This document shows positions 1-64,000 of a stretch of DNA of 64,000 nucleotides, piece after piece. This stretch comes from Brevundimonas sp. SGAir0440 (lineage in GTDB: Bacteria; Pseudomonadota; Alphaproteobacteria; Caulobacterales; Caulobacteraceae), in NCBI RefSeq assembly GCF_005484585.1, contig NZ_CP039435.1, positions 2,976,001-3,040,000 on the forward strand, in the 5' to 3' direction. The position numbers were made by a program, and so were the translations under genes. The notes under the pieces are model-generated. The model was not told the DNA's origin. It saw only the letters and a program-made list of their open reading frames with translations, and ran no database searches. The first letter of the stretch is position 1; the number at the start of each line of letters is the position of its first letter.

Positions 1-768
1 GCGCAGCGTCTGCTCGCTCATGTCGGTGGTGTTGTATTCGACCCCGCCCACGGCGGCGGAATAGGCGGCCATGTGTTTGGCGGTGGCCAGGACCGCGTCA
101 CGGTCGTCCAGACCCTTTTCACCCTGGAAGCCGCGCACGCGGGCGGCGGCGAGCAGGTTGTTCAGCAGAACGTCCTCGCCTGCGCCCTCGACGTTGCGGC
201 CCCAGCGCTGGTCGCGCGCCACGTCCACCATGGGGGCGTAGGTCTGGTGAACGGCCGACGCCGCCGTCTCGACCGCCGCCGCCCGCGCGGTGCGCCGCGC
301 CAATTCGGTGTCGAAGGCCGCCGCCTCGGCCAGGGGCACCGGGAAGATGGTCGACAGGCCGTGGATCACGTCCGCCGCGAACAGCAGCGGGATCTTCAGC
401 CGGCTCTCCTCCATCGCCACGCGCTGGATGCGACGGCCCGCCTCGGCGCCGATGCCGTTGAACAGGCTGCCGACCTTGCCTTCGCGGATCAGGGCGGTGA
501 CGCGCGCGGGATCGCCCGTGCCGTCCAGCGGGTTCACCGCCGTGGGCATCCAGCGGAACGGATCGGCCAGCAGGTTCAGCTGGCCCGCCTTCTCCTCGAC
601 CGTCATGGCCGCGATCAGATCCTCGATCTTCTGGCGGTGACGGGCGACGGTGCGGGACGCTTGGGCGGAAACAGGCATGGGGAACACTCCGGCGCCCATC
701 AGGGCCAAAAGCCCCAGGCCAGACAAGAAATTTCTACGGGAAGCCGCAGGCTTGAGAGGTCGCGTCAT
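1..768 (-). CDS. bglX: Glycoside hydrolase family 3 beta-glucosidase (BglX-like), 5' part only
   Basis: The gene runs off the left edge of the window, so only about 256 N-terminal residues are seen. The protein starts with a twin-arginine signal (SRRNFLSG, about residues 10-17) followed by a hydrophobic stretch, suggesting folded export to the periplasm by Tat. The mature part carries GH3 N-terminal barrel landmarks: a conserved TVEEKAGQL segment, ADVIHG, RWGRNVEGAGED and KHMAAYSA followed by YNTTDMSEQTLR. Enzymes of this type cleave terminal beta-glucosyl residues from oligosaccharides. The catalytic aspartate region lies beyond the window. The ATG at 768 has a GAAAGGAG-type ribosome site a few bases upstream. 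The family call is firm; the precise substrate is not. Confidence 0.9.
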   Translation of the reverse strand, partial: MTRPLKPAASRRNFLSGLGLLALMGAGVFPMPVSAQASRTVARHRQKIEDLIAAMTVEEKAGQLNLLADPFRWMPTAVNPLDGTGDPARVTALIREGKVGSLFNGIGAEAGRRIQRVAMEESRLKIPLLFAADVIHGLSTIFPVPLAEAAAFDTELARRTARAAAVETAASAVHQTYAPMVDVARDQRWGRNVEGAGEDVLLNNLLAAARVRGFQGEKGLDDRDAVLATAKHMAAYSAAVGGVEYNTTDMSEQTLR

Positions 769-796
769 TTAGGCTGGCGCTCCTTTCGGGGGACAA

Positions 797-830
797 TCGA
801 GCAGCGAAGCGAGAGGCCTAGCCTCTCGGC
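797..830. repeat. Hairpin with a degenerate copy of the GCAGCG-AAGCGA repeat
   Basis: A perfect 8-bp inverted repeat (CGAGAGGC 810-817, GCCTCTCG 821-828) sits in the 140-base gap between the ZIP and GH3 genes, upstream of the GH3 start. The bases just before it (GCAGCGAAGCGA followed by AGGCC) resemble the core of the repeats at 4757-4786 and 21340-21379, but the left outer arm GGCCT is missing. It has no T-run, so termination is uncertain. Confidence 0.45.
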
Positions 831-908
831 CCCGACGGCTTCAACCCCCGCCCGCCATGTAAATCGATGTAACGCCCCGCTGCGCGGTCACGCCGCGTTT
901 CGCCTGCG

Positions 909-1691
909 TCATCCCAGGGCGATGTCCAGGAACATCATTCCGACCAGACCGATCATCAGGCCGATCATGGACCCCTCGCCCTTGGACTTCTCGCGGGTTT
1001 CGGGAATGATCTCGGCGGTGACGACATAGATCATGGCTCCGGCCGCCAGGCCCAGGCCCCACGGCAGGGCGCTGGGCAAGAGATCGACCACGCTGGCGCC
1101 GATCAGGCCGCCGACCGGCTCGACCAGGCCCGAAGCCAGCGCCGCCGCGAACGCCGGCCAGCGGCCGTATCCCAATTTCGCCATCGCCGCCGACACCGCC
1201 AGCCCCTCGGGCATGTTCTGGATGCCGATGCCGAGCGCCGTGGACAGCCCTTGATGCATGTCGCCGCCGCCGAAGCTGACGCCCACCGCCGCGCCCTCGG
1301 GGAAGTTGTGCAGGGTGATGGCGATGATGAACAGCCAGATGCGCCGCGACAGGTCGCGCGATCCCGCCGGCCCGATGGCCAGCATGTCTACCGGCGCGAA
1401 CCGGTTCATCAGTCCGATCACCGTCGCCCCGATCAGCACCGCCGCCCCCATGACGCCGGCCGCCGCCGCCTGGCTGGCCCCGCCCGCCTGCAACACGTCC
1501 ACGCCGGGGATGATCAGCGAGAAGAAGGAGGCCGCCAGCATGACCCCGGCGGCGAATCCCAGCAGGGCGCTCTGGGTCTGCACCCCCGCCTTGCGGAAGA
1601 ACAGCAGCGGCACGGCGCCCACCGCCGTCATCATGCCCGCCGCCAGACTGCCCAGACCGCCTGCGGCGATGGGGGAAAGGGATTCCATCAT
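909..1691 (-). CDS. ZIP family metal (zinc) transporter
   Basis: A 260-residue polytopic inner-membrane protein with about eight hydrophobic segments. It has the two ZIP metal-site motifs: [10 protein letters not shown] in the fourth helix and QNMPEGLAV in the fifth, the arrangement of the GufA-like ZIP branch. Such proteins import zinc or other divalent metals. The frame stays open upstream to about 2015, but that extension overlaps proB on the other strand and is low-complexity, so I place the start at the paired ATGs 1691/1688. No clear Shine-Dalgarno is seen. The gene is divergent from proB with about 65 bases between the starts. Metal specificity cannot be read from the sequence. Confidence 0.85.
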
Positions 1692-1755
1692 CCGTCTGCA
1701 TTGCGGCGAGACACGGCAAGAGACAAGCCCGAACCGTGGCGTTACAGAAAGCTTC

Positions 1756-2913
1756 ATGTCCCAGCGCGCCCCCCTCCCCGTCGGCCCGAACGCTGCGTCG
1801 GCGCTGGGCGCCGCCCGGCGGGTCGTGGTCAAGATCGGATCCTCCCTGCTGATCGACGCGGCCACGCGCCAGCCGACGCGCGCCTGGCTGGCCGCCATCG
1901 CCTCGGACCTGGCGGCGCTGAAGACCGAGGGGCGCGAGGTCATCGTCGTCTCATCCGGCTCGATCGCCCTGGGCCGGGGCCGGCTGCCCGCGTTGGGCGC
2001 ACGGCTGGAGGACAAGCAGGCGGCGGCCTCGGTCGGGCAATCGCTGCTGATGGCGGCCTGGTCAGGGGCGCTGGACCCTCATGGCCTGATCGCGGGCCAG
2101 GTGCTGCTGACGCGCGACGACACCGAACGCCGTCGGCGGTGGCTGAACGCCCGCGCGACCGTCGAGGCCCTGTTGACCCACGGCGTCATCCCCATCGTCA
2201 ACGAGAACGACACGGTGGCGACCGAGGAAATCCGTTACGGCGACAACGACCGGCTGGCGGCGCGCACGGCCCAGTTGGCGCGCGCGGACCTGCTGGTCCT
2301 GCTGTCGGACGTGGACGGCCTGTACACCGCCGATCCGCGCCGTGATCCCAACGCCGTCCACCTGCCTCTGATCAAGACGCTGAGCCCCGACATCCTGGCC
2401 ATGGGCGGGGGCGCCAACGCCGATGCCGGCGTCGGGACAGGCGGCATGGCGACCAAGCTGGCGGCGGCCCAGATCGCGCGCTCGGCGGGTTGCGCCACCA
2501 TCATCGCCTCGGGCCAGACGCTGTCGCCGCTCAGCGCCATCCGCGACGGCGCGCGCGCCACATTGATCGCCGCCCCCGACGGACCGATGGCCGCCTATAA
2601 GCAGTGGATCGCCGGCAGCCTGTCGCCGACGGGGGTCCTGACGCTGGACGCCGGGGCGGTCACGGCGCTGAAGGCGGGCAAGAGCCTGTTGCCGGCCGGG
2701 GTGACGGGCGTGTCCGGCGCTTTCGAAAAGGGCGACTGCGTGCGTCTGATCGACCCGGACGGTCGGGCCGTCGGCGTGGGTCTGGCCGCCTACGCCGCCG
2801 ACGAGGCCGCGCGCCTTTGTGGCCGCCGCTCGGACGAGATCGAGACCCTGCTGGGCTATCGCGGGGCCTCGGTTCTGATCCACCGCGACGACATGGTGCT
2901 GGACGACGGATGA
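1756..2913 (+). CDS. proB: Glutamate 5-kinase
   Basis: A 385-residue protein catalysing the first step of proline synthesis, phosphorylation of L-glutamate by ATP. The amino-acid kinase domain starts at [10 protein letters not shown] and includes [27 protein letters not shown] and LSDVDGLY. The C-terminal PUA domain begins near [13 protein letters not shown]. Length fits the family (E. coli 367). The ATG at 1756 is chosen because homologous sequence begins here; the open frame upstream is antisense to the ZIP gene. The stop overlaps the proA start (ATGA), indicating translational coupling. Proline feedback is expected for the family. Confidence 0.95.
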
Positions 2914-4172
2914 CCGACCTGAAGACCCGTATGTTCGATCTGGGCCAGCGCGCCCGCACCGCCGCCGCCGCCCTGCGTGAAGCTCCCGCCGCCGCCCGCA
3001 CCCGCGCGCTGGAAATCCTGTCCGCAAAACTGACGAGGGCCGAACCCGACATCCTCGCCGCCAACGCCCGCGATGTGGAGGCCGCCCGCGTGAACGGCAT
3101 GACCGAGGCCCTGATCGACCGGCTGTCGTTGAGCCCCGCCCGTATCGCCGGCATGGCCGAGGCGGTGGCGACCATCACCGCCGTGCCCGATCCACTGGGC
3201 GTCGAGACCGAACGCTGGACCCCCGCCAACGGACTGGACATCGCCCGCGTCCGCACCCCCATCGGCGTGCTGGGCGTCATCTACGAGAGCCGCCCCAACG
3301 TCACCGCCGACGCCGCCGCCCTGTGCATCCGCTCGGGCAATGCCGCCATCCTGCGCTGCGGTTCGGACTGTCTGCATTCGTCCCTGGCCATCGCCGCCCT
3401 GATCGCGGAAAGCCTGGCCGAGGCCAGCCTGCCCGCCGACGCGATCCAGTTGGTGGACACCCCCGACCGTGAGGCCGTGGGCCTGATGCTGACCGGGCTG
3501 GAAGGGACGATCGACGTCATCGTGCCGCGCGGCGGCAAGAGCCTGGTCGCCCGCGTCCAAGCCGAGGCGCGAACGGCCGTGCTCAGCCACCTGGAAGGCC
3601 TGAACCACACCTATCTGCATGAGGCAGCGGATCTGGAGACCGCCCGCGCCATCGTTCTGAACGCCAAGATGCGCCGCGTCTCGGTCTGCGGCGCGACCGA
3701 AACCCTGCTGGTGGACCGGGCGGCGGCCCAGCGCCTGCTGCCCCCCGTCGCCGCCGACCTGATCGCCGCCGGTTGCGAACTGCGCGGCGACGCCGACGCC
3801 CGCGCCCTGGTCCCCGTCATGACGCCCGCGACCGAGGCCGACTGGACCACCGAATATCTGGCCCCCATCCTCGCCGTCCGCGTCGTCGAGGATCTGGATG
3901 CCGCGACCGACCACATCGCCCGCTACGGCTCGGGCCATACCGAGGCCATCGTCACCACCGACGCCCAGGCCGCCGAACGGTTCGCCGCCAAGGTCGACAG
4001 CGCCATCGTCCTGATCAACGCCTCGACCCAGTTCGCCGACGGCGGCGAGTTCGGCTTCGGCGGCGAAATCGGCATCTCCACCAACCGCCTCCACGCGCGC
4101 GGCCCGGTCGGGGCGGAGCAGCTGACCACCTACAAATACGTGGTGCGCGGCCAAGGCCAGATCAGGCCCTGA
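2910..4172 (+). CDS. proA: Gamma-glutamyl phosphate reductase
   Basis: A 420-residue aldehyde-dehydrogenase-fold enzyme that uses NADPH to reduce gamma-glutamyl phosphate to glutamate semialdehyde, the second proline step. Family landmarks are [32 protein letters not shown], the catalytic-cysteine segment [13 protein letters not shown] and the C-terminal [19 protein letters not shown]. The loop usually reading ILRGGSEA or similar reads ILRCGSDCL here, a small local variant. The start overlaps the proB stop by four bases, so the two enzymes are made from one transcript. Confidence 0.96.
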
Positions 4173-4173
4173 C

Positions 4174-4208
4174 TTGCCGCCGGTAAGGAAATTCCTTACT
4201 CTAAAGCC
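4174..4208 (+). promoter_or_regulatory. Predicted mazEF promoter with palindromic operator
   Basis: TTGCCG (4174-4179) and TACTCT (4197-4202) are separated by exactly 17 bases and resemble -35 and -10 boxes. The spacer and start of the -10 hold a palindrome with perfect 8-bp arms, GTAAGGAA-A-TTCCTTAC (4183-4199). The antitoxin ATG at 4209 lies six bases after the -10, where transcription would start, so the mRNA is probably leaderless. AbrB-type antitoxins commonly bind such palindromes to repress their own operon. This is a prediction from sequence only. Confidence 0.6.
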
Positions 4209-4424
4209 ATGATCAAGAGCCGCCTGACATCGAAGGCCCAGACCACCATTCCTCAGGCCGTGCGCGCCGCTCTGAGCCTGCAGGACGGCGATGAGCTGCA
4301 ATACGACCTGGACGGCGACCGAGTGATCCTGCGCAAGGCCCGCAGGGCGTCGGCCGAAGACCCCTTCGCGGCGTTCGACGAATGGGACAGCGACGCGGAC
4401 CGCAAGGCCTATGCCGGACTTTAG
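4209..4424 (+). CDS. AbrB/MazE-type antitoxin
   Basis: A 71-residue protein with a swapped-hairpin AbrB/SpoVT DNA-binding domain: KSRLTSKAQTTIP, then an LQDGDELQYDLDGDRVILRKA strand pattern, at residues 3-45. The acidic C-terminal tail (DPFAAFDEWDSDADRKAY) is the likely toxin-wrapping segment. It overlaps the downstream MazF-like gene by 14 bases, the usual antitoxin-first order of type II modules. There is no Shine-Dalgarno before the ATG, which agrees with the predicted leaderless transcript. The cognate toxin is inferred from adjacency. Confidence 0.85.
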   Translation: MIKSRLTSKAQTTIPQAVRAALSLQDGDELQYDLDGDRVILRKARRASAEDPFAAFDEWDSDADRKAYAGL

Positions 4425-4746
4425 GCGCGGCGACGTCGTCCGCGTCCCCTTCCCTTACACCGACCGCAGCACCCGACAGCATCGTCCGGCCCTGGTCGTG
4501 TCCGATGGCCCGCTTGGCGATGGCGACAGGCTGTTGTGGGTCGTAATGATCACCAGCGCCGACAACCGGTCTTGGGCCGACGATGTGTCATTGGCGGAAA
4601 CCTACGCCGACGCCGGATTGCCCGCGCCCTCCGTCATTCGAGCCGCCAAAATCGCGACAATCGACGTCGCCGTTGCGACCCGTCTTGGACGCGTCGACGA
4701 CGAGCGGTTGGCGCGGACGATGCAAGCCATCCGCGCCAACCTCTGA
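4411..4746 (+). CDS. MazF/PemK-family toxin (predicted endoribonuclease)
   Basis: A 111-residue protein of the PemK/MazF fold. It opens with FRRGDVVRVPFPYTD, followed by QHRPALVVS, the conserved N-terminal barrel of the family, and a C-terminal helix (DDERLARTMQAIRAN). MazF toxins cut mRNA at short specific sequences and are neutralised by the antitoxin encoded just upstream. The 14-base overlap implies coupled translation. It lies between proA and the glucose dehydrogenase without integrase or repeats that would mark a recent island. The cleavage sequence cannot be predicted. Confidence 0.83.
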   Translation: MPDFRRGDVVRVPFPYTDRSTRQHRPALVVSDGPLGDGDRLLWVVMITSADNRSWADDVSLAETYADAGLPAPSVIRAAKIATIDVAVATRLGRVDDERLARTMQAIRANL

Positions 4747-4756
4747 CGTCCAATTC

Positions 4757-4786
4757 GGCCTCAAGCAGCGCGAAGCGCGATAGGCC
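4757..4786. repeat. Structured intergenic repeat, copy 1 (GGCCT-CAAGCA-stem-GAT-AGGCC)
   Basis: Outer arms GGCCT (4757-4761) and AGGCC (4782-4786) enclose the fixed internal segments CAAGCA and GAT and a variable inner stem, here GCGC-GAA-GCGC. The same architecture with a different inner stem occurs at 21340-21379. It lies in the 52-base convergent gap between the toxin gene and the glucose dehydrogenase. Confidence 0.6.
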
Positions 4787-4796
4787 CGGCGAGAGA

Positions 4797-4828
4797 GCCT
4801 ATGCTTTGCCCTTGGGCAAAGCATAGGC
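4797..4828. terminator. Perfect 15-bp hairpin spanning the glucose dehydrogenase stop codon
   Basis: GCCTATGCTTTGCCC (4797-4811), a 2-base spacer, then GGGCAAAGCATAGGC (4814-4828). The hairpin includes the last codons and the TAG stop of the dehydrogenase on the minus strand and faces the toxin gene on the plus strand. It may act as a bidirectional terminator or protect mRNA 3' ends. There is no T-run, so an intrinsic-terminator call is tentative. Confidence 0.5.
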
Positions 4829-7213
4829 GATCACGTAATCGCCCTCAGGCGTTTCCATGAAGTGATGGCCCGCCGCCACGATCACCAGATACTGGCGGCC
4901 GTTCTGCTCATAGATCATCGGGTTGGCCTGACCGCCGGCGGGCAGGACATCGGACCAGACGGTCTTGCCCGTCTCGATATCGATGGCGCGGATCAGGTCG
5001 TCGGTCGCGGCGGCGATAAAGATCAGGCCGCCCGCCGTGACCACCGAGCCGCCGTTGTTCGGCGTGCCGATCTCCAGCGGCAGCATCGAGGGGATGCCGA
5101 ACGGCCCGTTCTTGCGCGCCGTGCCGAATGGACGGTCCCACAGGGTCTTGCCGCTTTGCACGTCGATGGCCCGGATGCCGCCGTACGGAGGCTCCTTGCA
5201 CAGCAGGCCGGTGAAGGGCATCCGCCAGCCGGCGTTGACGTCGATCGCATAGGGCACGCCCATCTGCGGATCGCCCGCGCCCTCGGCCTTGGCGCCCTCG
5301 CCGTTCGTCTCGGCCTGATAGCGAGGGTCGTCGCGGGGGAACCAGCCCCGCTTGTTCGCCTCGGCGCGCGGCACCAGACGGTTGTAGTTGGGCATGTCGT
5401 TATAGTTGGCGATGATCACGCCGCGACGCGGATCCAGCGCCACGCTGCCCCAGTCCGAACCGCCGTTGTAGCCCGGATATTCGATGAAGCGACGGTCGGC
5501 GGTCGGGGGCGTGAACTGGCCCTGATATGACGCCTTCTTGAACTGGATGCGGCAGATCATCTGATCGATCGGCGACATGCCCCACATATCGACTTCGCGC
5601 AGATCGGGCTTGGCTAGGGTGTTGAACAGCGAATACGGCTGGGTCGCCGCGCGTTGGGCCGGTTCGACGCCGCCGCGCGGGGCCGGACGATCCTGAACGC
5701 CGTGCAGGGGCTGGCCCGTGCGGCGATCCAGCACGAAGATTTCGCCGCGCTTGGACGGCAGGATCACCGCCGGCGTCACGCCCCCTGCGGTCGGCATGTC
5801 GACCAGCGTCACCTGTGAACCCAGGTCATAGTCCCAGACGTCGCGGCGCACGGTCTGATAGCTCCAGCGCGGCTTACCCGTCGTGACGTCCAGCGCAACC
5901 AGGGCGCTGGAATACTGGTTCTCCTGAGGCCGGCGCAGCGACGAATAGTAGTCGGCGGCCGAGTTGCCCATCGGCAGATAGACCAGGCCCAGGGCTTCGT
6001 CGCCCGTCGCCGTCGTCCACATGTTCGGCGTGCCCGGCGTATAGGTCTGGCCCGCCGGCGGGGCGGTGGTGATGTCGGGACGCATCATGTCCCAGGCGAA
6101 GCGCAGCTGACCCGTGACGACGTCATAGCCCTGGATCACGCCCGAGGCGTTCCAGCGTTTCTGGCCGTCCAGCACCTGATGGCCCGTGACGATGACGCCG
6201 CGCACGACGACGGGCGGCGAGGTGATCGACACCATGCCGGGATAGGGATTGCCCATCCCCTCCTTGATGCTGACGGCGCCGTTGGTTCCGAAGGCGGGAC
6301 AAGGCACGCCGGTGCGCGCATCGACCGCGATGATGCGCCCGTCCAGCGTGCCTTCGATGATGCGCGTCGCGCAGGGCTGAGCCTGATCGACGTTGGGCGC
6401 GGCGTAATAGGTCACGCCCCGGCAGGCGGCGGTGTAGGGGATCTGCTCGTCCGCCACCTTGGGATCATAGGCCCACTTCTGCCGGCCGGTGTTTGCGTCG
6501 AGGGCGAACATCTTGTTGCGACCCGAGCAGAGATAGACGGTGTCGGCGATCTTCAGCGGCGTGGTCTCGGCGCCGAACCGTTCGCCGGGCAGGTCGCCGG
6601 TGCGGAAGGTCCAGGCGCGCTCCAACTGGCCGACGTTGGTCTTGTTGATCTGGTTCAGCGGCGAATAGCGCTGGGCCGCATCCGAGCCGCCATAGGCGGG
6701 CCAATCCATGCCGGCCTTGATCAGGGCGGGGTCGCCGAACGGTCCGCGCGCGCCGGGCACTGGGCTGTCGACGCCGGGCGTGTTGATCTGACCGACCACC
6801 AGGCCGAACACGATCGTCAGCGCCGCCAGCCCGAGCGCGCCGAAGCCCGCCGTCTTGCCGCCGCCGCGCGACCGCAGCACCGGCAGCGTCGCCAGCACCA
6901 GGAACATCAGCACCAGCGGCCCGACCAGGCGTGGGATCATGGCCCAGCCGTTCAGGCCCTTCTCCCACAGCGCCCAGATCACCGTGGCGACGAAGACTGC
7001 TCCATAGAGCCAGGCTCCGCGCACGTCGCGCCAGACAAGCAGAAGGCCCGACACGATCAGCCCCAGGCCTGCAATCAGATAATACCAGGAGCCGCCCAGC
7101 ATCGCGAGCTGAACGCCGCCGACCGTCAGCACCAGACCGATCACGGCCAGCAGCACCCCGAGCAGCAAGGTCAGCCATCCCCCAAGGCCGGTCGGGGTTG
7201 TCCATCGGGGCAT
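4799..7213 (-). CDS. gcd: Membrane-bound quinoprotein (PQQ) glucose dehydrogenase
   Basis: An 804-residue enzyme, close to E. coli Gcd (796). The first ~150 residues hold five hydrophobic segments. The rest is a periplasmic PQQ beta-propeller with characteristic stretches (DWPAYGGSDAAQRYSPL, CSGRNKMFALDANTG, VWDYDLGSQ, NNGGSVVTAGGLIF). It oxidises glucose to gluconolactone in the periplasm and passes electrons to ubiquinone. An in-frame extension reaches 7333, but the membrane domain begins at MPRWTT, so ATG 7213 is taken, with AGAGAGTG upstream. No PQQ biosynthesis gene occurs in the window, so cofactor supply must come from elsewhere. Substrate could be another sugar or polyol. Confidence 0.88.
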   Translation of the reverse strand: MPRWTTPTGLGGWLTLLLGVLLAVIGLVLTVGGVQLAMLGGSWYYLIAGLGLIVSGLLLVWRDVRGAWLYGAVFVATVIWALWEKGLNGWAMIPRLVGPLVLMFLVLATLPVLRSRGGGKTAGFGALGLAALTIVFGLVVGQINTPGVDSPVPGARGPFGDPALIKAGMDWPAYGGSDAAQRYSPLNQINKTNVGQLERAWTFRTGDLPGERFGAETTPLKIADTVYLCSGRNKMFALDANTGRQKWAYDPKVADEQIPYTAACRGVTYYAAPNVDQAQPCATRIIEGTLDGRIIAVDARTGVPCPAFGTNGAVSIKEGMGNPYPGMVSITSPPVVVRGVIVTGHQVLDGQKRWNASGVIQGYDVVTGQLRFAWDMMRPDITTAPPAGQTYTPGTPNMWTTATGDEALGLVYLPMGNSAADYYSSLRRPQENQYSSALVALDVTTGKPRWSYQTVRRDVWDYDLGSQVTLVDMPTAGGVTPAVILPSKRGEIFVLDRRTGQPLHGVQDRPAPRGGVEPAQRAATQPYSLFNTLAKPDLREVDMWGMSPIDQMICRIQFKKASYQGQFTPPTADRRFIEYPGYNGGSDWGSVALDPRRGVIIANYNDMPNYNRLVPRAEANKRGWFPRDDPRYQAETNGEGAKAEGAGDPQMGVPYAIDVNAGWRMPFTGLLCKEPPYGGIRAIDVQSGKTLWDRPFGTARKNGPFGIPSMLPLEIGTPNNGGSVVTAGGLIFIAAATDDLIRAIDIETGKTVWSDVLPAGGQANPMIYEQNGRQYLVIVAAGHHFMETPEGDYVIAYALPKGKA

Positions 7214-7336
7214 GGGCGCACTCTCTGTAGTCGGCTGAAATCCGTCTTTCGAACGCCTCGAGGCCGCGCCGGTTCCTATTGTCGCACCCCTGGAACAAAA
7301 TCCTGTTGCGGCGCAAACGTCCACCATCGGCAACTT

Positions 7337-7366
7337 TTGACGACGAAACGCGTCCGATTGGATGAT
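7337..7366 (+). promoter_or_regulatory. Possible gltDB promoter in an A+T-rich gap
   Basis: The 232-base gap between the gcd and gltD starts becomes notably A+T-rich at 7330-7420. TTGACG (7337-7342) resembles a -35 box, with weak -10 candidates (GATGAT or similar) about 17-19 bases on. Nothing else is recognised in the gap; no sigma-54 GG/GC element is evident. Confidence 0.25.
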
Positions 7367-7445
7367 TTATTCTTTTTGTTTCGCTGAGAACACCGCGCGG
7401 CAATAATATTTGCCTCTAACGCGTCGTTTGCGGCATATGCGAGAT

Positions 7446-8869
7446 ATGCATAAGACCCTGAAGCAAGGCGGGACATTCGTCGTCGAACCTCGCCGCCTGT
7501 CCAAGGCCTCAGCCGAACTGCGCGCGCGCGGTTTCGGCGAGATCACGATTCCGCCCTCGACCGAGACGGCCGAGAAACAGGCGTCGCGCTGCACCGACTG
7601 CGGCGTGCCCTTCTGCCAGAACGCCTGCCCGCTTCAGAACAACATCCCCGACTGGCTGCGCCTGTCGGCCGAGAACGAGCCGCGCGAGGCCTGGCGCGTC
7701 GCGTCCCTGACCTCGACCATGCCCGAAATCTGCGGCCGCATCTGCCCGCAGGACCGGCTGTGCGAGGGGTCGTGCACCTTGAACCAGTCCGGCTGGGACG
7801 CCGTGACCATCGGCTCGGTCGAGGCCTGGCTGGGCGATCAGGCCTTCGCCAACGGCTGGGTCGAGCCGATCCGCCCGGCGGCCGAACGCGGCGAAACCGT
7901 GGGAATCGTCGGCGCCGGCCCGGCCGGTCTGGCCGCCGCCGACCGCCTGCGCTGCGAGGGCTATCAGGTGACGATCTATGACCGCCACGACCGCGCCGGC
8001 GGGCTGCTGATCTACGGCATCCCCGGGTTCAAGCTGGAGAAGCACGTCGTCCAGCGCCGCGTGGACCGGCTGATCGACGGCGGCGTCCAGTTCGTGCTGG
8101 GCTGCGAGGTCGGCAAGGACGTGACCCTGACCGAGCTGCGCGAGCGCCACGACGTGGTCCTGTTGGCGATGGGCGTCTATCAGCCGCGCCTCCTGTCCGC
8201 GCCCGGTCGCGGGCCGGATTCGACCGTCGCCGCCCTGTCCTATCTGACCCATCAGAACCGCCGCGACCTGGGCGACGCCGAACAGGACGGCTGGCACGAG
8301 GCGCGCGGCAAACGGGTCGTCGTGATCGGCGGCGGCGACACCGCCATGGACTGCGTCCGCACCGCCGTGCGGCAAGGCGCGGCCAGCGTCACCTGCCTGT
8401 ATCGTCGTGACCGCGACAACATGCCGGGCTCGGCCCGCGAAGTCGTCAACGCCGAGGAAGAAGGCGTCGTTTTCGAATGGCTGGCCGCGCCAAAGGCCCT
8501 GCTGTCGCAAGGCGACCAGGTCACGGGCGTGCGCGCCGCGCGCATGCAGTTGACGGAAGCCCTGCCCGGCCAGCGTCGCGACATCGTGCCGGTGCCCGGC
8601 GCCGACTTCGACGTGCCGGCCGATATCGTCATCGAGGCGCTGGGCTTCACGCCCGAGCCATTCGCGGCGCACGAGCCGAACCTGCGCCTGCGCGACGACG
8701 GCACGATCAAGGTCGGCTCTGTCAGCTTCGCCACCAGCCTGCCCGGCGTCTTCGCCGCCGGCGACGCGGTGCGCGGCGCCTCGCTGGTCGTCTGGGCCGT
8801 CCGCGAAGGCCAGGACGCTGCCGCCGAGATCGACCGCTACTTCAAGACCCGCACCGAGGAGGTCGCGGC

Positions 8870-8873
<4 letters not shown>
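7446..8873 (+). CDS. gltD: Glutamate synthase small subunit
   Basis: A ~475-residue FAD/iron-sulfur subunit that feeds NADPH electrons to GltB. N-terminal cysteine clusters (CTDCGVPFCQNACP and CGRICPQDRLCEGSC) bind 4Fe-4S centres. Two Rossmann motifs follow, GIVGAGPAGLAAA for FAD and VVVIGGGDTAMD for NADPH, and the C-terminus has FAAGDAVRGASLVVWA. In-frame starts exist at 7410 (TTG), 7437 and 7446 (ATG), none with a clear ribosome site; 7446 fits family length best. It overlaps gltB by four bases (ATGA). The order is gltD then gltB. Confidence 0.93.
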
Positions 8874-13423
<4,550 letters not shown>

Positions 13424-13452
13424 CACCGAACCGCCTGCCTTAGAAAGCCGCC

Positions 13453-14781
13453 ATGACCCGATCCGCCGCCCTCGCCGTCACGCTCGTCGCCGGGGCGGCG
13501 GCCTTGGCCTCACCGGCCCTGGCGGCCTCAACCCTGGCGGACCCGGCCCTGCTGGCGCATCAGGCGCCGCTGGTCATCGACACGGCGGCGACGGCGTGGA
13601 TCCTGACCTCGACGGCGCTGGTCCTGCTGATGACCCTGCCGGGCCTGGCCCTGTTCTACGGCGGCATGGTCAGGAAGAAGAACATCATCAGCGTGGTCGC
13701 CCAGTCGGCGGCCGCCTTCGCCATCGTCTCGGTCCTGTGGTTCCTGGTCGGCTACAGCCTGTCGTTCGGCAAGGGACCGGACGCGATCAACGGCTTCATC
13801 GGCGGCGTTCAGGCGGCCTTCCTGAACGGCGTCACCGCCCAGACGGCCCACAGCCTGCTGCCCGGCCTGCCTGAGCTGCTGTTCGTCGCCTTCCAGATGA
13901 CCTTCGCCATCATCACCCCGGCCTTGATCGCCGGCGCCTTCGCCGAGCGGATGAAGTTCTCGGCCAGCCTGCTGTTCTTTGGCCTGTGGCACCTGATCGT
14001 CTATGCGCCGATCTGTCATCAGGTCTGGGGCGGCGGCTATCTTGGCGGTCTGGGCGTGCTCGACTTTGCGGGCGGGGCGGTCGTCCACGTCAACGCCGGG
14101 ATCGCCGGTCTGGTCTGCGCCCTGGTGCTGGGGCCGCGTCACGGCTTCGGGCGCGACAACATGGCCCCCGCCAACCTGGTCTATAGCGCCATCGGCACCG
14201 GCCTGCTGCTGGTCGGCTGGCTGGGCTTCAATGCGGGGTCAGCAGGCGCGGCGGACGCGCTGGCCGCGACCGCCGCGTTCAATACGATCCTGGCCGCCGG
14301 CAGCGCGGCTCTAGGCTGGATGACCATCGAATGGTTCGATCGCAAGCGCCCGACCCTGCTGGGCCTGCTATCGGGCGTCGTCGGCGGTCTGGTCGCCATC
14401 ACCCCCGCCGCCGGTTTCGTCGACCCCAAGGGCGCCTTCTTCATCGGCCTGATCGGCGGTCCGGCCTGCTATGCGGGCGCGGTCTGGCTGAAGCACGCGC
14501 TGAAATACGATGACAGTCTGGACGCGTTTGGCGTGCACGGCGTCGGCGGCATCGTCGGCGCCCTGCTGACCGGCGTCTTCGCCACAACGACCGTCAACGC
14601 CCTGTCGGAGGGGGCGACCGTGTGGAAACAGGCCGTCGGCCTGGTCGGCGTCATCGCCTGGAGCGCGGCGGGCACCTTCGTCGTCCTGATGATCTGCAAG
14701 TTCACCACGGGCCTGCGCGTCACCAAGGACGAAGAAGTCGAGGGGCTGGACTATACCCAGCACGGCGAGGCCATCCACTGA
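13453..14781 (+). CDS. amt: Ammonium transporter
   Basis: A 442-residue inner-membrane channel with an N-terminal signal segment and about eleven membrane helices. Amt/Mep/Rh landmarks are FYGGMVRKKN, GYSLSFG, the region FQMTFAIITPALIAGAFAERMKF (abridged here), WLGFNAGSAG and the pore histidine segments FGVHGVGGIVG and VHVNAGIAGLV. It conducts ammonia/ammonium for nitrogen scavenging. It starts 29 bases after gltB and may be read from the same transcript. Unlike the common glnK-amtB pair, no PII gene is adjacent, so the PII protein expected to plug this channel must be encoded elsewhere. Confidence 0.94.
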   Translation: MTRSAALAVTLVAGAAALASPALAASTLADPALLAHQAPLVIDTAATAWILTSTALVLLMTLPGLALFYGGMVRKKNIISVVAQSAAAFAIVSVLWFLVGYSLSFGKGPDAINGFIGGVQAAFLNGVTAQTAHSLLPGLPELLFVAFQMTFAIITPALIAGAFAERMKFSASLLFFGLWHLIVYAPICHQVWGGGYLGGLGVLDFAGGAVVHVNAGIAGLVCALVLGPRHGFGRDNMAPANLVYSAIGTGLLLVGWLGFNAGSAGAADALAATAAFNTILAAGSAALGWMTIEWFDRKRPTLLGLLSGVVGGLVAITPAAGFVDPKGAFFIGLIGGPACYAGAVWLKHALKYDDSLDAFGVHGVGGIVGALLTGVFATTTVNALSEGATVWKQAVGLVGVIAWSAAGTFVVLMICKFTTGLRVTKDEEVEGLDYTQHGEAIH

Positions 14782-14798
14782 CCCCACAGGCGCTGCCG

Positions 14799-14827
14799 GT
14801 TGATCCCGCCCTCGCCAGCCCCCATCT
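14799..14827 (+). promoter_or_regulatory. Predicted heat-shock (sigma-32) promoter of hsp20
   Basis: CCCCATCT (14820-14827) matches the sigma-32 -10 consensus CCCCATNT in full. GTTGAT (14799-14804) gives a partial -35 (TTGA of CTTGAAA) with 15 bases between. It lies about 70 bases before the hsp20 start, so the gene would have a leader of roughly 60 bases. The position in front of a small heat-shock gene supports the call. Confidence 0.6.
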
Positions 14828-14896
14828 TCATCTGTGACGGACGGTCTTGCCGATTGCGGGAGACCGACCGCTCGGTCGCTGACGCAAGGACCCCAG

Positions 14897-15319
14897 ATGA
14901 CGACGACGCGCACCCTCCTGTTCGACAGCCCCTTTCTGCTGGGCTTCGACCACACCCGCGCCCTGATCGACCGCGCCGCCAAGGCCGCGGCCGAAAGCTA
15001 TCCGCCCTACAATGTCGAACAGATCGGCGATGCGGGCGTCCGCATCAGCCTGGCCGTCGCCGGGTTCGCGCCCGAAGAACTGGCCATCACCCTGGACGGC
15101 CGCCAGCTGACCATCGCCGGCAAGCGCGACGATGCGGGCCGAGGCGAACAGGCCTTCCTGCATCGCGGCATCGCGGCGCGCGGCTTCGTGCGCAACTTCG
15201 TCCTGGCTGACGGGCTGGAGGTCGAGGGCGCCCGGCTGGAGCATGGCCTGCTCCACGTCGATCTAATCCGGCCCGAGGCCGAACGCCAGGTGCGACGCAT
15301 TCCGATCACGGCTGGCTGA
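14897..15319 (+). CDS. Small heat-shock protein (Hsp20/alpha-crystallin, IbpA type)
   Basis: A 140-residue ATP-independent holdase. An N-terminal FDSPFLLGFDH segment is followed by the alpha-crystallin beta-sandwich: YNVEQIGDAGVRISLAVAGF, the signature ELAITLDGRQLTIAGKR and RGIAARGFVRNFVLADGLEVEGARLEHGLLHVDL (given in parts). It should bind unfolding proteins in the cytoplasm until DnaK refolds them. ATG 14897 has AAGGA seven bases upstream; the open frame before it is not homologous. It is followed by a DUF1150 gene, a pairing common in alphaproteobacteria. Confidence 0.93.
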   Translation: MTTTRTLLFDSPFLLGFDHTRALIDRAAKAAAESYPPYNVEQIGDAGVRISLAVAGFAPEELAITLDGRQLTIAGKRDDAGRGEQAFLHRGIAARGFVRNFVLADGLEVEGARLEHGLLHVDLIRPEAERQVRRIPITAG

Positions 15320-15338
15320 AAACTACAGCCATTCGAAC

Positions 15339-15356
15339 CGCCCGGCGATCCGGGCG
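15339..15356 (+). other. Hairpin between hsp20 and the DUF1150 gene
   Basis: CGCCCGG (15339-15345), loop CGAT, CCGGGCG (15350-15356). It has no T-run, so it is more likely an attenuating or mRNA-processing hairpin than a full terminator. It could lower DUF1150 expression relative to hsp20. Confidence 0.4.
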
Positions 15357-15383
15357 TTGTCAAATATGAAGGAGGCGGTCCTA

Positions 15384-15635
15384 ATGACGCCGATGACGAT
15401 GACCAAGGAAGACTTTGCCGGACTGGGCGCCCCCGACCTGGTGTATGTGCGCGAGATCAAGGCCTCGGACCTGCTTGAAGAGGCGGTGGAGATCAAGGAC
15501 GTGGATCTGAACCCCGGCCAGATGCTCTATGCCGTCCACAGCGCCGACGGCGAGCGTCTGGCGGTCATGATCGACCGCGACACCGCCTTCGCCGCAGCCG
15601 TGGCGCACGAGCTGGAGCCGGTTTCCGTTCATTGA
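15384..15635 (+). CDS. DUF1150 family protein
   Basis: An 83-residue soluble protein of the DUF1150 family, which occurs mainly in alphaproteobacteria beside hsp20. The conserved core runs from EDFAGLGAPDLVYVREI through YAVHSADGERLAVMIDRDTAFAAA. Its function is unknown; the pairing suggests a role in protein quality control or stress. ATG 15384 is chosen because GGAGG lies eight bases upstream; an ATG at 15366 is possible but overlaps that ribosome site. No catalytic motif is visible. Confidence 0.85.
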   Translation: MTPMTMTKEDFAGLGAPDLVYVREIKASDLLEEAVEIKDVDLNPGQMLYAVHSADGERLAVMIDRDTAFAAAVAHELEPVSVH

Positions 15636-15645
15636 TCTGATGAAT

Positions 15646-15665
15646 GGCGGCGTGCAGGCGCCGCC
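15646..15665. terminator. Hairpin in the convergent gap between the DUF1150 gene and ptsN
   Basis: GGCGGCG (15646-15652) pairs with CGCCGCC (15659-15665). The 32-base gap joins two convergent genes, so a shared bidirectional terminator is plausible, though no T-run is present. Confidence 0.45.
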
Positions 15666-15667
15666 GT

Positions 15668-16135
15668 TCAGGCCGCCGTCGCGGCCGTGGCGTCCTTGAC
15701 GAACAGGGCGCGGATCGCATCGGTCGTGCGCGCCTGTCTCAGCTGCTCTCGCAGTTCGGGCGACCGCAGCGCGCGCGACACTGCCGCCAACGCCCTCAGA
15801 TGCTCGGCGCCCGCCTTGGGCGGCGCGAACAGGCCGACGATCAGATCGACCGGCCGGTCGTCCACCGCATCATAGGCCACAGGCGTATCCAGTCGCACGA
15901 ACACCGCCGTCACCTTCTCGACCTCGGTGAGACGCGCGTGCGGCACCGCGACGCCGGCCCCCAGCCCGGTCGATCCCAGCGTCTCGCGTTCCATCAAGGC
16001 GTCGAAGATGCGCGCTTCGTCGAGGCCCAGCGCATGCGACGCAGCCTCGGCCAGCGCGTGGAGCGCCTGTCGCTTGGACGACGCGCCGCTGCGCAGCACC
16101 ACGCCCTTGGGCGCGAGCAGATCACCGATGTCCAT
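15668..16135 (-). CDS. ptsN: PTS IIA-like nitrogen regulatory protein
   Basis: A 155-residue EIIA-Ntr protein of the nitrogen phosphotransferase system (EI-Ntr, NPr, EIIA-Ntr). The phosphorylated histidine is His66 in GVAVPHARL, preceded by ERETLGSTGLGAG, the standard family signature. It is a regulatory phospho-acceptor rather than a sugar transporter, linking carbon/nitrogen and potassium status to sigma-54 and other targets. It is the last gene of the rpoN-hpf-ptsN set. ATG 16135 has GAGG eight bases upstream; a longer in-frame start at 16153 is less likely. Confidence 0.93.
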   Translation of the reverse strand: MDIGDLLAPKGVVLRSGASSKRQALHALAEAASHALGLDEARIFDALMERETLGSTGLGAGVAVPHARLTEVEKVTAVFVRLDTPVAYDAVDDRPVDLIVGLFAPPKAGAEHLRALAAVSRALRSPELREQLRQARTTDAIRALFVKDATAATAA

Positions 16136-16213
16136 TACACAACCTCGATACACGCAGCAGACAACGGCGCGGCCGCCCGTTTAGAGACAACCGCGCCGAA
16201 GTCAAACTGAGGC

Positions 16214-16858
16214 TTAGTTCACAGAACCGTTGGACTTGGCTGTCCGCTCGGGATCAATCCATCCCACATTGCCGTCCGGGCGACGATAGACGACCGCCAG
16301 ACCACCGTGGGCCGCATTGCGGAACAGCACGACAGGATAGCCCGTCATGTCCAGCTCCAGCACGGCCCGTCCGACCGTAATGGTGCGGATTTCGTGCTCC
16401 GTCTCGGCGATGACCATGCCCACCGGCGGCGGGCCGTCGTTCTCGCTCGCGTCGCCGAAGACATCGTCCTCCACGCTGTCGGGATCACGCAGCACGATGC
16501 TGCGTGCGACTTCGCGGGCGGCGTTTTCGGTCTTCTCAGGCGACAGACCCTTTGGCCCGATGTGGTGGTCCTTAAGCCGGCGCTTGTAGCGACGAACCCG
16601 CTTTTCCAGCCGATCCAGCGCCTCGGTGAAGGCCGAGTGGGCGTCGCCGCCCATGCCGGTCGTCACCAGGGTCTGGCCCGACGCGAGGCGGACCCAACAG
16701 TCCACCTTGAAGTTGTGGCCGTCCTTGGACACCACGACCTCGGCGTCTTCACCGCCGCGGGCGAAGTATTTTCCGACCCCGTCTTCGAGTTCCTGGGAGA
16801 TGCGCGAGCCTAACGCTTCGCCGACATCCACTTGCTTGCCGCTGACTTGGACTTGCAT
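16214..16858 (-). CDS. hpf: Ribosome hibernation promoting factor, long form
   Basis: A 214-residue protein. The N-terminal S30AE domain (residues ~1-105: MQVQVSGKQVDVGEAL to LDRLEKRVRRYKRRLKDHH) binds the 30S decoding region. An acidic linker follows, and the C-terminal dimerisation domain begins near IRTITVGRAVLELDMTG. Long HPF dimerises ribosomes into inactive 100S particles in stationary phase or starvation. It lies between rpoN and ptsN as in many proteobacteria. ATG 16858 is preferred over an upstream in-frame start because homology begins at MQVQV. No strong ribosome site is seen. Confidence 0.93.
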   Translation of the reverse strand: MQVQVSGKQVDVGEALGSRISQELEDGVGKYFARGGEDAEVVVSKDGHNFKVDCWVRLASGQTLVTTGMGGDAHSAFTEALDRLEKRVRRYKRRLKDHHIGPKGLSPEKTENAAREVARSIVLRDPDSVEDDVFGDASENDGPPPVGMVIAETEHEIRTITVGRAVLELDMTGYPVVLFRNAAHGGLAVVYRRPDGNVGWIDPERTAKSNGSVN

Positions 16859-16932
16859 GCCGATAGAACGCGCCCGACCCGATTTGGTGTCAATCCAGAT
16901 CACCGATTTGTGGTCACGCTTGGCTGTGGATT

Positions 16933-18432
16933 TCAGCCCGTCTTCATCATCCGGCGGCGCTCGACCGAGGACGGAATTCTCAAGGCTTCCCGGTATTTGG
17001 CCACGGTGCGCCGCGCGATGTCGATGCCCGTTTCCTTCAGGATTTCGACGATCCGATCGTCGGACAAAACGTCGCCCTCCAGCCCCTCACCGTCGATCAT
17101 GGATTTGATCTTGTGACGGACGGCTTCGGCCGAATGGGTCGATGCGCCGTCCACCGACTGGATGGCGGCGGTGAAGAAGAATTTCAGCTCGAACACGCCC
17201 CGCGGCGTGGCGATATATTTGTTCGAGGTGACGCGGCTGACGGTGGATTCATGCATGCCGATGGCGTCGGCGACGGTCTTCAGATTGAGCGGCCTCAGGA
17301 ACTCGACACCGAAGGCCAGGAAGGCGTCCTGCTGGCGCACGATCTCGGATGAGACCTTCAGAATGGTCTTGGCCCGCTGATCCAGCGACTTGACCAGCCA
17401 GTTGGCCTGGGCGGCGCAGTCGGCGACGAAGGTCTTTTCGGTATCCGAGCGCGCGCCGGCCTGAACCAGGCCATGATAGCGTTTGTCGACCAACAGGCGC
17501 GGCAGGGTGTCGGCGTTCAGTTCGACCCGCCAGCCGCCGGCGGGATCGGGCCGCACATGCACGTCGGGCACGACCGTCTGCGCCGGCTCGCCGCCGAAGC
17601 CTGCGCCCGGACGCGGCGTCAGCGCCCGCAGTTCGGCGATCATGTCGGTCAGGTCCTCGCCATCGACCTCGCAGACACGGCGCAGGCCCGCCAGATCGCG
17701 CTTGGCCAGAAGGTCCAGATTGTCCAGCAGCGCCGCCATCGCCGGATCGAACCGGTTGCGCTCGATCAGCTGCAGCTTCAGGCATTCCGGCACCGACCGC
17801 GCCATGATCCCGGTCGGCTCGAAGCCGTGACAGACGCCCAGCACCGCCTCGATCCGCTCCAGCGGCACGCCCAGCCGGTCGGCGAACTCGGTCAGTTCCC
17901 CGCGCAGATAACCGCCCTCGTCCGTCGCATCGATCAGGGTCAGGGCGATGCCGTGGTCGGCCGGCGACAGGCCCGCACTCGACGCCTGCGCCTGAAGATG
18001 CTCCCACAGGGTCAGCTCGTGCGCGTCGGGCCGCTCGCCCTCGCCTTCGAACATCTGGCCGCCCTTGCCAGCGCTGGACCAGTCCGACAGCCCCGGCTGG
18101 GCCTCGTCGGTCATCCGGTCGCTGGTGCGCTCGCCCGGCGCGGCGTCGCCGTAGACATCGTCGGAACCGGCGTCCATCGACGACGCCGCTGCGTCCGCGA
18201 CCCCGTCGCCGAACGACATTTCGCTATCCGAAGCCGCCTCGACGCGCTCGACCGGTTCGGGCGTCTCGCTTTCCGGCTCCTCGCGTTGCAGCAGCGGATT
18301 GCGTTCCAGCTCGGCCTCGACGAAGTCCTCCAGCTCGAGGTTCGACAGTTGCAGCAGCTTGATCGCCTGCTGCAGCTGGGGCGTGATGACCAGCCCCTGC
18401 CCCTGCCTGACCTCTAACCTTTGCCCGATCAC
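16933..18432 (-). CDS. rpoN: RNA polymerase sigma-54 factor
   Basis: A 499-residue sigma factor for nitrogen, flagellar and stalk-type promoters. The glutamine-rich activator-interacting region I is at the N-terminus (LVITPQLQQAIKLLQLSNLEL). An acidic region II follows, then the core-binding domain, and the RpoN box ARRTVAKYREALRIPSS is near the C-terminus, which reads the -24 element. The frame is open further upstream, but that part is translated repeat DNA. GTG 18432 has GGGAAG upstream and gives the family length. A 255-base gap with a repeat separates it from lptB, so it may have its own promoter. Confidence 0.94.
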   Translation of the reverse strand: MIGQRLEVRQGQGLVITPQLQQAIKLLQLSNLELEDFVEAELERNPLLQREEPESETPEPVERVEAASDSEMSFGDGVADAAASSMDAGSDDVYGDAAPGERTSDRMTDEAQPGLSDWSSAGKGGQMFEGEGERPDAHELTLWEHLQAQASSAGLSPADHGIALTLIDATDEGGYLRGELTEFADRLGVPLERIEAVLGVCHGFEPTGIMARSVPECLKLQLIERNRFDPAMAALLDNLDLLAKRDLAGLRRVCEVDGEDLTDMIAELRALTPRPGAGFGGEPAQTVVPDVHVRPDPAGGWRVELNADTLPRLLVDKRYHGLVQAGARSDTEKTFVADCAAQANWLVKSLDQRAKTILKVSSEIVRQQDAFLAFGVEFLRPLNLKTVADAIGMHESTVSRVTSNKYIATPRGVFELKFFFTAAIQSVDGASTHSAEAVRHKIKSMIDGEGLEGDVLSDDRIVEILKETGIDIARRTVAKYREALRIPSSVERRRMMKTG

Positions 18433-18525
18433 GTCCGAAATCTTCCCGCCCGGCCGTCGAGTGGCCCGGAACTTGCTGGGACAGAATGTCGCCGAACCGG
18501 TTAACGCGAGACGAACGCGCTTTTT

Positions 18526-18679
18526 GTCTCCTCCCCATTTCATGGGGAGGTGGCGCGGCGCTTCCTTCAAGCGCCGTGACGGAGGGGTCTTCAGCGCATC
18601 GCTAGCGCCGCCGGTGGGATTCAAAGACCCCTCCACCACGCTGCGCGCGGTCCCCCTTCCCGCATCGCAGGGAGGAGAC
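18526..18679. repeat. 154-bp structured intergenic element between lptB and rpoN
   Basis: The element is bounded by perfect 10-bp inverted ends, GTCTCCTCCC (18526-18535) and GGGAGGAGAC (18670-18679). Inside are nested stems: CTCCCCAT-TTC-ATGGGGAG, CGGCGCTT-CCTTC-AAGCGCCG, and a long-range pair GGAGGGGTCT with AGACCCCTCC. No open frame with coding character is present. The layout resembles REP/BIME or MITE-like intergenic repeats; copies elsewhere in the genome cannot be checked here. Confidence 0.7.
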
Positions 18680-18687
18680 GCTAATCG

Positions 18688-19479
18688 TCAGATGTAGTTT
18701 TCGCCCAGATAGACCCGACGCACTTCGGCGTCGTGGATCGCCTCGTCAGACGTGCCTTCGAACAGCACCGCGCCGTTCGAGATGATCGACACCCGGTCGG
18801 TGATGTCCAGGGTCTCGCGCACATTGTGGTCGGTGATCAACACGCCGATGCCCTGGCTGGCCAGATAGCGGATCACGGTGCGGATGTCGGCGATGGCCAG
18901 GGGGTCGATGCCGGCGAAGGGTTCGTCCAGCAGCATGAAGGACGGCCGCCCGGCCAGCGCCCGCGCGATCTCCACTCGCCGACGCTCGCCGCCCGACAGC
19001 GCGGTGGCCCGCGCATGGCGTAGATGGTCGATGTGCAGTTCGTTCAGCAGCCGGTCGGTCTCGGCGCGGATCTGGTCGCGCGGATAGTTCAGCTCGACCA
19101 CCGCCTTGACGTTCTGCTCGACCGTCATGCCGCGAAAGATCGAGGCTTCCTGCGCCAGATAGCCCAGGCCCATGCGGCTGCGCTGATACATCGGCTGGCC
19201 GGTGATGTTCTCGCCGTCCAGCCAGATCGCGCCTGAATCCGGCGGGATGAGGCCGGTGATCATGTAGAAGCAGGTCGTCTTGCCGGCGCCGTTGGGACCC
19301 AGCAGGCCCGCGACCTCGCCGCGCTGCACCGTCAGGGATACGTCGCGCACCACCTGACGCTGGCCGAACGACCGGGCCAGGTTCATCACCCGCAGGCCCT
19401 TTTCCGCAGGCGCGGGCGCCACGGCGGCCGGTTGCGGCCGCTCGTCCAGGTTCAGGGCTGACAGTTCCTTGCGCGCCAA
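18688..19479 (-). CDS. lptB: LPS export ABC transporter ATP-binding protein
   Basis: A 263-residue cytoplasmic ATPase powering LptFG extraction of lipopolysaccharide from the inner membrane. Walker A is GPNGAGKTT (61-69), the signature is ALSGGERRRVEIARAL, Walker B is FMLLDEPFAGIDP, and the switch histidine lies in LITDHNVRETL. About 28 extra residues precede the conserved core, starting from a TTG at 19479; a start further in is possible. It follows lptA by 29 bases in the order rnd-lptC-lptA-lptB. The membrane partners LptF/LptG and LptD are not in the window. Confidence 0.95.
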   Translation of the reverse strand: MARKELSALNLDERPQPAAVAPAPAEKGLRVMNLARSFGQRQVVRDVSLTVQRGEVAGLLGPNGAGKTTCFYMITGLIPPDSGAIWLDGENITGQPMYQRSRMGLGYLAQEASIFRGMTVEQNVKAVVELNYPRDQIRAETDRLLNELHIDHLRHARATALSGGERRRVEIARALAGRPSFMLLDEPFAGIDPLAIADIRTVIRYLASQGIGVLITDHNVRETLDITDRVSIISNGAVLFEGTSDEAIHDAEVRRVYLGENYI

Positions 19480-19508
19480 ATGCTCAGGTCCGTGACGGCC
19501 AGACGGCC

Positions 19509-20003
19509 TCAGTTCGAGTTGGGATAGAAGACGCCCTGCACGCGGCTTCCGGCGGCGCCGCGCGGCGCGCCGTCCATGCGGGCGGTCTCGGTGTTGATGT
19601 TGTAGACCAGGCGCGAGCCGGTCAGGACGTTCTTGCCCTGGGTCAGGATGACGTTGCCCGTCACCACGATCTCGCCGTTGCCCAGGTTGTAGACCGCGCG
19701 GTCGCCGCGCATCGATTGGTCCGGCGTCACGAAATAGACCGTGCCGCTGGCCTCGGCGCGTTGCAGATCGCCGCCCTCGCCGCTGACCAGGGTCAGGGTG
19801 TCGGCGCGAAAGCGGTTGCCGCCCTGCGTCGCCTCGGCCCTGCCGCGCAGGATGATGCGGTTGGGCGCGTATTCGACCGAGTCCGCGCCATAGGCGACGG
19901 GCTGATTGGTCGCCTGAGCCTGGGCATCGACCAGGGCCGGCATGCCCACGACGGCCGCCGCCGCGACGACGGCCAGCGTCTTCGAAATCTTCGTCACGAT
20001 CAT
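19509..20003 (-). CDS. lptA: LPS transport periplasmic protein
   Basis: A 164-residue OstA/LptA-fold protein. An N-terminal signal peptide ends near VDAQA. The beta-jellyroll repeats are typical: YGADSVEYAPNRIILRG, FRADTLTLVSG, RGDRAVYNLGNGEIVVTGNV, LTGSRLVYNINTETARM. LptA forms the periplasmic bridge carrying LPS between LptC and LptD. The start overlaps the lptC stop by four bases, so the two are translationally coupled. Confidence 0.92.
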   Translation of the reverse strand: MIVTKISKTLAVVAAAAVVGMPALVDAQAQATNQPVAYGADSVEYAPNRIILRGRAEATQGGNRFRADTLTLVSGEGGDLQRAEASGTVYFVTPDQSMRGDRAVYNLGNGEIVVTGNVILTQGKNVLTGSRLVYNINTETARMDGAPRGAAGSRVQGVFYPNSN

Positions 20004-20659
20004 CCGCCTGACCCCTTGGGCGTCAGAACGCCCTTCACCTTGTTGTCGCCTGCGCCGTCGAACACGACGCGCTGTCCCTGATCGTAGATCGCATAGGACG
20101 ATGCGTTGATGGTTCCAATAGGGCCGGAACCCTGAACGCCCTTTGAACCGGTGACGTTTCCGGTCGAGGTGTCAACCACCGCCTCGGGCGTGGTCAGGAC
20201 GAAGCCCGTGCCGCCGTCCGAAATGCGCACGTTCGGACCGATCGTCACCGTCTTGGCCTGCTCGTCATAGATGCCGCCGTCGGCGGTCAGTTCGGTGACC
20301 TTGCGCCCGCCCAGGTTCAGTTTCAGCGCTGGGCCGATCAGTTTGAACTTGCCGGTATTGGGGTCGCGCACAGCGCCTTGCGCGCCGACGGTGAAGGCGC
20401 GGCCTTGCGCGTCCTGACCGTGGAACAGGGGGGCGTCCAGGCGAACCTCCTGGCTCTGGCTGGTCTTGCGCTCCACCCCCGACATGACGGTGCGGAACAC
20501 CGTCCAAGTCAGGGCGCCGCCCGCCAGCACCAGAATGATGATCGGCAGGACGCGGCGATACAGCTTCACCCGCCGCGAGCGCGCACGCCACCGCGCCCCG
20601 GCCAGGGCGACCCTGGCCTCGTCGGCCTCGATGCGGGACTGTTCGCCGTGTTCGGTCAA
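20000..20659 (-). CDS. lptC: LPS export system protein
   Basis: A 219-residue single-pass inner-membrane protein. A basic N-terminus (RWRARSRRVKLYRRVLP) is followed by a membrane helix near residues 38-55, and the rest is a periplasmic LptC jellyroll (PNTGKFKLIGPALKLNLGG, DGGIYDEQAKTVTIGPNV). LptC receives LPS from the LptB2FG complex and hands it to LptA. The start is a TTG at 20659 with GAGG five or six bases upstream, overlapping the stop region of the upstream nuclease gene. It overlaps lptA by four bases. Confidence 0.9.
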   Translation of the reverse strand: MTEHGEQSRIEADEARVALAGARWRARSRRVKLYRRVLPIIILVLAGGALTWTVFRTVMSGVERKTSQSQEVRLDAPLFHGQDAQGRAFTVGAQGAVRDPNTGKFKLIGPALKLNLGGRKVTELTADGGIYDEQAKTVTIGPNVRISDGGTGFVLTTPEAVVDTSTGNVTGSKGVQGSGPIGTINASSYAIYDQGQRVVFDGAGDNKVKGVLTPKGSGG

Positions 20660-20666
20660 GCGCGCC

Positions 20667-21281
20667 TCAGCTGTGGGCGAAGATGTCGGTCTCGTCCCAG
20701 CCGGCCAGGTCGAGCGCCGACCGCGTCGGCAGGAAGTCGAAACATTCGGCGGCCAAATCGGTTCGCCCTTCGCGCGCCAGCATCATGTCCAGCTTGGCCT
20801 TGGCCGCATGCAGATAAAGAACGTCCGACGCCGCATAGTCCAGCTGCGCCTGGCTCAGCGTCTCGGCGCCCCAGTCCGAGGACTGCTGCGCCTTGGACAG
20901 GTCCACGCCCACCGTCTCGCGCACCACGTCCTTCAGCCCGTGCCGGTCGGTGTATGTGCGCGCCAGCTTGGAGGCGATCTTGGTGCAATAGACCGGCCGC
21001 GTCTCGACGCCGAGGTGCAGCAGGAACATGCCGATGTCGAACCGGCCGAAATGGAAGATCTTGGTCACCGCCGGATCGGTCAGAACCCGCTTCAGGTTCG
21101 GACAGTCATAGGCGGGCCGGTTCAGCCGCACGACATGGGCGTTTCCATCGCCCGACGACAGCTGCACCACGCACAGCGGATCGCGGCGAAAACGCAGGCC
21201 CATCGTCTCGGAATCGATGGCGACCTCGGACCCCAGGTCCAGATCGTCGGGCAGGTCGCCCTCATGCAGGTAAACGGTCAT
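20667..21281 (-). CDS. Ribonuclease D-like 3'-5' exonuclease
   Basis: A 204-residue DEDDy-type exonuclease. Motif I is AIDSETMGL, motif II HFGRFDIGMFL and motif III YAASDVLYL, supplying the four acidic residues and a tyrosine. It lacks the HRDC domain of full RNase D (about 375 residues), so it is the short form common in alphaproteobacteria. The expected role is trimming tRNA or other small RNA 3' ends. It is the first gene of the run that continues with lptC, lptA and lptB, with a seven-base gap to lptC. Which RNA it processes is unknown. Confidence 0.88.
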   Translation of the reverse strand: MTVYLHEGDLPDDLDLGSEVAIDSETMGLRFRRDPLCVVQLSSGDGNAHVVRLNRPAYDCPNLKRVLTDPAVTKIFHFGRFDIGMFLLHLGVETRPVYCTKIASKLARTYTDRHGLKDVVRETVGVDLSKAQQSSDWGAETLSQAQLDYAASDVLYLHAAKAKLDMMLAREGRTDLAAECFDFLPTRSALDLAGWDETDIFAHS

Positions 21282-21339
21282 GCTCAGGCTCTTACACGGC
21301 GAACACGGCGCGCGAAACGGGCAAGCTTATTCCCGAAAC

Positions 21340-21379
21340 GGCCTCAAGCAGGAATGCGCCGCGCGCATTCCGATAGGCC
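21340..21379. repeat. Structured intergenic repeat, copy 2 (GGCCT-CAAGCA-stem-GAT-AGGCC)
   Basis: Outer arms GGCCT (21340-21344) and AGGCC (21375-21379) hold the same internal CAAGCA and GAT as copy 1, but the inner stem is GGAATGCGC-CGC-GCGCATTCC. The outer and single-stranded parts are conserved while the inner stem differs yet still pairs, which suggests selection on structure. A second CGATAGGCC at 21405-21413, after the palindrome TCGCGCGCGA, looks like a partial third unit. Confidence 0.6.
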
Positions 21380-21410
21380 ACAAAAAATCCCGTCGCGCGC
21401 GAGGCGATAG

Positions 21411-21454
21411 GCCAAAACAAAGAAAGCGCCGCACCGTTCGGTGCGACGCTTTCT
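21411..21454 (-). terminator. Intrinsic terminator of the tRNA-Leu gene
   Basis: Arms 21421-21435 and 21440-21454 (AGAAAGCG.CGCACC and GGTGCG.CGCTTTCT) form a 15-bp stem with one mismatch and a four-base loop. On the minus strand the stem is followed by TTTGTTTTGG, a U-rich tail, seven bases after the tRNA 3' end. This is the clearest intrinsic terminator in the window. Confidence 0.8.
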
Positions 21455-21460
21455 GAAAAA

Positions 21461-21547
<87 letters not shown>

Positions 21548-21591
21548 CCCGTCGGCAGCGCCTTGCGGCGTTTCCATCGGGAAGGCGCGGA

Positions 21592-21620
21592 CCTCTAAGG
21601 GAGGCTCCGGGCGGGGTCAA
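21592..21620 (-). promoter_or_regulatory. Predicted housekeeping promoter of tRNA-Leu
   Basis: On the minus strand TTGACC (21620-21615) and TAGAGG (21597-21592) are spaced by 17 bases and end about 45 bases before the tRNA 5' end. The TTGAC and TTAGAG forms fit alphaproteobacterial sigma-70 promoters. Confidence 0.6.
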
Positions 21621-21771
21621 CAAGGATTTTTCGCCTTTGCGAGATTTCTTGCGCACGCGGCGCGGCAAGCCTGGCCGCACGTCGTTTTCGATCCGCGTTC
21701 GACGACGACTTAATGGGCGCTAAGCCTGTTTTCTAACCCCGTCTTGAGGCCAGCTCGCCTACAAGCGCCGC

Positions 21772-22632
21772 ATGGCGGACCCGTCTCTCAGCTCCTCTGC
21801 GCCGGAGCGCTTCGTCACGGAGCGCCGCGTCCGGCCGCGCGCGCCGTTCCGCCAGAACCGGCGCGCCTACGAGCGAGTGACGATCCTGGGTCAATCGATG
21901 GATCTGGTGAAGCCGGAAGAGGTGCTGCACCACATTCAGCAGGCGGTGCGACAGGGCGCAAAGAGCCTGATCGCCAATCATAATCTTCACAGCCTGTATC
22001 TGATGCAGAAGCGGCCTGAACTCGGCGCCTTCTACGACAAGGCCGATCTGATCGAGGTCGATTCGACGCCGCTTCTGGCCTTCTCGCGCGCCCTGGGCCT
22101 GCACAGCCGGGGCTTTCACCGCTGCACCTATCTGGACTGGCGCGACCATTTCTGGAGCGTGGCGAACCGTCAGGGCTGGCGTGTCCTGTCCGTCGGCGGC
22201 GCGCCCGGCGTCGGCGACGAGGCGGCCCGCCGGCTGAAGCTCCGCTATCCCGACGCCGACATCGCCATCCACCACGGCTTCTTCGACGCCCGGCCCGGGT
22301 CGTCCGAGAACGCCGCCGTCCTGGATCGGATCACGGCCTTTAAGCCCCATATCCTGTTCGTCGGCATGGGGATGCCGCGCCAGGAGCTATGGATCGCCGA
22401 CAACTTCGAGCGCCTGCCTGATTGCGTCATCCTGTCGGTCGGCGCCGCTTTCGACTATGAGGCGGGGGTTCAAAGCGCGGCCCCGCGCTGGATGGGACGC
22501 GCGGGCGTCGAATGGGCCTATCGCCTGCTGCACGACCCGAAACGGCTGTTCGTCCGCTACTGCGTCGAGCCTTGGACGCTCCTCCCGCTGGTCCTGCGCG
22601 ACATCCTAAAGGCCAGGGGTCGCAACCGCTGA
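21772..22632 (+). CDS. WecG/TagA/CpsF family (GT26) glycosyltransferase, possibly HfsJ-like
   Basis: A 286-residue enzyme of the WecG/TagA/CpsF family, which adds a sugar (often N-acetylmannosaminuronate or similar) to lipid-linked intermediates at the inner membrane. Recognisable blocks are NHNLHSLYLMQK, the acidic DLIEVDSTPLL, LSVGGAPGVGDEAA, FVGMGMPRQELWIADN and GAAFDYEAGVQSAAPRWM followed by GVEWAYRLLHDPKRLF. In Caulobacter a member of this family (HfsJ) is needed for holdfast polysaccharide; the neighbouring export-type gene fits such a role but does not prove it. Substrate is unknown. Confidence 0.85.
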   Translation: MADPSLSSSAPERFVTERRVRPRAPFRQNRRAYERVTILGQSMDLVKPEEVLHHIQQAVRQGAKSLIANHNLHSLYLMQKRPELGAFYDKADLIEVDSTPLLAFSRALGLHSRGFHRCTYLDWRDHFWSVANRQGWRVLSVGGAPGVGDEAARRLKLRYPDADIAIHHGFFDARPGSSENAAVLDRITAFKPHILFVGMGMPRQELWIADNFERLPDCVILSVGAAFDYEAGVQSAAPRWMGRAGVEWAYRLLHDPKRLFVRYCVEPWTLLPLVLRDILKARGRNR

Positions 22633-22730
22633 TCACGTTATTCCTACTGTCAGATAGATATTTATCGCCATGATCCCTCTGGACCGCCGCGTGTTATCGA
22701 CAGCGACGGAAACGAACAACGGGGGTGCGC

Positions 22731-24062
22731 GTGCCGCAGCAGAATGGACCGCATGTCGCCATCGTCGGCGCGGGTTTCAGCGGCCTGCTGACCGCCGTCA
22801 ATCTGCTGAAGGCCTCGCGCGATGTGCGCGTCACCCTGATCGAACGGCGCGGCGTTTTCGGTCCCGGCACCGCTTATGACACCGGAAATCCCGGCCATCT
22901 GCTGAACGTCCGCCTGGACAATATGAGCGCCTTTCCCGACCAGCCCGCCCACCTCGCCGACTGGCTGGCCGAACAGCCGTCGTGGCGCGCCCAGGACGGC
23001 TTCATCACCCGCGGCGTCTATGGCGACTATCTTCAGGCCTTGCTGGACGAGGCGCTGGACGACGCCCCCGACCGACTGAACCTGATCGGCGCCGAGGCTC
23101 AGTCCATCGATCGCCAGGACGACGGCTGGCGTATCGTGACCAGCGACGGAGAGGTCGCGGCCGATCAGGTCGTGCTGGCGCTGGGCAATCTGGAGCCCGC
23201 CTCGCCCCCCGGCGTCGATGACGCGGTGCGCGCCTCCCCTGCCTATGTCGAAAACCCCTGGCGGTTCGATCCCCAGACGGCGCGCGACGCCCGCAATGTC
23301 CTGCTGATCGGTTCGGGCCTGACGATGGTGGATGCAGCCATCACCCTGCGCCGACCCGGACGCCGCCTGACCGCCCTGTCGCGACACGGCCTTTTGCCCC
23401 GCGCCCACGCGACCGTTCCCCCCACGCCCTATCTCGGCGCCTTTTCAGGCAGCCCGGCCGAAATCCTGCGTCAAATCCGCGCCGCGACGGCCGAGGCCGA
23501 CTGGCGCGCCGTGTTCGACCGCCTGCGCCATTCCGCGCGCGACATTTGGCGCGGCTGGTCGCGGATCGAGCGCAGTCGCTTCCTGCGCCATCTGCGCCCC
23601 CTGTGGGACGTGCATCGTCATCGCCTGTCGCCCGGCCCGGCGCGCGACATCCATTCCATGCTGGCCGGCGGCGAGCTGACGATCCTGGCCGGCAAGCTGA
23701 CCGAGCTGAAGGCCACCGACGTCATAGAGGTCTCGTGGCGTCCGCGCGGAAAGAAACGCGCCATCAAGGCGCGGTTCGATCTGGTCGTGAACTGCACCGG
23801 GCCGCTGGGCGTGATCTCCAAGAGCACCGAACCGATGATCCGCGACATCTTGGACAAGGGTTACGGTCGCCCCGATCCCCTAGGCCTGGGCCTGCAGGTC
23901 GATGACGAGGGCGGTCTGCTGGACGGGGTGGGCGCGCCCGCACGCGGTCTTCACGCCATCGGCCCCCTGACGCGCGGCGCCTTCTGGGAAATGACGGCCG
24001 TGCCCGACCTGCGCGGCCAGGCCCGCGATCTCGCCGCCCGTATCCTGTCGGACCGCCCCTAG
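22731..24062 (+). CDS. FAD/NAD(P)-binding protein (YdhS-like)
   Basis: A ~443-residue flavoprotein-like enzyme with an N-terminal Rossmann motif VAIVGAGFSGLLTAVNLL. The YdhS/NAD_binding_9 pattern is seen: GTAYDTGNPGHLLNVRLDNMSAFP, LADWL, VLALGN and a second nucleotide motif at NVLLIGSGLTMVDAAI. The C-terminus has VVNCTGP and a GLHAIGPLTRGAFWEMTAVPDLR-type end (given in parts). The reaction is not known for this family. GTG 22731 has GGGGG five bases upstream and is preferred to GTG 22725. It lies between a glycosyltransferase and an export-type gene, hinting at envelope or polysaccharide metabolism. Confidence 0.8.
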   Translation: MPQQNGPHVAIVGAGFSGLLTAVNLLKASRDVRVTLIERRGVFGPGTAYDTGNPGHLLNVRLDNMSAFPDQPAHLADWLAEQPSWRAQDGFITRGVYGDYLQALLDEALDDAPDRLNLIGAEAQSIDRQDDGWRIVTSDGEVAADQVVLALGNLEPASPPGVDDAVRASPAYVENPWRFDPQTARDARNVLLIGSGLTMVDAAITLRRPGRRLTALSRHGLLPRAHATVPPTPYLGAFSGSPAEILRQIRAATAEADWRAVFDRLRHSARDIWRGWSRIERSRFLRHLRPLWDVHRHRLSPGPARDIHSMLAGGELTILAGKLTELKATDVIEVSWRPRGKKRAIKARFDLVVNCTGPLGVISKSTEPMIRDILDKGYGRPDPLGLGLQVDDEGGLLDGVGAPARGLHAIGPLTRGAFWEMTAVPDLRGQARDLAARILSDRP

Positions 24063-24117
24063 ACCCGAACAACCGACGCGTTTAGCCTTCACACCCGAAA
24101 CGATCGGGGGCGATGAC

Positions 24118-24654
24118 ATGGGGGCAAGGACAGGCATCGGCCTGCTGATCGCGATCCTGTCGCTGGGCCTGACGGCCTTTGCGCCTCAGAGCGTGTCGGA
24201 CTACCGCCTCGCCTCCGGCGACAAGGTGCGCATCGATGTCTTCGGCGAGGCGGCGCTGGGCGGCGAGTTCGTGATCGACGCCAACGGCCGGATCGCCCTG
24301 CCGTTGATCGGCGAGGTCCAGGCCGCCGGCCTGACGGGCGCCCAGCTTCAGGGCGCCGTCGCTCAAGCCCTGAGCCAGGGCTATCTGAACCAGCCGCGCG
24401 TCACCGCCCAGGTCCTGACCTATCGGCCGATCTACATCCTGGGCGAGGTCAATCGGCCGGGAGAATACCCCTATCTGCCGGACCTGACGGTGCTGAACGC
24501 CGTGGCGACGGCCCAAGGCTTCACCTATCGCGCCAACACGCGCCGTGTCTTCGTGCGTCGCGCCGGATCACAGGTCGAAGAGGCCCAGCCGCTGACCGCC
24601 GATGCGCGTGTTTCGCCCGGCGACACCCTGCGGATCGGCGAACGCTACTTCTGA
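24118..24654 (+). CDS. Polysaccharide export protein (Wza-like, Poly_export/SLBB), short form without lipobox
   Basis: A 178-residue exported protein with an N-terminal hydrophobic signal of about 25 residues. The Poly_export domain follows (YRLASGDKVRIDVFGEAALGGEF, IDANGRIALPLIGEVQAAG), then one SLBB-type domain (YILGEVNRPGEYPYLPDLTVLNAVATA). Wza-type proteins form the periplasmic/outer-membrane channel for secreted polysaccharide. There is no lipobox cysteine and only one SLBB-like segment, and the protein is about half the length of Wza. It may therefore be a periplasmic partner or use another anchor. No tyrosine autokinase (Wzc) gene is nearby. Confidence 0.85.
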   Translation: MGARTGIGLLIAILSLGLTAFAPQSVSDYRLASGDKVRIDVFGEAALGGEFVIDANGRIALPLIGEVQAAGLTGAQLQGAVAQALSQGYLNQPRVTAQVLTYRPIYILGEVNRPGEYPYLPDLTVLNAVATAQGFTYRANTRRVFVRRAGSQVEEAQPLTADARVSPGDTLRIGERYF

Positions 24655-24661
24655 CCCGCTG

Positions 24662-24964
24662 TCAGATCGGCATCGCCATGATTTCCTTATAGGCGGAAAT
24701 CACCTGATCGCGGACCGAGATCACCGTCTCCAGCGACGCCTCGGTCGAGCTCAGCGCCGTGACCACGTCGATCAGATTGCCCTGGCCCTGGACCGAGCGG
24801 GTCATCTGGGTTTCGGCCGCGCGCGACTGCTGGGTCATGTCGGTCATGGCGTTCTTGACCAGGTCGGCGAAGCCGCCGTCCCCGACGCCGGGCGCCTGGG
24901 CGGCGGTCGGCATGGCGCCGCCCTGAACGGCGGCATAGGCCTTGGCGGCCATCATCGGATTCAT
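24662..24964 (-). CDS. fliE: Flagellar hook-basal body complex protein FliE
   Basis: A 100-residue FliE, which links the MS ring to the proximal rod. The conserved C-terminal half is clear: FADLVKNAMTDM, LIDVVTALSSTEASLETVISVRDQVISAYKEIMAMPI (in parts). It is the last gene of the flgB-flgC-fliE set, ten bases after flgC, and converges with the export-protein gene with a seven-base gap. A GAGGG ribosome site precedes the ATG. Confidence 0.95.
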   Translation of the reverse strand: MNPMMAAKAYAAVQGGAMPTAAQAPGVGDGGFADLVKNAMTDMTQQSRAAETQMTRSVQGQGNLIDVVTALSSTEASLETVISVRDQVISAYKEIMAMPI

Positions 24965-24974
24965 GGCCTAGCCC

Positions 24975-25394
24975 TCAGCGTTTGATGATGTCGAGGGTGC
25001 GGCTGTCCATCGACCGCGCCGTCTCGATGACGTTCAGATTGGCCTCATAGGCGCGCTGCGCCTCGCGCATGTCCATCGCCTCGACCAGGGTGTCGACATT
25101 GGGCCGCATCACATAGCCCTGCGCGTTCGCGGCCGGGTGCGACGGATCATAGTCCATCTTGAAGTCGCCCTGGTCAGGCCGCACCTCGGCCAAGGTGACG
25201 CCGGTCGCCCCATCGACCTCGCGCGCCTGGAAGACCGGGATCTGGCGGCGATAGGGTTCACCGCCCGGCGTGCGCGCCGTCGACTGGGCGTTGGCGATGT
25301 TCTCGGCGATCACGCGCATGCGCGACTGCTGCGCCTTCAGGGCCGAGGCCGCCACCGCCATGGCGCTGTTCGAAGGGGGGATGGGATCAAGCAT
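24975..25394 (-). CDS. flgC: Flagellar basal-body rod protein FlgC
   Basis: A 139-residue proximal rod protein with the rod/hook N-terminal motif SALKAQQSRMRVIAENIANAQST and C-terminal VDTLVEAMDMREAQRAYEAN followed by MDSRTLDIIKR. Both terminal helices, required for axial assembly, are intact. AAGGA precedes the ATG by seven bases. It lies 25 bases after flgB. Confidence 0.96.
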   Translation of the reverse strand: MLDPIPPSNSAMAVAASALKAQQSRMRVIAENIANAQSTARTPGGEPYRRQIPVFQAREVDGATGVTLAEVRPDQGDFKMDYDPSHPAANAQGYVMRPNVDTLVEAMDMREAQRAYEANLNVIETARSMDSRTLDIIKR

Positions 25395-25419
25395 GGGTCA
25401 GTCCTTCTCGGCCATCGGC

Positions 25420-25824
25420 TCAGGCGCCCGGCCGCTTGGCGGCCATGCGGATCATGGACATGGATTTCTGGTAGAAGCCGATGGCGGCGTCATAGGCCAT
25501 GCGGCTCTCGGCCATTTTCAGCATCTGCTCTTCGACCACCACCGAATTGCCGTCCAGAGTGGTCTCCGAATCGGGCGCCTTGGTCGGAGCGAACCGCACC
25601 GGTGAACCGGCCGGCGCGATATGGGCCGCATTGGTGCGCACCATCTGCAGCCCCCCGCCCGAGCGCATGGCGGCGGCGAAGTCGGTCGGCTGTTTCAGGT
25701 CGCGCCCGACGAAGCCCGGCGTATCGGCGTTGGCGACGTTCTCGGCGATGACCCGCTGGCGGGCGTCCAGCCAGCCCAGCCGGCCCTTGATCTGCCCCAG
25801 CAGCGGAATGTCGGCGACGCCCAT
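25420..25824 (-). CDS. flgB: Flagellar basal-body rod protein FlgB
   Basis: A 134-residue proximal rod protein with RQRVIAENVANADTPGF at the N-terminus and SMIRMAAKRPGA at the end. It is first in the flgB-flgC-fliE run and divergent from fliO-fliP across a 145-base region with TTAA motifs. GGGAGA precedes the ATG. Confidence 0.95.
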   Translation of the reverse strand: MGVADIPLLGQIKGRLGWLDARQRVIAENVANADTPGFVGRDLKQPTDFAAAMRSGGGLQMVRTNAAHIAPAGSPVRFAPTKAPDSETTLDGNSVVVEEQMLKMAESRMAYDAAIGFYQKSMSMIRMAAKRPGA

Positions 25825-25877
25825 GGCGGTCTCCCGTGCGACGCGGATGCGCGCGATGGGCAGAAAATGCCGCCTGG

Positions 25878-25926
25878 ATGGTTAATAGGGGGTTATCTCA
25901 ACGGCTCGTTAACCGTGCTGGTTAAC
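25878..25926. promoter_or_regulatory. Candidate CtrA-binding sites between flgB and fliO
   Basis: TTAA-N7-TTAT (25882-25896) is one base from the CtrA consensus TTAA-N7-TTAA, and the same stretch read on the minus strand contains the half-site TTAACCAT (25885-25878). A perfect inverted repeat GTTAACC-N5-GGTTAAC lies at 25908-25926. Early flagellar genes in Caulobacter are driven by CtrA, and this gap feeds both flgBC-fliE and fliOP. The assignment is inferred from motif and context. Confidence 0.6.
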
Positions 25927-25969
25927 ATTCAGGGTCTAAGCGCGGACTGCGCGGGGCCTTTGCAGCGTC

Positions 25970-26260
25970 ATGAATTTCCTCGATCTCGCCCGGGCGGTCT
26001 TCGGCCTGGCCTTCACCCTCGGCCTGATCGGGATCGCGGCCTGGGCTGCGCGCCGCTATGCGCCGCAAATCCTGGCCCGGCTGAATGCAGAGCGCGGCGA
26101 GCGCCGGCTTCAGGTCGTCGAAACCCTTGTGCTGGACCCCGCCCGTCGCCTCGTTCTGGTCCGCGTCGATGACGAGGAACGGCTGATCCTGCTGGGCGAA
26201 GGCCGCGAACTGATCGAACCGCGTCAGCCCTCTCTCGGCAAAACAGGAGGCGGCCAGTGA
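25970..26260 (+). CDS. fliO: Flagellar biosynthetic protein FliO
   Basis: A 96-residue single-pass membrane protein. The membrane helix is at residues 8-27, followed by a cytoplasmic FliO-like domain with RRLQVVETLVLDPARRLVLVRVDDEERLILLG (in parts), the typical beta-rich core. FliO helps assemble FliP into the flagellar export gate. It overlaps fliP by four bases (GTGA). Sequence conservation in this family is low, so the call leans on position upstream of fliP. Confidence 0.82.
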   Translation: MNFLDLARAVFGLAFTLGLIGIAAWAARRYAPQILARLNAERGERRLQVVETLVLDPARRLVLVRVDDEERLILLGEGRELIEPRQPSLGKTGGGQ

Positions 26261-27069
26261 AGCCCGCCGTCTTCGTCAAGCCGACCGGCGCCGAGCTGAA
26301 GCGCGCGGCCCTGCTGTCGCTGTTCACCACCCTGGTCTGTCTGGCCTGGCCCGTCGCGGCCCTGGCTCAGCAGGCGGCGCAAAGCGGCTCGGCTCTCAAT
26401 ATCGATCTGGGCACCGGCGCCGGCCTGACCCAGCGCGTGGTCCAGCTGGTCGGTCTGATGACCGTCCTGTCGCTGGCGCCGTCGATTGTCATCATGACGA
26501 CCAGCTTCGTGCGGATCATCGTGGTCCTGTCGCTGCTGCGCACGGCGCTGGGCCTGCAACAGTCGCCGCCGAACGCCGTCCTGGTTTCCTTGTCGCTCTT
26601 CCTCAGCGCCATCGTCATGGCCCCGACCTGGCAGGACGCCTATGATTCGGGCATCCGTCCGCTGATGGATCAGCAGATCGAACTGCCCCAGGCCTTCGAT
26701 CAGGCGTCCGAACCCGTAAAAACCTTCATGCTGGCCCAGGTGGACCGCGGGGACCTCGCCCTGTTCACCCGTCTGTCGAAGATCGACCCGCCCCAGAACG
26801 TCCAGGACCTGCCCCTGCGCGTGGTCACGCCGGCCTTCATGATCAGCGAGTTGAAGAAGGCGTTCGAAATCGGATTTCTCCTTTTCGTTCCGTTCCTTGT
26901 GATCGATCTGGTGGTGGCCAGCGTGCTGATGTCGATGGGCATGATGATGCTCCCTCCGGTGGTGGTCTCACTCCCCTTCAAGTTGATCTTTTTCGTGCTG
27001 GTGGACGGCTGGCGATTGGTCGCCGGAAGCCTGGTCGAGAGCTTCCAACGGGCGTCCGGTACCGGATAA
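26257..27069 (+). CDS. fliP: Flagellar biosynthetic protein FliP
   Basis: A 270-residue export-gate subunit. It has a cleavable-type N-terminal hydrophobic segment, the hydrophobic core (LVGLMTVLSLAPSIVIMTTSF and RTALGLQQSPPNAVL) and the C-terminal FLLFVPFLVIDLVVASVLMSMGMMMLPP (in parts) characteristic of FliP. It forms the gate through which rod, hook and filament subunits are secreted. The start is a GTG overlapping the fliO stop. Confidence 0.96.
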   Translation: MKPAVFVKPTGAELKRAALLSLFTTLVCLAWPVAALAQQAAQSGSALNIDLGTGAGLTQRVVQLVGLMTVLSLAPSIVIMTTSFVRIIVVLSLLRTALGLQQSPPNAVLVSLSLFLSAIVMAPTWQDAYDSGIRPLMDQQIELPQAFDQASEPVKTFMLAQVDRGDLALFTRLSKIDPPQNVQDLPLRVVTPAFMISELKKAFEIGFLLFVPFLVIDLVVASVLMSMGMMMLPPVVVSLPFKLIFFVLVDGWRLVAGSLVESFQRASGTG

Positions 27070-27183
27070 TCCCCCGCCCCATATGGCTTTAAGCGTCATC
27101 GGCGCTTGCAAAGCATAGGGAAATCCGTGTTGATCCCCCGGTCCTCGCTCGGAATCGGGCGACTAACACTGGAAACGCTTCTT

Positions 27184-27462
27184 ATGACCACTCAAGCCGA
27201 ACTGATCGCCGCCGTCGCCAAGGACGCTGGTGTTTCGCAGGCCGACGCCGGCAAGGTGCTGACCGCGATCGTCGAAAACATCCACTCGACCCTGAAGTCG
27301 GGCGGCGACATCCGCATCTCGAACCTGGGCGTCTTCGACACCGCCGACCGCGCCGAGCGCGAAGGCCGCAACCCGGCTACCGGCGCGACCATCAAGATCG
27401 CCGCCTCCAAGGCCGTGCGCTTCCGCGTCTCCAAGCCGCTGAAGGACGCCGTCAACGGCTAA
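27184..27462 (+). CDS. hup: HU family DNA-binding protein
   Basis: A 92-residue nucleoid protein. The N-terminal helices (TQAELIAAVAKDAGVSQADAGKVLTAIVENI) are followed by the dimer core ISNLGVFDTADRAEREGRNPATG and the DNA-grasping arm, then a helix ending in SKPLKDAVNG. It compacts and bends DNA. The family usually has a proline at the arm tip, which falls in RNPATG. Hairpins downstream separate it from the convergent TPR gene. ATG 27184 gives the standard length. Confidence 0.94.
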   Translation: MTTQAELIAAVAKDAGVSQADAGKVLTAIVENIHSTLKSGGDIRISNLGVFDTADRAEREGRNPATGATIKIAASKAVRFRVSKPLKDAVNG

Positions 27463-27469
27463 GCCTTTT

Positions 27470-27533
27470 CGGTCCTGCGATGCAGGACCGGCAATGCTCG
27501 ACGGGCGGGGGTCGCAACGCGATCTCCGCCCGT
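27470..27533. terminator. Double hairpin between hup and the convergent TPR gene
   Basis: Hairpin 1 is CGGTCCTGC-GAT-GCAGGACCG (27470-27490). Hairpin 2 has arms ACGGGCGG (27501-27508) and CCGCCCGT (27526-27533) and is followed by TTCAATTT. Together they probably terminate hup and, from the other side, the TPR gene ending at 27541. Confidence 0.6.
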
Positions 27534-27540
27534 TTCAATT

Positions 27541-30411
27541 TCAGGCAGCGCTCTTGGCGTCAGCTTCTTTTCTGAACGCCTGTTTGGCGCTGTTGACCCA
27601 GCCGACGAAGGTGTCGGCCTGGCTGGACAGATTGGCGAAGTCGCCCGTCCCCGCCACGCCTGACAGATTGTCGTCCAGCGCGACCCGCAGCGCCGCCGCC
27701 GACCGCGCGCCGGGAACCATCGGCCCAAAGCGCCCGCTCAGCCGCTGCAACGCCGCCCGATCGCCCGCCAGCGAATAGCCGACGCCCGCCCGGATCAGCC
27801 AGCTTTCCTCGGCCGGCGTCAGCGGCGTGGTCGCGGTCTTATAGCGATCGCCCAGCCGCGCCTCATAGATCGGCGCCGCCTCGCCCCACTTCTGCTGCTT
27901 CCAGAAGATGTCGGCCCGCACCTCGCGCGCCGGGTTCGACTGATCCCGGTCCAGCACCTCCAACGCATGGTCGAACCGGCCCAGATCCATAAGGGCGCGC
28001 GCCTCCAGCGCCCGGCGCTCGCTGTTCATCGCATTGGGCAGCAGGGTGGTGCGCGAGCCCCAGATGGCCTGCAACGCCTTCTCCGGCTGGCGGTCCATCA
28101 GATAGACGGTGGCCAGATTGGTCGCGACCTGGGCCTTGGCCACCCCGTCCAGACGCTCGTCCACCTGGTGCTTCAGCAGTTCGGCGGCCTGATCCAGCAG
28201 GTCCACGTCGATCAGCCGGCGCGACAGACGCCGCACCATCTCGTCGCCGTCCGCCCCGATGGGGGTCAGTTCGCGGAAGTCATAGAACAGCGCCAGCGCC
28301 TGCACCGGCTGCAAACCGTCCGCCGCCCCGTCCAGGAAAAGGGCGCGGAAGGCGTTGGCCTGATCCGCCTGCACCTCGGCCGCGCCCGGCACGCCGGCCA
28401 TCCGCTTGCCCGCGCCACGCAGGGCGTCCAGCGCCTCGCGGTATCGCCCCTGCTGCAGATAGATGCCCGACAGTTTGCGCACGACCGCCATCTCGGTCGC
28501 ATCCCCGCGCCAGCGCCATTTCAGCTGTTCCAGCTGGGCCGTCGCCTGATCCGGCGTGATCGCGCCCTTGTCCAGCTCCAGGCTGATGGCGCCCAGTTTC
28601 GCCGGCGTAGCGATCCCATCCAGCGGCGCGCGCGCCACGGCCTTATAGACCGCCAGCGCCCGGTTCTTGTCGCCGTTCAGCTCGAACATCCGCGCCTGCA
28701 CCAGCCGCGCCGTCAGTTGATCCACCGCCGGCGCATCCTGGCTGAACACATAGGCCAACAGCTGCTGGGCGGCGGCGAGATCATTCAACTGGATCGCGGC
28801 CATGGCGTGGGCCGCGCCAAACCGCGCGCGCCATTCCTTGGGGAAGCTGTCGATGGCCGGAGCGCCGGCGGTGAAGTTGCGACGCGCCCCCTCCCAGTCG
28901 CCCATTTCCGAGGCGATATAGCCCAGCCAGACCTTGGTCGCCGGATCGTTGGCCAAGGCCGCGCCCGCGAAATCGACCTGGGCCTCTTCCAGCCGCCCGA
29001 CGCCGACGCGCGCCACGCCGCGCAGGCCGCGCACCTCGGGCTCGCCTTGCAGGTTGGGCGCCTTGGCGATCAGGGCGTTCAGCACCCCGATGGCCTCATA
29101 GTTCAGGCCCGACCCGACCAGGAACCGCGCCAGCGCCATCCGCGCCTCGATCGGCGCGCGCGGATTGTCCGCCGCCGCGATCGTCTCCAGCCCGGCCGCA
29201 TCCTGCAGCCGGCGATAGCGGTCCGAGAAGCCTGCCTCGCCGGTCGCGGCCCAGGTCTCGTCGATCAGCGCCGGATAGGCCGCCCGCTTGGGCGCATCCG
29301 CATTGTGGTCGCCCGTCTCCAGCCCGGCCGCCGGCGACGACAAGGCCAACCCCTTGGGCCGGCTCAGGGTCACCAGGTCGCCCGCCGCCTCGATCTTCAG
29401 GTCGTCGACCGACGTTTCGACCGCCAGGCCCTGCGCGGTCGGGATCAGGCTTAGATCGACCGTGCGCCGTCCGCCGGCGTAGCCCTTGCCGGGCGCCAGG
29501 GCCGTCACCGCCGCGAAGCGGTCGCCAACCAGCGGATCGGTCAGCCAGACCGCCTTGGTCGCCCCGGCCATCCGCGCCACCAGCACCGGCGCGCCGTCGT
29601 CGGACCGACCGACCTCGACCCCGCCCGCCGCGCCGTCGGGACCGCCCAGGGTCACGGTCCAGGTCCCGCCCTGGCCCTGCGCCGAGACGCCCAGCCCTTC
29701 GGGTTCGGCGATCCTCAGGGCCGTATAGCCCGGCCCGGCCGCCCACTGGGCGTTCTTGGCCGACCCCAGCGCCTTGGCGCCGCTCATATCCATGCGCGCG
29801 GCCGTGTCGAACACGACCCAGACCGCATCGCCCCGGCGGAAGACCGCCGCCCCTACCGGCGCGCCCCAGTCGAAGGTCAGGACGGTCTTGCCGCCAGCCG
29901 TCTCGGCCCGCACCGGCACCACGGCCTTGGTCGTCTGCGGCTTGGCGGCGTCCCCGCCCTCCGGCGCCTTGCCGGGCGCATAGAGGTTCAGCCACACCGC
30001 CCCGTCCGCGACTCCCGAGCGCGCATCCGCGCCCTGTTCCAGCGTCAGGATCAGGTCCGTGCCGCCCGCGCCCCGGCTCGGCCGCGTCTCGACCGACTTC
30101 ACCCCCGCCGGCGGATCGACCTTCAGTCGCGAGACATCCGGCGCGGCGGTGGTCCCCAGCCGCACGACGACCTTGTCGCCCTCGCGGCTCACGCGCGAGC
30201 GCACGCCGATCACGCCGCCGAACTCGACCCGCGTGAACTCGGCGTTGGCGCCGATATTGATGGACAGCGGATCGCGCGACCTGCCGACTTCCTGGGCCAG
30301 CGGCGCCATCGGCGCGAACACGACGGCGCCGGCCGTGGCGGCGGCCACGGTCGTCTTCAGGATGCGCTTTGTCGGCGAGGCCCCGTACATATCTCCCGAC
30401 CCATGCCGCAC
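27541..30411 (-). CDS. Large exported tetratricopeptide-repeat protein of unknown function
   Basis: A ~956-residue protein with an N-terminal signal segment (TTVAAATAGAVVFAPMAPLAQE). About 350 residues of beta-rich periplasmic sequence follow, with AMIN-like repeats such as RVEFGGVIGVRSRVSREGD, and then a long alpha-helical TPR region (about 390-930). TPR proteins scaffold other proteins; this one probably acts in the periplasm, but no partner is known. The start is GTG 30411 (AAAGG four bases upstream) or ATG 30390. It converges with hup and is divergent from the DUF983 gene. TTAA motifs in the divergent gap resemble CtrA half-sites, so a cell-cycle or flagellar link is possible but unproven. 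Confidence 0.75.
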   Translation of the reverse strand: MRHGSGDMYGASPTKRILKTTVAAATAGAVVFAPMAPLAQEVGRSRDPLSINIGANAEFTRVEFGGVIGVRSRVSREGDKVVVRLGTTAAPDVSRLKVDPPAGVKSVETRPSRGAGGTDLILTLEQGADARSGVADGAVWLNLYAPGKAPEGGDAAKPQTTKAVVPVRAETAGGKTVLTFDWGAPVGAAVFRRGDAVWVVFDTAARMDMSGAKALGSAKNAQWAAGPGYTALRIAEPEGLGVSAQGQGGTWTVTLGGPDGAAGGVEVGRSDDGAPVLVARMAGATKAVWLTDPLVGDRFAAVTALAPGKGYAGGRRTVDLSLIPTAQGLAVETSVDDLKIEAAGDLVTLSRPKGLALSSPAAGLETGDHNADAPKRAAYPALIDETWAATGEAGFSDRYRRLQDAAGLETIAAADNPRAPIEARMALARFLVGSGLNYEAIGVLNALIAKAPNLQGEPEVRGLRGVARVGVGRLEEAQVDFAGAALANDPATKVWLGYIASEMGDWEGARRNFTAGAPAIDSFPKEWRARFGAAHAMAAIQLNDLAAAQQLLAYVFSQDAPAVDQLTARLVQARMFELNGDKNRALAVYKAVARAPLDGIATPAKLGAISLELDKGAITPDQATAQLEQLKWRWRGDATEMAVVRKLSGIYLQQGRYREALDALRGAGKRMAGVPGAAEVQADQANAFRALFLDGAADGLQPVQALALFYDFRELTPIGADGDEMVRRLSRRLIDVDLLDQAAELLKHQVDERLDGVAKAQVATNLATVYLMDRQPEKALQAIWGSRTTLLPNAMNSERRALEARALMDLGRFDHALEVLDRDQSNPAREVRADIFWKQQKWGEAAPIYEARLGDRYKTATTPLTPAEESWLIRAGVGYSLAGDRAALQRLSGRFGPMVPGARSAAALRVALDDNLSGVAGTGDFANLSSQADTFVGWVNSAKQAFRKEADAKSAA

Positions 30412-30418
30412 AAGGCCT

Positions 30419-30432
30419 TTAATCGCAGTTAA
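30419..30432. promoter_or_regulatory. TTAA pair upstream of the TPR gene
   Basis: TTAA (30419-30422) and TTAA (30429-30432) are separated by six bases in the 102-base divergent gap, one base short of the CtrA N7 spacing. Weak evidence for cell-cycle control. Confidence 0.25.
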
Positions 30433-30513
30433 CCGCCGTTCACCGTGATGATTGATGGCGTTAGGACAACCGGTCCACGCGACAGCGCCGTTTTAAGCGC
30501 CCATAGTCGCCGC

Positions 30514-30903
30514 ATGACCGATTATCCGCGCCTCAGCACCCTGAAGACCGGCCTGGCCTGTCGCTGCCCCCGCTGCGGCAAGGGACCGCTGTTCAAGGGC
30601 TATCTGACGCTGCAGACGGAATGTCCGGCGTGCGGGCTCAGCTACGCCTTCGCCGATCCGGCGGACGGCCCGGCCTTCTTCGTCATGACGGCCGTCGGGG
30701 TGGTGGGGATGATCCTGCTGATGGTGTTCGACTTCACCGTGCATCCGCCGATCTGGGTGCATCTGGTCGTGACCCTGCCGATCCTGGTCGCCCTGTGCCT
30801 GGGGTGTCTGCGCCCCTTCAAGGCCTGGCTGGTCGCCGAACAATATGTCCACAAGGCCGCCCCGCCCGAGTTCTCCTCGAACGGCAAGCACGGCCCCTTC
30901 TAG
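30514..30903 (+). CDS. DUF983 family membrane protein
   Basis: A 129-residue protein with an N-terminal zinc-ribbon pattern (CRCPRCGKG then CPACGL) followed by two membrane helices (about residues 52-75 and 79-100). DUF983 proteins are common in alphaproteobacteria, sometimes near cytochrome oxidase genes, but their function is not established. ATG 30514 is taken; the frame stays open upstream without homology. Its stop shares the CTAG tetranucleotide with the stop of the convergent gene at 30900. Confidence 0.82.
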   Translation: MTDYPRLSTLKTGLACRCPRCGKGPLFKGYLTLQTECPACGLSYAFADPADGPAFFVMTAVGVVGMILLMVFDFTVHPPIWVHLVVTLPILVALCLGCLRPFKAWLVAEQYVHKAAPPEFSSNGKHGPF

Positions 30904-31475
30904 GGTTCGATCACCGTCAGCTCGGGCCAGCGCGCCCGCGCGCTGTCGACGGCCTTGGCCCAGCCCCTGGCCACCGGCCGGTTCGGGTTGGGCCGGATCG
31001 TCAGGGCGAACACGTCGTCCAGCCCGAACGGCGCGGCGACGCTGAGGCTGTCGTCCGCCTCCAGCCGCACCCCGACCGCAAAGGTCGGCGCCACGAACCG
31101 CCCCAGCGCCTCGTCCGTCGATCCGAGCGCCTCATAGGGTTCGCCGAACCGGTTCTGGAACCACAGGCGCACCCGCGCCTGGTTGCGGACCTCGACCTGG
31201 CTGCGGAACGGTTCGTCGAAGGCGGCGGCGACGCGTTTGATGACGACGTCCTCGGCCTCGTAGGACAGGTCCGACGCGTCGAAATAGGCCAGGTCGTAGT
31301 CCTTGACCCCATAACCCGCCGGTCGCCCCGTCCGGGCGTTCCAGACCGCCTGATAGACCGCCCCCGACACCAGCCGCCAATCGGGCAGGTCCAGCGCCCT
31401 GACGGTCGTCAGCACATGCATCAGCCCGGCATCGGCGCGCACGATGGCGGCCAGTTCCGCCTCCAGCTCGCTCAT
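30900..31475 (-). CDS. Nucleotidyltransferase family protein (NTP_transf_6)
   Basis: A 191-residue protein of the NTP_transf_6 (former DUF925) family. The conserved core is visible: WRLVSGAVYQAVWNARTGRPAG, GVKDYDLAYFDASDLSYEAED, VEVRNQARVRLWFQNRFGEP, and an acidic DYDLAYFD segment consistent with a metal-binding nucleotidyltransferase site. Substrate is unknown. It is the last gene of the sugE-thiD run and overlaps thiD by four bases (ATGA). Confidence 0.85.
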   Translation of the reverse strand: MSELEAELAAIVRADAGLMHVLTTVRALDLPDWRLVSGAVYQAVWNARTGRPAGYGVKDYDLAYFDASDLSYEAEDVVIKRVAAAFDEPFRSQVEVRNQARVRLWFQNRFGEPYEALGSTDEALGRFVAPTFAVGVRLEADDSLSVAAPFGLDDVFALTIRPNPNRPVARGWAKAVDSARARWPELTVIEP

Positions 31476-32272
31476 CCTCGCACCGGCCAGCCGTGATCCA
31501 GCGGGCCGTGTCCGCCGCCCAGGCCCGGCGCCCGGCGGATCGCCTCGCCGACATAGGCCCAGGCCTCGGCCACCGCGACCTCCAGCGGCCGCCCCAGCGC
31601 CAGCTCGGCGGCACAGGCGCTGGCCAGGGTGCAGCCGGTGCCGTGGGTGTGGCGGGTGTCGACCCGCTCGGCCTCCAACACCGTCTCGCCGTCTGCGGTC
31701 ATCAGCAGGTCGATCACCGTCGGCCCCGACACATGCCCGCCCTTCATCAGCACCGCCCGCGCCCCCAGGGCCAGCAGCGCCTCGCCCGCCCGCCTCTGGC
31801 CACCTAGGTCGTGGACCGCAAAGCCTGTCAGGGCCTCGGCCTCGGGCGCATTGGGCGTCAGCAGGGCTGCGCGCGGGATCATCAGGCGCTTCACCGCTTC
31901 GACCGCCGCATCGGGCAGCAGCGGGTGCCCCCCTTTGGCCACCATGACCGGATCGACCACCGCCGGGGCGTCGGCTTCGTCCAGCAGGGCCGCAACCGTC
32001 TCGACCACCTCGACCGAGCCCAGCATGCCGGTCTTAACCGCGTCAGTCCCGATGTCCTCCAGAACCGCGCGGCCTTGCGCCGCTATCAGATCCAGCGGCA
32101 GCGGATGGACGCCGTGGACCCCCAGGGTGTTCTGCACCGTGATGGCCGTGATCGCGGTGGCGGCGAACCCGCCCATCATGGTCACGGCCTTGATGTCGGC
32201 CTGGATGCCCGCGCCGCCGCCGCTGTCCGACCCGGCCAGAATGAGCACCCGACCTTGATGACGCGCGCTCAT
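31472..32272 (-). CDS. thiD: Hydroxymethylpyrimidine/phosphomethylpyrimidine kinase
   Basis: A 266-residue ribokinase-fold kinase phosphorylating HMP and HMP-P for thiamine synthesis. Landmarks are ILAGSDSGGGAGIQADIKA, GVHPLPLDLI, VVDPVMVAKGG, LTPNAPEAEALTG and the catalytic HTHGTGCTLASACAAELA. The ATG at 32272 overlaps the upstream SMR transporter stop, and its own stop overlaps the downstream nucleotidyltransferase start, so all three are coupled. No TPP riboswitch is visible upstream of the run. Confidence 0.95.
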   Translation of the reverse strand: MSARHQGRVLILAGSDSGGGAGIQADIKAVTMMGGFAATAITAITVQNTLGVHGVHPLPLDLIAAQGRAVLEDIGTDAVKTGMLGSVEVVETVAALLDEADAPAVVDPVMVAKGGHPLLPDAAVEAVKRLMIPRAALLTPNAPEAEALTGFAVHDLGGQRRAGEALLALGARAVLMKGGHVSGPTVIDLLMTADGETVLEAERVDTRHTHGTGCTLASACAAELALGRPLEVAVAEAWAYVGEAIRRAPGLGGGHGPLDHGWPVRG

Positions 32273-32613
32273 GCCGCCGCTCCCGAAAACAGTTTCAGCC
32301 CGACGATGCCCGCCACGATCAGCAGGATGCACACGGCCCTGACCGCCGTCGCCGGCTCGCCATAGACCAGGATGCCGACCACCGCCGCGCCCACCGCCCC
32401 GATGCCGGTCCAGACCGCATAGGCCGTGCCGATCGGCAGCTTCTGCGTGGCGACCCACAACAGGATCATGCTGCCCGCCAGCGCGATCACAACCCCCAGC
32501 GAGGTCCACGGCCGGCTGACGCCCACATTCTTGAGGCCCGAGGCCCACAGGACCTCCAGCAGACCGGCGACGACCAGCGTCGCCCACGGATTGATCGACA
32601 TCACCCAGGACAT
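32269..32613 (-). CDS. SMR family efflux protein, SugE/Gdx type
   Basis: A 114-residue four-helix small multidrug-resistance protein. The essential membrane glutamate is in LLEVLWASGLK, and KLPIGTAYAVWTGIGAVGAA follows, the signature of the SugE (Gdx) branch that exports guanidinium and some quaternary ammonium compounds. It works as an antiparallel or dual-topology dimer driven by protons. No guanidine riboswitch is recognisable in the 42-base upstream gap. It overlaps thiD (ATGA), an unusual metabolic neighbour. Confidence 0.85.
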   Translation of the reverse strand: MSWVMSINPWATLVVAGLLEVLWASGLKNVGVSRPWTSLGVVIALAGSMILLWVATQKLPIGTAYAVWTGIGAVGAAVVGILVYGEPATAVRAVCILLIVAGIVGLKLFSGAAA

Positions 32614-32655
32614 GGCGACCAGATGGAACAGGCCGCGGTCCGGAGCAAGCCGCGA

Positions 32656-33021
32656 TCAGCCGCCCAGCGGCCCCTTGAAGATGAAGAAGGCCCCAAGCGC
32701 GATGAAGGCGAAGCCGACCAGGTGGTTCACCGTCAGCTTCTCGCCCAGATACAGGACCGAAAACCCGGCGAAGACCAACAGGGTGATCACCTCCTGCATC
32801 GTCTTCAGCTCGGCCGGCGAATAGACCTGGATGCCGATCCGGTTGGCTGGCACGGCCAGCCAGTATTCGAAGAAGGCGATGCCCCAGCTGGCGATCACCA
32901 GGATCCACAGCGGCTTGTGGTCGAACTTCAGATGGCCGTACCAGGCGAAGGTCATGAAGACGTTCGACAGGCACAGCATGACGATGGGGGCGATGTAGGC
33001 GGTCAGGGGCATGGGGCGCAT
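32656..33021 (-). CDS. DUF486 (DMT superfamily) membrane protein
   Basis: A ~121-residue protein with four membrane helices, of the DUF486 family within the drug/metabolite transporter superfamily. Conserved parts include LCLSNVFMTFAWYGHLKF, SWGIAFFEYWLAVPANRIG, SPAELKTMQEVITLLVF and FKGPLGG at the end. Transport substrate is not known. It lies 42 bases upstream of the SMR gene. The start may be ATG 33021 or 33012. Confidence 0.85.
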   Translation of the reverse strand: MRPMPLTAYIAPIVMLCLSNVFMTFAWYGHLKFDHKPLWILVIASWGIAFFEYWLAVPANRIGIQVYSPAELKTMQEVITLLVFAGFSVLYLGEKLTVNHLVGFAFIALGAFFIFKGPLGG

Positions 33022-33076
33022 CAAGGCTGTTGCAGACCTGTCCTCTACACCGGCTGCGACCGTCCGTCGCGGACCT

Positions 33077-33889
33077 TTAAGCCGCCGCCTTCACCGCCGC
33101 CTGAACCTTCAGCGCCTGCACCGTCTCGCGCACGTCGTGGACCCGCACCATCCGCGCCCCGCGTCGCGCGCCTTCCAGCGCCAGGGCCAGCGACCCGCCC
33201 AGCCGGTCGGTCGCCAGGGTCGCCGTTGGATCGATGGCCTGGATCGTGCGCTTGCGGCTGGCGGCGTAAAGCACCGGAAAGCCCAGATCGACCAGCGCGT
33301 CCAACCGCGCCGTCAGCGCCATGTTATGCGCCAGCGTCTTGCCGAACCCGATGCCGGGATCCAGCCAGATCCGCTCGCGCGCCACGCCCGCCGCCATCGC
33401 CGCCTCGGCCCGGCTGCGCAGATAATCCCGCACTTCGCCCACCACGTCCTCATAGCGGGGGTCAGACTGCATCGTCCGGGGCTCGCCCTTCATGTGCATC
33501 AGCACGACGTCGCAACCCAGTTCGGCCGCGACCGCCGCACTGTCGGGCGCGTGGCTCAGCGCGGTCACGTCGTTCCACATCGTCGCCCCGGCCGCGACGG
33601 CGGCGCGGGCGACGGCGGGCTTCATCGTATCGATGCTGATCGCCCCGCCCCAGCGCGCGCGGACGCCGGCGATGACCGGGGCGACCCGCGCGATCTCCTC
33701 GGCCTCGCCCACCGGCTCGGCGCCCGGCCGGGTGCTCTCGCCGCCGATGTCCAGCACGTCCGCTCCGTCCGCGACCAGACGCATGGCCTGATAGATCGCG
33801 CCTTCGGTCGAGGCCCACCGCCCCCCGTCCGAGAAGCTGTCGGGCGTCACATTGACGATGCCCATCACCTGCGGAATCGACACGGTCAC
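33077..33889 (-). CDS. folP: Dihydropteroate synthase
   Basis: A 270-residue TIM-barrel enzyme condensing p-aminobenzoate with dihydropterin pyrophosphate for folate synthesis, the sulfonamide target. Signatures are MGIVNVTPDSFSDGG, DGADVLDIGGESTRPGAEPV, ISIDTMKPAVARAA, WNDVTAL, LMHMKGEPRTMQ, LDPGIGFGKTL and a C-terminal RVHDVRETVQAL. The start is a GTG overlapping the upstream YdeI gene stop (GTGA). Its place as last gene of a regulator-containing operon is unusual. Confidence 0.95.
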   Translation of the reverse strand: MTVSIPQVMGIVNVTPDSFSDGGRWASTEGAIYQAMRLVADGADVLDIGGESTRPGAEPVGEAEEIARVAPVIAGVRARWGGAISIDTMKPAVARAAVAAGATMWNDVTALSHAPDSAAVAAELGCDVVLMHMKGEPRTMQSDPRYEDVVGEVRDYLRSRAEAAMAAGVARERIWLDPGIGFGKTLAHNMALTARLDALVDLGFPVLYAASRKRTIQAIDPTATLATDRLGGSLALALEGARRGARMVRVHDVRETVQALKVQAAVKAAA

Positions 33890-34482
33890 GCCCTCTTCTG
33901 CGGGTGGGGCGTCTCGCCCCGTTTCAGCATCTCCACCAGGCGGGCGATGGCCTTGACGCGGCCCGCCGGGGTCTTCGGCGCCTCGGTGCGATAGGTCAGG
34001 GCGAACCGGTTCTGCGCCGTCAGGGTGTCGAACGTCGCCCGAGCCTGCGGCTCGGCGTCGATGGCGGCCATCAGGTCGTCGGGCGCGGTCGAGCCCTTGA
34101 TGCGGTAGGCCGCGTCCCAGCGCCCATCCGCCTTGGCCGCCTCGACGTGTTTCATCCCGTGCGGCGTCATCCGCCCTTCCTCGATCAGGCGCGCGACATT
34201 GGCGACGTTGATCTGGCTCCAGACGCTCTTCTTACCGCGCGGCGAGACACGTTGCAGGAAGCTTTCAGCATCCAGGCTTTTCTTGATCCCGTCGATCCAG
34301 CCCCAGCACAGGAGCACATCCACCGCCTCGACCCAGGTGATCGAGGCGACGCCCGACTTGACCTTGAAGATGCGGATCCAGAGCTCGGTCTCGCGGTCGT
34401 GGTTCGCCGCCAGCCAGGCCTCGAACGCATGGGGCGTCTCGAACGCCTGCACCTTGTGCGGATCAACGACCGGCGGCGCCAT
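33886..34482 (-). CDS. YdeI/OmpD-associated family protein
   Basis: A 198-residue protein of the YdeI family. Typical segments: ETELWIRIFKVKSG, ITWVEAVDVLLCWGWIDGIKKS, RVSPRGKKSVWSQINV, RLIEEGRMTPHG and a C-terminal AIDAEPQARATFDTLT. The biochemical role is unclear; relatives have been linked to stress and antimicrobial tolerance. It overlaps the regulator stop by one base (TGATG) and folP by four, so it is tightly coupled to both. Confidence 0.85.
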   Translation of the reverse strand: MAPPVVDPHKVQAFETPHAFEAWLAANHDRETELWIRIFKVKSGVASITWVEAVDVLLCWGWIDGIKKSLDAESFLQRVSPRGKKSVWSQINVANVARLIEEGRMTPHGMKHVEAAKADGRWDAAYRIKGSTAPDDLMAAIDAEPQARATFDTLTAQNRFALTYRTEAPKTPAGRVKAIARLVEMLKRGETPHPQKRA

Positions 34483-34784
34483 CAGGCCGACCGCCCGATC
34501 AGGCCGCCCAGCGCCTCCAGATAGGCGGCGAAGGCCTTTCGCCCTGACGGAGTGATGGACACGCGGGTCAGGGGCTTGTTGTTAACAAAGCTCTTGGCCA
34601 CGGCGACGTATCCCGCCTCCTCCAGCTTCCTGATGTGGACAGACAGATTGCCCTGCGTCGCCTCTAGCACCGTCTTCAGCTCGGTGAAGTCGGCGGCCTC
34701 GGCGTCGGCCAGATAGACCATGATCCCCAGCCGCATCCGGCCGTGGATGACCTCGTCGATCTTGCCGAGCGCGTCCAGCCCCAT
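34482..34784 (-). CDS. Winged-helix transcriptional regulator
   Basis: A 100-residue winged-helix protein of the short MarR/ArsR-like type (HTH_34-like): RMRLGIMVYLADAEAADFTELKTVLEATQGNLSVHIRKLEEAGYVAV (in parts), then a wing with VNNKPLTRVSITPSG. It probably binds DNA as a dimer. It is the second gene of a run starting with a membrane protein three bases upstream, a pairing seen in many bacteria where the membrane protein is the regulated gene. Ligand unknown. Confidence 0.85.
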   Translation of the reverse strand: MGLDALGKIDEVIHGRMRLGIMVYLADAEAADFTELKTVLEATQGNLSVHIRKLEEAGYVAVAKSFVNNKPLTRVSITPSGRKAFAAYLEALGGLIGRSA

Positions 34785-34787
34785 GGA

Positions 34788-35441
34788 TCAGCCGGCGTCC
34801 GTATCGACGGCGCGGGCCTTCAGCGCCGCACGCGTCATGATCCAGCCCGGTCCTGCGAAGAGCACGAACAGGCCGAGGGTGCAGACGTAGAGATAGACCA
34901 CCGCGTCGCGCACCAGCACGCCCAGCGCGACCGCCGTGATCCAGCCGCCCAACGACGTCGCCAGCATCCATGGCTTCTTCTTCAGACTGTAGGCCACGAA
35001 CCAGGCCGCCGACTGCAGCGCGAAGATCATCGCCGGATAATAGAGCCAGACCGCGAAGTCCTGATCGCGGCGCGCGCCCACGCCGAACACGATGATGATC
35101 GCCAGATTGGCCATGCCCGCGCCGCTGAAGGCGGCATTCAGCGTGCGGGTGACGATCGGGCCGGCCGTCCCAGCCTTGCGGTCCTCACGCACGGCCCAGG
35201 TCAGGACGATCAGGAAGGCGACCGTAATGGCGACCACGAAGCTGAGATTTCCAAGCGGCGGCCAGCGCACGATCCCCCACACCTGACCGATATGGAACAG
35301 GCATTGCAGACCGTAGAGCAGACCGCCCGCCAGATAGGCGACGCCCAGCGTCAGGGTCGCCCTGGGATTATTGCCGCCCTGAACAATGGCCTTCATGAAG
35401 GCCAGGTCGGCCTCCGGGCCGGTGCGGGACTTGTCGGACAT
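34788..35441 (-). CDS. Polytopic membrane protein paired with the regulator
   Basis: A 217-residue protein with six or seven hydrophobic helices and no recognised catalytic motif. It begins MSDKSRTGPEADLAFM and ends in a short polar tail. ATG 35441 is chosen over a longer open frame lacking conservation. It lies three bases upstream of the winged-helix gene, so the two are almost surely co-transcribed and functionally linked, with the protein being either controlled by the regulator or sensing its signal. Function unknown. Confidence 0.75.
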   Translation of the reverse strand: MSDKSRTGPEADLAFMKAIVQGGNNPRATLTLGVAYLAGGLLYGLQCLFHIGQVWGIVRWPPLGNLSFVVAITVAFLIVLTWAVREDRKAGTAGPIVTRTLNAAFSGAGMANLAIIIVFGVGARRDQDFAVWLYYPAMIFALQSAAWFVAYSLKKKPWMLATSLGGWITAVALGVLVRDAVVYLYVCTLGLFVLFAGPGWIMTRAALKARAVDTDAG

Positions 35442-35505
35442 CGCTGTGTGATTCCTGTGCGACGGGCGCGTCCCTCGGATGGACGCCGCCGGAAGGGTTT
35501 GCAAA

Positions 35506-36723
35506 TTATTCGGCGGGGATCAGGGCAGGCGCAGGCCGGTTGCGCCACGGCACGCGCCGGCCATTCAGCCACCGCCCCATGAAACTGTGACGGATCAGCA
35601 GTTCGTAGGACGCCAGGCACACGGCGAAGACGCCCGCCGACACGCCGATCAGCTTCACCCACCACGGCCCGGCCCAATCCTGCACCCAGACCTGGGCCAG
35701 CATGACCAGCGGCAGGTGAACGATATAGATCCAGTAGGAGGCGTCGGAGAGGTAGCGCCGGGCTGGACTGTGGCCCGAGGCGAACCGCAGGCACAGTCCC
35801 ATGGCCGCCAAGGCCGAGGCATAGATGGCGACCGCCGTGACGGCGGCGGCCAGGGCCTTTCGGGCCGCCGGCTCGCCCATGGGCGCGATGTTCGGTCCGC
35901 CCGCCAGCACATAGGCCGCGACGCCCGAAACCAGCGCCATGCTCAGGAACAGCGGCGACGCCTTGGCGATACGGTCTAGCAGATCACGCCGCCGGTCCAG
36001 CACGAAGCCCAGGCCGAAGGCGAGGCCGAATCCGACCAGGGCGGAGGTGTTCGGGATCACGCCCGCGTCCGGCGTCGGCACGGCGAAGAAGGCGATCCAC
36101 TTCGGATCCAGCCATAGCGCAAAGGCGAGCGGGGCCGCCAGCACGGCAGGCGTCCACGGGCCGATCAGCGCGCCGGTGATCCTGTCCACGACCGGGCCCG
36201 CCCGTCCCTTGCGATCCAGCACAGCCAGCGCCGCCCGCACGATCAGGACGACGGCGTAGAACAGGGTCAGCACCCACAGAAACCACAGGTGGGTCAGTGG
36301 AAAGTTGGTCCAGTCATAGGTCGGCGGCGGAGGCGGCGGCGCGCCGGGCGTCACCAGACCATTGGCATGAGCGTTCCAGACCAGGGCCGTGACGATCCCT
36401 GCCATGACCGGAAACCAGAAGGCCGCCAGCGGCCCGGCGATCCGCACCACCCGATCCTTGGCGAAGGCGACCCAGCCCTGCCGCGTCAGCATCCTGCGCG
36501 CGAACAAGCCCGCGATGAGGAAGAAGGCCGTCATGCGAAACAGATGGCTGGCGAAGAATAGCCAGGCGGCGCCGATCGACCGGCTGTCGTCCGCCACGAT
36601 CCAGATCTGCTGCGGAAAGAAGGACAGGCTGGCGTGAAGCAGCACCCCCAGCAGCAGCGCCCCGGCGCGCAACGCATCCAATCCGTGCAGCCGCTCCTCC
36701 TGCTCTGCTCTCGATATCAACAT
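35506..36723 (-). CDS. Acyltransferase family 3 membrane protein
   Basis: A 405-residue integral membrane protein of the Acyl_transf_3 family (OpgC/OafA type) with about ten helices. The N-terminal signature is RLHGLDALRAGALLLGVLLHASLSF, containing the family histidine, and HLFRMTAFFLIAGLFARR and YWIYIVHLPLVMLAQ are further markers. Members transfer acetyl or succinyl groups to glucans, LPS or other surface molecules. ATG 36723 has GGGAGGG seven bases upstream. An inverted-repeat operator lies 40-60 bases upstream, but no regulator gene is adjacent. Confidence 0.87.
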   Translation of the reverse strand: MLISRAEQEERLHGLDALRAGALLLGVLLHASLSFFPQQIWIVADDSRSIGAAWLFFASHLFRMTAFFLIAGLFARRMLTRQGWVAFAKDRVVRIAGPLAAFWFPVMAGIVTALVWNAHANGLVTPGAPPPPPPTYDWTNFPLTHLWFLWVLTLFYAVVLIVRAALAVLDRKGRAGPVVDRITGALIGPWTPAVLAAPLAFALWLDPKWIAFFAVPTPDAGVIPNTSALVGFGLAFGLGFVLDRRRDLLDRIAKASPLFLSMALVSGVAAYVLAGGPNIAPMGEPAARKALAAAVTAVAIYASALAAMGLCLRFASGHSPARRYLSDASYWIYIVHLPLVMLAQVWVQDWAGPWWVKLIGVSAGVFAVCLASYELLIRHSFMGRWLNGRRVPWRNRPAPALIPAE

Positions 36724-36755
36724 GACGTCCCTCCCACGATTGAGACCGCCATATC

Positions 36756-36784
36756 TCACAGACATGTTTGTGATGCAAACTTGT
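36756..36784 (-). promoter_or_regulatory. Overlapping inverted repeats upstream of the acyltransferase gene
   Basis: ACATGTTTG (36762-36770) and CAAACTTGT (36776-36784) form 9-bp arms with one mismatch around a 5-base spacer. An overlapping imperfect 18-bp palindrome runs 36756-36773 (TCACA to TGTGA). Such arrangements are typical of TetR-family operators. The gap of 171 bases otherwise holds only the ftsH terminator. Confidence 0.5.
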
Positions 36785-36834
36785 TCGTCAGAATGGTTGT
36801 TGCTCCGGCCAGTGGGTCAGCAAGACGCCCAAAG

Positions 36835-36867
36835 AAAAACCCGCCGGGAGATGGCTCTCCCGGCGGG
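36835..36867 (-). terminator. Intrinsic terminator of ftsH
   Basis: CCCGCCGGGAGA (36840-36851), loop TGGC, TCTCCCGGCGGG (36856-36867). Read on the minus strand the 12-bp stem is followed by GTTTTTCTTTGG, a classical U-tract, 28 bases after the ftsH stop. Confidence 0.88.
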
Positions 36868-36894
36868 CTTTCCGCATTCAGATCAGGCCTGGGT

Positions 36895-38850
<1,956 letters not shown>

Positions 38851-38936
38851 TGAGGTCCTCGGTCGTCCGCGACCCGGGTGGGATCGACGGTCTGGATGTG
38901 TCTGTCTGGGAAAATAGGGGCTTAATCAGCGTTACG

Positions 38937-40175
38937 CTATCGGGTGGCGGAAATCAGGTCGTCTTCGTGCGTCGTTTCGTCCAGCGCCAGCCTGAGCCGT
39001 TCCGCGACAAGACCGCGCCGTTCGACCCCTTCGCCTGCAAGAACCGGGGCCACAGCGCCGTCCCTGATCAACACAGGCCAGGCCCCGCGCGTCGCCGCCG
39101 GCAGCCGATTGATCTCGGTCCTGTCGGCGTCCGACAGGCTGGCCAACCGCCCCCGCGCCGCCACGACGGACCAACCGGCACGATCGGCGCAAAAGACGAA
39201 CCGGCCGTCCCACACCGCCTCGACGCCGGGCCTCAGCGCCAGCGGCGAAATGTCTCGTCTGCCCAGCTCGCCGGCCTCGCGCATCAGCCGCACCGCCGGC
39301 CCGACAGCCTCGATCCGCGCCCCGCACAGGGTCGCCGCGAAGTCCTGACCCGCCTTCAGCCGCGCCGTCAGGGCGTCCAACCGCGCGCCCCGAGGCGGCG
39401 TCGATCCGCCGCCGACGCAGACCAGAGCCGCCGCCATCGCCCGCGCGACCACGCCCCGGTCCACGCGCGCCATGGCCTCGCCGTCCATCGTCGGCCGCGC
39501 CCCGGTTTTTAGCGGCGACTGATCGACCGGTTGCGGCGCCGCGCCCGCCAGCGCCTGCCGCGCCCGGCTGCGGCCGAATCGAGGATCGGCGTTGGCGGGG
39601 TCCTCGATCCAGTCCGCCCCCTGCCCCGCCAACCAGTCGCGCAACCCCGCCCGCCGCTCGCCCAACAGTGGCCGCAACAGCATCAGGCCTCGTCCCTCGG
39701 GCCAGGCCGGCGACGGCGACCATTCGCGGACCCGCCCCAGGGTCGAGCCTTCGCTTCGCATCAGGTCGGCCTCGGCGATGTCGTCGGCGGTGTGGGCGAA
39801 CAGGACGACCGACGCCCCCGCCTCGCGCGCCGCATCCGCCATCAAACCATGCCGCGCCGCGCGCGCCGCCGCCGTCAGCCCGGTCGCGGGCTTGTCCCCA
39901 TCCCAGCTCAACCGACGCCAGTCGGCTCCGGCGTCCCGCGCCGCCCGGCCCGCAAAGTCGGTCCAGCGGCCGCTGTCCGCATTCAGCCGATGATCGACGG
40001 TCAGGGCCAGCACCGAACGCCCGCGCGTCCGCGCCCACTCCGTCGTCAGCCGCAACAGAGCGATGGAGTCTCCGCCCCCCGACAGGGCGAGCGCCAGCGG
40101 CCGGCCCGTGTCCCGCGTCAGTCGCGCATCCAGCCGCGCGAACGCTCGCGCTCTGAGATTCGGGTCAGCCGTCAG
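38937..40175 (-). CDS. tilS: tRNA(Ile)-lysidine synthase, probable CTG start
   Basis: A ~412-residue enzyme converting C34 of the CAU-anticodon tRNA-Ile to lysidine, needed to read AUA. The PP-loop ATP motif is ALSGGGDSIALLRL, followed by LTVDHRLNADS, FAHTADDIAEADLMR and the N-type domain end WIEDPANADPRFGRSR. No ATG/GTG/TTG lies in frame near the expected N-terminus; the nearest is GTG 40274, adding 33 residues inside cpoB. A CTG at 40175 overlaps the cpoB stop as CTGA, just like the ATGA couplings elsewhere here, and gives the usual length. It is followed by ftsH. Confidence 0.88.
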   Translation of the reverse strand: MTADPNLRARAFARLDARLTRDTGRPLALALSGGGDSIALLRLTTEWARTRGRSVLALTVDHRLNADSGRWTDFAGRAARDAGADWRRLSWDGDKPATGLTAAARAARHGLMADAAREAGASVVLFAHTADDIAEADLMRSEGSTLGRVREWSPSPAWPEGRGLMLLRPLLGERRAGLRDWLAGQGADWIEDPANADPRFGRSRARQALAGAAPQPVDQSPLKTGARPTMDGEAMARVDRGVVARAMAAALVCVGGGSTPPRGARLDALTARLKAGQDFAATLCGARIEAVGPAVRLMREAGELGRRDISPLALRPGVEAVWDGRFVFCADRAGWSVVAARGRLASLSDADRTEINRLPAATRGAWPVLIRDGAVAPVLAGEGVERRGLVAERLRLALDETTHEDDLISATR

Positions 40176-41017
40176 GCGCAGGAACCCGTCGTCTTCAACT
40201 GGGCCGCCCGCGCCTTTTGCGGGTCGGAGGCGGCGGGCGCATAGCGGCGCGTGAACTCCGCCAGGGCCGCGCACCCTTGCGGCTTCCGCTGCGTCGCGAA
40301 CAGGGCGTCGGCAAGTTTCAGCGTCGTATCCGCCGCCCAGCCGATGCGCGGCCAGTCCTTCAGCGCGGCGGCATAATAGGGCACCGCCCCGGCCTTGTCG
40401 TTCGCCGCCACCCGCAGGTCGCCCAGACGCGAGTTGGCCTCACGCGATTGCGGCGTATCGGGCCAAGCCGCGATCACCGTTTCCAGCGCCCGCTCGCCGC
40501 GCGGCTTGTCGGTCGCCAGCAGGGCCGCCGCCGCCGCCAGATCGCGCGTCGCGTCGCCGGTGGGCGAGGTCGCCTCGATCGGCGCATTCAGTTCGGCCTG
40601 GGTTTCCAGCTTCTGCAACCGGCCCTCGGCGTCCGCCAGACGCGTCTTCAGCGTCTCGTTCTCGCGCGTGGCCTCGTCCAGCTGAAAGGTCAGCCGCTCG
40701 TTGTCGCCGTTGATCCGGCGCACCGTGGCCTCCAGGTCGCCCAGGCGTCGGTCCATCAGGGCGAACTGCCCCTGCAGCGTCACCACCTCGGGGTCCGGCT
40801 CGACCAGCACGGGCTGGCCGACGGCGTTCCTCTGGGTCAGGGCGCGCTCAAGCCGGCGCACATTGCGGTCCAGCTGGTCCAGGCGGCGATTGTCCCACTC
40901 GGTCCGCTCCATGATGTTGGGCTGGACCTGCTGGGCGACCGCGCCGCCTCCGATCAGGACAACCCCGAGGGCGGCGGCGGCGAGCAGATGAACGCGAGAA
41001 ATCGAGAGCTTGGTCAT
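40172..41017 (-). CDS. cpoB: Cell division coordinator CpoB (YbgF)
   Basis: A 281-residue periplasmic protein. A signal peptide ends around GGGAVAQQ. Residues ~35-145 form a coiled coil with repeated DRNVRRLERAL, DRRLGDLEATVRRING and LDEATRENETLKTRLADAEGRLQKLE, which drives oligomerisation. The C-terminal part is a TPR domain. CpoB interacts with the Tol complex and links outer-membrane constriction with peptidoglycan synthesis. It normally follows pal directly; here a DUF3667 gene lies between them. Confidence 0.9.
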   Translation of the reverse strand: MTKLSISRVHLLAAAALGVVLIGGGAVAQQVQPNIMERTEWDNRRLDQLDRNVRRLERALTQRNAVGQPVLVEPDPEVVTLQGQFALMDRRLGDLEATVRRINGDNERLTFQLDEATRENETLKTRLADAEGRLQKLETQAELNAPIEATSPTGDATRDLAAAAALLATDKPRGERALETVIAAWPDTPQSREANSRLGDLRVAANDKAGAVPYYAAALKDWPRIGWAADTTLKLADALFATQRKPQGCAALAEFTRRYAPAASDPQKARAAQLKTTGSCA

Positions 41018-41058
41018 GCGTCTAGCTTTCACCGATTTGGGGCCGCCGCAAGGCCGAG

Positions 41059-42198
41059 CTAGTGCCCCAGCCCCAGATAGACCATGGCCGCGATGAACAG
41101 GCCGACCACGATGTTGCAGAACACCAACAGCGCGATCGTCCGCCACAGGGCCGAGAACCAGGACAGCGAATAGGCGCCCTTCATCTGGGCGAACATGTGC
41201 ACCGGGATCGATAGCGCCGCCAGATTGATCACCACCAGGCCGAATGTCCCCCAGAAGGTTCCGGCGATGACCATCAGCATCAGCAGCATGGCCATGAAGG
41301 TCAGCGAATACAGAACGAACACCCCGTGGTCGTACAGGGTGAAGCTGCGCTTCCACAGGAAAAGCAGGGCCACGAACGGGATCGACAAGGGCACCAGCAG
41401 GAAGGCGAACTTGTACACCGTCTGCTGGAACTTATAAACCGCCAGGTCCGGGTTCTGCAGCTTCTTCAGGACCGTGGCGCCGATGCCGTGCCCCTCCTTC
41501 TCGGCGTCCTTGCCCATGACCTTCAGCTTGGTTTCGCCGGCCTCTTCGGTCGCCATGTCCTTGATCCCGGCCTGCCAGCTGCCGGGCTTCAGACCGTCGG
41601 CGCGACCGTCGCGCTGCTCGGTCTCCAGCCGGGCCAGGGCCGCGCGGCGATCGTCGACCAGCTTCTGTCCGGCGTTGATCGCCATCTGCATCGTCGGGTC
41701 CGGCTGGGCGCCGCTTTCGGCCCGCATCTGGATCAGGGCCTTTTCCGCCTCGGCCAGACCGACACGCTGGGACGCGATCCGTTCGGCCATCTCGGCGCCC
41801 TCGGCCTTGGATTCCGGGTGCGGCGCAAAGCTGAGCGCGAAGAACATCACGAACAGGGTGAACAGGAAGATCGCCAGCGGGGAGACGTAGCGCGTGCGCT
41901 TGCCCTCGACCCACTCGCGCGTCAGCTTTCCCGGGTTCAGCCACAGCAGCGGCAGGGTGCGCCAGATCCGGGCGTCGAAATGCATGACCCCATGCAGCAG
42001 CTCTTCGCCAAGGTGCAGCAGGCTGCGGTGGACGTGGGTCGGCTGGCCGCAGTTTGCGCAGAAGTTGCCGCTCGTTTCGGCCCCGCAGTCGGAACAGACG
42101 CCGTGGGCGTGGGCCTCGCCGGCCTTGCCCGTCGGCTTTTCGATCGCGCCTGCGACCAGTCCGGCCGTGACGACGGCGCCCGCCCCTTCGATATCCAT
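41059..42198 (-). CDS. DUF3667 membrane protein inserted in the tol-pal-cpoB run
   Basis: A 379-residue protein with an N-terminal zinc-ribbon (CSDCGAETSGNFCANCGQ, about residues 35-52). It then has the DUF3667 start (HLGEELLHGVMHFDARIWRTLPLLWLNPGKLTREWVEGKRTRYVSPLAIFLF, in parts), one helix, a long charged helical segment with AEAEKALIQMRAES and LARLETEQRDG, and four or five further helices. Family function is unknown. It is co-directional with pal and cpoB (gaps of 127 and 41 bases), so it is probably co-expressed with the Tol system. GGGGGATCAG precedes the ATG. Confidence 0.85.
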   Translation of the reverse strand: MDIEGAGAVVTAGLVAGAIEKPTGKAGEAHAHGVCSDCGAETSGNFCANCGQPTHVHRSLLHLGEELLHGVMHFDARIWRTLPLLWLNPGKLTREWVEGKRTRYVSPLAIFLFTLFVMFFALSFAPHPESKAEGAEMAERIASQRVGLAEAEKALIQMRAESGAQPDPTMQMAINAGQKLVDDRRAALARLETEQRDGRADGLKPGSWQAGIKDMATEEAGETKLKVMGKDAEKEGHGIGATVLKKLQNPDLAVYKFQQTVYKFAFLLVPLSIPFVALLFLWKRSFTLYDHGVFVLYSLTFMAMLLMLMVIAGTFWGTFGLVVINLAALSIPVHMFAQMKGAYSLSWFSALWRTIALLVFCNIVVGLFIAAMVYLGLGH

Positions 42199-42325
42199 TC
42201 GCTGATCCCCCGATCCCTGTGACGACGGTTCTGCCGCCAGCCCGGCGTCAGGACAAGCGCGGAAACGAAAAGAGGTGCCTACCCTGCGGCCGGCGCCTCC
42301 TTCAGATCAGCCGATCAGCCGGTCG

Positions 42326-42889
42326 TCAGCGCGGCGCGCCCGAAACGATGGCGGTGTGGGCGTTGCGGTTGCGGGCGAAGGCGTCTTCGTTCGAACCTTC
42401 CGCGATCGGCCGCTCCTTGCCGAAGCTGATGGTGTCGATCCGGCCGGCCGGAATGCCCCGATTGATCAGATAGGTGCGCACTGATTCTGCACGGCGGGCG
42501 CCCAGCGCCAGATTGTATTCGCGCGTGCCGCGTTCGTCGGCGTTGCCTTCGATGCGGACCGTCACGGACGGATAGCGCTGCAGCCACTGGGCTTGGGCGT
42601 CCAGGCGCGGCATGGCCTCGGGACGGACCTCATAGGAATCCAGGTCGAAATAGATGCGGTCGCCGACGTTGACGACGAAGTCCTGTTCGGTCCCCGGCGC
42701 GGCCGAACCCATGTTGCCGCCAGTCACCGGGCCGGTGGGCGCGGTCGGATAGGCCGGACCCGTCGGTTGCGTCGTGCCGTCGTTCGGACCGGGCACGCCG
42801 GTCTCGACCGGGGGCTTTCGGGTGCAGGCGGCCATGGCGGCGACGGCGCAGCCGACCATCGCCAGTTTGAGAATGCGGGAAGTCTTCAT
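42326..42889 (-). CDS. pal: Peptidoglycan-associated lipoprotein
   Basis: A 187-residue outer-membrane lipoprotein. The lipobox MAAC places the lipidated cysteine at residue 22. A Pro/Thr/Gly linker follows, then the OmpA-like peptidoglycan-binding domain: RIYFDLDSYEVRPEAMPRLD, VRIEGNADERGTREYNLALG and RRAESVRTYLINRG. It ties the outer membrane to the wall and is pulled by TolB during division. CAGGAGAC precedes the ATG. The 140-base gap to tolB may contain an additional promoter. Confidence 0.96.
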   Translation of the reverse strand: MKTSRILKLAMVGCAVAAMAACTRKPPVETGVPGPNDGTTQPTGPAYPTAPTGPVTGGNMGSAAPGTEQDFVVNVGDRIYFDLDSYEVRPEAMPRLDAQAQWLQRYPSVTVRIEGNADERGTREYNLALGARRAESVRTYLINRGIPAGRIDTISFGKERPIAEGSNEDAFARNRNAHTAIVSGAPR

Positions 42890-43029
42890 GGGGTCGTCTC
42901 CTGACGTATCGTTTCTGGCGAGGGGCGGGCCTCAAGCTTGGCTTTACTGTCTGCCTCGGCCGATTTTTCGACGCTAGAGGCGATAACGCACAGTTGAGCT
43001 TTAAGGCTCCGACGGTGTCGGTGCGGCGT

Positions 43030-44406
43030 TTAGGCGGGGCAGCTGTCGGCGCCCTGGTTCACGCCCAGATTGCTCGGGCCACGGTCGAGCAGCGGCGACC
43101 AGGCCGGGTCGGTCCCGCGCCCGTTATAGCCCGCCTGCGACACCACGCGCCCCGACAGGTCCACGGTCCACAGACGCGTGTCGCCGCCCGGCGTCTGGCG
43201 CGCGAACATGACGTATCGACCGTTCGGCGCCCAGTTCGGGCCTTCCTCGAAATAGCTGGAGGACAGGATGCGCTCGCCCGAACCGTCGGCGTTCATCACC
43301 CCGGTCGAGAACCGGCCGCCGCCCTGTTTGGTGAAGGCGATCAGATTGCCGGTCGGGCTCCACGACGGGGCCGTATAAATGCCGCCGCCGCGCGAGATCG
43401 GCCGCTGGCCCGATCCGTCCGACCGCATGACATACAGGCGCGCCGAACCCGAACGGTCCGAGGTGAAGACGATCTGGCTGCCGTCCGGGCTGAACGACGG
43501 CGAGGTGTCGATGCCCGGATCGCTGGTCAGACGCGTGATCTGACGGCTTCTCAGGTCCATCACATAGACGTCGGTATTGCCGCCCCGAATGATCGAGAAC
43601 GCGATCTTGTTGCCGTCGTTGGAGAAGCGCGGCGCCAGCACCTGACCGTCGAACTCGCCCAGGCTCTCGCGCCGGCCGGTGGTCAGATTATACAGATAGA
43701 TGCGGCTGTAATCCTTGCCCAGCGCCACATAGGTGATCTCGTCCGGCTGCGACAGCGAGAAGCGCGGCGACATGATCACCTCGTCGCCCTGCGTCAGATA
43801 GGTCGGATTGAACCCGTCCTGATCGGCGATGGTCAGGCGGTTGATCCGGTTCAGTTGCGTGCCCTCCTCGGACACGAAGATCACGCGGCTATCGAAGAAG
43901 CCCGCCTCGCCGGTCATGCGCTGATAGATGACGTCGGAAATCTTGTGCGCGATCCGGCGCCATTGCTCCTGGGTCGCGGTGAACTGATAGCTGACCAGCT
44001 GGCACTGACGGTAGGGATCATACAGCCGGAAGCCGACGTCCAGCCGCCCGTCGCCGCGCAGCGTCACCCCGCCATACAGCACCGCCTGCGCGCCGATCTG
44101 GGTCCACTGAGGGAAGTTCGGCGCATTGGCCAGGGTCAGGCCGGTCTCGATGAAGCTGGACGGGTTCAGCGGCTCGAAGAAGCCCGACCGCTTCAGATTG
44201 GCGCTGACCACATTGGAGATGTCCGACCCGTGCGTCCCGGCGAACGGCACAACCGCGATCTGAAGGGGACGCAGCACGCCGTCATCAACCACCACATCCT
44301 GCGTCTGCGCGTTCTGAGGCGCAGCTTGGGCGTTTAAGGGATTAAGCGATACTGGCCCAGCGACTAGGGCGACGGCGGCGGATGCCATCAAAAGGTTCAG
44401 ACGCAT
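43030..44406 (-). CDS. tolB: Tol-Pal system protein TolB
   Basis: A 458-residue periplasmic protein. A signal peptide (MASAAVALVAGPVSLNPLNAQA) is followed by the N-terminal TolB domain (VPFAGTHGSDISNVVSANLKRSGFFEPL) and a six-bladed beta-propeller with repeated SPDGSQIVFTSDRSG, SPTGNLIAFTKQ and APNGRYVMFARQ motifs. It binds Pal through the propeller and TolA through the N-terminal segment. It lies 119 bases after tolA. Confidence 0.96.
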   Translation of the reverse strand: MRLNLLMASAAVALVAGPVSLNPLNAQAAPQNAQTQDVVVDDGVLRPLQIAVVPFAGTHGSDISNVVSANLKRSGFFEPLNPSSFIETGLTLANAPNFPQWTQIGAQAVLYGGVTLRGDGRLDVGFRLYDPYRQCQLVSYQFTATQEQWRRIAHKISDVIYQRMTGEAGFFDSRVIFVSEEGTQLNRINRLTIADQDGFNPTYLTQGDEVIMSPRFSLSQPDEITYVALGKDYSRIYLYNLTTGRRESLGEFDGQVLAPRFSNDGNKIAFSIIRGGNTDVYVMDLRSRQITRLTSDPGIDTSPSFSPDGSQIVFTSDRSGSARLYVMRSDGSGQRPISRGGGIYTAPSWSPTGNLIAFTKQGGGRFSTGVMNADGSGERILSSSYFEEGPNWAPNGRYVMFARQTPGGDTRLWTVDLSGRVVSQAGYNGRGTDPAWSPLLDRGPSNLGVNQGADSCPA

Positions 44407-44525
44407 AATTTGCTCCCAAGCATTGGAAAGACAGTCTCGCCCTTATCATCGGACGTTATGACAACCGCCAGCTTCATGGCGATTGGGGCGACATTCGGTC
44501 GGGAACAGGCCTCTTTACCTGACCT

Positions 44526-45404
44526 CTATCGATTTCCGCATTTTCTAGCGGTTTCAAACCGGAAGGGCACTTCTTGTGCCTGAAAACCTGCGGGCACCCT
44601 AAACGGAGAGGCAGCGCGCAATGCTCTGAGCATTGCGTCCGATGCTGCACGCCACGACGCATCACTTTGTGGATTCTGCAAAGTGGGAGAACCCACAATA
44701 TTTCCATCTGCCGTCAAGCGAACAGTCACCCTGATGACCATTCTGTCCATGCCCGGCATTTCACAGTTGATGTTCCAGTGCGGGCTTACTTGACCAGCAA
44801 GCGCGGATAGCTGCGGGCCCGTGGCCTGGGACGCCGCGCCTGCCCCCTGCTGACCCGTCGCCGGTCGGCCGCGATTGTTGGTCGGGCGCGTCGGTCCGGC
44901 CAGGGCGTCCAGATCCAGGCTCGGCTCTGTGCGCTGGGGCGCCGGGCGGGCGGGCGCGGGCGTCGCCGGGCGCGGAGTCGGCTGGGCCTTGGTCGGCGGC
45001 GCAGGCGTTGGCGGCTGGGGTCGAGGCGTCGGACGCGGCGGCGTCGGGGTCGGCGTGGGCTTCGGCGTTGGCGTGGGCGTCGGCGCCGGGCGCGGCGGCG
45101 TGGGCCGCGGCGGCGTCGGGGTCGGGCGCGGCTGGGGTTGCGGCGGCGTCGGTTCCGGCGTCGGCGGCACGGGATCGGGCTGCTGCACCGGGGCGGTTGC
45201 GGCGTCGTCGGGCGAGGGTTCGGGCTGCGGATTGTCCGCCGGCGCCGCCTGGATCACCTCTTCCGACACGATGGTCACCGGCACCGAGGCGACCAGCGGC
45301 GTCTCGTCCTCGTCCGTCTTGTGCGACACCATCACGAAGGCGAGCGCGATCACCCCGGCGTGCAGGGCCAGTGATCCGAGGATGGCGGGGCTCGGCCGAC
45401 GCAA
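44526..45404 (-). CDS. tolA: TolA/TonB-type energy transducer with proline-rich linker
   Basis: A 292-residue protein with one N-terminal membrane helix (residues 7-26), a Pro-rich periplasmic linker (about 60-175, many PTP/PRPTP repeats), and a C-terminal domain HWNINCEMPGMDRMVIRVTVRLTADGNIVGSP ending FETARKCGNR, where two cysteines may form a disulfide. Classic TolA has a long Ala/Lys-rich helix instead; this linker is TonB-like. Position between tolR and tolB makes TolA the sound call. The start is TTG 45404. The last ~90 codons are distinctly less G+C-rich than the rest and contain a 10-bp-arm palindrome (44617-44637). Confidence 0.88.
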   Translation of the reverse strand: MRRPSPAILGSLALHAGVIALAFVMVSHKTDEDETPLVASVPVTIVSEEVIQAAPADNPQPEPSPDDAATAPVQQPDPVPPTPEPTPPQPQPRPTPTPPRPTPPRPAPTPTPTPKPTPTPTPPRPTPRPQPPTPAPPTKAQPTPRPATPAPARPAPQRTEPSLDLDALAGPTRPTNNRGRPATGQQGAGAASQATGPQLSALAGQVSPHWNINCEMPGMDRMVIRVTVRLTADGNIVGSPTLQNPQSDASWRAASDAMLRALRAASPFRVPAGFQAQEVPFRFETARKCGNR

Positions 45405-45409
45405 AGGAT

Positions 45410-45865
45410 TCAGGCCTCCGGCGCCGTGTCGGTGATCAGGTTCAGCTTGGTGAAGCCCGAGGCGCTCAACCGCGCCATCACCCGCGCCACCGCCTGATAG
45501 GGCGCGCGCCCGTCGGCCCGCACGAACACCGGCCGCTCGGCCGCCTTGTCGGCGCCGCCGGCCTCGGTCAACAGGCGCGTGGACAGGGCGTCGAACGCCG
45601 TCTCGCTGTCGCCGACGAAGATCGCGCCCTGCTGATCGATGCTGACCGACAGGGGTTCGGACTTGATCTCGACCGCGCTGGCCTCGGTCTTGGGCAGTTC
45701 GACGGGCACGCCCACCGTCAGGAGGGGCGCCGAGATCATGAAGATGATCAGCAGCACCAGCATCACGTCCACCAGGGGCGTGACGTTGATCTCGGTCAGG
45801 GGGCCTTTGCGCCCCCTGCGCCCGCGGCGCCCGCCGCCGCTCGCACCACCACCGCCCAGGGCCAT
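45410..45865 (-). CDS. tolR: Tol-Pal system protein TolR
   Basis: A 151-residue ExbD/TolR protein. A basic, glycine-rich N-terminus is followed by the single helix with the proton-conducting aspartate (INVTPLVDVMLVLLIIFMI) and a periplasmic domain containing SIDQQGAIFVGD and VFVRADGRAPYQAVARVMARL. With TolQ it forms the proton-driven motor moving TolA. It starts three bases after tolQ and ends five bases before the tolA start. Confidence 0.95.
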   Translation of the reverse strand: MALGGGGASGGGRRGRRGRKGPLTEINVTPLVDVMLVLLIIFMISAPLLTVGVPVELPKTEASAVEIKSEPLSVSIDQQGAIFVGDSETAFDALSTRLLTEAGGADKAAERPVFVRADGRAPYQAVARVMARLSASGFTKLNLITDTAPEA

Positions 45866-45868
45866 GGC

Positions 45869-46621
45869 TCAGACGCCCCGCTTCAGGCTGAGGTCGCTGG
45901 ACGGCGGGGGCGGAGGCGGCGGGGCCGACGGGCTGCCCAGGCGGCGCGCCACGGCGGCCTGCAGATCGTCGGCGAAGGCCTCCAGGCGCCCCGTGAACTT
46001 GCCCGCGTCGATCGAAAACTTGTTGTAGGCGATATAGGCCGGGATGGCCGCCGCCAGGCCGATGGCCGTGGCGAACAGGGCTTCAGCGATGGCCGGCGCC
46101 ACCGTGGTCAGATTGGTGTTGCCCGCCGCCGCGATCCGCCCGAACGCATTCATGATGCCCCACACCGTGCCGAACAGGCCGATGAAGGGCGAGGCCGTGG
46201 CCACCACCGACAGCACGCCCAGGCCATTCTCGATCCGCTGGCCCTCGCGCGAGATCAGGCTGTTCATCGCCTTGTCGATCCGCACCAGCAGCAGTTCGCC
46301 CTGATGTTCGTTCAACACCCCGCGCTGACGCGCCTCGCGCCAGTCCGACAGGGCGATCACCAGCATGCGCGGCAGGGCATGGTCCGGCTCGGGTCCGGCC
46401 TGGGACGCCACCTCTTCCAGCGACCGGCCCGATTGAACCGACTTTTCGAACTCGTCGGCGCGCTTATTCAGCGCCGTGAACCGAACCGCCTTGTCGATGA
46501 TGATCGTCCACGACCAGACCGAGGCCGCCGCCAGCCCGATCATCACGCTCTTGACCACCCAGTCGGCGGTCAGGAACAGCTCGACCGGGTTCATCATCGC
46601 GGCGTCGACAGGCGTGGTCAT
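45869..46621 (-). CDS. tolQ: Tol-Pal system protein TolQ
   Basis: A 250-residue ExbB/TolQ protein with three membrane helices. The conserved helix pair is seen in LGVLSVVATASPFIGLFGTVWGIMNAF and EALFATAIGLAAAIPAYIAYNKF (in parts). It assembles as the pentameric motor stator around TolR. GGAGCGCC precedes the ATG. A small unknown membrane gene lies between it and ybgC. Confidence 0.96.
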   Translation of the reverse strand: MTTPVDAAMMNPVELFLTADWVVKSVMIGLAAASVWSWTIIIDKAVRFTALNKRADEFEKSVQSGRSLEEVASQAGPEPDHALPRMLVIALSDWREARQRGVLNEHQGELLLVRIDKAMNSLISREGQRIENGLGVLSVVATASPFIGLFGTVWGIMNAFGRIAAAGNTNLTTVAPAIAEALFATAIGLAAAIPAYIAYNKFSIDAGKFTGRLEAFADDLQAAVARRLGSPSAPPPPPPPSSDLSLKRGV

Positions 46622-46750
46622 TCAGGCGCTCCGGGCGGAATCGAGATCGTCACGTCCCCTCTTCGACCGAGCGGACGTGACCATTGTGTGGCGTCCGGCC
46701 CGTTTAGCCCCGACCCGTCCGCCCGTCATCTGACAGGCGCGTCATAAGGG

Positions 46751-46765
46751 TTAACAGCGAGTTAC
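46751..46765. promoter_or_regulatory. TTAA-N7-TTAC motif upstream of tolQ
   Basis: TTAA (46751-46754), seven bases, TTAC (46762-46765), one mismatch from the CtrA consensus, in the 140-base gap before tolQ and touching the stop codon of the upstream gene. A cell-cycle-controlled promoter for tolQRAB would make biological sense, but a single motif is weak evidence. Confidence 0.35.
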
Positions 46766-47196
46766 TCGGACGCCGTCCGCCCCGCGTTCGGATCGACCGC
46801 GACCGACACGGGTGCGCCGACGCTGATGATGACGCCCTCGTGGCCTTCCTTGGCGATGGAATAGGTGGCGGCGTCCTTCAGCAGCTGCTCCTCGCACTGG
46901 CGATCGCCCGCCCGGCCCAGTTCGGCGCAGCCGCGCTTGGCCGCATCGGTCCAGCCCAGGACCCGGCGCGTCGCCGCCTCGGCCCGCTTGATCGCCGCCT
47001 CGTCCTCGGCGGCGGCCTGCGCGATCAGGGCCTGGCGCGCGCCCTGCTGGTATTGCAGCTCGGCCTGGCCCGCCATCTTGCGCTCCCAGACCTTGTAATA
47101 GGGACAGCCCACCAGCCCGCCGCCGATCAGCAGCACGAACAGCAGGATCATGACGATCACCGCGCTGGCGGACATCTTGTAGGTTTCTGCGGCCAT
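46762..47196 (-). CDS. Small membrane protein of unknown function between ybgC and tolQ
   Basis: A 144-residue protein with one N-terminal membrane helix (VIVMILLFVLLIGGGLVG, residues 13-30). An Ala/Glu-rich predicted helix follows (AELQYQQGARQALIAQAAAEDEAAIKRAEAATRR, in parts), and then a C-terminal part with CAELGRAGDRQCEEQ, giving a possible disulfide pair. I do not recognise the family. It is co-directional between two Tol-operon genes, which suggests an envelope role. AGGGG precedes the ATG. Confidence 0.7.
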   Translation of the reverse strand: MAAETYKMSASAVIVMILLFVLLIGGGLVGCPYYKVWERKMAGQAELQYQQGARQALIAQAAAEDEAAIKRAEAATRRVLGWTDAAKRGCAELGRAGDRQCEEQLLKDAATYSIAKEGHEGVIISVGAPVSVAVDPNAGRTASE

Positions 47197-47221
47197 GACG
47201 TTTCCCCTCGTTGGCGCGATC

Positions 47222-47689
47222 CTAGTCGGCGGTCCCGCCGGCCGCCAGCCACGGCGTGACCTTCTCGACCAGACCCTTCGACGGCCGTCGCGGCCGCCCG
47301 TCCAGATGGATGCACACCGCCGTCACCTCGGCGCGGCACAACACCTCGCCGGCCCGCTCCACGCTCTGGCGGATGATCAGCCGCACGCCTTTCACCTGCT
47401 CATAGACGGTGCGCACCACCAGGGCGTCGTCGATCCGCGCGGGCTTGAGATATCTGATATTTAACTCTGACACCACGAAGGCCAGCGGCTCGGCCTCCTC
47501 CAGCAGATCGGCGTGCCCCACCCCGATGGCGCGAAGAAAATCGGACCGCCCCCGCTCGAAATAGCGCACATAGTTGGCGTGATAGACCAAGCCGGTGAAA
47601 TCGGTGTCCTCGTAATAGACGCGCACCGGCAACAGGTGATCGCGCCCCTCGAAACGGCCGGCGGTGGGTTGGTCGGAGATTGCGGTCAC
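47222..47689 (-). CDS. ybgC: Tol-Pal system-associated acyl-CoA thioesterase YbgC
   Basis: A 155-residue hot-dog-fold thioesterase. The signature VYYEDTDFTGLVYHANYVRYFERGR includes the catalytic aspartate, and VVSELNIRYLKPARIDD and VRLIIRQSV follow. YbgC hydrolyses acyl-CoA or acyl-ACP and has been linked to phospholipid metabolism beside the Tol proteins. The start is a GTG at 47689 overlapping the upstream membrane-protein gene (GTGA). Confidence 0.93.
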   Translation of the reverse strand: MTAISDQPTAGRFEGRDHLLPVRVYYEDTDFTGLVYHANYVRYFERGRSDFLRAIGVGHADLLEEAEPLAFVVSELNIRYLKPARIDDALVVRTVYEQVKGVRLIIRQSVERAGEVLCRAEVTAVCIHLDGRPRRPSKGLVEKVTPWLAAGGTAD

Positions 47690-48549
47690 TGAAACCTCGT
47701 GCGTCGTGCAGTCGCCATAGCCAGTCCGATCGCGACAAGCCATCCGATCACCGGCGAAGCGCCATATCCCACCACCGGCGCCGGATAGGCGCCCAGCAGA
47801 TTGCCCGCCGACAGACCGATCCAGAACCCGGCCATGGCCAGTCCGACGGCGGCTCCGGAGCCGCGCGCGCGCCATCCCATCCAAAGAAACGGGGCCGACA
47901 GGACGACCAACGCCAGGCCCGCCGCCACGCCGAGGATCGGCGACATGGCCCAAACCGTCGGCACGACACCCTCGACATAGGGAACGCGCGGCAGCGCCTC
48001 CGAACGCGTCAGGCTCCAGAGCGCCAGAATCCAGGACAGGGCCGCCAGCGGCGCCAGCGTCTTCCACGACCCTCTCGCCGCCGTCAGCAACCCGGTCGTT
48101 CCCACCGCGAAGGCCAGGCTGGCGGCTGCGTCGAAGCCGACTCCGAACGTCAGGATCGTCAGGGCGGCGACGCCTGCCGTCCACACATCGTCTGCGTCCT
48201 GCGCCACGAGCCAGAGCAGCGGCGCGCCCAGGACTGAGGCGGGGTGGATCAGAACCGGCCCCAGCGCCAGCCAGCGATGCGCGCCCTGCATCTCCACGCC
48301 CATCGTCAGCATCAGGACGGCGACGACCAGGATCGCCGCCGCCGAGATCAACCTCGGGCCCCGGCCCGGCCGCGCCATCCGCGACGCCGCCAACAGCGCC
48401 ACCGCCCCGATCAGAAACGCCGCGGCCTGGACCGCAATCGACGCCGTCCCCGCCCCGGCCGCCCGGATCGCCAGCAGGCTGATCGCCGCCGTCGCCGCGA
48501 TCTGGGCGATCAGGGCGAGTGCTGGCCCCTTCAAACGACGACGGATCAC
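47686..48549 (-). CDS. Polytopic membrane protein of unknown function
   Basis: A 287-residue protein with about nine or ten hydrophobic helices and almost no soluble part. Polar anchors such as GVEMQGAHRWLALGPVLIHPASVLGAPLLW (in parts) resemble the SEDS-like FtsW/RodA region around their substrate-binding loop, which suggests a shortened SEDS relative, but this is tentative. The start is GTG 48549 overlapping the upstream gene (GTGA), and the end overlaps ybgC. Both links imply co-translation with ybgC. The longer open frame to 49068 is not coding. Confidence 0.7.
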   Translation of the reverse strand: MIRRRLKGPALALIAQIAATAAISLLAIRAAGAGTASIAVQAAAFLIGAVALLAASRMARPGRGPRLISAAAILVVAVLMLTMGVEMQGAHRWLALGPVLIHPASVLGAPLLWLVAQDADDVWTAGVAALTILTFGVGFDAAASLAFAVGTTGLLTAARGSWKTLAPLAALSWILALWSLTRSEALPRVPYVEGVVPTVWAMSPILGVAAGLALVVLSAPFLWMGWRARGSGAAVGLAMAGFWIGLSAGNLLGAYPAPVVGYGASPVIGWLVAIGLAMATARRTRFQ

Positions 48550-48923
48550 GGCTGGCGGTTCGGCGCGGCCATAAAGCCGGGGCAGTAGCTTTGGCGCATT
48601 TCGCGGAACTCGGTCGGCAGGGGGTCGTCGCTGAACAGGATGCGGTTGGGGATGGAGACGAAGCCCACCGCCGGTCCGCCCGCGACGCGCCCGACATAGC
48701 CGCACACCGATCGCCTTTCGCCGTTCTCGGCGTAGCGCAGCTCGGCGCCGCGCCCCGCCTGGGTGCGGATCTGGCGCATCACCCGCGCATCGGCGGGCTC
48801 GGGCGACGGGGTGTTCGCCGGCTGCATCAGCACCCAGACGCCGACCGCGCACAGGGCCAGAACCAGCGCCGCCGCGATCATCAGACGCTGCTGAAGCGGG
48901 CTGCGATGGCGCATCACCCTCAT
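48546..48923 (-). CDS. Small single-pass membrane protein of unknown function
   Basis: A 125-residue protein with a short basic N-terminus, one membrane helix (LMIAAALVLALCAVGVWVLM, residues ~14-33) and a ~90-residue periplasmic domain with AELRYAENGERRSVCGYVGR and two cysteines (C74 and C115 by rough count) that could pair. No family recognised. ATG 48923 overlaps the upstream peptidase stop (ATGA), and its stop overlaps the downstream membrane gene (GTGA). It is therefore the middle of a four-gene coupled chain ending at ybgC. Confidence 0.68.
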   Translation of the reverse strand: MRVMRHRSPLQQRLMIAAALVLALCAVGVWVLMQPANTPSPEPADARVMRQIRTQAGRGAELRYAENGERRSVCGYVGRVAGGPAVGFVSIPNRILFSDDPLPTEFREMRQSYCPGFMAAPNRQP

Positions 48924-50386
48924 GCGGCGGGCGCTTCCAGGGTGAAGTCCAGCGGCGTGTCGGCGGCGGGCAGGCAGGTTCGATCCACCGGCCTGGACGG
49001 ATCGCGCAGGAAGTCGCGCGCCATCTTGCGCGTGCAGGGGCTGGCGTTGATGACGCCGTGGGTCGCATTGGTCACGATCACGACCTGGCTGTTCGCATAG
49101 CCCTTGGCGGCGGCCTCGGTCAGCGGCGGCGGACAGCCCGGATCGATCTCGGCGGCGACGAACAGGGTCGGGATGTCGGTCTGGACCGGCAGGTTCTCGA
49201 TCGGCGCCGCCGGCCGTTCGCCCACCGCCGCGCAGACGTCGAACAGCCGCGACAGCGACGGGACCAGCACCTCGGCGACCGGATCGCCCGCCGCCCCGGC
49301 CGCCAGCCGCGCCTTGGATTCGAACGGCAGTTCTTCCTTGCACAGATGGGCCATGTGCTGGCCCTCGAAATAATAGGTCCGGTCCTCGGCGATCTCGGCG
49401 ACCGGCGTCAGGTCGCCGGCGATGATCTTGTCCAGATCGACCGGCAGGCTGCGCACCCCCGCCGCGCTATAGGTCGTGTCCATCAGGAAGGCCGACAGGT
49501 CGTCGACGTTGAAGTTGCGCCGGTCCTTGCCTGTCACCGGACCGGCCAGCCATTTGCGCGCCTCGGCCTCGAACCGCGCCTGAAGGTCCGGATGCTGCGC
49601 CGCGCAGGCCGGCTGGGCCGCGCATTTGGCCAGGATGATCTTGACCGCCGCCGACACCTGTTCGGGCGTGCCGACGGCCCAGTTGCCCTCTGGCGGCCAG
49701 GGGCTGTCCATCACGGCGGCGCGCACGATCTGGGGCTGATGGGTGATGACCGCCGCCTCGATGCGTGGCCCGTACGATCCGCCCCACAGATCGATCTTGT
49801 CCAGACCCAGGGCCTGGGCCATGTCCTTCACATCGTCGGCGATGGCGGCGGCGTTGTACTGGTTCAGGTCGATCCCTTGCGCCTGATAGCCCTTCAGACA
49901 GGCGATCAGCCCGTCGCGATCCTTGTCGGACGGCGGCCCCGCATCGGTCAGCTCGACGCCTGGACAGTCCATCGACGGGTTGCTCGCGCCGCCGCCCCGC
50001 TGGTCGAACAAGATCACGTCCTGATCCACCGCAAAGGCTTCCGGATTGCGACGCAGCGCCGCCAGCATCCGTCCCGCCCCCGGCGTCAGGGCGCCGCCCG
50101 GCCCGCCGTGGAACATCACCATCGGCGGCAGCGTCTGACCCGAGGCGTCCTTGTAGGGCGCGCTGGCCTTGAAGATGACCACCGCGATATCGATACGCCG
50201 ATCGCTGACCGAGCCGTCGCGCGCCTCGTCCACCGTCAGGGTTCCGCACCGCACCTCGCGCAGACCCGTCGGCCAATCACCGGGACAGGGCTTGTCGGTG
50301 AAGACGGGGGCCGCCGCCCTCGCAGGCGGCGCCAGACCGGTCAGGCCGGCCGCAAACGCCATCACGGCCAGGGTGCGCAGGATCAT
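48920..50386 (-). CDS. Secreted alpha/beta-hydrolase peptidase (TAP/prolyl aminopeptidase-like)
   Basis: A 488-residue protein with a signal peptide (residues 1-25, ending PPARAAA). The alpha/beta hydrolase has the oxyanion segment HGGPGG (93-98), nucleophile Ser204 in WGGSYG, a probable acid in AAEIDPGCPP and a histidine in NATHGVI. The C-terminal TAP-like domain carries paired cysteines. Such enzymes remove N-terminal amino acids or tripeptides outside the cytoplasm. It follows ruvB by 57 bases and is coupled to the next small membrane gene. Real substrate unknown. Confidence 0.85.
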   Translation of the reverse strand: MILRTLAVMAFAAGLTGLAPPARAAAPVFTDKPCPGDWPTGLREVRCGTLTVDEARDGSVSDRRIDIAVVIFKASAPYKDASGQTLPPMVMFHGGPGGALTPGAGRMLAALRRNPEAFAVDQDVILFDQRGGGASNPSMDCPGVELTDAGPPSDKDRDGLIACLKGYQAQGIDLNQYNAAAIADDVKDMAQALGLDKIDLWGGSYGPRIEAAVITHQPQIVRAAVMDSPWPPEGNWAVGTPEQVSAAVKIILAKCAAQPACAAQHPDLQARFEAEARKWLAGPVTGKDRRNFNVDDLSAFLMDTTYSAAGVRSLPVDLDKIIAGDLTPVAEIAEDRTYYFEGQHMAHLCKEELPFESKARLAAGAAGDPVAEVLVPSLSRLFDVCAAVGERPAAPIENLPVQTDIPTLFVAAEIDPGCPPPLTEAAAKGYANSQVVIVTNATHGVINASPCTRKMARDFLRDPSRPVDRTCLPAADTPLDFTLEAPAA

Positions 50387-50443
50387 GGGACGACGGCTCC
50401 GGTTCTCCCCCAGCAAACCCCCGCCCGCCTCGCTTGGCAACGC

Positions 50444-51475
50444 CTATTCGAACAGGTCGCCCGGCACGGGTCCGGCGGCGAGTTGCGCCGGCGCGCTGAG
50501 GCCGAGATGCGCATAGGCCTTGGCGCAGGCCATGCGGCCGCGCGGGGTGCGCATGATGAAGCCCTGTTGCAGCAGATAGGGTTCGATCACGTCCTCGACC
50601 GCGTCGCGCGCCTCGGCGATGGCGGCCGCCAGGGTGTCCATCCCCACCGGCCCGCCGCCATAGTTCTCGATCAACGCCTTCAGGAACCGCCGGTCCAGGC
50701 TGTCCAGCCCGGCCTCGTCCACCTCCAGCCGCGCCAGCGCCCGCGCCGCCACCAGTTTCGAAATCGTCTCGGCGCCTTCGGCCGAGGCGAAATCCCGCAC
50801 CCGGCGCAGCAGACGCCCGGCGATGCGCGGCGTGCCGCGCGCCCGCGACGCGATCTCGCGCGCGCCGGCCTCGTCGATCCCCGCGCCCATCTTGCGCGCC
50901 GTGCCGCGCACCACCGCGGTCAGTTCGTCGGGGGTGTAGAACTCCAATCGCAGCGGAATGCCGAAGCGGTCCCTCAGCGGCGTGGCCAACAGGCCCGCCC
51001 GCGTCGTCGCCCCCACCAGGGTGAACGGCGCCAGATCGATCCGCACCGAGCGCGCCGATGGCCCCTCGCCGATGATCAGGTCCAGCACATGATCCTCCAT
51101 GGCCGGATACAGGATCTCCTCGACCTGGGGGCTCAAGCGGTGGATCTCGTCGATGAACAGGACGTCGCGCGGCTCGAGGTTGGTCAGGATCGCCGCCAGA
51201 TCGCCCGCCTTGGCCAGGATCGGCCCGGAGGTCGCACGGAACCCCACGCCCAGCTCGCGCGAGACGATCTGCGCCAGCGTCGTCTTGCCCAGTCCCGGCG
51301 GTCCGAACAGCAGCACATGGTCCAGCGCCTCGGCCCGCCCGCGCGCCGCATCGATGAAGACCTTCAGATTGCCCTTGGCCTGCGACTGGCCGACGAACTC
51401 CGACAAGGTCTGCGGCCGCAGCGCGCGATCGAAGGATTCGCCGGTCTCGGCCTCGGGGGAGATGACGCGGGTCAT
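50444..51475 (-). CDS. ruvB: Holliday junction branch-migration helicase RuvB
   Basis: A 343-residue AAA+ motor. It has Walker A GPPGLGKT (58-65), Walker [28 protein letters not shown] with the sensor and arginine-finger region, and the C-terminal winged-helix domain ending in the [17 protein letters not shown] segment. RuvB hexamers drive branch migration with RuvA. A 172-base tandem/inverted repeat separates it from ruvA, so coupling with ruvCA is broken. Confidence 0.97.
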
Positions 51476-51484
51476 GGCTGGCCC

Positions 51485-51651
51485 GAGTGGCGAGTGGCGA
51501 GTGGCGAGTGAAGAGTGAAGAGTGAGCCGGGAAGTGAGCGCAGAGGTGAGCCGATCCGAAAGACCGCAGACGCGTCGCAGCTCACCTCTTGCTCACTAGC
51601 ACTTCTCACTTCTCGCCACTCGCCACTCGCCACTCGCCACTCCCTTCTCAC
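51485..51651. repeat. Inverted tandem-repeat array between ruvA and ruvB
   Basis: The left side carries three GAGTGGC units followed by GAGTGAA units (51485-51526). The right side carries the complementary series, four CGCCACT units (about 51613-51643). Nearer the centre, GAGGTGAGC (51543-51551) pairs with GCTCACCTC (51580-51588). The whole array can fold into one long cruciform or hairpin. It fills the gap and reaches the end of ruvA. No coding potential is seen. Confidence 0.8.
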
Positions 51652-52265
51652 CGCCCCAACTCCTGCAGCGCCGCGCGGATCACCGCCGACAGCTCCGCCT
51701 CTTCGCCCAGACGAATCAACGCCTGATCCACGGCCCGACGCGCATTGACCTCGGCGACGCCCAGCCCAAGCAAGGCCGACACGGTCTCGCCGGTGATGGA
51801 CGGAACGGGCGGTGCGATCTCGACGTGCATGCCAGGTGCGACGGGTGCAAAGCTGGCGTCGCCCAACGCCTTGCCCTTCAGCTCGGTCACGATCCGCAGC
51901 GCCAGCTTGGGCCCCACGCCGTTGGCCCGCGCCACCGCCGCCTTGTCCTCGCGCGCCACCGCCGACGCCAGTTCGCCGGGCGGCAGAACGTCCAGCACGG
52001 CCAACGCCGCCTTGGGCCCCACGCCCTGAATGGCCAGCAGGGTCGTGAAGGCCCGCCGCTCATCGCGCGTCAGAAATCCATACAGGCGCGGCCCCGCATC
52101 CTCGCTCCACTGCGAATGGACATGCACCGTCGCCTCGTCGCCCGGCGCCGGCAGCCGCCCCAGCGTCCGCGCCCCGCACGACACGACATAGCCCACGCCG
52201 GCACAGTCGATCAGGCATTCCGCCTCGCCGACCTCGGCCAGCACGCCTCTCAACCGCCCGATCAC
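51648..52265 (-). CDS. ruvA: Holliday junction DNA-binding protein RuvA
   Basis: A 205-residue protein with an N-terminal OB-fold ([28 protein letters not shown] in parts), helix-hairpin-helix segments [20 protein letters not shown] and [18 protein letters not shown], and the flexible C-terminal RuvB-binding domain ([22 protein letters not shown]). It tetramerises on four-way junctions. The start is a GTG overlapping the ruvC stop (GTGA). Confidence 0.96.
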
Positions 52266-52780
52266 GCCGCCCCCCGGTGCATCGCTTCCAGCAAGGACCG
52301 CTTCCTCAGTTGCGCATGGGTGATCGCAACCGCCAGGGCGTCGGCCGCATCCGCCTTCACCTCGCCCGCGGTCGGCAGCAGCCGTTTGACCATGAAGGCG
52401 ATCTGGCTCTTGTCGGCATGGCCTGCGCCCACCACCGCCTTCTTGATCAGGTTCGGCGAATATTCCGCCACCGTCAGACCCGCCTTGGCCGGGGCCAGCA
52501 TCACCGCCGCCCGCGCGTGACCCAGCTTCAGCGTCGAGGACGGGTTCACATTGACGAACACCTCTTCCACCGCCGCCTCCTCACAGCCGTGGTCGGCGCA
52601 GATCGCTCCCAGCGCCTCGAACAGATGCAGCAGCCGCTCGCTGAACGGCGCGGCCTCGGGCGGCGCCACGACCCCGTGCGCGATCCAGCGCAGGCGCGCA
52701 CCGTCGGACGTGATCACGCCCCAGCCGGTGCGTCGCAGACCGGGGTCCAGGCCGATGATTCTGACAGGTTCGTTCGCCAT
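52262..52780 (-). CDS. ruvC: Crossover junction endodeoxyribonuclease RuvC
   Basis: A 172-residue Holliday-junction resolvase with an RNase H-like fold. The first catalytic aspartate lies in [14 protein letters not shown]; further acidic residues are in [11 protein letters not shown] and the C-terminal [15 protein letters not shown]. It cuts symmetrically at the junction handled by RuvAB. GAGGGGAACGG precedes the ATG. Gene order yebC, then ruvC-ruvA-ruvB, is interrupted here by two unrelated genes (52827-54117). Confidence 0.96.
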
Positions 52781-52826
52781 CCGTTCCCCTCATGCCGCAA
52801 AGAGGGTTATCGGGCAATAAACGGTT

Positions 52827-53522
52827 TCAGTCGTCGCGCGGGTCCAGGCTGTAGGCGACCACGCCCGGTATGGCGCACAGCTGTTCCGCCAGCCGCTTCA
52901 GCTGGCTTTCCTCGGCTGCCTTCAATCGCCAGGTCCGTCGAACGGTCTGGCCATCGATCAGCTCGAACCGGTCGTGTCGCGCGTCCGCATCGATGGCTTT
53001 CAGCGCCGCCTCGATCGCCGGCTCGGGCGAAGCTTCGCGCCGTTCCCAGCAGACTTCGGCGTCCACGACCGTGCGCGCCGGCAAACGCCCGCTGATCAGC
53101 TTCAGCCCGATCAGGATCAGGGCCGTGACCACCGTCGCCGCCGCGCCCAGCGCATAAAGGCCGGCCCCGAATAAAATGCCGATCGCCGAGGTGATCCACA
53201 GCGACGCCGCCGTGGTCAGCCCATGGATCGAAAACCCGGTGCGGAAGATTACCCCGGCGCACAGGAACCCGATCCCCGTCAGCACGCCGTGCGCCATCCG
53301 CGTCGGGTCTGTGACGATGTTCTCGTCGGGCAGGGCGCGGAACGCCCAGTCCGCCTGCGACATGGCCGCCAGCATCAGCAGGGCCGACGCCAGGCTGACC
53401 AGGATGTGCGTTCGCAGGCCCGCCGCCCGGCCTCGCCATTCGCGCTCGAAACCGATGACCCCGCCCGCGATCACCGCGCCGAGGATCGGCAGGACGGCGC
53501 CTTCCAGACTACCCAGATTCAT
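52827..53522 (-). CDS. MgtC/SapB family membrane protein
   Basis: A 231-residue protein with an N-terminal MgtC domain of four or five helices: GAVIAGGVIGFEREWRGRAAGLRTHILVSLASALLML (in parts), GVLTGIGFLCAGVIF and SIHGLTTAASLWITSAIGI. A soluble ~85-residue C-terminal ACT-like region follows. MgtC-type proteins support growth in low magnesium and can act on the ATP synthase. The conserved arginine and aspartate positions are intact. It lies between ruvC and a hemerythrin gene. Confidence 0.9.
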   Translation of the reverse strand: MNLGSLEGAVLPILGAVIAGGVIGFEREWRGRAAGLRTHILVSLASALLMLAAMSQADWAFRALPDENIVTDPTRMAHGVLTGIGFLCAGVIFRTGFSIHGLTTAASLWITSAIGILFGAGLYALGAAATVVTALILIGLKLISGRLPARTVVDAEVCWERREASPEPAIEAALKAIDADARHDRFELIDGQTVRRTWRLKAAEESQLKRLAEQLCAIPGVVAYSLDPRDD

Positions 53523-53598
53523 CCGCGCTCAACGACGGGCCGAGCGCGGATGTTCCTTTCACGGACGATGCTGCGACATCGTGGTCGCAGCGACCGCC

Positions 53599-54117
53599 TC
53601 AGCCGTGCTTTTCGATATAGGTCTCCGGGTCCTTGTTCACCGGCTTGACGCCGGTGATGTACTCGGCCTCGAAGGCGGCGAACTTGACCGCCAGCGCATG
53701 GCGCGTCTCGACGTCGGCGTTCATGCGGAAGTCAGTCAGCCCCTGCCGCTCTTCCTCGCCCATGTGTTTGGAGTTGACGACGTTCGCCTCGCCCACGGCG
53801 TCGAACCAGGCCTTGGTGCCGACCTTGTGCTTTTCGACCGCCTTGACCGCGTCGCGCAGCTTGTTGTGATCCTCGATGGCGTCTTCGGTCTCGCCCTCGA
53901 CCGTGCCGTCCTCGGCGTCGTTGGCGCCCTCGCCCTGCTTCAGCAGCTCGGGATAGAAGAGCCGCTCCTCGGCCTCGGCGTGCACATCCAGGAACGCCGA
54001 CAACCGCGACCAGACGGCGCTCAGCGCATCGGTGTCCTTGGGGTCGATCTGTTCAATGATCGCAAACAGCCGACGCTGTTCGGCATGGTCGTCGAGGATC
54101 AGCTGGGTGATGTCCAT
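53599..54117 (-). CDS. Hemerythrin HHE domain protein
   Basis: A 172-residue four-helix HHE protein. Candidate iron ligands are seen in LDDHAEQRRLF, VHAEAEERLFYPEL, AIEDHNKLRDA and SKHMGEEERQ. A non-haem di-iron site could bind oxygen or nitric oxide, and relatives act in nitrosative-stress repair or oxygen sensing. GGAG precedes the ATG. No partner gene is adjacent, so its role is inferred from the fold only. Confidence 0.88.
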   Translation of the reverse strand: MDITQLILDDHAEQRRLFAIIEQIDPKDTDALSAVWSRLSAFLDVHAEAEERLFYPELLKQGEGANDAEDGTVEGETEDAIEDHNKLRDAVKAVEKHKVGTKAWFDAVGEANVVNSKHMGEEERQGLTDFRMNADVETRHALAVKFAAFEAEYITGVKPVNKDPETYIEKHG

Positions 54118-54201
54118 AGGGGGCTCCAGGCGTAACGGTGAAGCCTCGTTACGCCCGGCGCACGACCCGGTTCCGTGCGAACGACTCGCGGTCGTTCGGG
54201 A

Positions 54202-54975
54202 TCAGCCCGCGTATTTGGCCGCGTCCTCGTCGGAGATGTCCTCGTTCGAATAGACCGCCGACACGTCGTCCTCGGCGTCCAGCGCGTCCAGCAGCTTGAA
54301 CAGGGTGCCGACGGCCTCGCCGGTCACCGGCACTTCGGACTGCGGCTTCCACACGATGGCGGTGGACTTGGGATCGCCCAGCACCTTGGACATGGCCTCG
54401 GCCACGTCGTTCAGGTCTTCGAAGGCGGTCCAGATCGTGTGGCCCGGCGCGTCCTCATAGATGTCGGGCTTGACCAAGTCGCTCTCGACGTCCTGGGCGC
54501 CGGCCTCGATGGCGGCCTCCATCACGGCGTCTTCAGAACCGGCCTCGGCGGCGTAGGTGATCTTGCCGACCTTGTCCCACATGAAGGCGACCGAGTTCAT
54601 CTCGCTCAGGGCGCCACCGTTCTTCTTGAAGGCCGCGCCGATGTTGGACGCCGCGCGGTTGCGGTTGTCGGTCAAGGCTTCGACGATGATGCCCACGCCG
54701 CCCGGACCCCGGCCCTCGTAGCGGACCTCTTCCATCGTATCGACGTCGCCGCCGGAGGCCTTGTTGATGGCGCGCTGGATCACGTCCTTGGGCAGGCTTT
54801 CGGCCTTGGCGTTGTTGACCGCCAGGCGCAGGCGCGGGTTGGCCGCCGGATCCGGCAAGCCCGACTTGGCCGCCACGGTGATGTCGCGCGACAGTTTGGA
54901 GAACAGCTTGGAGCGCTGCGCATCGGCGCGCCCCTTGCGGTGCATGATGTTCTTGAATTTCGAGTGGCCGGCCAT
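54202..54975 (-). CDS. yebC: YebC/PmpR family protein
   Basis: A 257-residue protein beginning with the invariant [18 protein letters not shown], followed by [44 protein letters not shown] and [18 protein letters not shown]. It has the usual three-domain YebC length. Members have been described as transcription regulators and, more recently, as factors helping ribosomes through difficult sequences. It is commonly upstream of ruvC. Confidence 0.94.
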
Positions 54976-55112
54976 GGGATCGTCTTTGAGCGTTCTGAAC
55001 CTGAGCGGGCGGTCCTAAACGAAGAGCGTCATCCTGTCACGATAGGCAGCGGGGGTGGAACCTCGACCGTTTGGGCGTATTGATCCGGGCGAGACAGACG
55101 GAGCGTAAAGTC

Positions 55113-55313
55113 ATGACCGCCGACGACACCATCTATGAAGCCGAAGGCTATATGGACGAGGACCTGCACGAGGCCGACATCGTCGAGTGGTACGAAGCCC
55201 GCCCGGTGACCGTCTCCACCGCCGTCGCCACCGGCGCCATCGTCACCGCCTTCACCCTGGGCGCCCTGACCGCCGTCGGCGCCCTGTTCCTGATCGGCCG
55301 CCTGGACGACTGA
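55113..55313 (+). CDS. Small single-pass membrane protein of unknown function
   Basis: A 66-residue protein with an acidic N-terminus (TADDTIYEAEGYMDEDLHEADIVEWYEA) and one C-terminal helix (AIVTAFTLGALTAVGALFLIG). ATG 55113 is taken as the start; a longer frame to 55071 lacks coding character. It converges with the arsB gene with a four-base gap, and is divergent from yebC. No homologue recognised. Confidence 0.6.
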   Translation: MTADDTIYEAEGYMDEDLHEADIVEWYEARPVTVSTAVATGAIVTAFTLGALTAVGALFLIGRLDD

Positions 55314-55317
55314 GGCG

Positions 55318-56601
55318 CTAGACGCTCAAGCGTAAGGCCAGGGCCGCAAGGGCGACGCCTAAAACCGGCAGGGTGAGCACCATGCCCACCTTGAAATAAT
55401 AGCCCCACCCGATCTTCACGCCCTTCCGCGCCAGGACGTGCAGCCACAGCAATGTGGCCAATGAGCCGATGGGCGTCATCTTCGGCCCCAGGTCGCTGCC
55501 GATGACATTGGCGTAGATCATCGCCTCCCTCGCTGCGCCGGTCGCGCCCGAAGCGTCGATCGACAAGGCGCCAATCAGGACCGTCGGCATATTGTTGGCG
55601 ATAGCCGACAGGAAGGCCGTCAGGAACCCGGTTCCGAAGGCCGCGCCCCAGACCCCGCCCTGCGCGAATCCGTCCAGAAGGCCGGCGATCTGGCGTGTCA
55701 GACCGGCGTCGCCCAGCCCATAGACGACCAGATACATCCCCAGTGAGAAGATCACGACCTGCCACGGCGCCTCGCGCAGCACCTTCGTCGTGCTGACGAC
55801 CGCGCCGCGCCCCGCCACGACCAACAGGACGACCGCCCCCGTCGCGGCGACGGCGGACACCGGGACCCCTCGCGGCTCCAGCACGAAGAAGCCGATCAGC
55901 AAAAACGCCAGGATGATCCAGCCCCAGAGGAAGGTCGCCCGGTCCTTGATCGCGCTGGACGGCGTGGCCAGGCGCTCCACGTCATAGGCCTTGGGAATAT
56001 CGCGCCCGAACACCACAAACAGCACCATCAGCGTCGCCGCGATGCTCGCCAGGTTCACCGGCGCCATGACCGCCGCATAGCGGTCGAAGCCGATGTCGAA
56101 GAAGTCGGCCGAGACGATATTGACCAGGTTGGACACCACCAGCGGCAGGCTGGCCGCATCCGCGATGAAACCCGCCGCCATCACGAAGGCCAGCGTCGCC
56201 TTGGGGCCATAGCCGAGCGCCAGCAGCATGGCGATGACGATGGGCGTCAGGATCAGCGCCGCCCCGTCGTTGGCGAAGACCGCCGACACCGCCGCGCCCA
56301 GCAGGACGAACAGGACGAACAGCCGGCGCCCATGGCCGCCGCCCCATCGCCCGACATGCAGCGCCGCCCATTCAAAGAAGCCGGCCTCGTCCAGCAACAG
56401 GCTGATGATGATGATCGCGACGAAGGTCGCCGTGGCGTTCCAGACGATGTCCCAGACCACGGGGATGTCGGCTAGGGTGACGACGCCAAGCAACAGCGCC
56501 GCCGCCGCACCGCCCATCGCGCTCCAGCCGATCTGCAGGCCCTTCGGCTGCCAGATCACCAGGGTGATGGTGACCGCGAAGATCAGAAAGGCGACGATCA
56601 T
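55318..56601 (-). CDS. arsB: Arsenite efflux transporter ArsB
   Basis: A 427-residue transporter with about twelve helices. ArsB/NhaD-type landmarks: [77 protein letters not shown] and [21 protein letters not shown]. It expels arsenite or antimonite, using proton-motive force or coupled with ArsA (not present here). GGAG lies six bases before ATG 56601, so the longer frames to 56613 or 56661 are not used. It is divergent from arsR-arsC. Confidence 0.93.
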
Positions 56602-56647
56602 GGGCGGCTCCATCCCGGTCGACCAACGACCGCAGCACCCCTCTAGC

Positions 56648-56681
56648 TTGCACGAAACCATATTTCCAGTATCTTGGAATA
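56648..56681 (+). promoter_or_regulatory. Predicted arsR promoter and ArsR operator
   Basis: TTGCAC (56648-56653) and TATCTT (56670-56675) are spaced 16 bases. The arsR ATG at 56682 is six bases after the -10, so the transcript is probably leaderless. The inverted repeat TTCCA-N6-TGGAA (56664-56679) sits on the -10 box, a fitting place for a repressor that also lies between the divergent arsB and arsR. Confidence 0.6.
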
Positions 56682-57017
56682 ATGGAATCCGAACCGGCTA
56701 TTCTCGCGCTCGCCGCCCTGGCGCAATCCACGCGACTGGACGCCTTTCGGCTGCTTGTCCGCCATGCGCCGGACGGACTGCCGGCCGGAGAGATCGCGGA
56801 CCGGCTCGCCGTTCCGACCAATACGATGTCGGCGCATCTGGGCGTGCTGTCGCGCGCCGGACTGATTGTGTCCCAGAGGCGCAGCCGGTCGATCATCTAC
56901 CGGGCTGATCTGGATCGACTGGGCGAGGTCGTGCTGTTCCTGCTCAAGGACTGCTGCCAGGGCCGCGCCGAGCTTTGCCAACCCCTGCTGGCCGAACTGG
57001 CCCCCTGCTGCGACTGA
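56682..57017 (+). CDS. arsR: ArsR family arsenic-responsive repressor
   Basis: A 111-residue winged-helix repressor (core [41 protein letters not shown] in parts). It lacks the ELCVC motif in the DNA-binding helix found in the R773 type. Instead it has C-terminal cysteines C91, C92 and C99 ([10 protein letters not shown]) plus C109 and C110. That pattern resembles the C-terminal three-cysteine site of Acidithiobacillus-type ArsR. As(III) binding there should release DNA. There is no Shine-Dalgarno before the ATG. arsC follows by five bases. Confidence 0.92.
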
Positions 57018-57022
57018 GGCCA

Positions 57023-57427
57023 ATGGACGTCGTCATCTATCACAACCCCGCCTGCGGCACGTCGCGCAACACCCTGGCCCTGATACGCCACGTCGGGATC
57101 GAGCCGCATGTGATCGAGTACCTGAAGACCCCGCCCAGCCGTGCGCTGCTGGCCCAACTGGTCGAACGGATGGGCGGATCGGTGCGCGATATCCTGCGCG
57201 AAAAGGGCACGCCCTACGCCGACCTCGGCCTGGACGACGCCGCCCTGTCGGACGACCAACTGCTGGACGCCATCGCGGCGCATCCGATTCTGATGAACCG
57301 CCCCATCGTCGTCTCGCCCCTGGGGGTGAAGCTGTGCCGCCCGTCCGAGGCGGTGCTGGACCTGCTGCCCGACACTCTCTCCAAGCCCTTCGTCAAGGAA
57401 GACGGCCAGGTCATTCTCGACGCCTAG
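57023..57427 (+). CDS. arsC: Arsenate reductase (glutaredoxin-dependent)
   Basis: A 134-residue ArsC of the glutaredoxin-coupled type. The catalytic Cys11 lies in IYHNPACGTSRNTL, and the conserved arginines lie in RPIVVSPLGVKLCRP. It reduces arsenate to arsenite, which ArsB expels. The co-directional arsR five bases upstream means both are induced together. The longer frame to 56975 overlaps arsR and is not used. Confidence 0.93.
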   Translation: MDVVIYHNPACGTSRNTLALIRHVGIEPHVIEYLKTPPSRALLAQLVERMGGSVRDILREKGTPYADLGLDDAALSDDQLLDAIAAHPILMNRPIVVSPLGVKLCRPSEAVLDLLPDTLSKPFVKEDGQVILDA

Positions 57428-57442
57428 GGGCGGGCGCGAGGT

Positions 57443-57961
57443 CTATGACGCGCGTTGCCCGTCCAGCCAGTCCAGGCGGCTGAGCTGCAGACTGATCGCC
57501 AGTTCGATGCGGGGACGCTCGATCGGGTCCAGCGACACCACATACTGACGCAAGGCGGCGATTTCCGCCTCCACCGTGCGCCTCAGGGCCGCCAGGGCCT
57601 CAGCCTTTCGGACAGGCGGCAGACGGTCCCACATGCCTGAGCGCAGGCGGAAGGGGTCTAGACCGACGCTGGCGGCGCGCTCGGCGTCGCAGATCCAGTC
57701 TTCCATCACCGCGACTCCCTGTGGCGTCAGGGACAGAAGAACCGTGCCCCGGCCCGAACCCGTCTCGGCCGCGTCGATCACGCCACGATCCGTCAATCGT
57801 CGAATGGCCGGATAGACGGCGCCCGCGCTGCCCCTCCATTCCAGAGACATCGAATCCTGGAACGCCTTGCGGACCTTGAAGGCGGTCGAGGCGCCGCGAT
57901 GATGGATTTCCGACAGGATGGCGCCTTCCAGCTCCGTCAGGCTTCCTTGCCGATTGTTCAT
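57443..57961 (-). CDS. PadR family transcriptional regulator
   Basis: A 172-residue PadR protein. The winged helix starts at LTELEGAILSEIHHRGASTAFKVRKAF, with SAGAVYPAIRRLTDRGVI as the recognition region, and a C-terminal helical dimerisation domain (Vir_act_alpha_C-like) ends the chain. It is divergent from a retropepsin-like gene, and the gap holds a perfect palindrome. The simplest reading is a repressor of itself and of that neighbour. Ligand unknown. Confidence 0.9.
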   Translation of the reverse strand: MNNRQGSLTELEGAILSEIHHRGASTAFKVRKAFQDSMSLEWRGSAGAVYPAIRRLTDRGVIDAAETGSGRGTVLLSLTPQGVAVMEDWICDAERAASVGLDPFRLRSGMWDRLPPVRKAEALAALRRTVEAEIAALRQYVVSLDPIERPRIELAISLQLSRLDWLDGQRAS

Positions 57962-57976
57962 TTGACCCGATCCGAC

Positions 57977-58001
57977 TCGATAGTCCTAATCGGACTATCG
58001 A
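57977..58001. promoter_or_regulatory. Perfect palindromic operator in the PadR/retropepsin gap
   Basis: TCGATAGTCC (57977-57986), spacer TAATC, GGACTATCGA (57992-58001). The 10-bp arms are exact, and the element lies 16 bases from the PadR start and 18 from the retropepsin start. It is almost certainly the site of a dimeric regulator, most likely the PadR protein itself. Confidence 0.75.
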
Positions 58002-58018
58002 CGTCCATGGAGGAATGC

Positions 58019-58939
58019 ATGATCCGGTCCTTGTTCAAACGCGCCACGGCAGCGGCCTGCCTGGCCGGAGTCAGCCTATCGGCTGGCCTTGCTGCGGCGC
58101 AAGCCGCGCCTGTCTCTCAAGCGCCCACTCAGGCGCCCCCTCTGGCGACCGCCCCCGCGCCGGCGGCCGCTGTGGCCCGCATCCCGCTCTATGTTTCGGA
58201 CGGCCGGGCGCTTCTGATGATGCGGATCAACGGCGGCCATCCTGCGCCCGTCGTCTTCGACACCGGCACCAACGGCAACCTGATCTACAAGTCTTACGCC
58301 GACGACATGGGCATGCCGAATGTGGGCCCGTCCCAGTCCAGGGACGGCAGCACGGGCCTGATGGTGCCCGGCTATACGACCAGTCTGAAGGGGGTGACCC
58401 TGGGCGGCTATGCGATCACCGAGGGCCCCGCCACCGTCTTCGAGTTCAGGGACGAGGACGAAGTCGGCATCTTCGGTCCCAACAGCTTCCCCGGGAAACT
58501 GGTCGAGATGAACCTGGCGAAGGGCGAGCTTCGCATCATGGCGCCCGATGCGCCCCAGCGCCCCGAGGGCCCCGGACACGCCTATTCCGACGACGAACGC
58601 CTGCCGGTCGTCGCCTTGGACCTGCCGGGCGCCTCGGTCGAGGCCACCCTGGACACCGGCAACGACAGCGCCTTCCTGCTGCCGCTGTCTCTGGTCAGCC
58701 AGATCAAGTTGAAGGGCGAGCCGCGCAAGATCGGCATCGCGACCTCCGCCGCCGGAACCCAGCCGGTGTACGAGGCCCAGGCCGACGGCCCGGTCAAGGT
58801 CGGCGGCGTCGTGGTCGACAGCCCCAAGCTGCGTTTCATCGAGGGCGGAACCCCCAATGTCGGCCTGCCCATGATGCGCAAGTTCCGATTCGTCTTCGAC
58901 CCCACCAACGAACGCACCTGGGTCCTGGCGGGCGACTGA
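58019..58939 (+). CDS. Exported retropepsin-like aspartyl protease
   Basis: A 306-residue protein with a signal peptide (to about residue 30) and a Pro/Ala-rich linker. Two aspartyl-protease halves follow, with VVFDTGTNGNL (Asp81) and ATLDTGNDSAFLL (Asp212), so both catalytic aspartates sit in one chain. A C-terminal NVGLPMMRKFRFVFD segment resembles the hydrophobic Gly motif ending such folds. It probably works in the periplasm; substrate unknown. ATG 58019 has GGAGG five bases upstream. It is divergently paired with a PadR regulator. Confidence 0.85.
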   Translation: MIRSLFKRATAAACLAGVSLSAGLAAAQAAPVSQAPTQAPPLATAPAPAAAVARIPLYVSDGRALLMMRINGGHPAPVVFDTGTNGNLIYKSYADDMGMPNVGPSQSRDGSTGLMVPGYTTSLKGVTLGGYAITEGPATVFEFRDEDEVGIFGPNSFPGKLVEMNLAKGELRIMAPDAPQRPEGPGHAYSDDERLPVVALDLPGASVEATLDTGNDSAFLLPLSLVSQIKLKGEPRKIGIATSAAGTQPVYEAQADGPVKVGGVVVDSPKLRFIEGGTPNVGLPMMRKFRFVFDPTNERTWVLAGD

Positions 58940-58961
58940 CGGTCAGGGCGGTCCGATGTCG

Positions 58962-59495
58962 TCAGGCGTCGGACCGTTCGGGCGTCTGCGGAATACGGTC
59001 CGTCAGCAGTTTCAGGACCTTGGCGGTAATGGCCAATTCCTCGTCGGTGACGCCGGCCAGCAGTCGGGTGCGATCCTCACGCGCCACACGATCGGAGGCG
59101 TTCAGCGCCTCCAGCCCCTTGGGTTCCAGCCGGATCAGGTTGGCGCGTCCGTCGCCGCAAAACGGATGGCGTGACACCAGCCCCTCTTCGATCGACAGCT
59201 TGATGCGGCGCGACAGCGACGCCTCCGATATCCGCAAGATCGCCGCCAGCTCCGACTGCGTCAGACCCTTGGGCTTGGACGCCAGAACATACAGGTGCGC
59301 ACGCTGCGCCGCCGTATAGCCTCGGCCGCGAAACAGCGCATTGGCCCGCGTGATCCACGCCCGGGCCACGAAGGCGATGCGCATCGACACGACCAGTTCC
59401 AGGCTTCCGCGCGGATCGTCCCCGGTCGTCGCTGCATCCGCCTCCGTAAAGCTTAGATAGAAGGCGTCATCGAGATCGGCGGGGTGGGAAGACAT
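58962..59495 (-). CDS. MarR family transcriptional regulator
   Basis: A ~177-residue regulator. The MarR winged helix is clear: YTAAQRAHLYVLASKPKGLTQSELAAILRISEASLSRRIKLSIEEGLVSR (in parts), CGDGRANLIRLEPKG as the wing, and a C-terminal dimerisation helix. It lies 49 bases before the thioesterase start in the other direction of reading, that is just downstream of that gene on the same strand, so the two could be co-transcribed. The start may be GTG 59504. Ligand unknown. Confidence 0.88.
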   Translation of the reverse strand: MSSHPADLDDAFYLSFTEADAATTGDDPRGSLELVVSMRIAFVARAWITRANALFRGRGYTAAQRAHLYVLASKPKGLTQSELAAILRISEASLSRRIKLSIEEGLVSRHPFCGDGRANLIRLEPKGLEALNASDRVAREDRTRLLAGVTDEELAITAKVLKLLTDRIPQTPERSDA

Positions 59496-59543
59496 GGGCG
59501 TCACGCAAACAGGCGCTGGATATCAGGCGAAGAGCGAAAGCCT

Positions 59544-59978
59544 TTACCCCGCGCGCAGGTTCTCCACCACGCTTCTCAGCCGCGCCGGCAGCGGCTTGGG
59601 CCGGCGGGTTTCGGCGTCGACATAGACGTGGACGAAATGGCCGATGGCGGCGGGAACATCGACGCTGCGCTTGAAGACCGCAAAGCCGTAGGTAACGCTG
59701 GAGGTGCCGATCGCATCGACCTTGATCCCGACTTCGATCACATCGGGAAACTTCAGCGACGAGGTGTAGCGGCAGCCCGAGTCCACCACCAGGCCGATCG
59801 ATTCCGTCAGCGCATTGGCGATCAGCAGGTGGGCGTTCACCGCAGAGTCCACGAACTCGTAGAATTTGGCGTTGTTGATATGGCCGTACTGGTCGTTGTC
59901 GGCCCAGCGGGTGGAGACCATGTGAAAGGCCTTGTAGGTCGCCCGTTGCGCCAGCGCGCCCTCGTCTCGTTTCGGCAT
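59544..59978 (-). CDS. Acyl-CoA thioesterase (hot-dog fold)
   Basis: A 144-residue 4HBT-family thioesterase with the active-site segment STRWADNDQYGHINNAKFYEFVDSA, holding the catalytic aspartate, and VVDSGCRYTSSLKFPDVIEVGIKV after it. It would hydrolyse short or aromatic acyl-CoA. GAGGGAGACG precedes the ATG. Its MarR neighbour, 49 bases downstream on the same strand, is a plausible regulator. Confidence 0.9.
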   Translation of the reverse strand: MPKRDEGALAQRATYKAFHMVSTRWADNDQYGHINNAKFYEFVDSAVNAHLLIANALTESIGLVVDSGCRYTSSLKFPDVIEVGIKVDAIGTSSVTYGFAVFKRSVDVPAAIGHFVHVYVDAETRRPKPLPARLRSVVENLRAG

Positions 59979-60114
59979 CGTCGTCTCCCTCGGCGACGCG
60001 AACCGTCGCTCTCGATCCCGACGCTCTAGCTTGGACGACGTTAGGTCAAGCGCCTATCGGTAGGAGTCTGATCACGAACGCGCTGGCCGACAGCGCCCCA
60101 GAGGGCAGACCGAT

Positions 60115-61245
60115 ATGAGCCTCCAGACCCGCGCCGCCGTCCTGTCCCGCATGGGCGCCGTCCACCCTTACGCTGACAGCCGCCCCCTGTCGGTCGAGAC
60201 CGTGACGCTGGACCCGCCCGGCCCGGGCGAGGTGCTGGTCGCGATCAAGGCGGCGGGCCTGTGCCATTCGGACCTGTCGGTCATCAACGGCGACCGCCCC
60301 CGTCCCCTGCCTATGGCCCTGGGTCACGAGGCGGCGGGCGTGGTCGAGGCGCTGGGGGACGGCGTCACCGATCTCGCCATCGGCGATCACGTCGTCATGG
60401 TCTTCATGCCGTCCTGCGGCCATTGCGACCCGTGCGCCGGCGGCCGTCCCGCCCTGTGCGAGCCCGGCGCCGCCGCCAACGGCCGGGGCGAACTGTTGTC
60501 CGGCGCCCGCCGCATCTTCCGCGAGGGCGAGCCCGTCAACCACCACCTGGGCTGCTCCGCCTTCGCCGAGCGGGCCGTCGTCTCACGCCGCTCCCTGGTC
60601 AAGATCGATCCCGACCTGTCCTTCGAGGAGGCGGCCCTGTTCGGCTGCGCCGTCCTGACCGGCGTCGGGGCCGTGGTGAACACCGCCCAGGTCCGCGCGG
60701 GTCAGAGCGTCGTCGTCATCGGCCTGGGCGGCGTGGGCCTGGCCAGCGTGCTCGGCGCCCTGGCCTCCGGCGCCAGCCCCGTCGTCGCCGTCGACCTGTC
60801 CGAGGACAAGCTGGCCCTGGCCCGCACCCTGGGGCCCGTCCACACCGTCAACGCCGCCGACCCCGACGCCGTCGATCAGGTCCGCACCCTGACGAACGGC
60901 GGCGCCGACGTCGCCTTCGAAATGGCCGGCGCGGTCCGGGCGCTGGAGGCGGCGTGGAAGATGACCCGGCGCGGCGGAACCACCGTCACTGCCGGCCTGC
61001 CGCCGCCCGATTCGGCCCTTGCCGTCAATATCGTCTCCCTGGTCGGCGAGGAGCGCACGCTGAGGGGCTCCTACATCGGAACCTGCGTCCCCAGCCGCGA
61101 CATCCCCCGCTACGTCGCCCTGTATCGCCAGGGCCGCCTGCCCGTCGATCGCCTGATGAGCGGCATCATCCCCCTCGATGACATCAACACCGGTTTCGAA
61201 CGCCTCCACGCCGGCGAGGTCGTGCGGCTGATCGTCAGACCCTGA
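60115..61245 (+). CDS. Zinc-dependent alcohol dehydrogenase
   Basis: A 376-residue medium-chain dehydrogenase. Catalytic zinc ligands are Cys50 (AGLCHSD) and His71-Glu72 (LGHEAAG). The structural-zinc cysteines are 101, 104, 107 and 115 (CGHCDPCAGGRPALC). The Rossmann motif is VVVIGLGGVGLAS, and a later ALGxxxxHTVNA region binds the coenzyme. The sequence resembles class III-like/aryl-alcohol dehydrogenases that use NAD(P). Substrate cannot be told. AGAGGGCAG precedes the ATG. Confidence 0.9.
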   Translation: MSLQTRAAVLSRMGAVHPYADSRPLSVETVTLDPPGPGEVLVAIKAAGLCHSDLSVINGDRPRPLPMALGHEAAGVVEALGDGVTDLAIGDHVVMVFMPSCGHCDPCAGGRPALCEPGAAANGRGELLSGARRIFREGEPVNHHLGCSAFAERAVVSRRSLVKIDPDLSFEEAALFGCAVLTGVGAVVNTAQVRAGQSVVVIGLGGVGLASVLGALASGASPVVAVDLSEDKLALARTLGPVHTVNAADPDAVDQVRTLTNGGADVAFEMAGAVRALEAAWKMTRRGGTTVTAGLPPPDSALAVNIVSLVGEERTLRGSYIGTCVPSRDIPRYVALYRQGRLPVDRLMSGIIPLDDINTGFERLHAGEVVRLIVRP

Positions 61246-61324
61246 CGACACTGTAATCCCGCCGCCCGCTTTCGGCCGCAAATCCGCAGACCAATGTCCG
61301 CTCAAGCTTCAGCGGAGATCTTCC

Positions 61325-61930
61325 ATGCGCCCGTCTCGCCTGTCCTGCGCCGCCGCGATGTCGGCCGTCGTCCTCGCCTTCGCCGTTCCGGCCTTGGCTC
61401 AAGAGACTCCGCCTCAGAACAACGCCGAGATGGCCGCCATCTTCGCCGCCGATCAGGCGATACGGCAGAACCTGACCCCGGACTTCTTCAAGGACCGCGC
61501 CCGCGTCACAGCAATGCTCGCCGAAGACGCCGCGCGCCGGGTCCAGACCCGCGCCCTGCTGGACGCCGGCGCGCTCAGCACCGGCGAGGACTATCGCGCC
61601 GCCGCCTTCGTCTTCCAGCATGGCTCCACGCCCGAGGATTATCTGCTGGCCCATAGTCTGGCCGTCGCCGCCGTGGCCAAGGGCTCGCCCGAAGGCGCCT
61701 GGATCGCCGCCGCGACGCTGGATCGCTATCTGCAGATGACCGAAAAGCCGCAGATCTACGGCACCCAGACCCGCAAGACCCGCGACGCCCCGGCCACCCT
61801 CGATCCCTATGATCGCGCCCTGATCCCCGACAGCCTGCGCGCCGTCTTCGGCGTCCCGCCCCAGTCGGAGCAGGACGCGCGTCTCGCGGCCGTCAACGCC
61901 GCGGCGGAGGCCGCGGCGTCCCAGCCCTGA
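61325..61930 (+). CDS. Small exported protein, DUF6624-like
   Basis: A 201-residue protein with a signal peptide (ending VPALAQ) and a helical domain with TPDFFKDRARVTAMLAEDAARRV, AAAFVFQHGSTPEDYLLAHSLAVAA, WIAAATLDRYLQM and EKPQIYGTQTRK. The pattern FQHG ... KPQIYGTQ resembles DUF6624 proteins, whose function is unknown. GGAGATC precedes the ATG. It converges with the S9 peptidase gene with a four-base gap. The family call is tentative. Confidence 0.65.
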   Translation: MRPSRLSCAAAMSAVVLAFAVPALAQETPPQNNAEMAAIFAADQAIRQNLTPDFFKDRARVTAMLAEDAARRVQTRALLDAGALSTGEDYRAAAFVFQHGSTPEDYLLAHSLAVAAVAKGSPEGAWIAAATLDRYLQMTEKPQIYGTQTRKTRDAPATLDPYDRALIPDSLRAVFGVPPQSEQDARLAAVNAAAEAAASQP

Positions 61931-61934
61931 TCGC

Positions 61935-64000
61935 TCAGTTCGCCGCCGGCTTCGGCGGGGCGTTCTTCACATACTGGTCCAGCCAGCGGGTCATTTCCCA
62001 CAGGGTGTGGCCCACCGATTCCCGCGCGCGGTATCCGTGCGCCTCCAGTGGCAGGATGACGTAACGCGCGGTCGCCCCCAGCCCCTTCAGCGCCGCATAG
62101 AACCGCTCGGACTGGACCGGGAAGGTGCCCGAGTTGTCGTCCGCATCGCCGTGGATCAGCAGGATCGGCTCGTTCAGCTTGTTCGCATAGGTGAAGGGCG
62201 ACATCTCGGTATAGACCTCGGTCGCCTCCCAATAGTTGCGCTGCTCCGACTGGAAGCCGAACGGCGTCAGGGTGCGGTTATAGGCGCCCGACCGCGCGAT
62301 CCCGGTCCGGAACAGGTCGGTGTGAACCAAGAGGTTCGCCGTCATGAAGGCGCCGTAGCTGTGGCCGCCCACGGCGATCCGGTCGCGATCCGCCACCCCC
62401 ATCGCCACCACCGCATCCACGGCGGCCTGGGCGTCGGCGGTCAGCTGCTCGACATAGGTGTCGTTCGGCTCGGCCCCGTCCTTGCCGATGATGGGCATGG
62501 AGGGGTTGTCGAAGATTGCATAGCCCTGGGTCAGCAGGAACAGATGGCTGGACCCGCCCGGCCGCACGAAGCGGTTCTGCACATCCACTGTCTGGCCCGC
62601 CACCGCCGCATCGGTGAACTCGGCCGGATAGGCCCACATCAGCATCGGCAGCGGCCCGTCGCGGTCCTTGTCGTAACCGGCCGGCAGATACAGCGTCCCC
62701 GACAGCTTGACCCCGTCGGCCCGCTCATAGGTCACCAGTTGCCGCGTCGCCTCGGCCAGCTGCGGCGCCGGATCAGGGAAGTTGGTCAGCCGCGTCGTCT
62801 GGCCCGTCGTCAGGTCGCGGATCTGCAGGTTGGGCGGATCCAGCCGCGTTTCGCGCTGCGTCACCACCCGCTTGCCGTCCGCATCCAGGAAGCCGACCAC
62901 ATATTCGTAGTCCGTGTTGGCCGAGGTCCACAGCCGTTCGCTGCGTCCCGTCGCCGGGTCCATCGCGGCCAGGAAGGGGAACTCGCCCTGCGGCGTCGCG
63001 CCCGCGCCCGACATCAGGATGCGCCCCTGCGGATCGAAGCGGATCACCGACCGCCCTTGAGCATTCGGCTGGGTCACCGGCTGGCCCGGATTGTCGTAGC
63101 GGGCCTGATAGTTCCGCTCCAGCAGCACCCGGCCCTCGCCGGGGTTGGACGGATCGACGACGAACCGCGTCTCGTGCCGGGTGTTGAACCAGCGGCTGTT
63201 GACGATGGCCAGGTCGTCCTTGCCCCACACGATCCCGCCGAACCGTTCCTTCAGGTCGATCAGCTTGACGGGCTCGCCCGTGAAGGGCGCAGCCTGCATG
63301 AAGACCCGATCCCGGAACTCAGCCTCGCGGCGGATGTCGCCGCCGTCCAGCGCCTCGACCCAGGTCAGGGTCGCCGGCGCATCGGCGCGCCAGCCGACCG
63401 CGCGCGGCCCCGGCGCCACCGCGTCGAAGGCGGTCGGCACATCGTCCCGCAGCGGCAGGTCGGCGACCGTGCGCACCACGCGACCGTTCAGATCCGTCAC
63501 CACGATCTCGGTCGGGAACAGGTCGTCCGGCACCGCATAGGAATAGGGCCGCTTGGCGATCTCATGCAGGATGTATTGACCGTCCGGCGACACCGACGCG
63601 TCCAGATAGACCGCCGGCGACCCGATCGTCCGTGCACGGCCGTTCAGCGGAACCAGCGTCAGCTGGCTGGTGAAATAATGGTCGAACAGGGCCTCGTCGC
63701 CGGGGTTGGACAACAGGTCCTGATAGGTCCGCACCGGCGCGACCCGCCCGGCCGTCTCCTCGATATTGGGCCCCGTGGGCGCCGCCGTCACGTCCGGCGC
63801 CGGACCGCGTCCCGCCGGCACCGCCTCGACCAGCAGGCCCGAACTGTCGGGCAGCCACTCATAACCCGTCCCGCCCGTCATATTGACCACCGGATCGGTC
63901 AGCTTCCTCGCCCGCGCCGAGGCCACGTCCACCACCCACAGCTCCAGCCCCGTCGGACGATCCAGCACGAAGGCCAGCGACTTGGCGTCCGGCGAGAACC
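61935..64000 (-). CDS. S9 family (prolyl oligopeptidase/acylaminoacyl) peptidase, 5' end beyond window
   Basis: At least 688 residues of a serine peptidase. The N-terminal part is a beta-propeller of unstructured-looking repeats (SPDGQYILHEIAKRP, VDASVSPDG), and the C-terminal alpha/beta hydrolase has the nucleophile serine in GGHSYGAFMTANLL, an aspartate in IHGDADDNSGTFP and a histidine in LEAHGYRARES. In-frame sequence continues to the window edge (FSPDAKSLAF precedes the first in-window GTG), so the true start lies further right. It probably degrades peptides in the periplasm or cytoplasm. Confidence 0.9.
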   Translation of the reverse strand, partial: FSPDAKSLAFVLDRPTGLELWVVDVASARARKLTDPVVNMTGGTGYEWLPDSSGLLVEAVPAGRGPAPDVTAAPTGPNIEETAGRVAPVRTYQDLLSNPGDEALFDHYFTSQLTLVPLNGRARTIGSPAVYLDASVSPDGQYILHEIAKRPYSYAVPDDLFPTEIVVTDLNGRVVRTVADLPLRDDVPTAFDAVAPGPRAVGWRADAPATLTWVEALDGGDIRREAEFRDRVFMQAAPFTGEPVKLIDLKERFGGIVWGKDDLAIVNSRWFNTRHETRFVVDPSNPGEGRVLLERNYQARYDNPGQPVTQPNAQGRSVIRFDPQGRILMSGAGATPQGEFPFLAAMDPATGRSERLWTSANTDYEYVVGFLDADGKRVVTQRETRLDPPNLQIRDLTTGQTTRLTNFPDPAPQLAEATRQLVTYERADGVKLSGTLYLPAGYDKDRDGPLPMLMWAYPAEFTDAAVAGQTVDVQNRFVRPGGSSHLFLLTQGYAIFDNPSMPIIGKDGAEPNDTYVEQLTADAQAAVDAVVAMGVADRDRIAVGGHSYGAFMTANLLVHTDLFRTGIARSGAYNRTLTPFGFQSEQRNYWEATEVYTEMSPFTYANKLNEPILLIHGDADDNSGTFPVQSERFYAALKGLGATARYVILPLEAHGYRARESVGHTLWEMTRWLDQYVKNAPPKPAAN

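Follow-up and report, generated by a model that had tools for sequence, protein, structure and literature searches.

The locus raises the question of whether a PadR-type regulator and a retropepsin-like protease, encoded back to back in Brevundimonas sp. SGAir0440, belong to one regulatory unit, and what such a unit would do. The window is the whole stretch of DNA that was analysed (64,000 nucleotides), and the features of the locus are collected in Table 1. The first-pass annotation had described a PadR gene divergent from a retropepsin gene across a 57-base gap, and the open reading frames, the Pfam matches and the limits of the gap agree with this layout. The exact 25-bp palindrome with 10-bp arms that it had placed in the gap is present, and the DTG triads of the protease were found at exactly the two positions, Asp81 and Asp212, that it had named for mutants.

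Table 1. Coordinates of the features of the PadR–retropepsin locus in the window
Feature	Position	Strand	Description
PadR-clade regulator, 172 aa	57443–57961	−	N-terminal winged helix; C-terminal half with conserved D-P-x-R-x-R (usually DPFRLRxG)
Divergent intergenic gap, 57 bp	57962–58018	.	expected site of both promoters
Perfect palindrome, 25 bp	57977–58001	.	TCGATAGTCC-TAATC-GGACTATCGA; 10-bp perfect arms, 5-nt spacer
Core 17-mer operator	57981–57997		inside the 25-bp palindrome
Shine-Dalgarno-like GGAGG	58009–58013	+	ahead of the protease start; read by eye
Two-domain single-chain retropepsin-like aspartic protease, 306 aa	58019–58939	+	signal-peptide-like N-terminus; D81-T-G and D212-T-G

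The palindrome ends 15 nt from the start codon of the PadR gene and 17 nt from that of the protease gene, and because of this spacing the operator would overlap the promoters. No sigma-70 consensus promoter was found in the 57-bp gap. The 25-mer had no match at up to three mismatches in 100 shuffles of the window, and when the gap was shuffled 20,000 times at constant composition, a palindrome of any sequence with 10-bp arms and a loop of 0–12 nt appeared in 11 of the shuffles. A wider regulon was looked for, and the exact motif TAGTCC-N5-GGACTA occurs a single time in the 3.15 Mb single-contig genome, in which two further sites each carry one mismatch in the 12 arm bases.

The window PadR was assigned to the PadR domain family by a score of 28.7 bits against Pfam PF03551, narrowly above the cut-off of 27. 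PadR profile A3 matches solved PadR structures with a best E value of 1.4e-8. None of the NCBIfam models reached its cut-off on this protein, and the BlaI/MecI model PF03965 gave 13.6 bits against a cut-off of 22.6, which leaves the protein outside that family.

Pfam PF13650 matches the window protease in two stretches (E 1.2e-15) with 58.4 bits against a cut-off of 24.3, placing the protein in this family. Both catalytic triads are retained in 16 of 16 aligned retropepsins, with DSG in some of the second domains. Partial matches to PF20729 and NF038019 fall under both family cut-offs; the latter, the PecA model, gave 21.8 bits against a cut-off of 150 and does not include the protein. The predicted structure has a pLDDT of 84. 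The top structural match among those listed is the putative endopeptidase 9iy9 of Bacteroides fragilis (Z 18.3 over 243 residues, 14% identity), and the next are Rv0977 (4ehc, Z 15.7) and the pepsins and tethered HIV protease (Z about 15). By sequence and model, the window protein is a predicted clan AA protease with the general pepsin/retropepsin fold, and proteolytic activity is predicted for it. It is apparently exported, as judged from a hydrophobic N-terminus seen by eye and from a hydropathy window.

The genome-neighbourhood survey that the first-pass annotation had named as a check found the pair to be conserved, contrary to the lack of conservation that it had set as part of a refutation. 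Close relatives of the retropepsin at E ≤ 1e-40 in 61 genus and 249 family genomes number 12 with that of the window, of which 11 adjoin a PadR gene of the D-P-x-R-x-R clade and the 12th has the operator alone. The genus sample provided five strong matches (one each in G000, G044 and G028, two in G047), all beside a PadR relative. Eight matches at E < 1e-80 were obtained from the 249 Caulobacteraceae genomes, seven of them with PadR alongside. The eighth, in genome G262 (locus L106), has no PadR within 1.5 kb and carries TGGTGCTAATCGTACTA immediately upstream; the single clade PadR of this genome is located elsewhere and adjoins a different retropepsin. The retropepsin of L106 is a candidate for a target in trans. 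Its operator lies at about 2362–2378 of the locus, and the gene is divergent from one for an OmpA-like outer-membrane beta-barrel. The weaker retropepsin matches (12 in the genus, 18 in the family) have no clade PadR in about 1.5 kb on each side. The reading of the window genes as an isolated local pair was rejected because the pair and the operator recur in other genomes.

The hosts of the PadR clade are Caulobacterales, Sphingomonadales, Xanthomonadales and MAGs. A scan of genome contigs with the PadR alignment provided 31 loci from Brevundimonas, Asticcacaulis, Phenylobacterium, Sphingomonas, Lysobacter, Rhodanobacteraceae, alphaproteobacterial MAGs and one record labelled Acidobacteriaceae, and further loci were added from the family and class genome searches. 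The presence of the clade is patchy, with a strong PadR match in 10 of 249 family genomes and a weak relative in genome G029 (31–32% identity, E 3e-24). For the latter, no operator was found and no hydrolase occupies the divergent place, where a 175-aa open reading frame starts about 330 nt away. Carriage on plasmids was considered and rejected; one PadR match at 27.8% was found, beside TonB-dependent receptors and a histidine kinase, with no retropepsin match.

When the flanks of the 31 loci (6 kb at most, less near contig ends; open reading frames of at least 100 aa) were compared, no gene besides PadR and its partner was common to all, which fits the earlier description of the unit as self-contained. 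Genes of an ars cluster adjoin the pair in the window at 55318–57427 and encode an ArsB efflux pump (− strand), an ArsR-type regulator (+) and an ArsC arsenate reductase (+). ArsR-like (about 50% identity) and ArsC-like (68%) open reading frames lie 1.5–2.3 kb from the PadR gene of L055, a PadR–S41 locus, and the ars neighbourhood of these two loci is possibly a shared insertion region. Among the 31 loci compared, ars-like open reading frames are common to L038, L039 and L055 only. A gene for a MarR-family regulator is located just downstream of the window protease gene on the opposite strand (58962–59504).

Every one of the 38 clade loci has a 17-bp operator that matches the consensus TAGTACTAATCGTACTA at no fewer than 11 of the 13 scored positions, a score reached by 0.13% of 7,600 order-1 resampled gaps; the consensus was read from the same 38 loci, so further tests matter, and those described below are only partly independent. 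The 38 loci include the window (L023) and near-copies, and five of them form the orthologue group of the window at 94–100%. Second views and near-copies (L025, L026, L028, L036, L039, L069, L072, L074, L076 and L078) and weak PadR matches (L029/L079, L030–L035, L037 and L080) were excluded from this set. The operator was found in 0 of 30 other PadR-family loci. In 45 genomes chosen by PadR status, the pattern TRGTNCKAWTCGNACYA was detected in 13 of the 15 that have a strong match to PadR and in none of the 30 that lack one (Fisher 1.4e-9), a partly circular test in which 12 of the 13 positive sites lie in loci that supplied the consensus.

Operator scans blind to PadR were carried out on 249 Caulobacteraceae and 385 alphaproteobacterial genomes and provided 11 sites, 10 of them at clade partner promoters. 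The 10 sites of the family scan are eight PadR–partner gaps, all of them consensus loci (the partner in G215 being ChaN/Tiki-like), the G262 retropepsin, and one site inside a TonB-dependent receptor gene (G221). The class scan with the narrower pattern TAGTNCKAWTCGNACTA returned two sites, the window and G286. Eight of the 10 partner-promoter sites thus come from consensus loci, and of the three new sites, two are at retropepsins (G262 and G286) and one is a miss. The G286 locus (L151) has an operon form, in which the operator, a lipoprotein-like retropepsin with PDZ and then a distant PadR recognized by Pfam all follow in one direction. Genomes with the operator pattern numbered 10 against 8 for a reversed-pattern control in the family and 2 against 11 in the class; the telling result is the location of the sites, not the genome counts.

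The symmetry of the operator is retained across the clade, with position pairs 1–4 complementary in 29–36 of 37 rows. Positions 5 and 13 co-vary, being complementary in 25 of 37 rows, a value equalled by 3 of 10,000 shuffles that ignore kinship; such co-variation would be expected of a site bound by a dimer. All seven rows with G at position 13 have Arg43 in PadR, compared with 3 of the 30 other rows, although this column ranked second in a post hoc scan and the G rows are six of one lineage plus L055. Arg43 is positioned just before what is presumed to be the recognition helix of PadR. In the divergent gap of L044, two operator-like sites about 20 bp apart precede the gene for an S12/beta-lactamase-fold protein with sub-threshold TPR matches.

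The gene that faces PadR is not always a retropepsin. The divergent partner is readable in 36 of 38 clade loci, being cut off by the contig end in L052 and L062. With representatives classed by Pfam matches and the others by their similarity in sequence, the 36 partners are 18 retropepsins, seven CPBP/Rce1 membrane proteases, three M13 metallopeptidases (two PadR relatives of the genus sample face such enzymes), two S41 proteases, two S12/beta-lactamase-fold proteins and four weakly ChaN/Tiki-like proteins. One of the S41 partners has PDZ, and both S12/beta-lactamase-fold partners have sub-threshold TPR matches. All 36 belong to these six families and have hydrophobic N-termini or membrane spans, with the enzyme class of the four ChaN/Tiki-like proteins being one that we infer. 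Where catalytic motifs were examined, HExxH is present in two of three M13 partners (the third is truncated by the end of the locus). Both S12 partners have SxxK and YxN, and all seven CPBP partners have EExxxR, with L061 and L068 not picked up by a plain FxxxH pattern. In both S41 partners, inspection by eye shows a Ser within G-S-A-x-E.

The four ChaN/Tiki-like partners (L050, L053, L057 and L058) form a family whose members are about 440 aa long, have a hydrophobic N-terminus and share the conserved motifs ENH and GEHH. Their assignment as enzymes is tentative because the ChaN/Tiki similarity is under the Pfam cut-off, L053 is without any Pfam match, and the structure model has a pLDDT of 41 and no confident fold. 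The profile of the family matched only EreC (E 0.82) and a dGTP hydrolase (E 0.25) in the PDB.

On a PadR tree of 37 rows, in which L039 stands for L024 and L070 is omitted, weak inner branches number 10 of 33. The 35 labelled rows require at least eight changes of partner class, where the minimum possible for six classes is five. This count takes no class of unknown partners, the inclusion of which gave 10, and it falls to seven without the long branch L066. The M13, S41 and S12 classes each occupy two places on the tree. The term proteolysis unit in the first-pass annotation was therefore too narrow, since this regulator and operator are combined with various exported or membrane partners that replace one another, the retropepsin among them.

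As a control for the partners, upstream open reading frames (either the longest one or the more likely of the top two by length) in nine of the 30 other PadR loci were scanned. Hydrolases account for two of the nine: L146 has a phosphodiester glycosidase, and L147 has, on the same strand as PadR, a protein of the S12/beta-lactamase fold. PadRs outside the clade can therefore have a hydrolase neighbour as well; the control is narrow because most of the 30 loci hold one orthologous PadR, as judged by eye, and some of the open reading frames are not immediate neighbours. The remaining seven are three cytochrome oxidase subunits II, an NrtR-like protein, a DUF418 protein, GlyQ and an enoyl-CoA hydratase.

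The pairing, the conservation of the operator, the hydrophobic N-termini or membrane spans of the partners, their catalytic motifs where examined, and the exchange of partners are read directly from the sequence. The locus is likely to be a two-gene, autoregulated repressor–hydrolase cassette with an exchangeable hydrolase, for which binding, repression and induction are proposed as follows. A dimer of the PadR-type repressor of the D-P-x-R-x-R clade would occupy the single TAGTnC-(T/G)A(A/T)TC-GnACTA operator in the short divergent gap. Since there is little promoter room outside the operator, bound PadR would silence both its own gene and that of the extracytoplasmic hydrolase. An inducer would free PadR from the operator, as general PadR biology suggests for this step and for the ligand control named in the first-pass annotation, and the hydrolase would then be made and exported. 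The hydrolase slot would be filled by the two-domain retropepsin in the window and by CPBP, M13, S41, S12-type or ChaN/Tiki-like proteins in relatives. By analogy with detoxification PadRs, our guess is that the hydrolase destroys or processes the agent that relieves repression, and we would further guess that this inducer is a peptide-like toxin or antibiotic.

Several known systems resemble parts of this cassette. BlaI/MecI is a winged-helix repressor acting at a divergent operator on an exported resistance hydrolase. It is alike in outline, but the clade regulator belongs to the PadR family and the 31 loci have no further gene in common, whether for a sensor peptidase or otherwise. PadR/padA serves the detoxification of phenolic acids. 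PadR/padA, LmrR, LadR and LftR, which repress genes for detoxification and efflux, are like the window PadR in the winged helix; the clade differs from them in its own operator consensus and in its target, an extracytoplasmic hydrolase of varying class, mostly from peptidase families. Passages of PMC6624303 on Listeria describe the ladR and mdrL promoters as close enough for one operator to seem possible, and LftR as the regulator of an efflux pump for which aurantimycin, a depsipeptide, is the inducer.

For the protease, the single-chain two-domain aspartic protease fold is common to the window protein and the C-terminal aspartic proteases of PE_PGRS proteins (Rv0977, PecA family). PecA carries a PE part; the window protease has no PE domain and is regulated otherwise. 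The B. fragilis protein 9iy9, a chain of 420 residues, is likewise similar in fold. The RloA proteases of Pseudomonas aeruginosa, likened here by their description in parts of PMC12239564, are exported bacterial retropepsin-like proteins, as the window protease is predicted to be. One RloA gene lies in an operon with genes for a transglutaminase-like and an ATP-grasp protein, and the word PadR is absent from the main text of that paper (PMC12239564).

A stress-care role such as that of RloA is the main rival to the detoxification reading. Hydrolases made freely would be harmful, PadR would act as a brake that answers an internal envelope or metabolic cue and not a toxin, and the enzyme would serve general envelope turnover or stress. 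This is in line with the part taken by the secreted retropepsins RloA1–3 of P. aeruginosa in biofilm, cell shape and the tolerance of osmotic stress (PMC12239564), and with the general pepsin/retropepsin fold of the window protease. The exchange of unrelated classes and the patchy presence in the family are more in keeping with an accessory trait than with upkeep of the envelope as a core function, and such a role is regarded as possible but doubtful. PadR might instead activate the hydrolase gene or regulate it in both senses. AphA (1yg2), to which the sequence is related at E 2.2e-7, is listed in the structure match as a gene activator, and PrhP is presented as a positive regulator of the PadR family (PMC6804342). 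The distances from the operator to the two start codons suit steric repression of both genes, and an activator is unlikely.

The two genes could also be mere neighbours, PadR regulating only itself and the divergent gene being incidental. Compact genomes often have short divergent gaps, binding of PadR to the operator is a prediction from sequence, and hydrolases occur beside other PadRs in the control as well. Against this stand the membership of all 36 readable partners in six families of proteins with hydrophobic N-termini or membrane spans (four of the 36 being putative enzymes), the operator kept by the G262 retropepsin without an adjacent PadR, and the operator of G286, which lies upstream of the retropepsin and not beside PadR. 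Incidental neighbourhood is very improbable.

Each component is already known on its own, be it the PadR repressor, the divergent operator or the exported retropepsin. No paper that treats PadR and a retropepsin jointly was found in the open-licence PMC literature searched, nor was any description of a PadR clade that keeps one operator while its hydrolase is exchanged. The repressor–hydrolase cassette may be tentatively extended to a modular immunity, in which one sensor–operator module is combined with any extracytoplasmic hydrolase that destroys a peptide or peptide-like toxin or antibiotic of rivals. PadR would sense the toxin, and each variant would therefore name its own target. PADLOC models gave no match at E ≤ 1e-3 to seven proteins, an absence compatible with a defence role.

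The regulator and the operator stay constant while unrelated hydrolases replace each other, which points to one task and suggests that a single biological task has several enzymatic solutions. The 17-bp operator can be used to locate more members of the group, even genes that have no PadR beside them, such as that of G262, and the inducer would indicate the substrate of these exported hydrolases. If the immunity reading is true, the proteases, the S12 fold, CPBP and the weakly ChaN/Tiki-like partners would be alternative solutions to one task.
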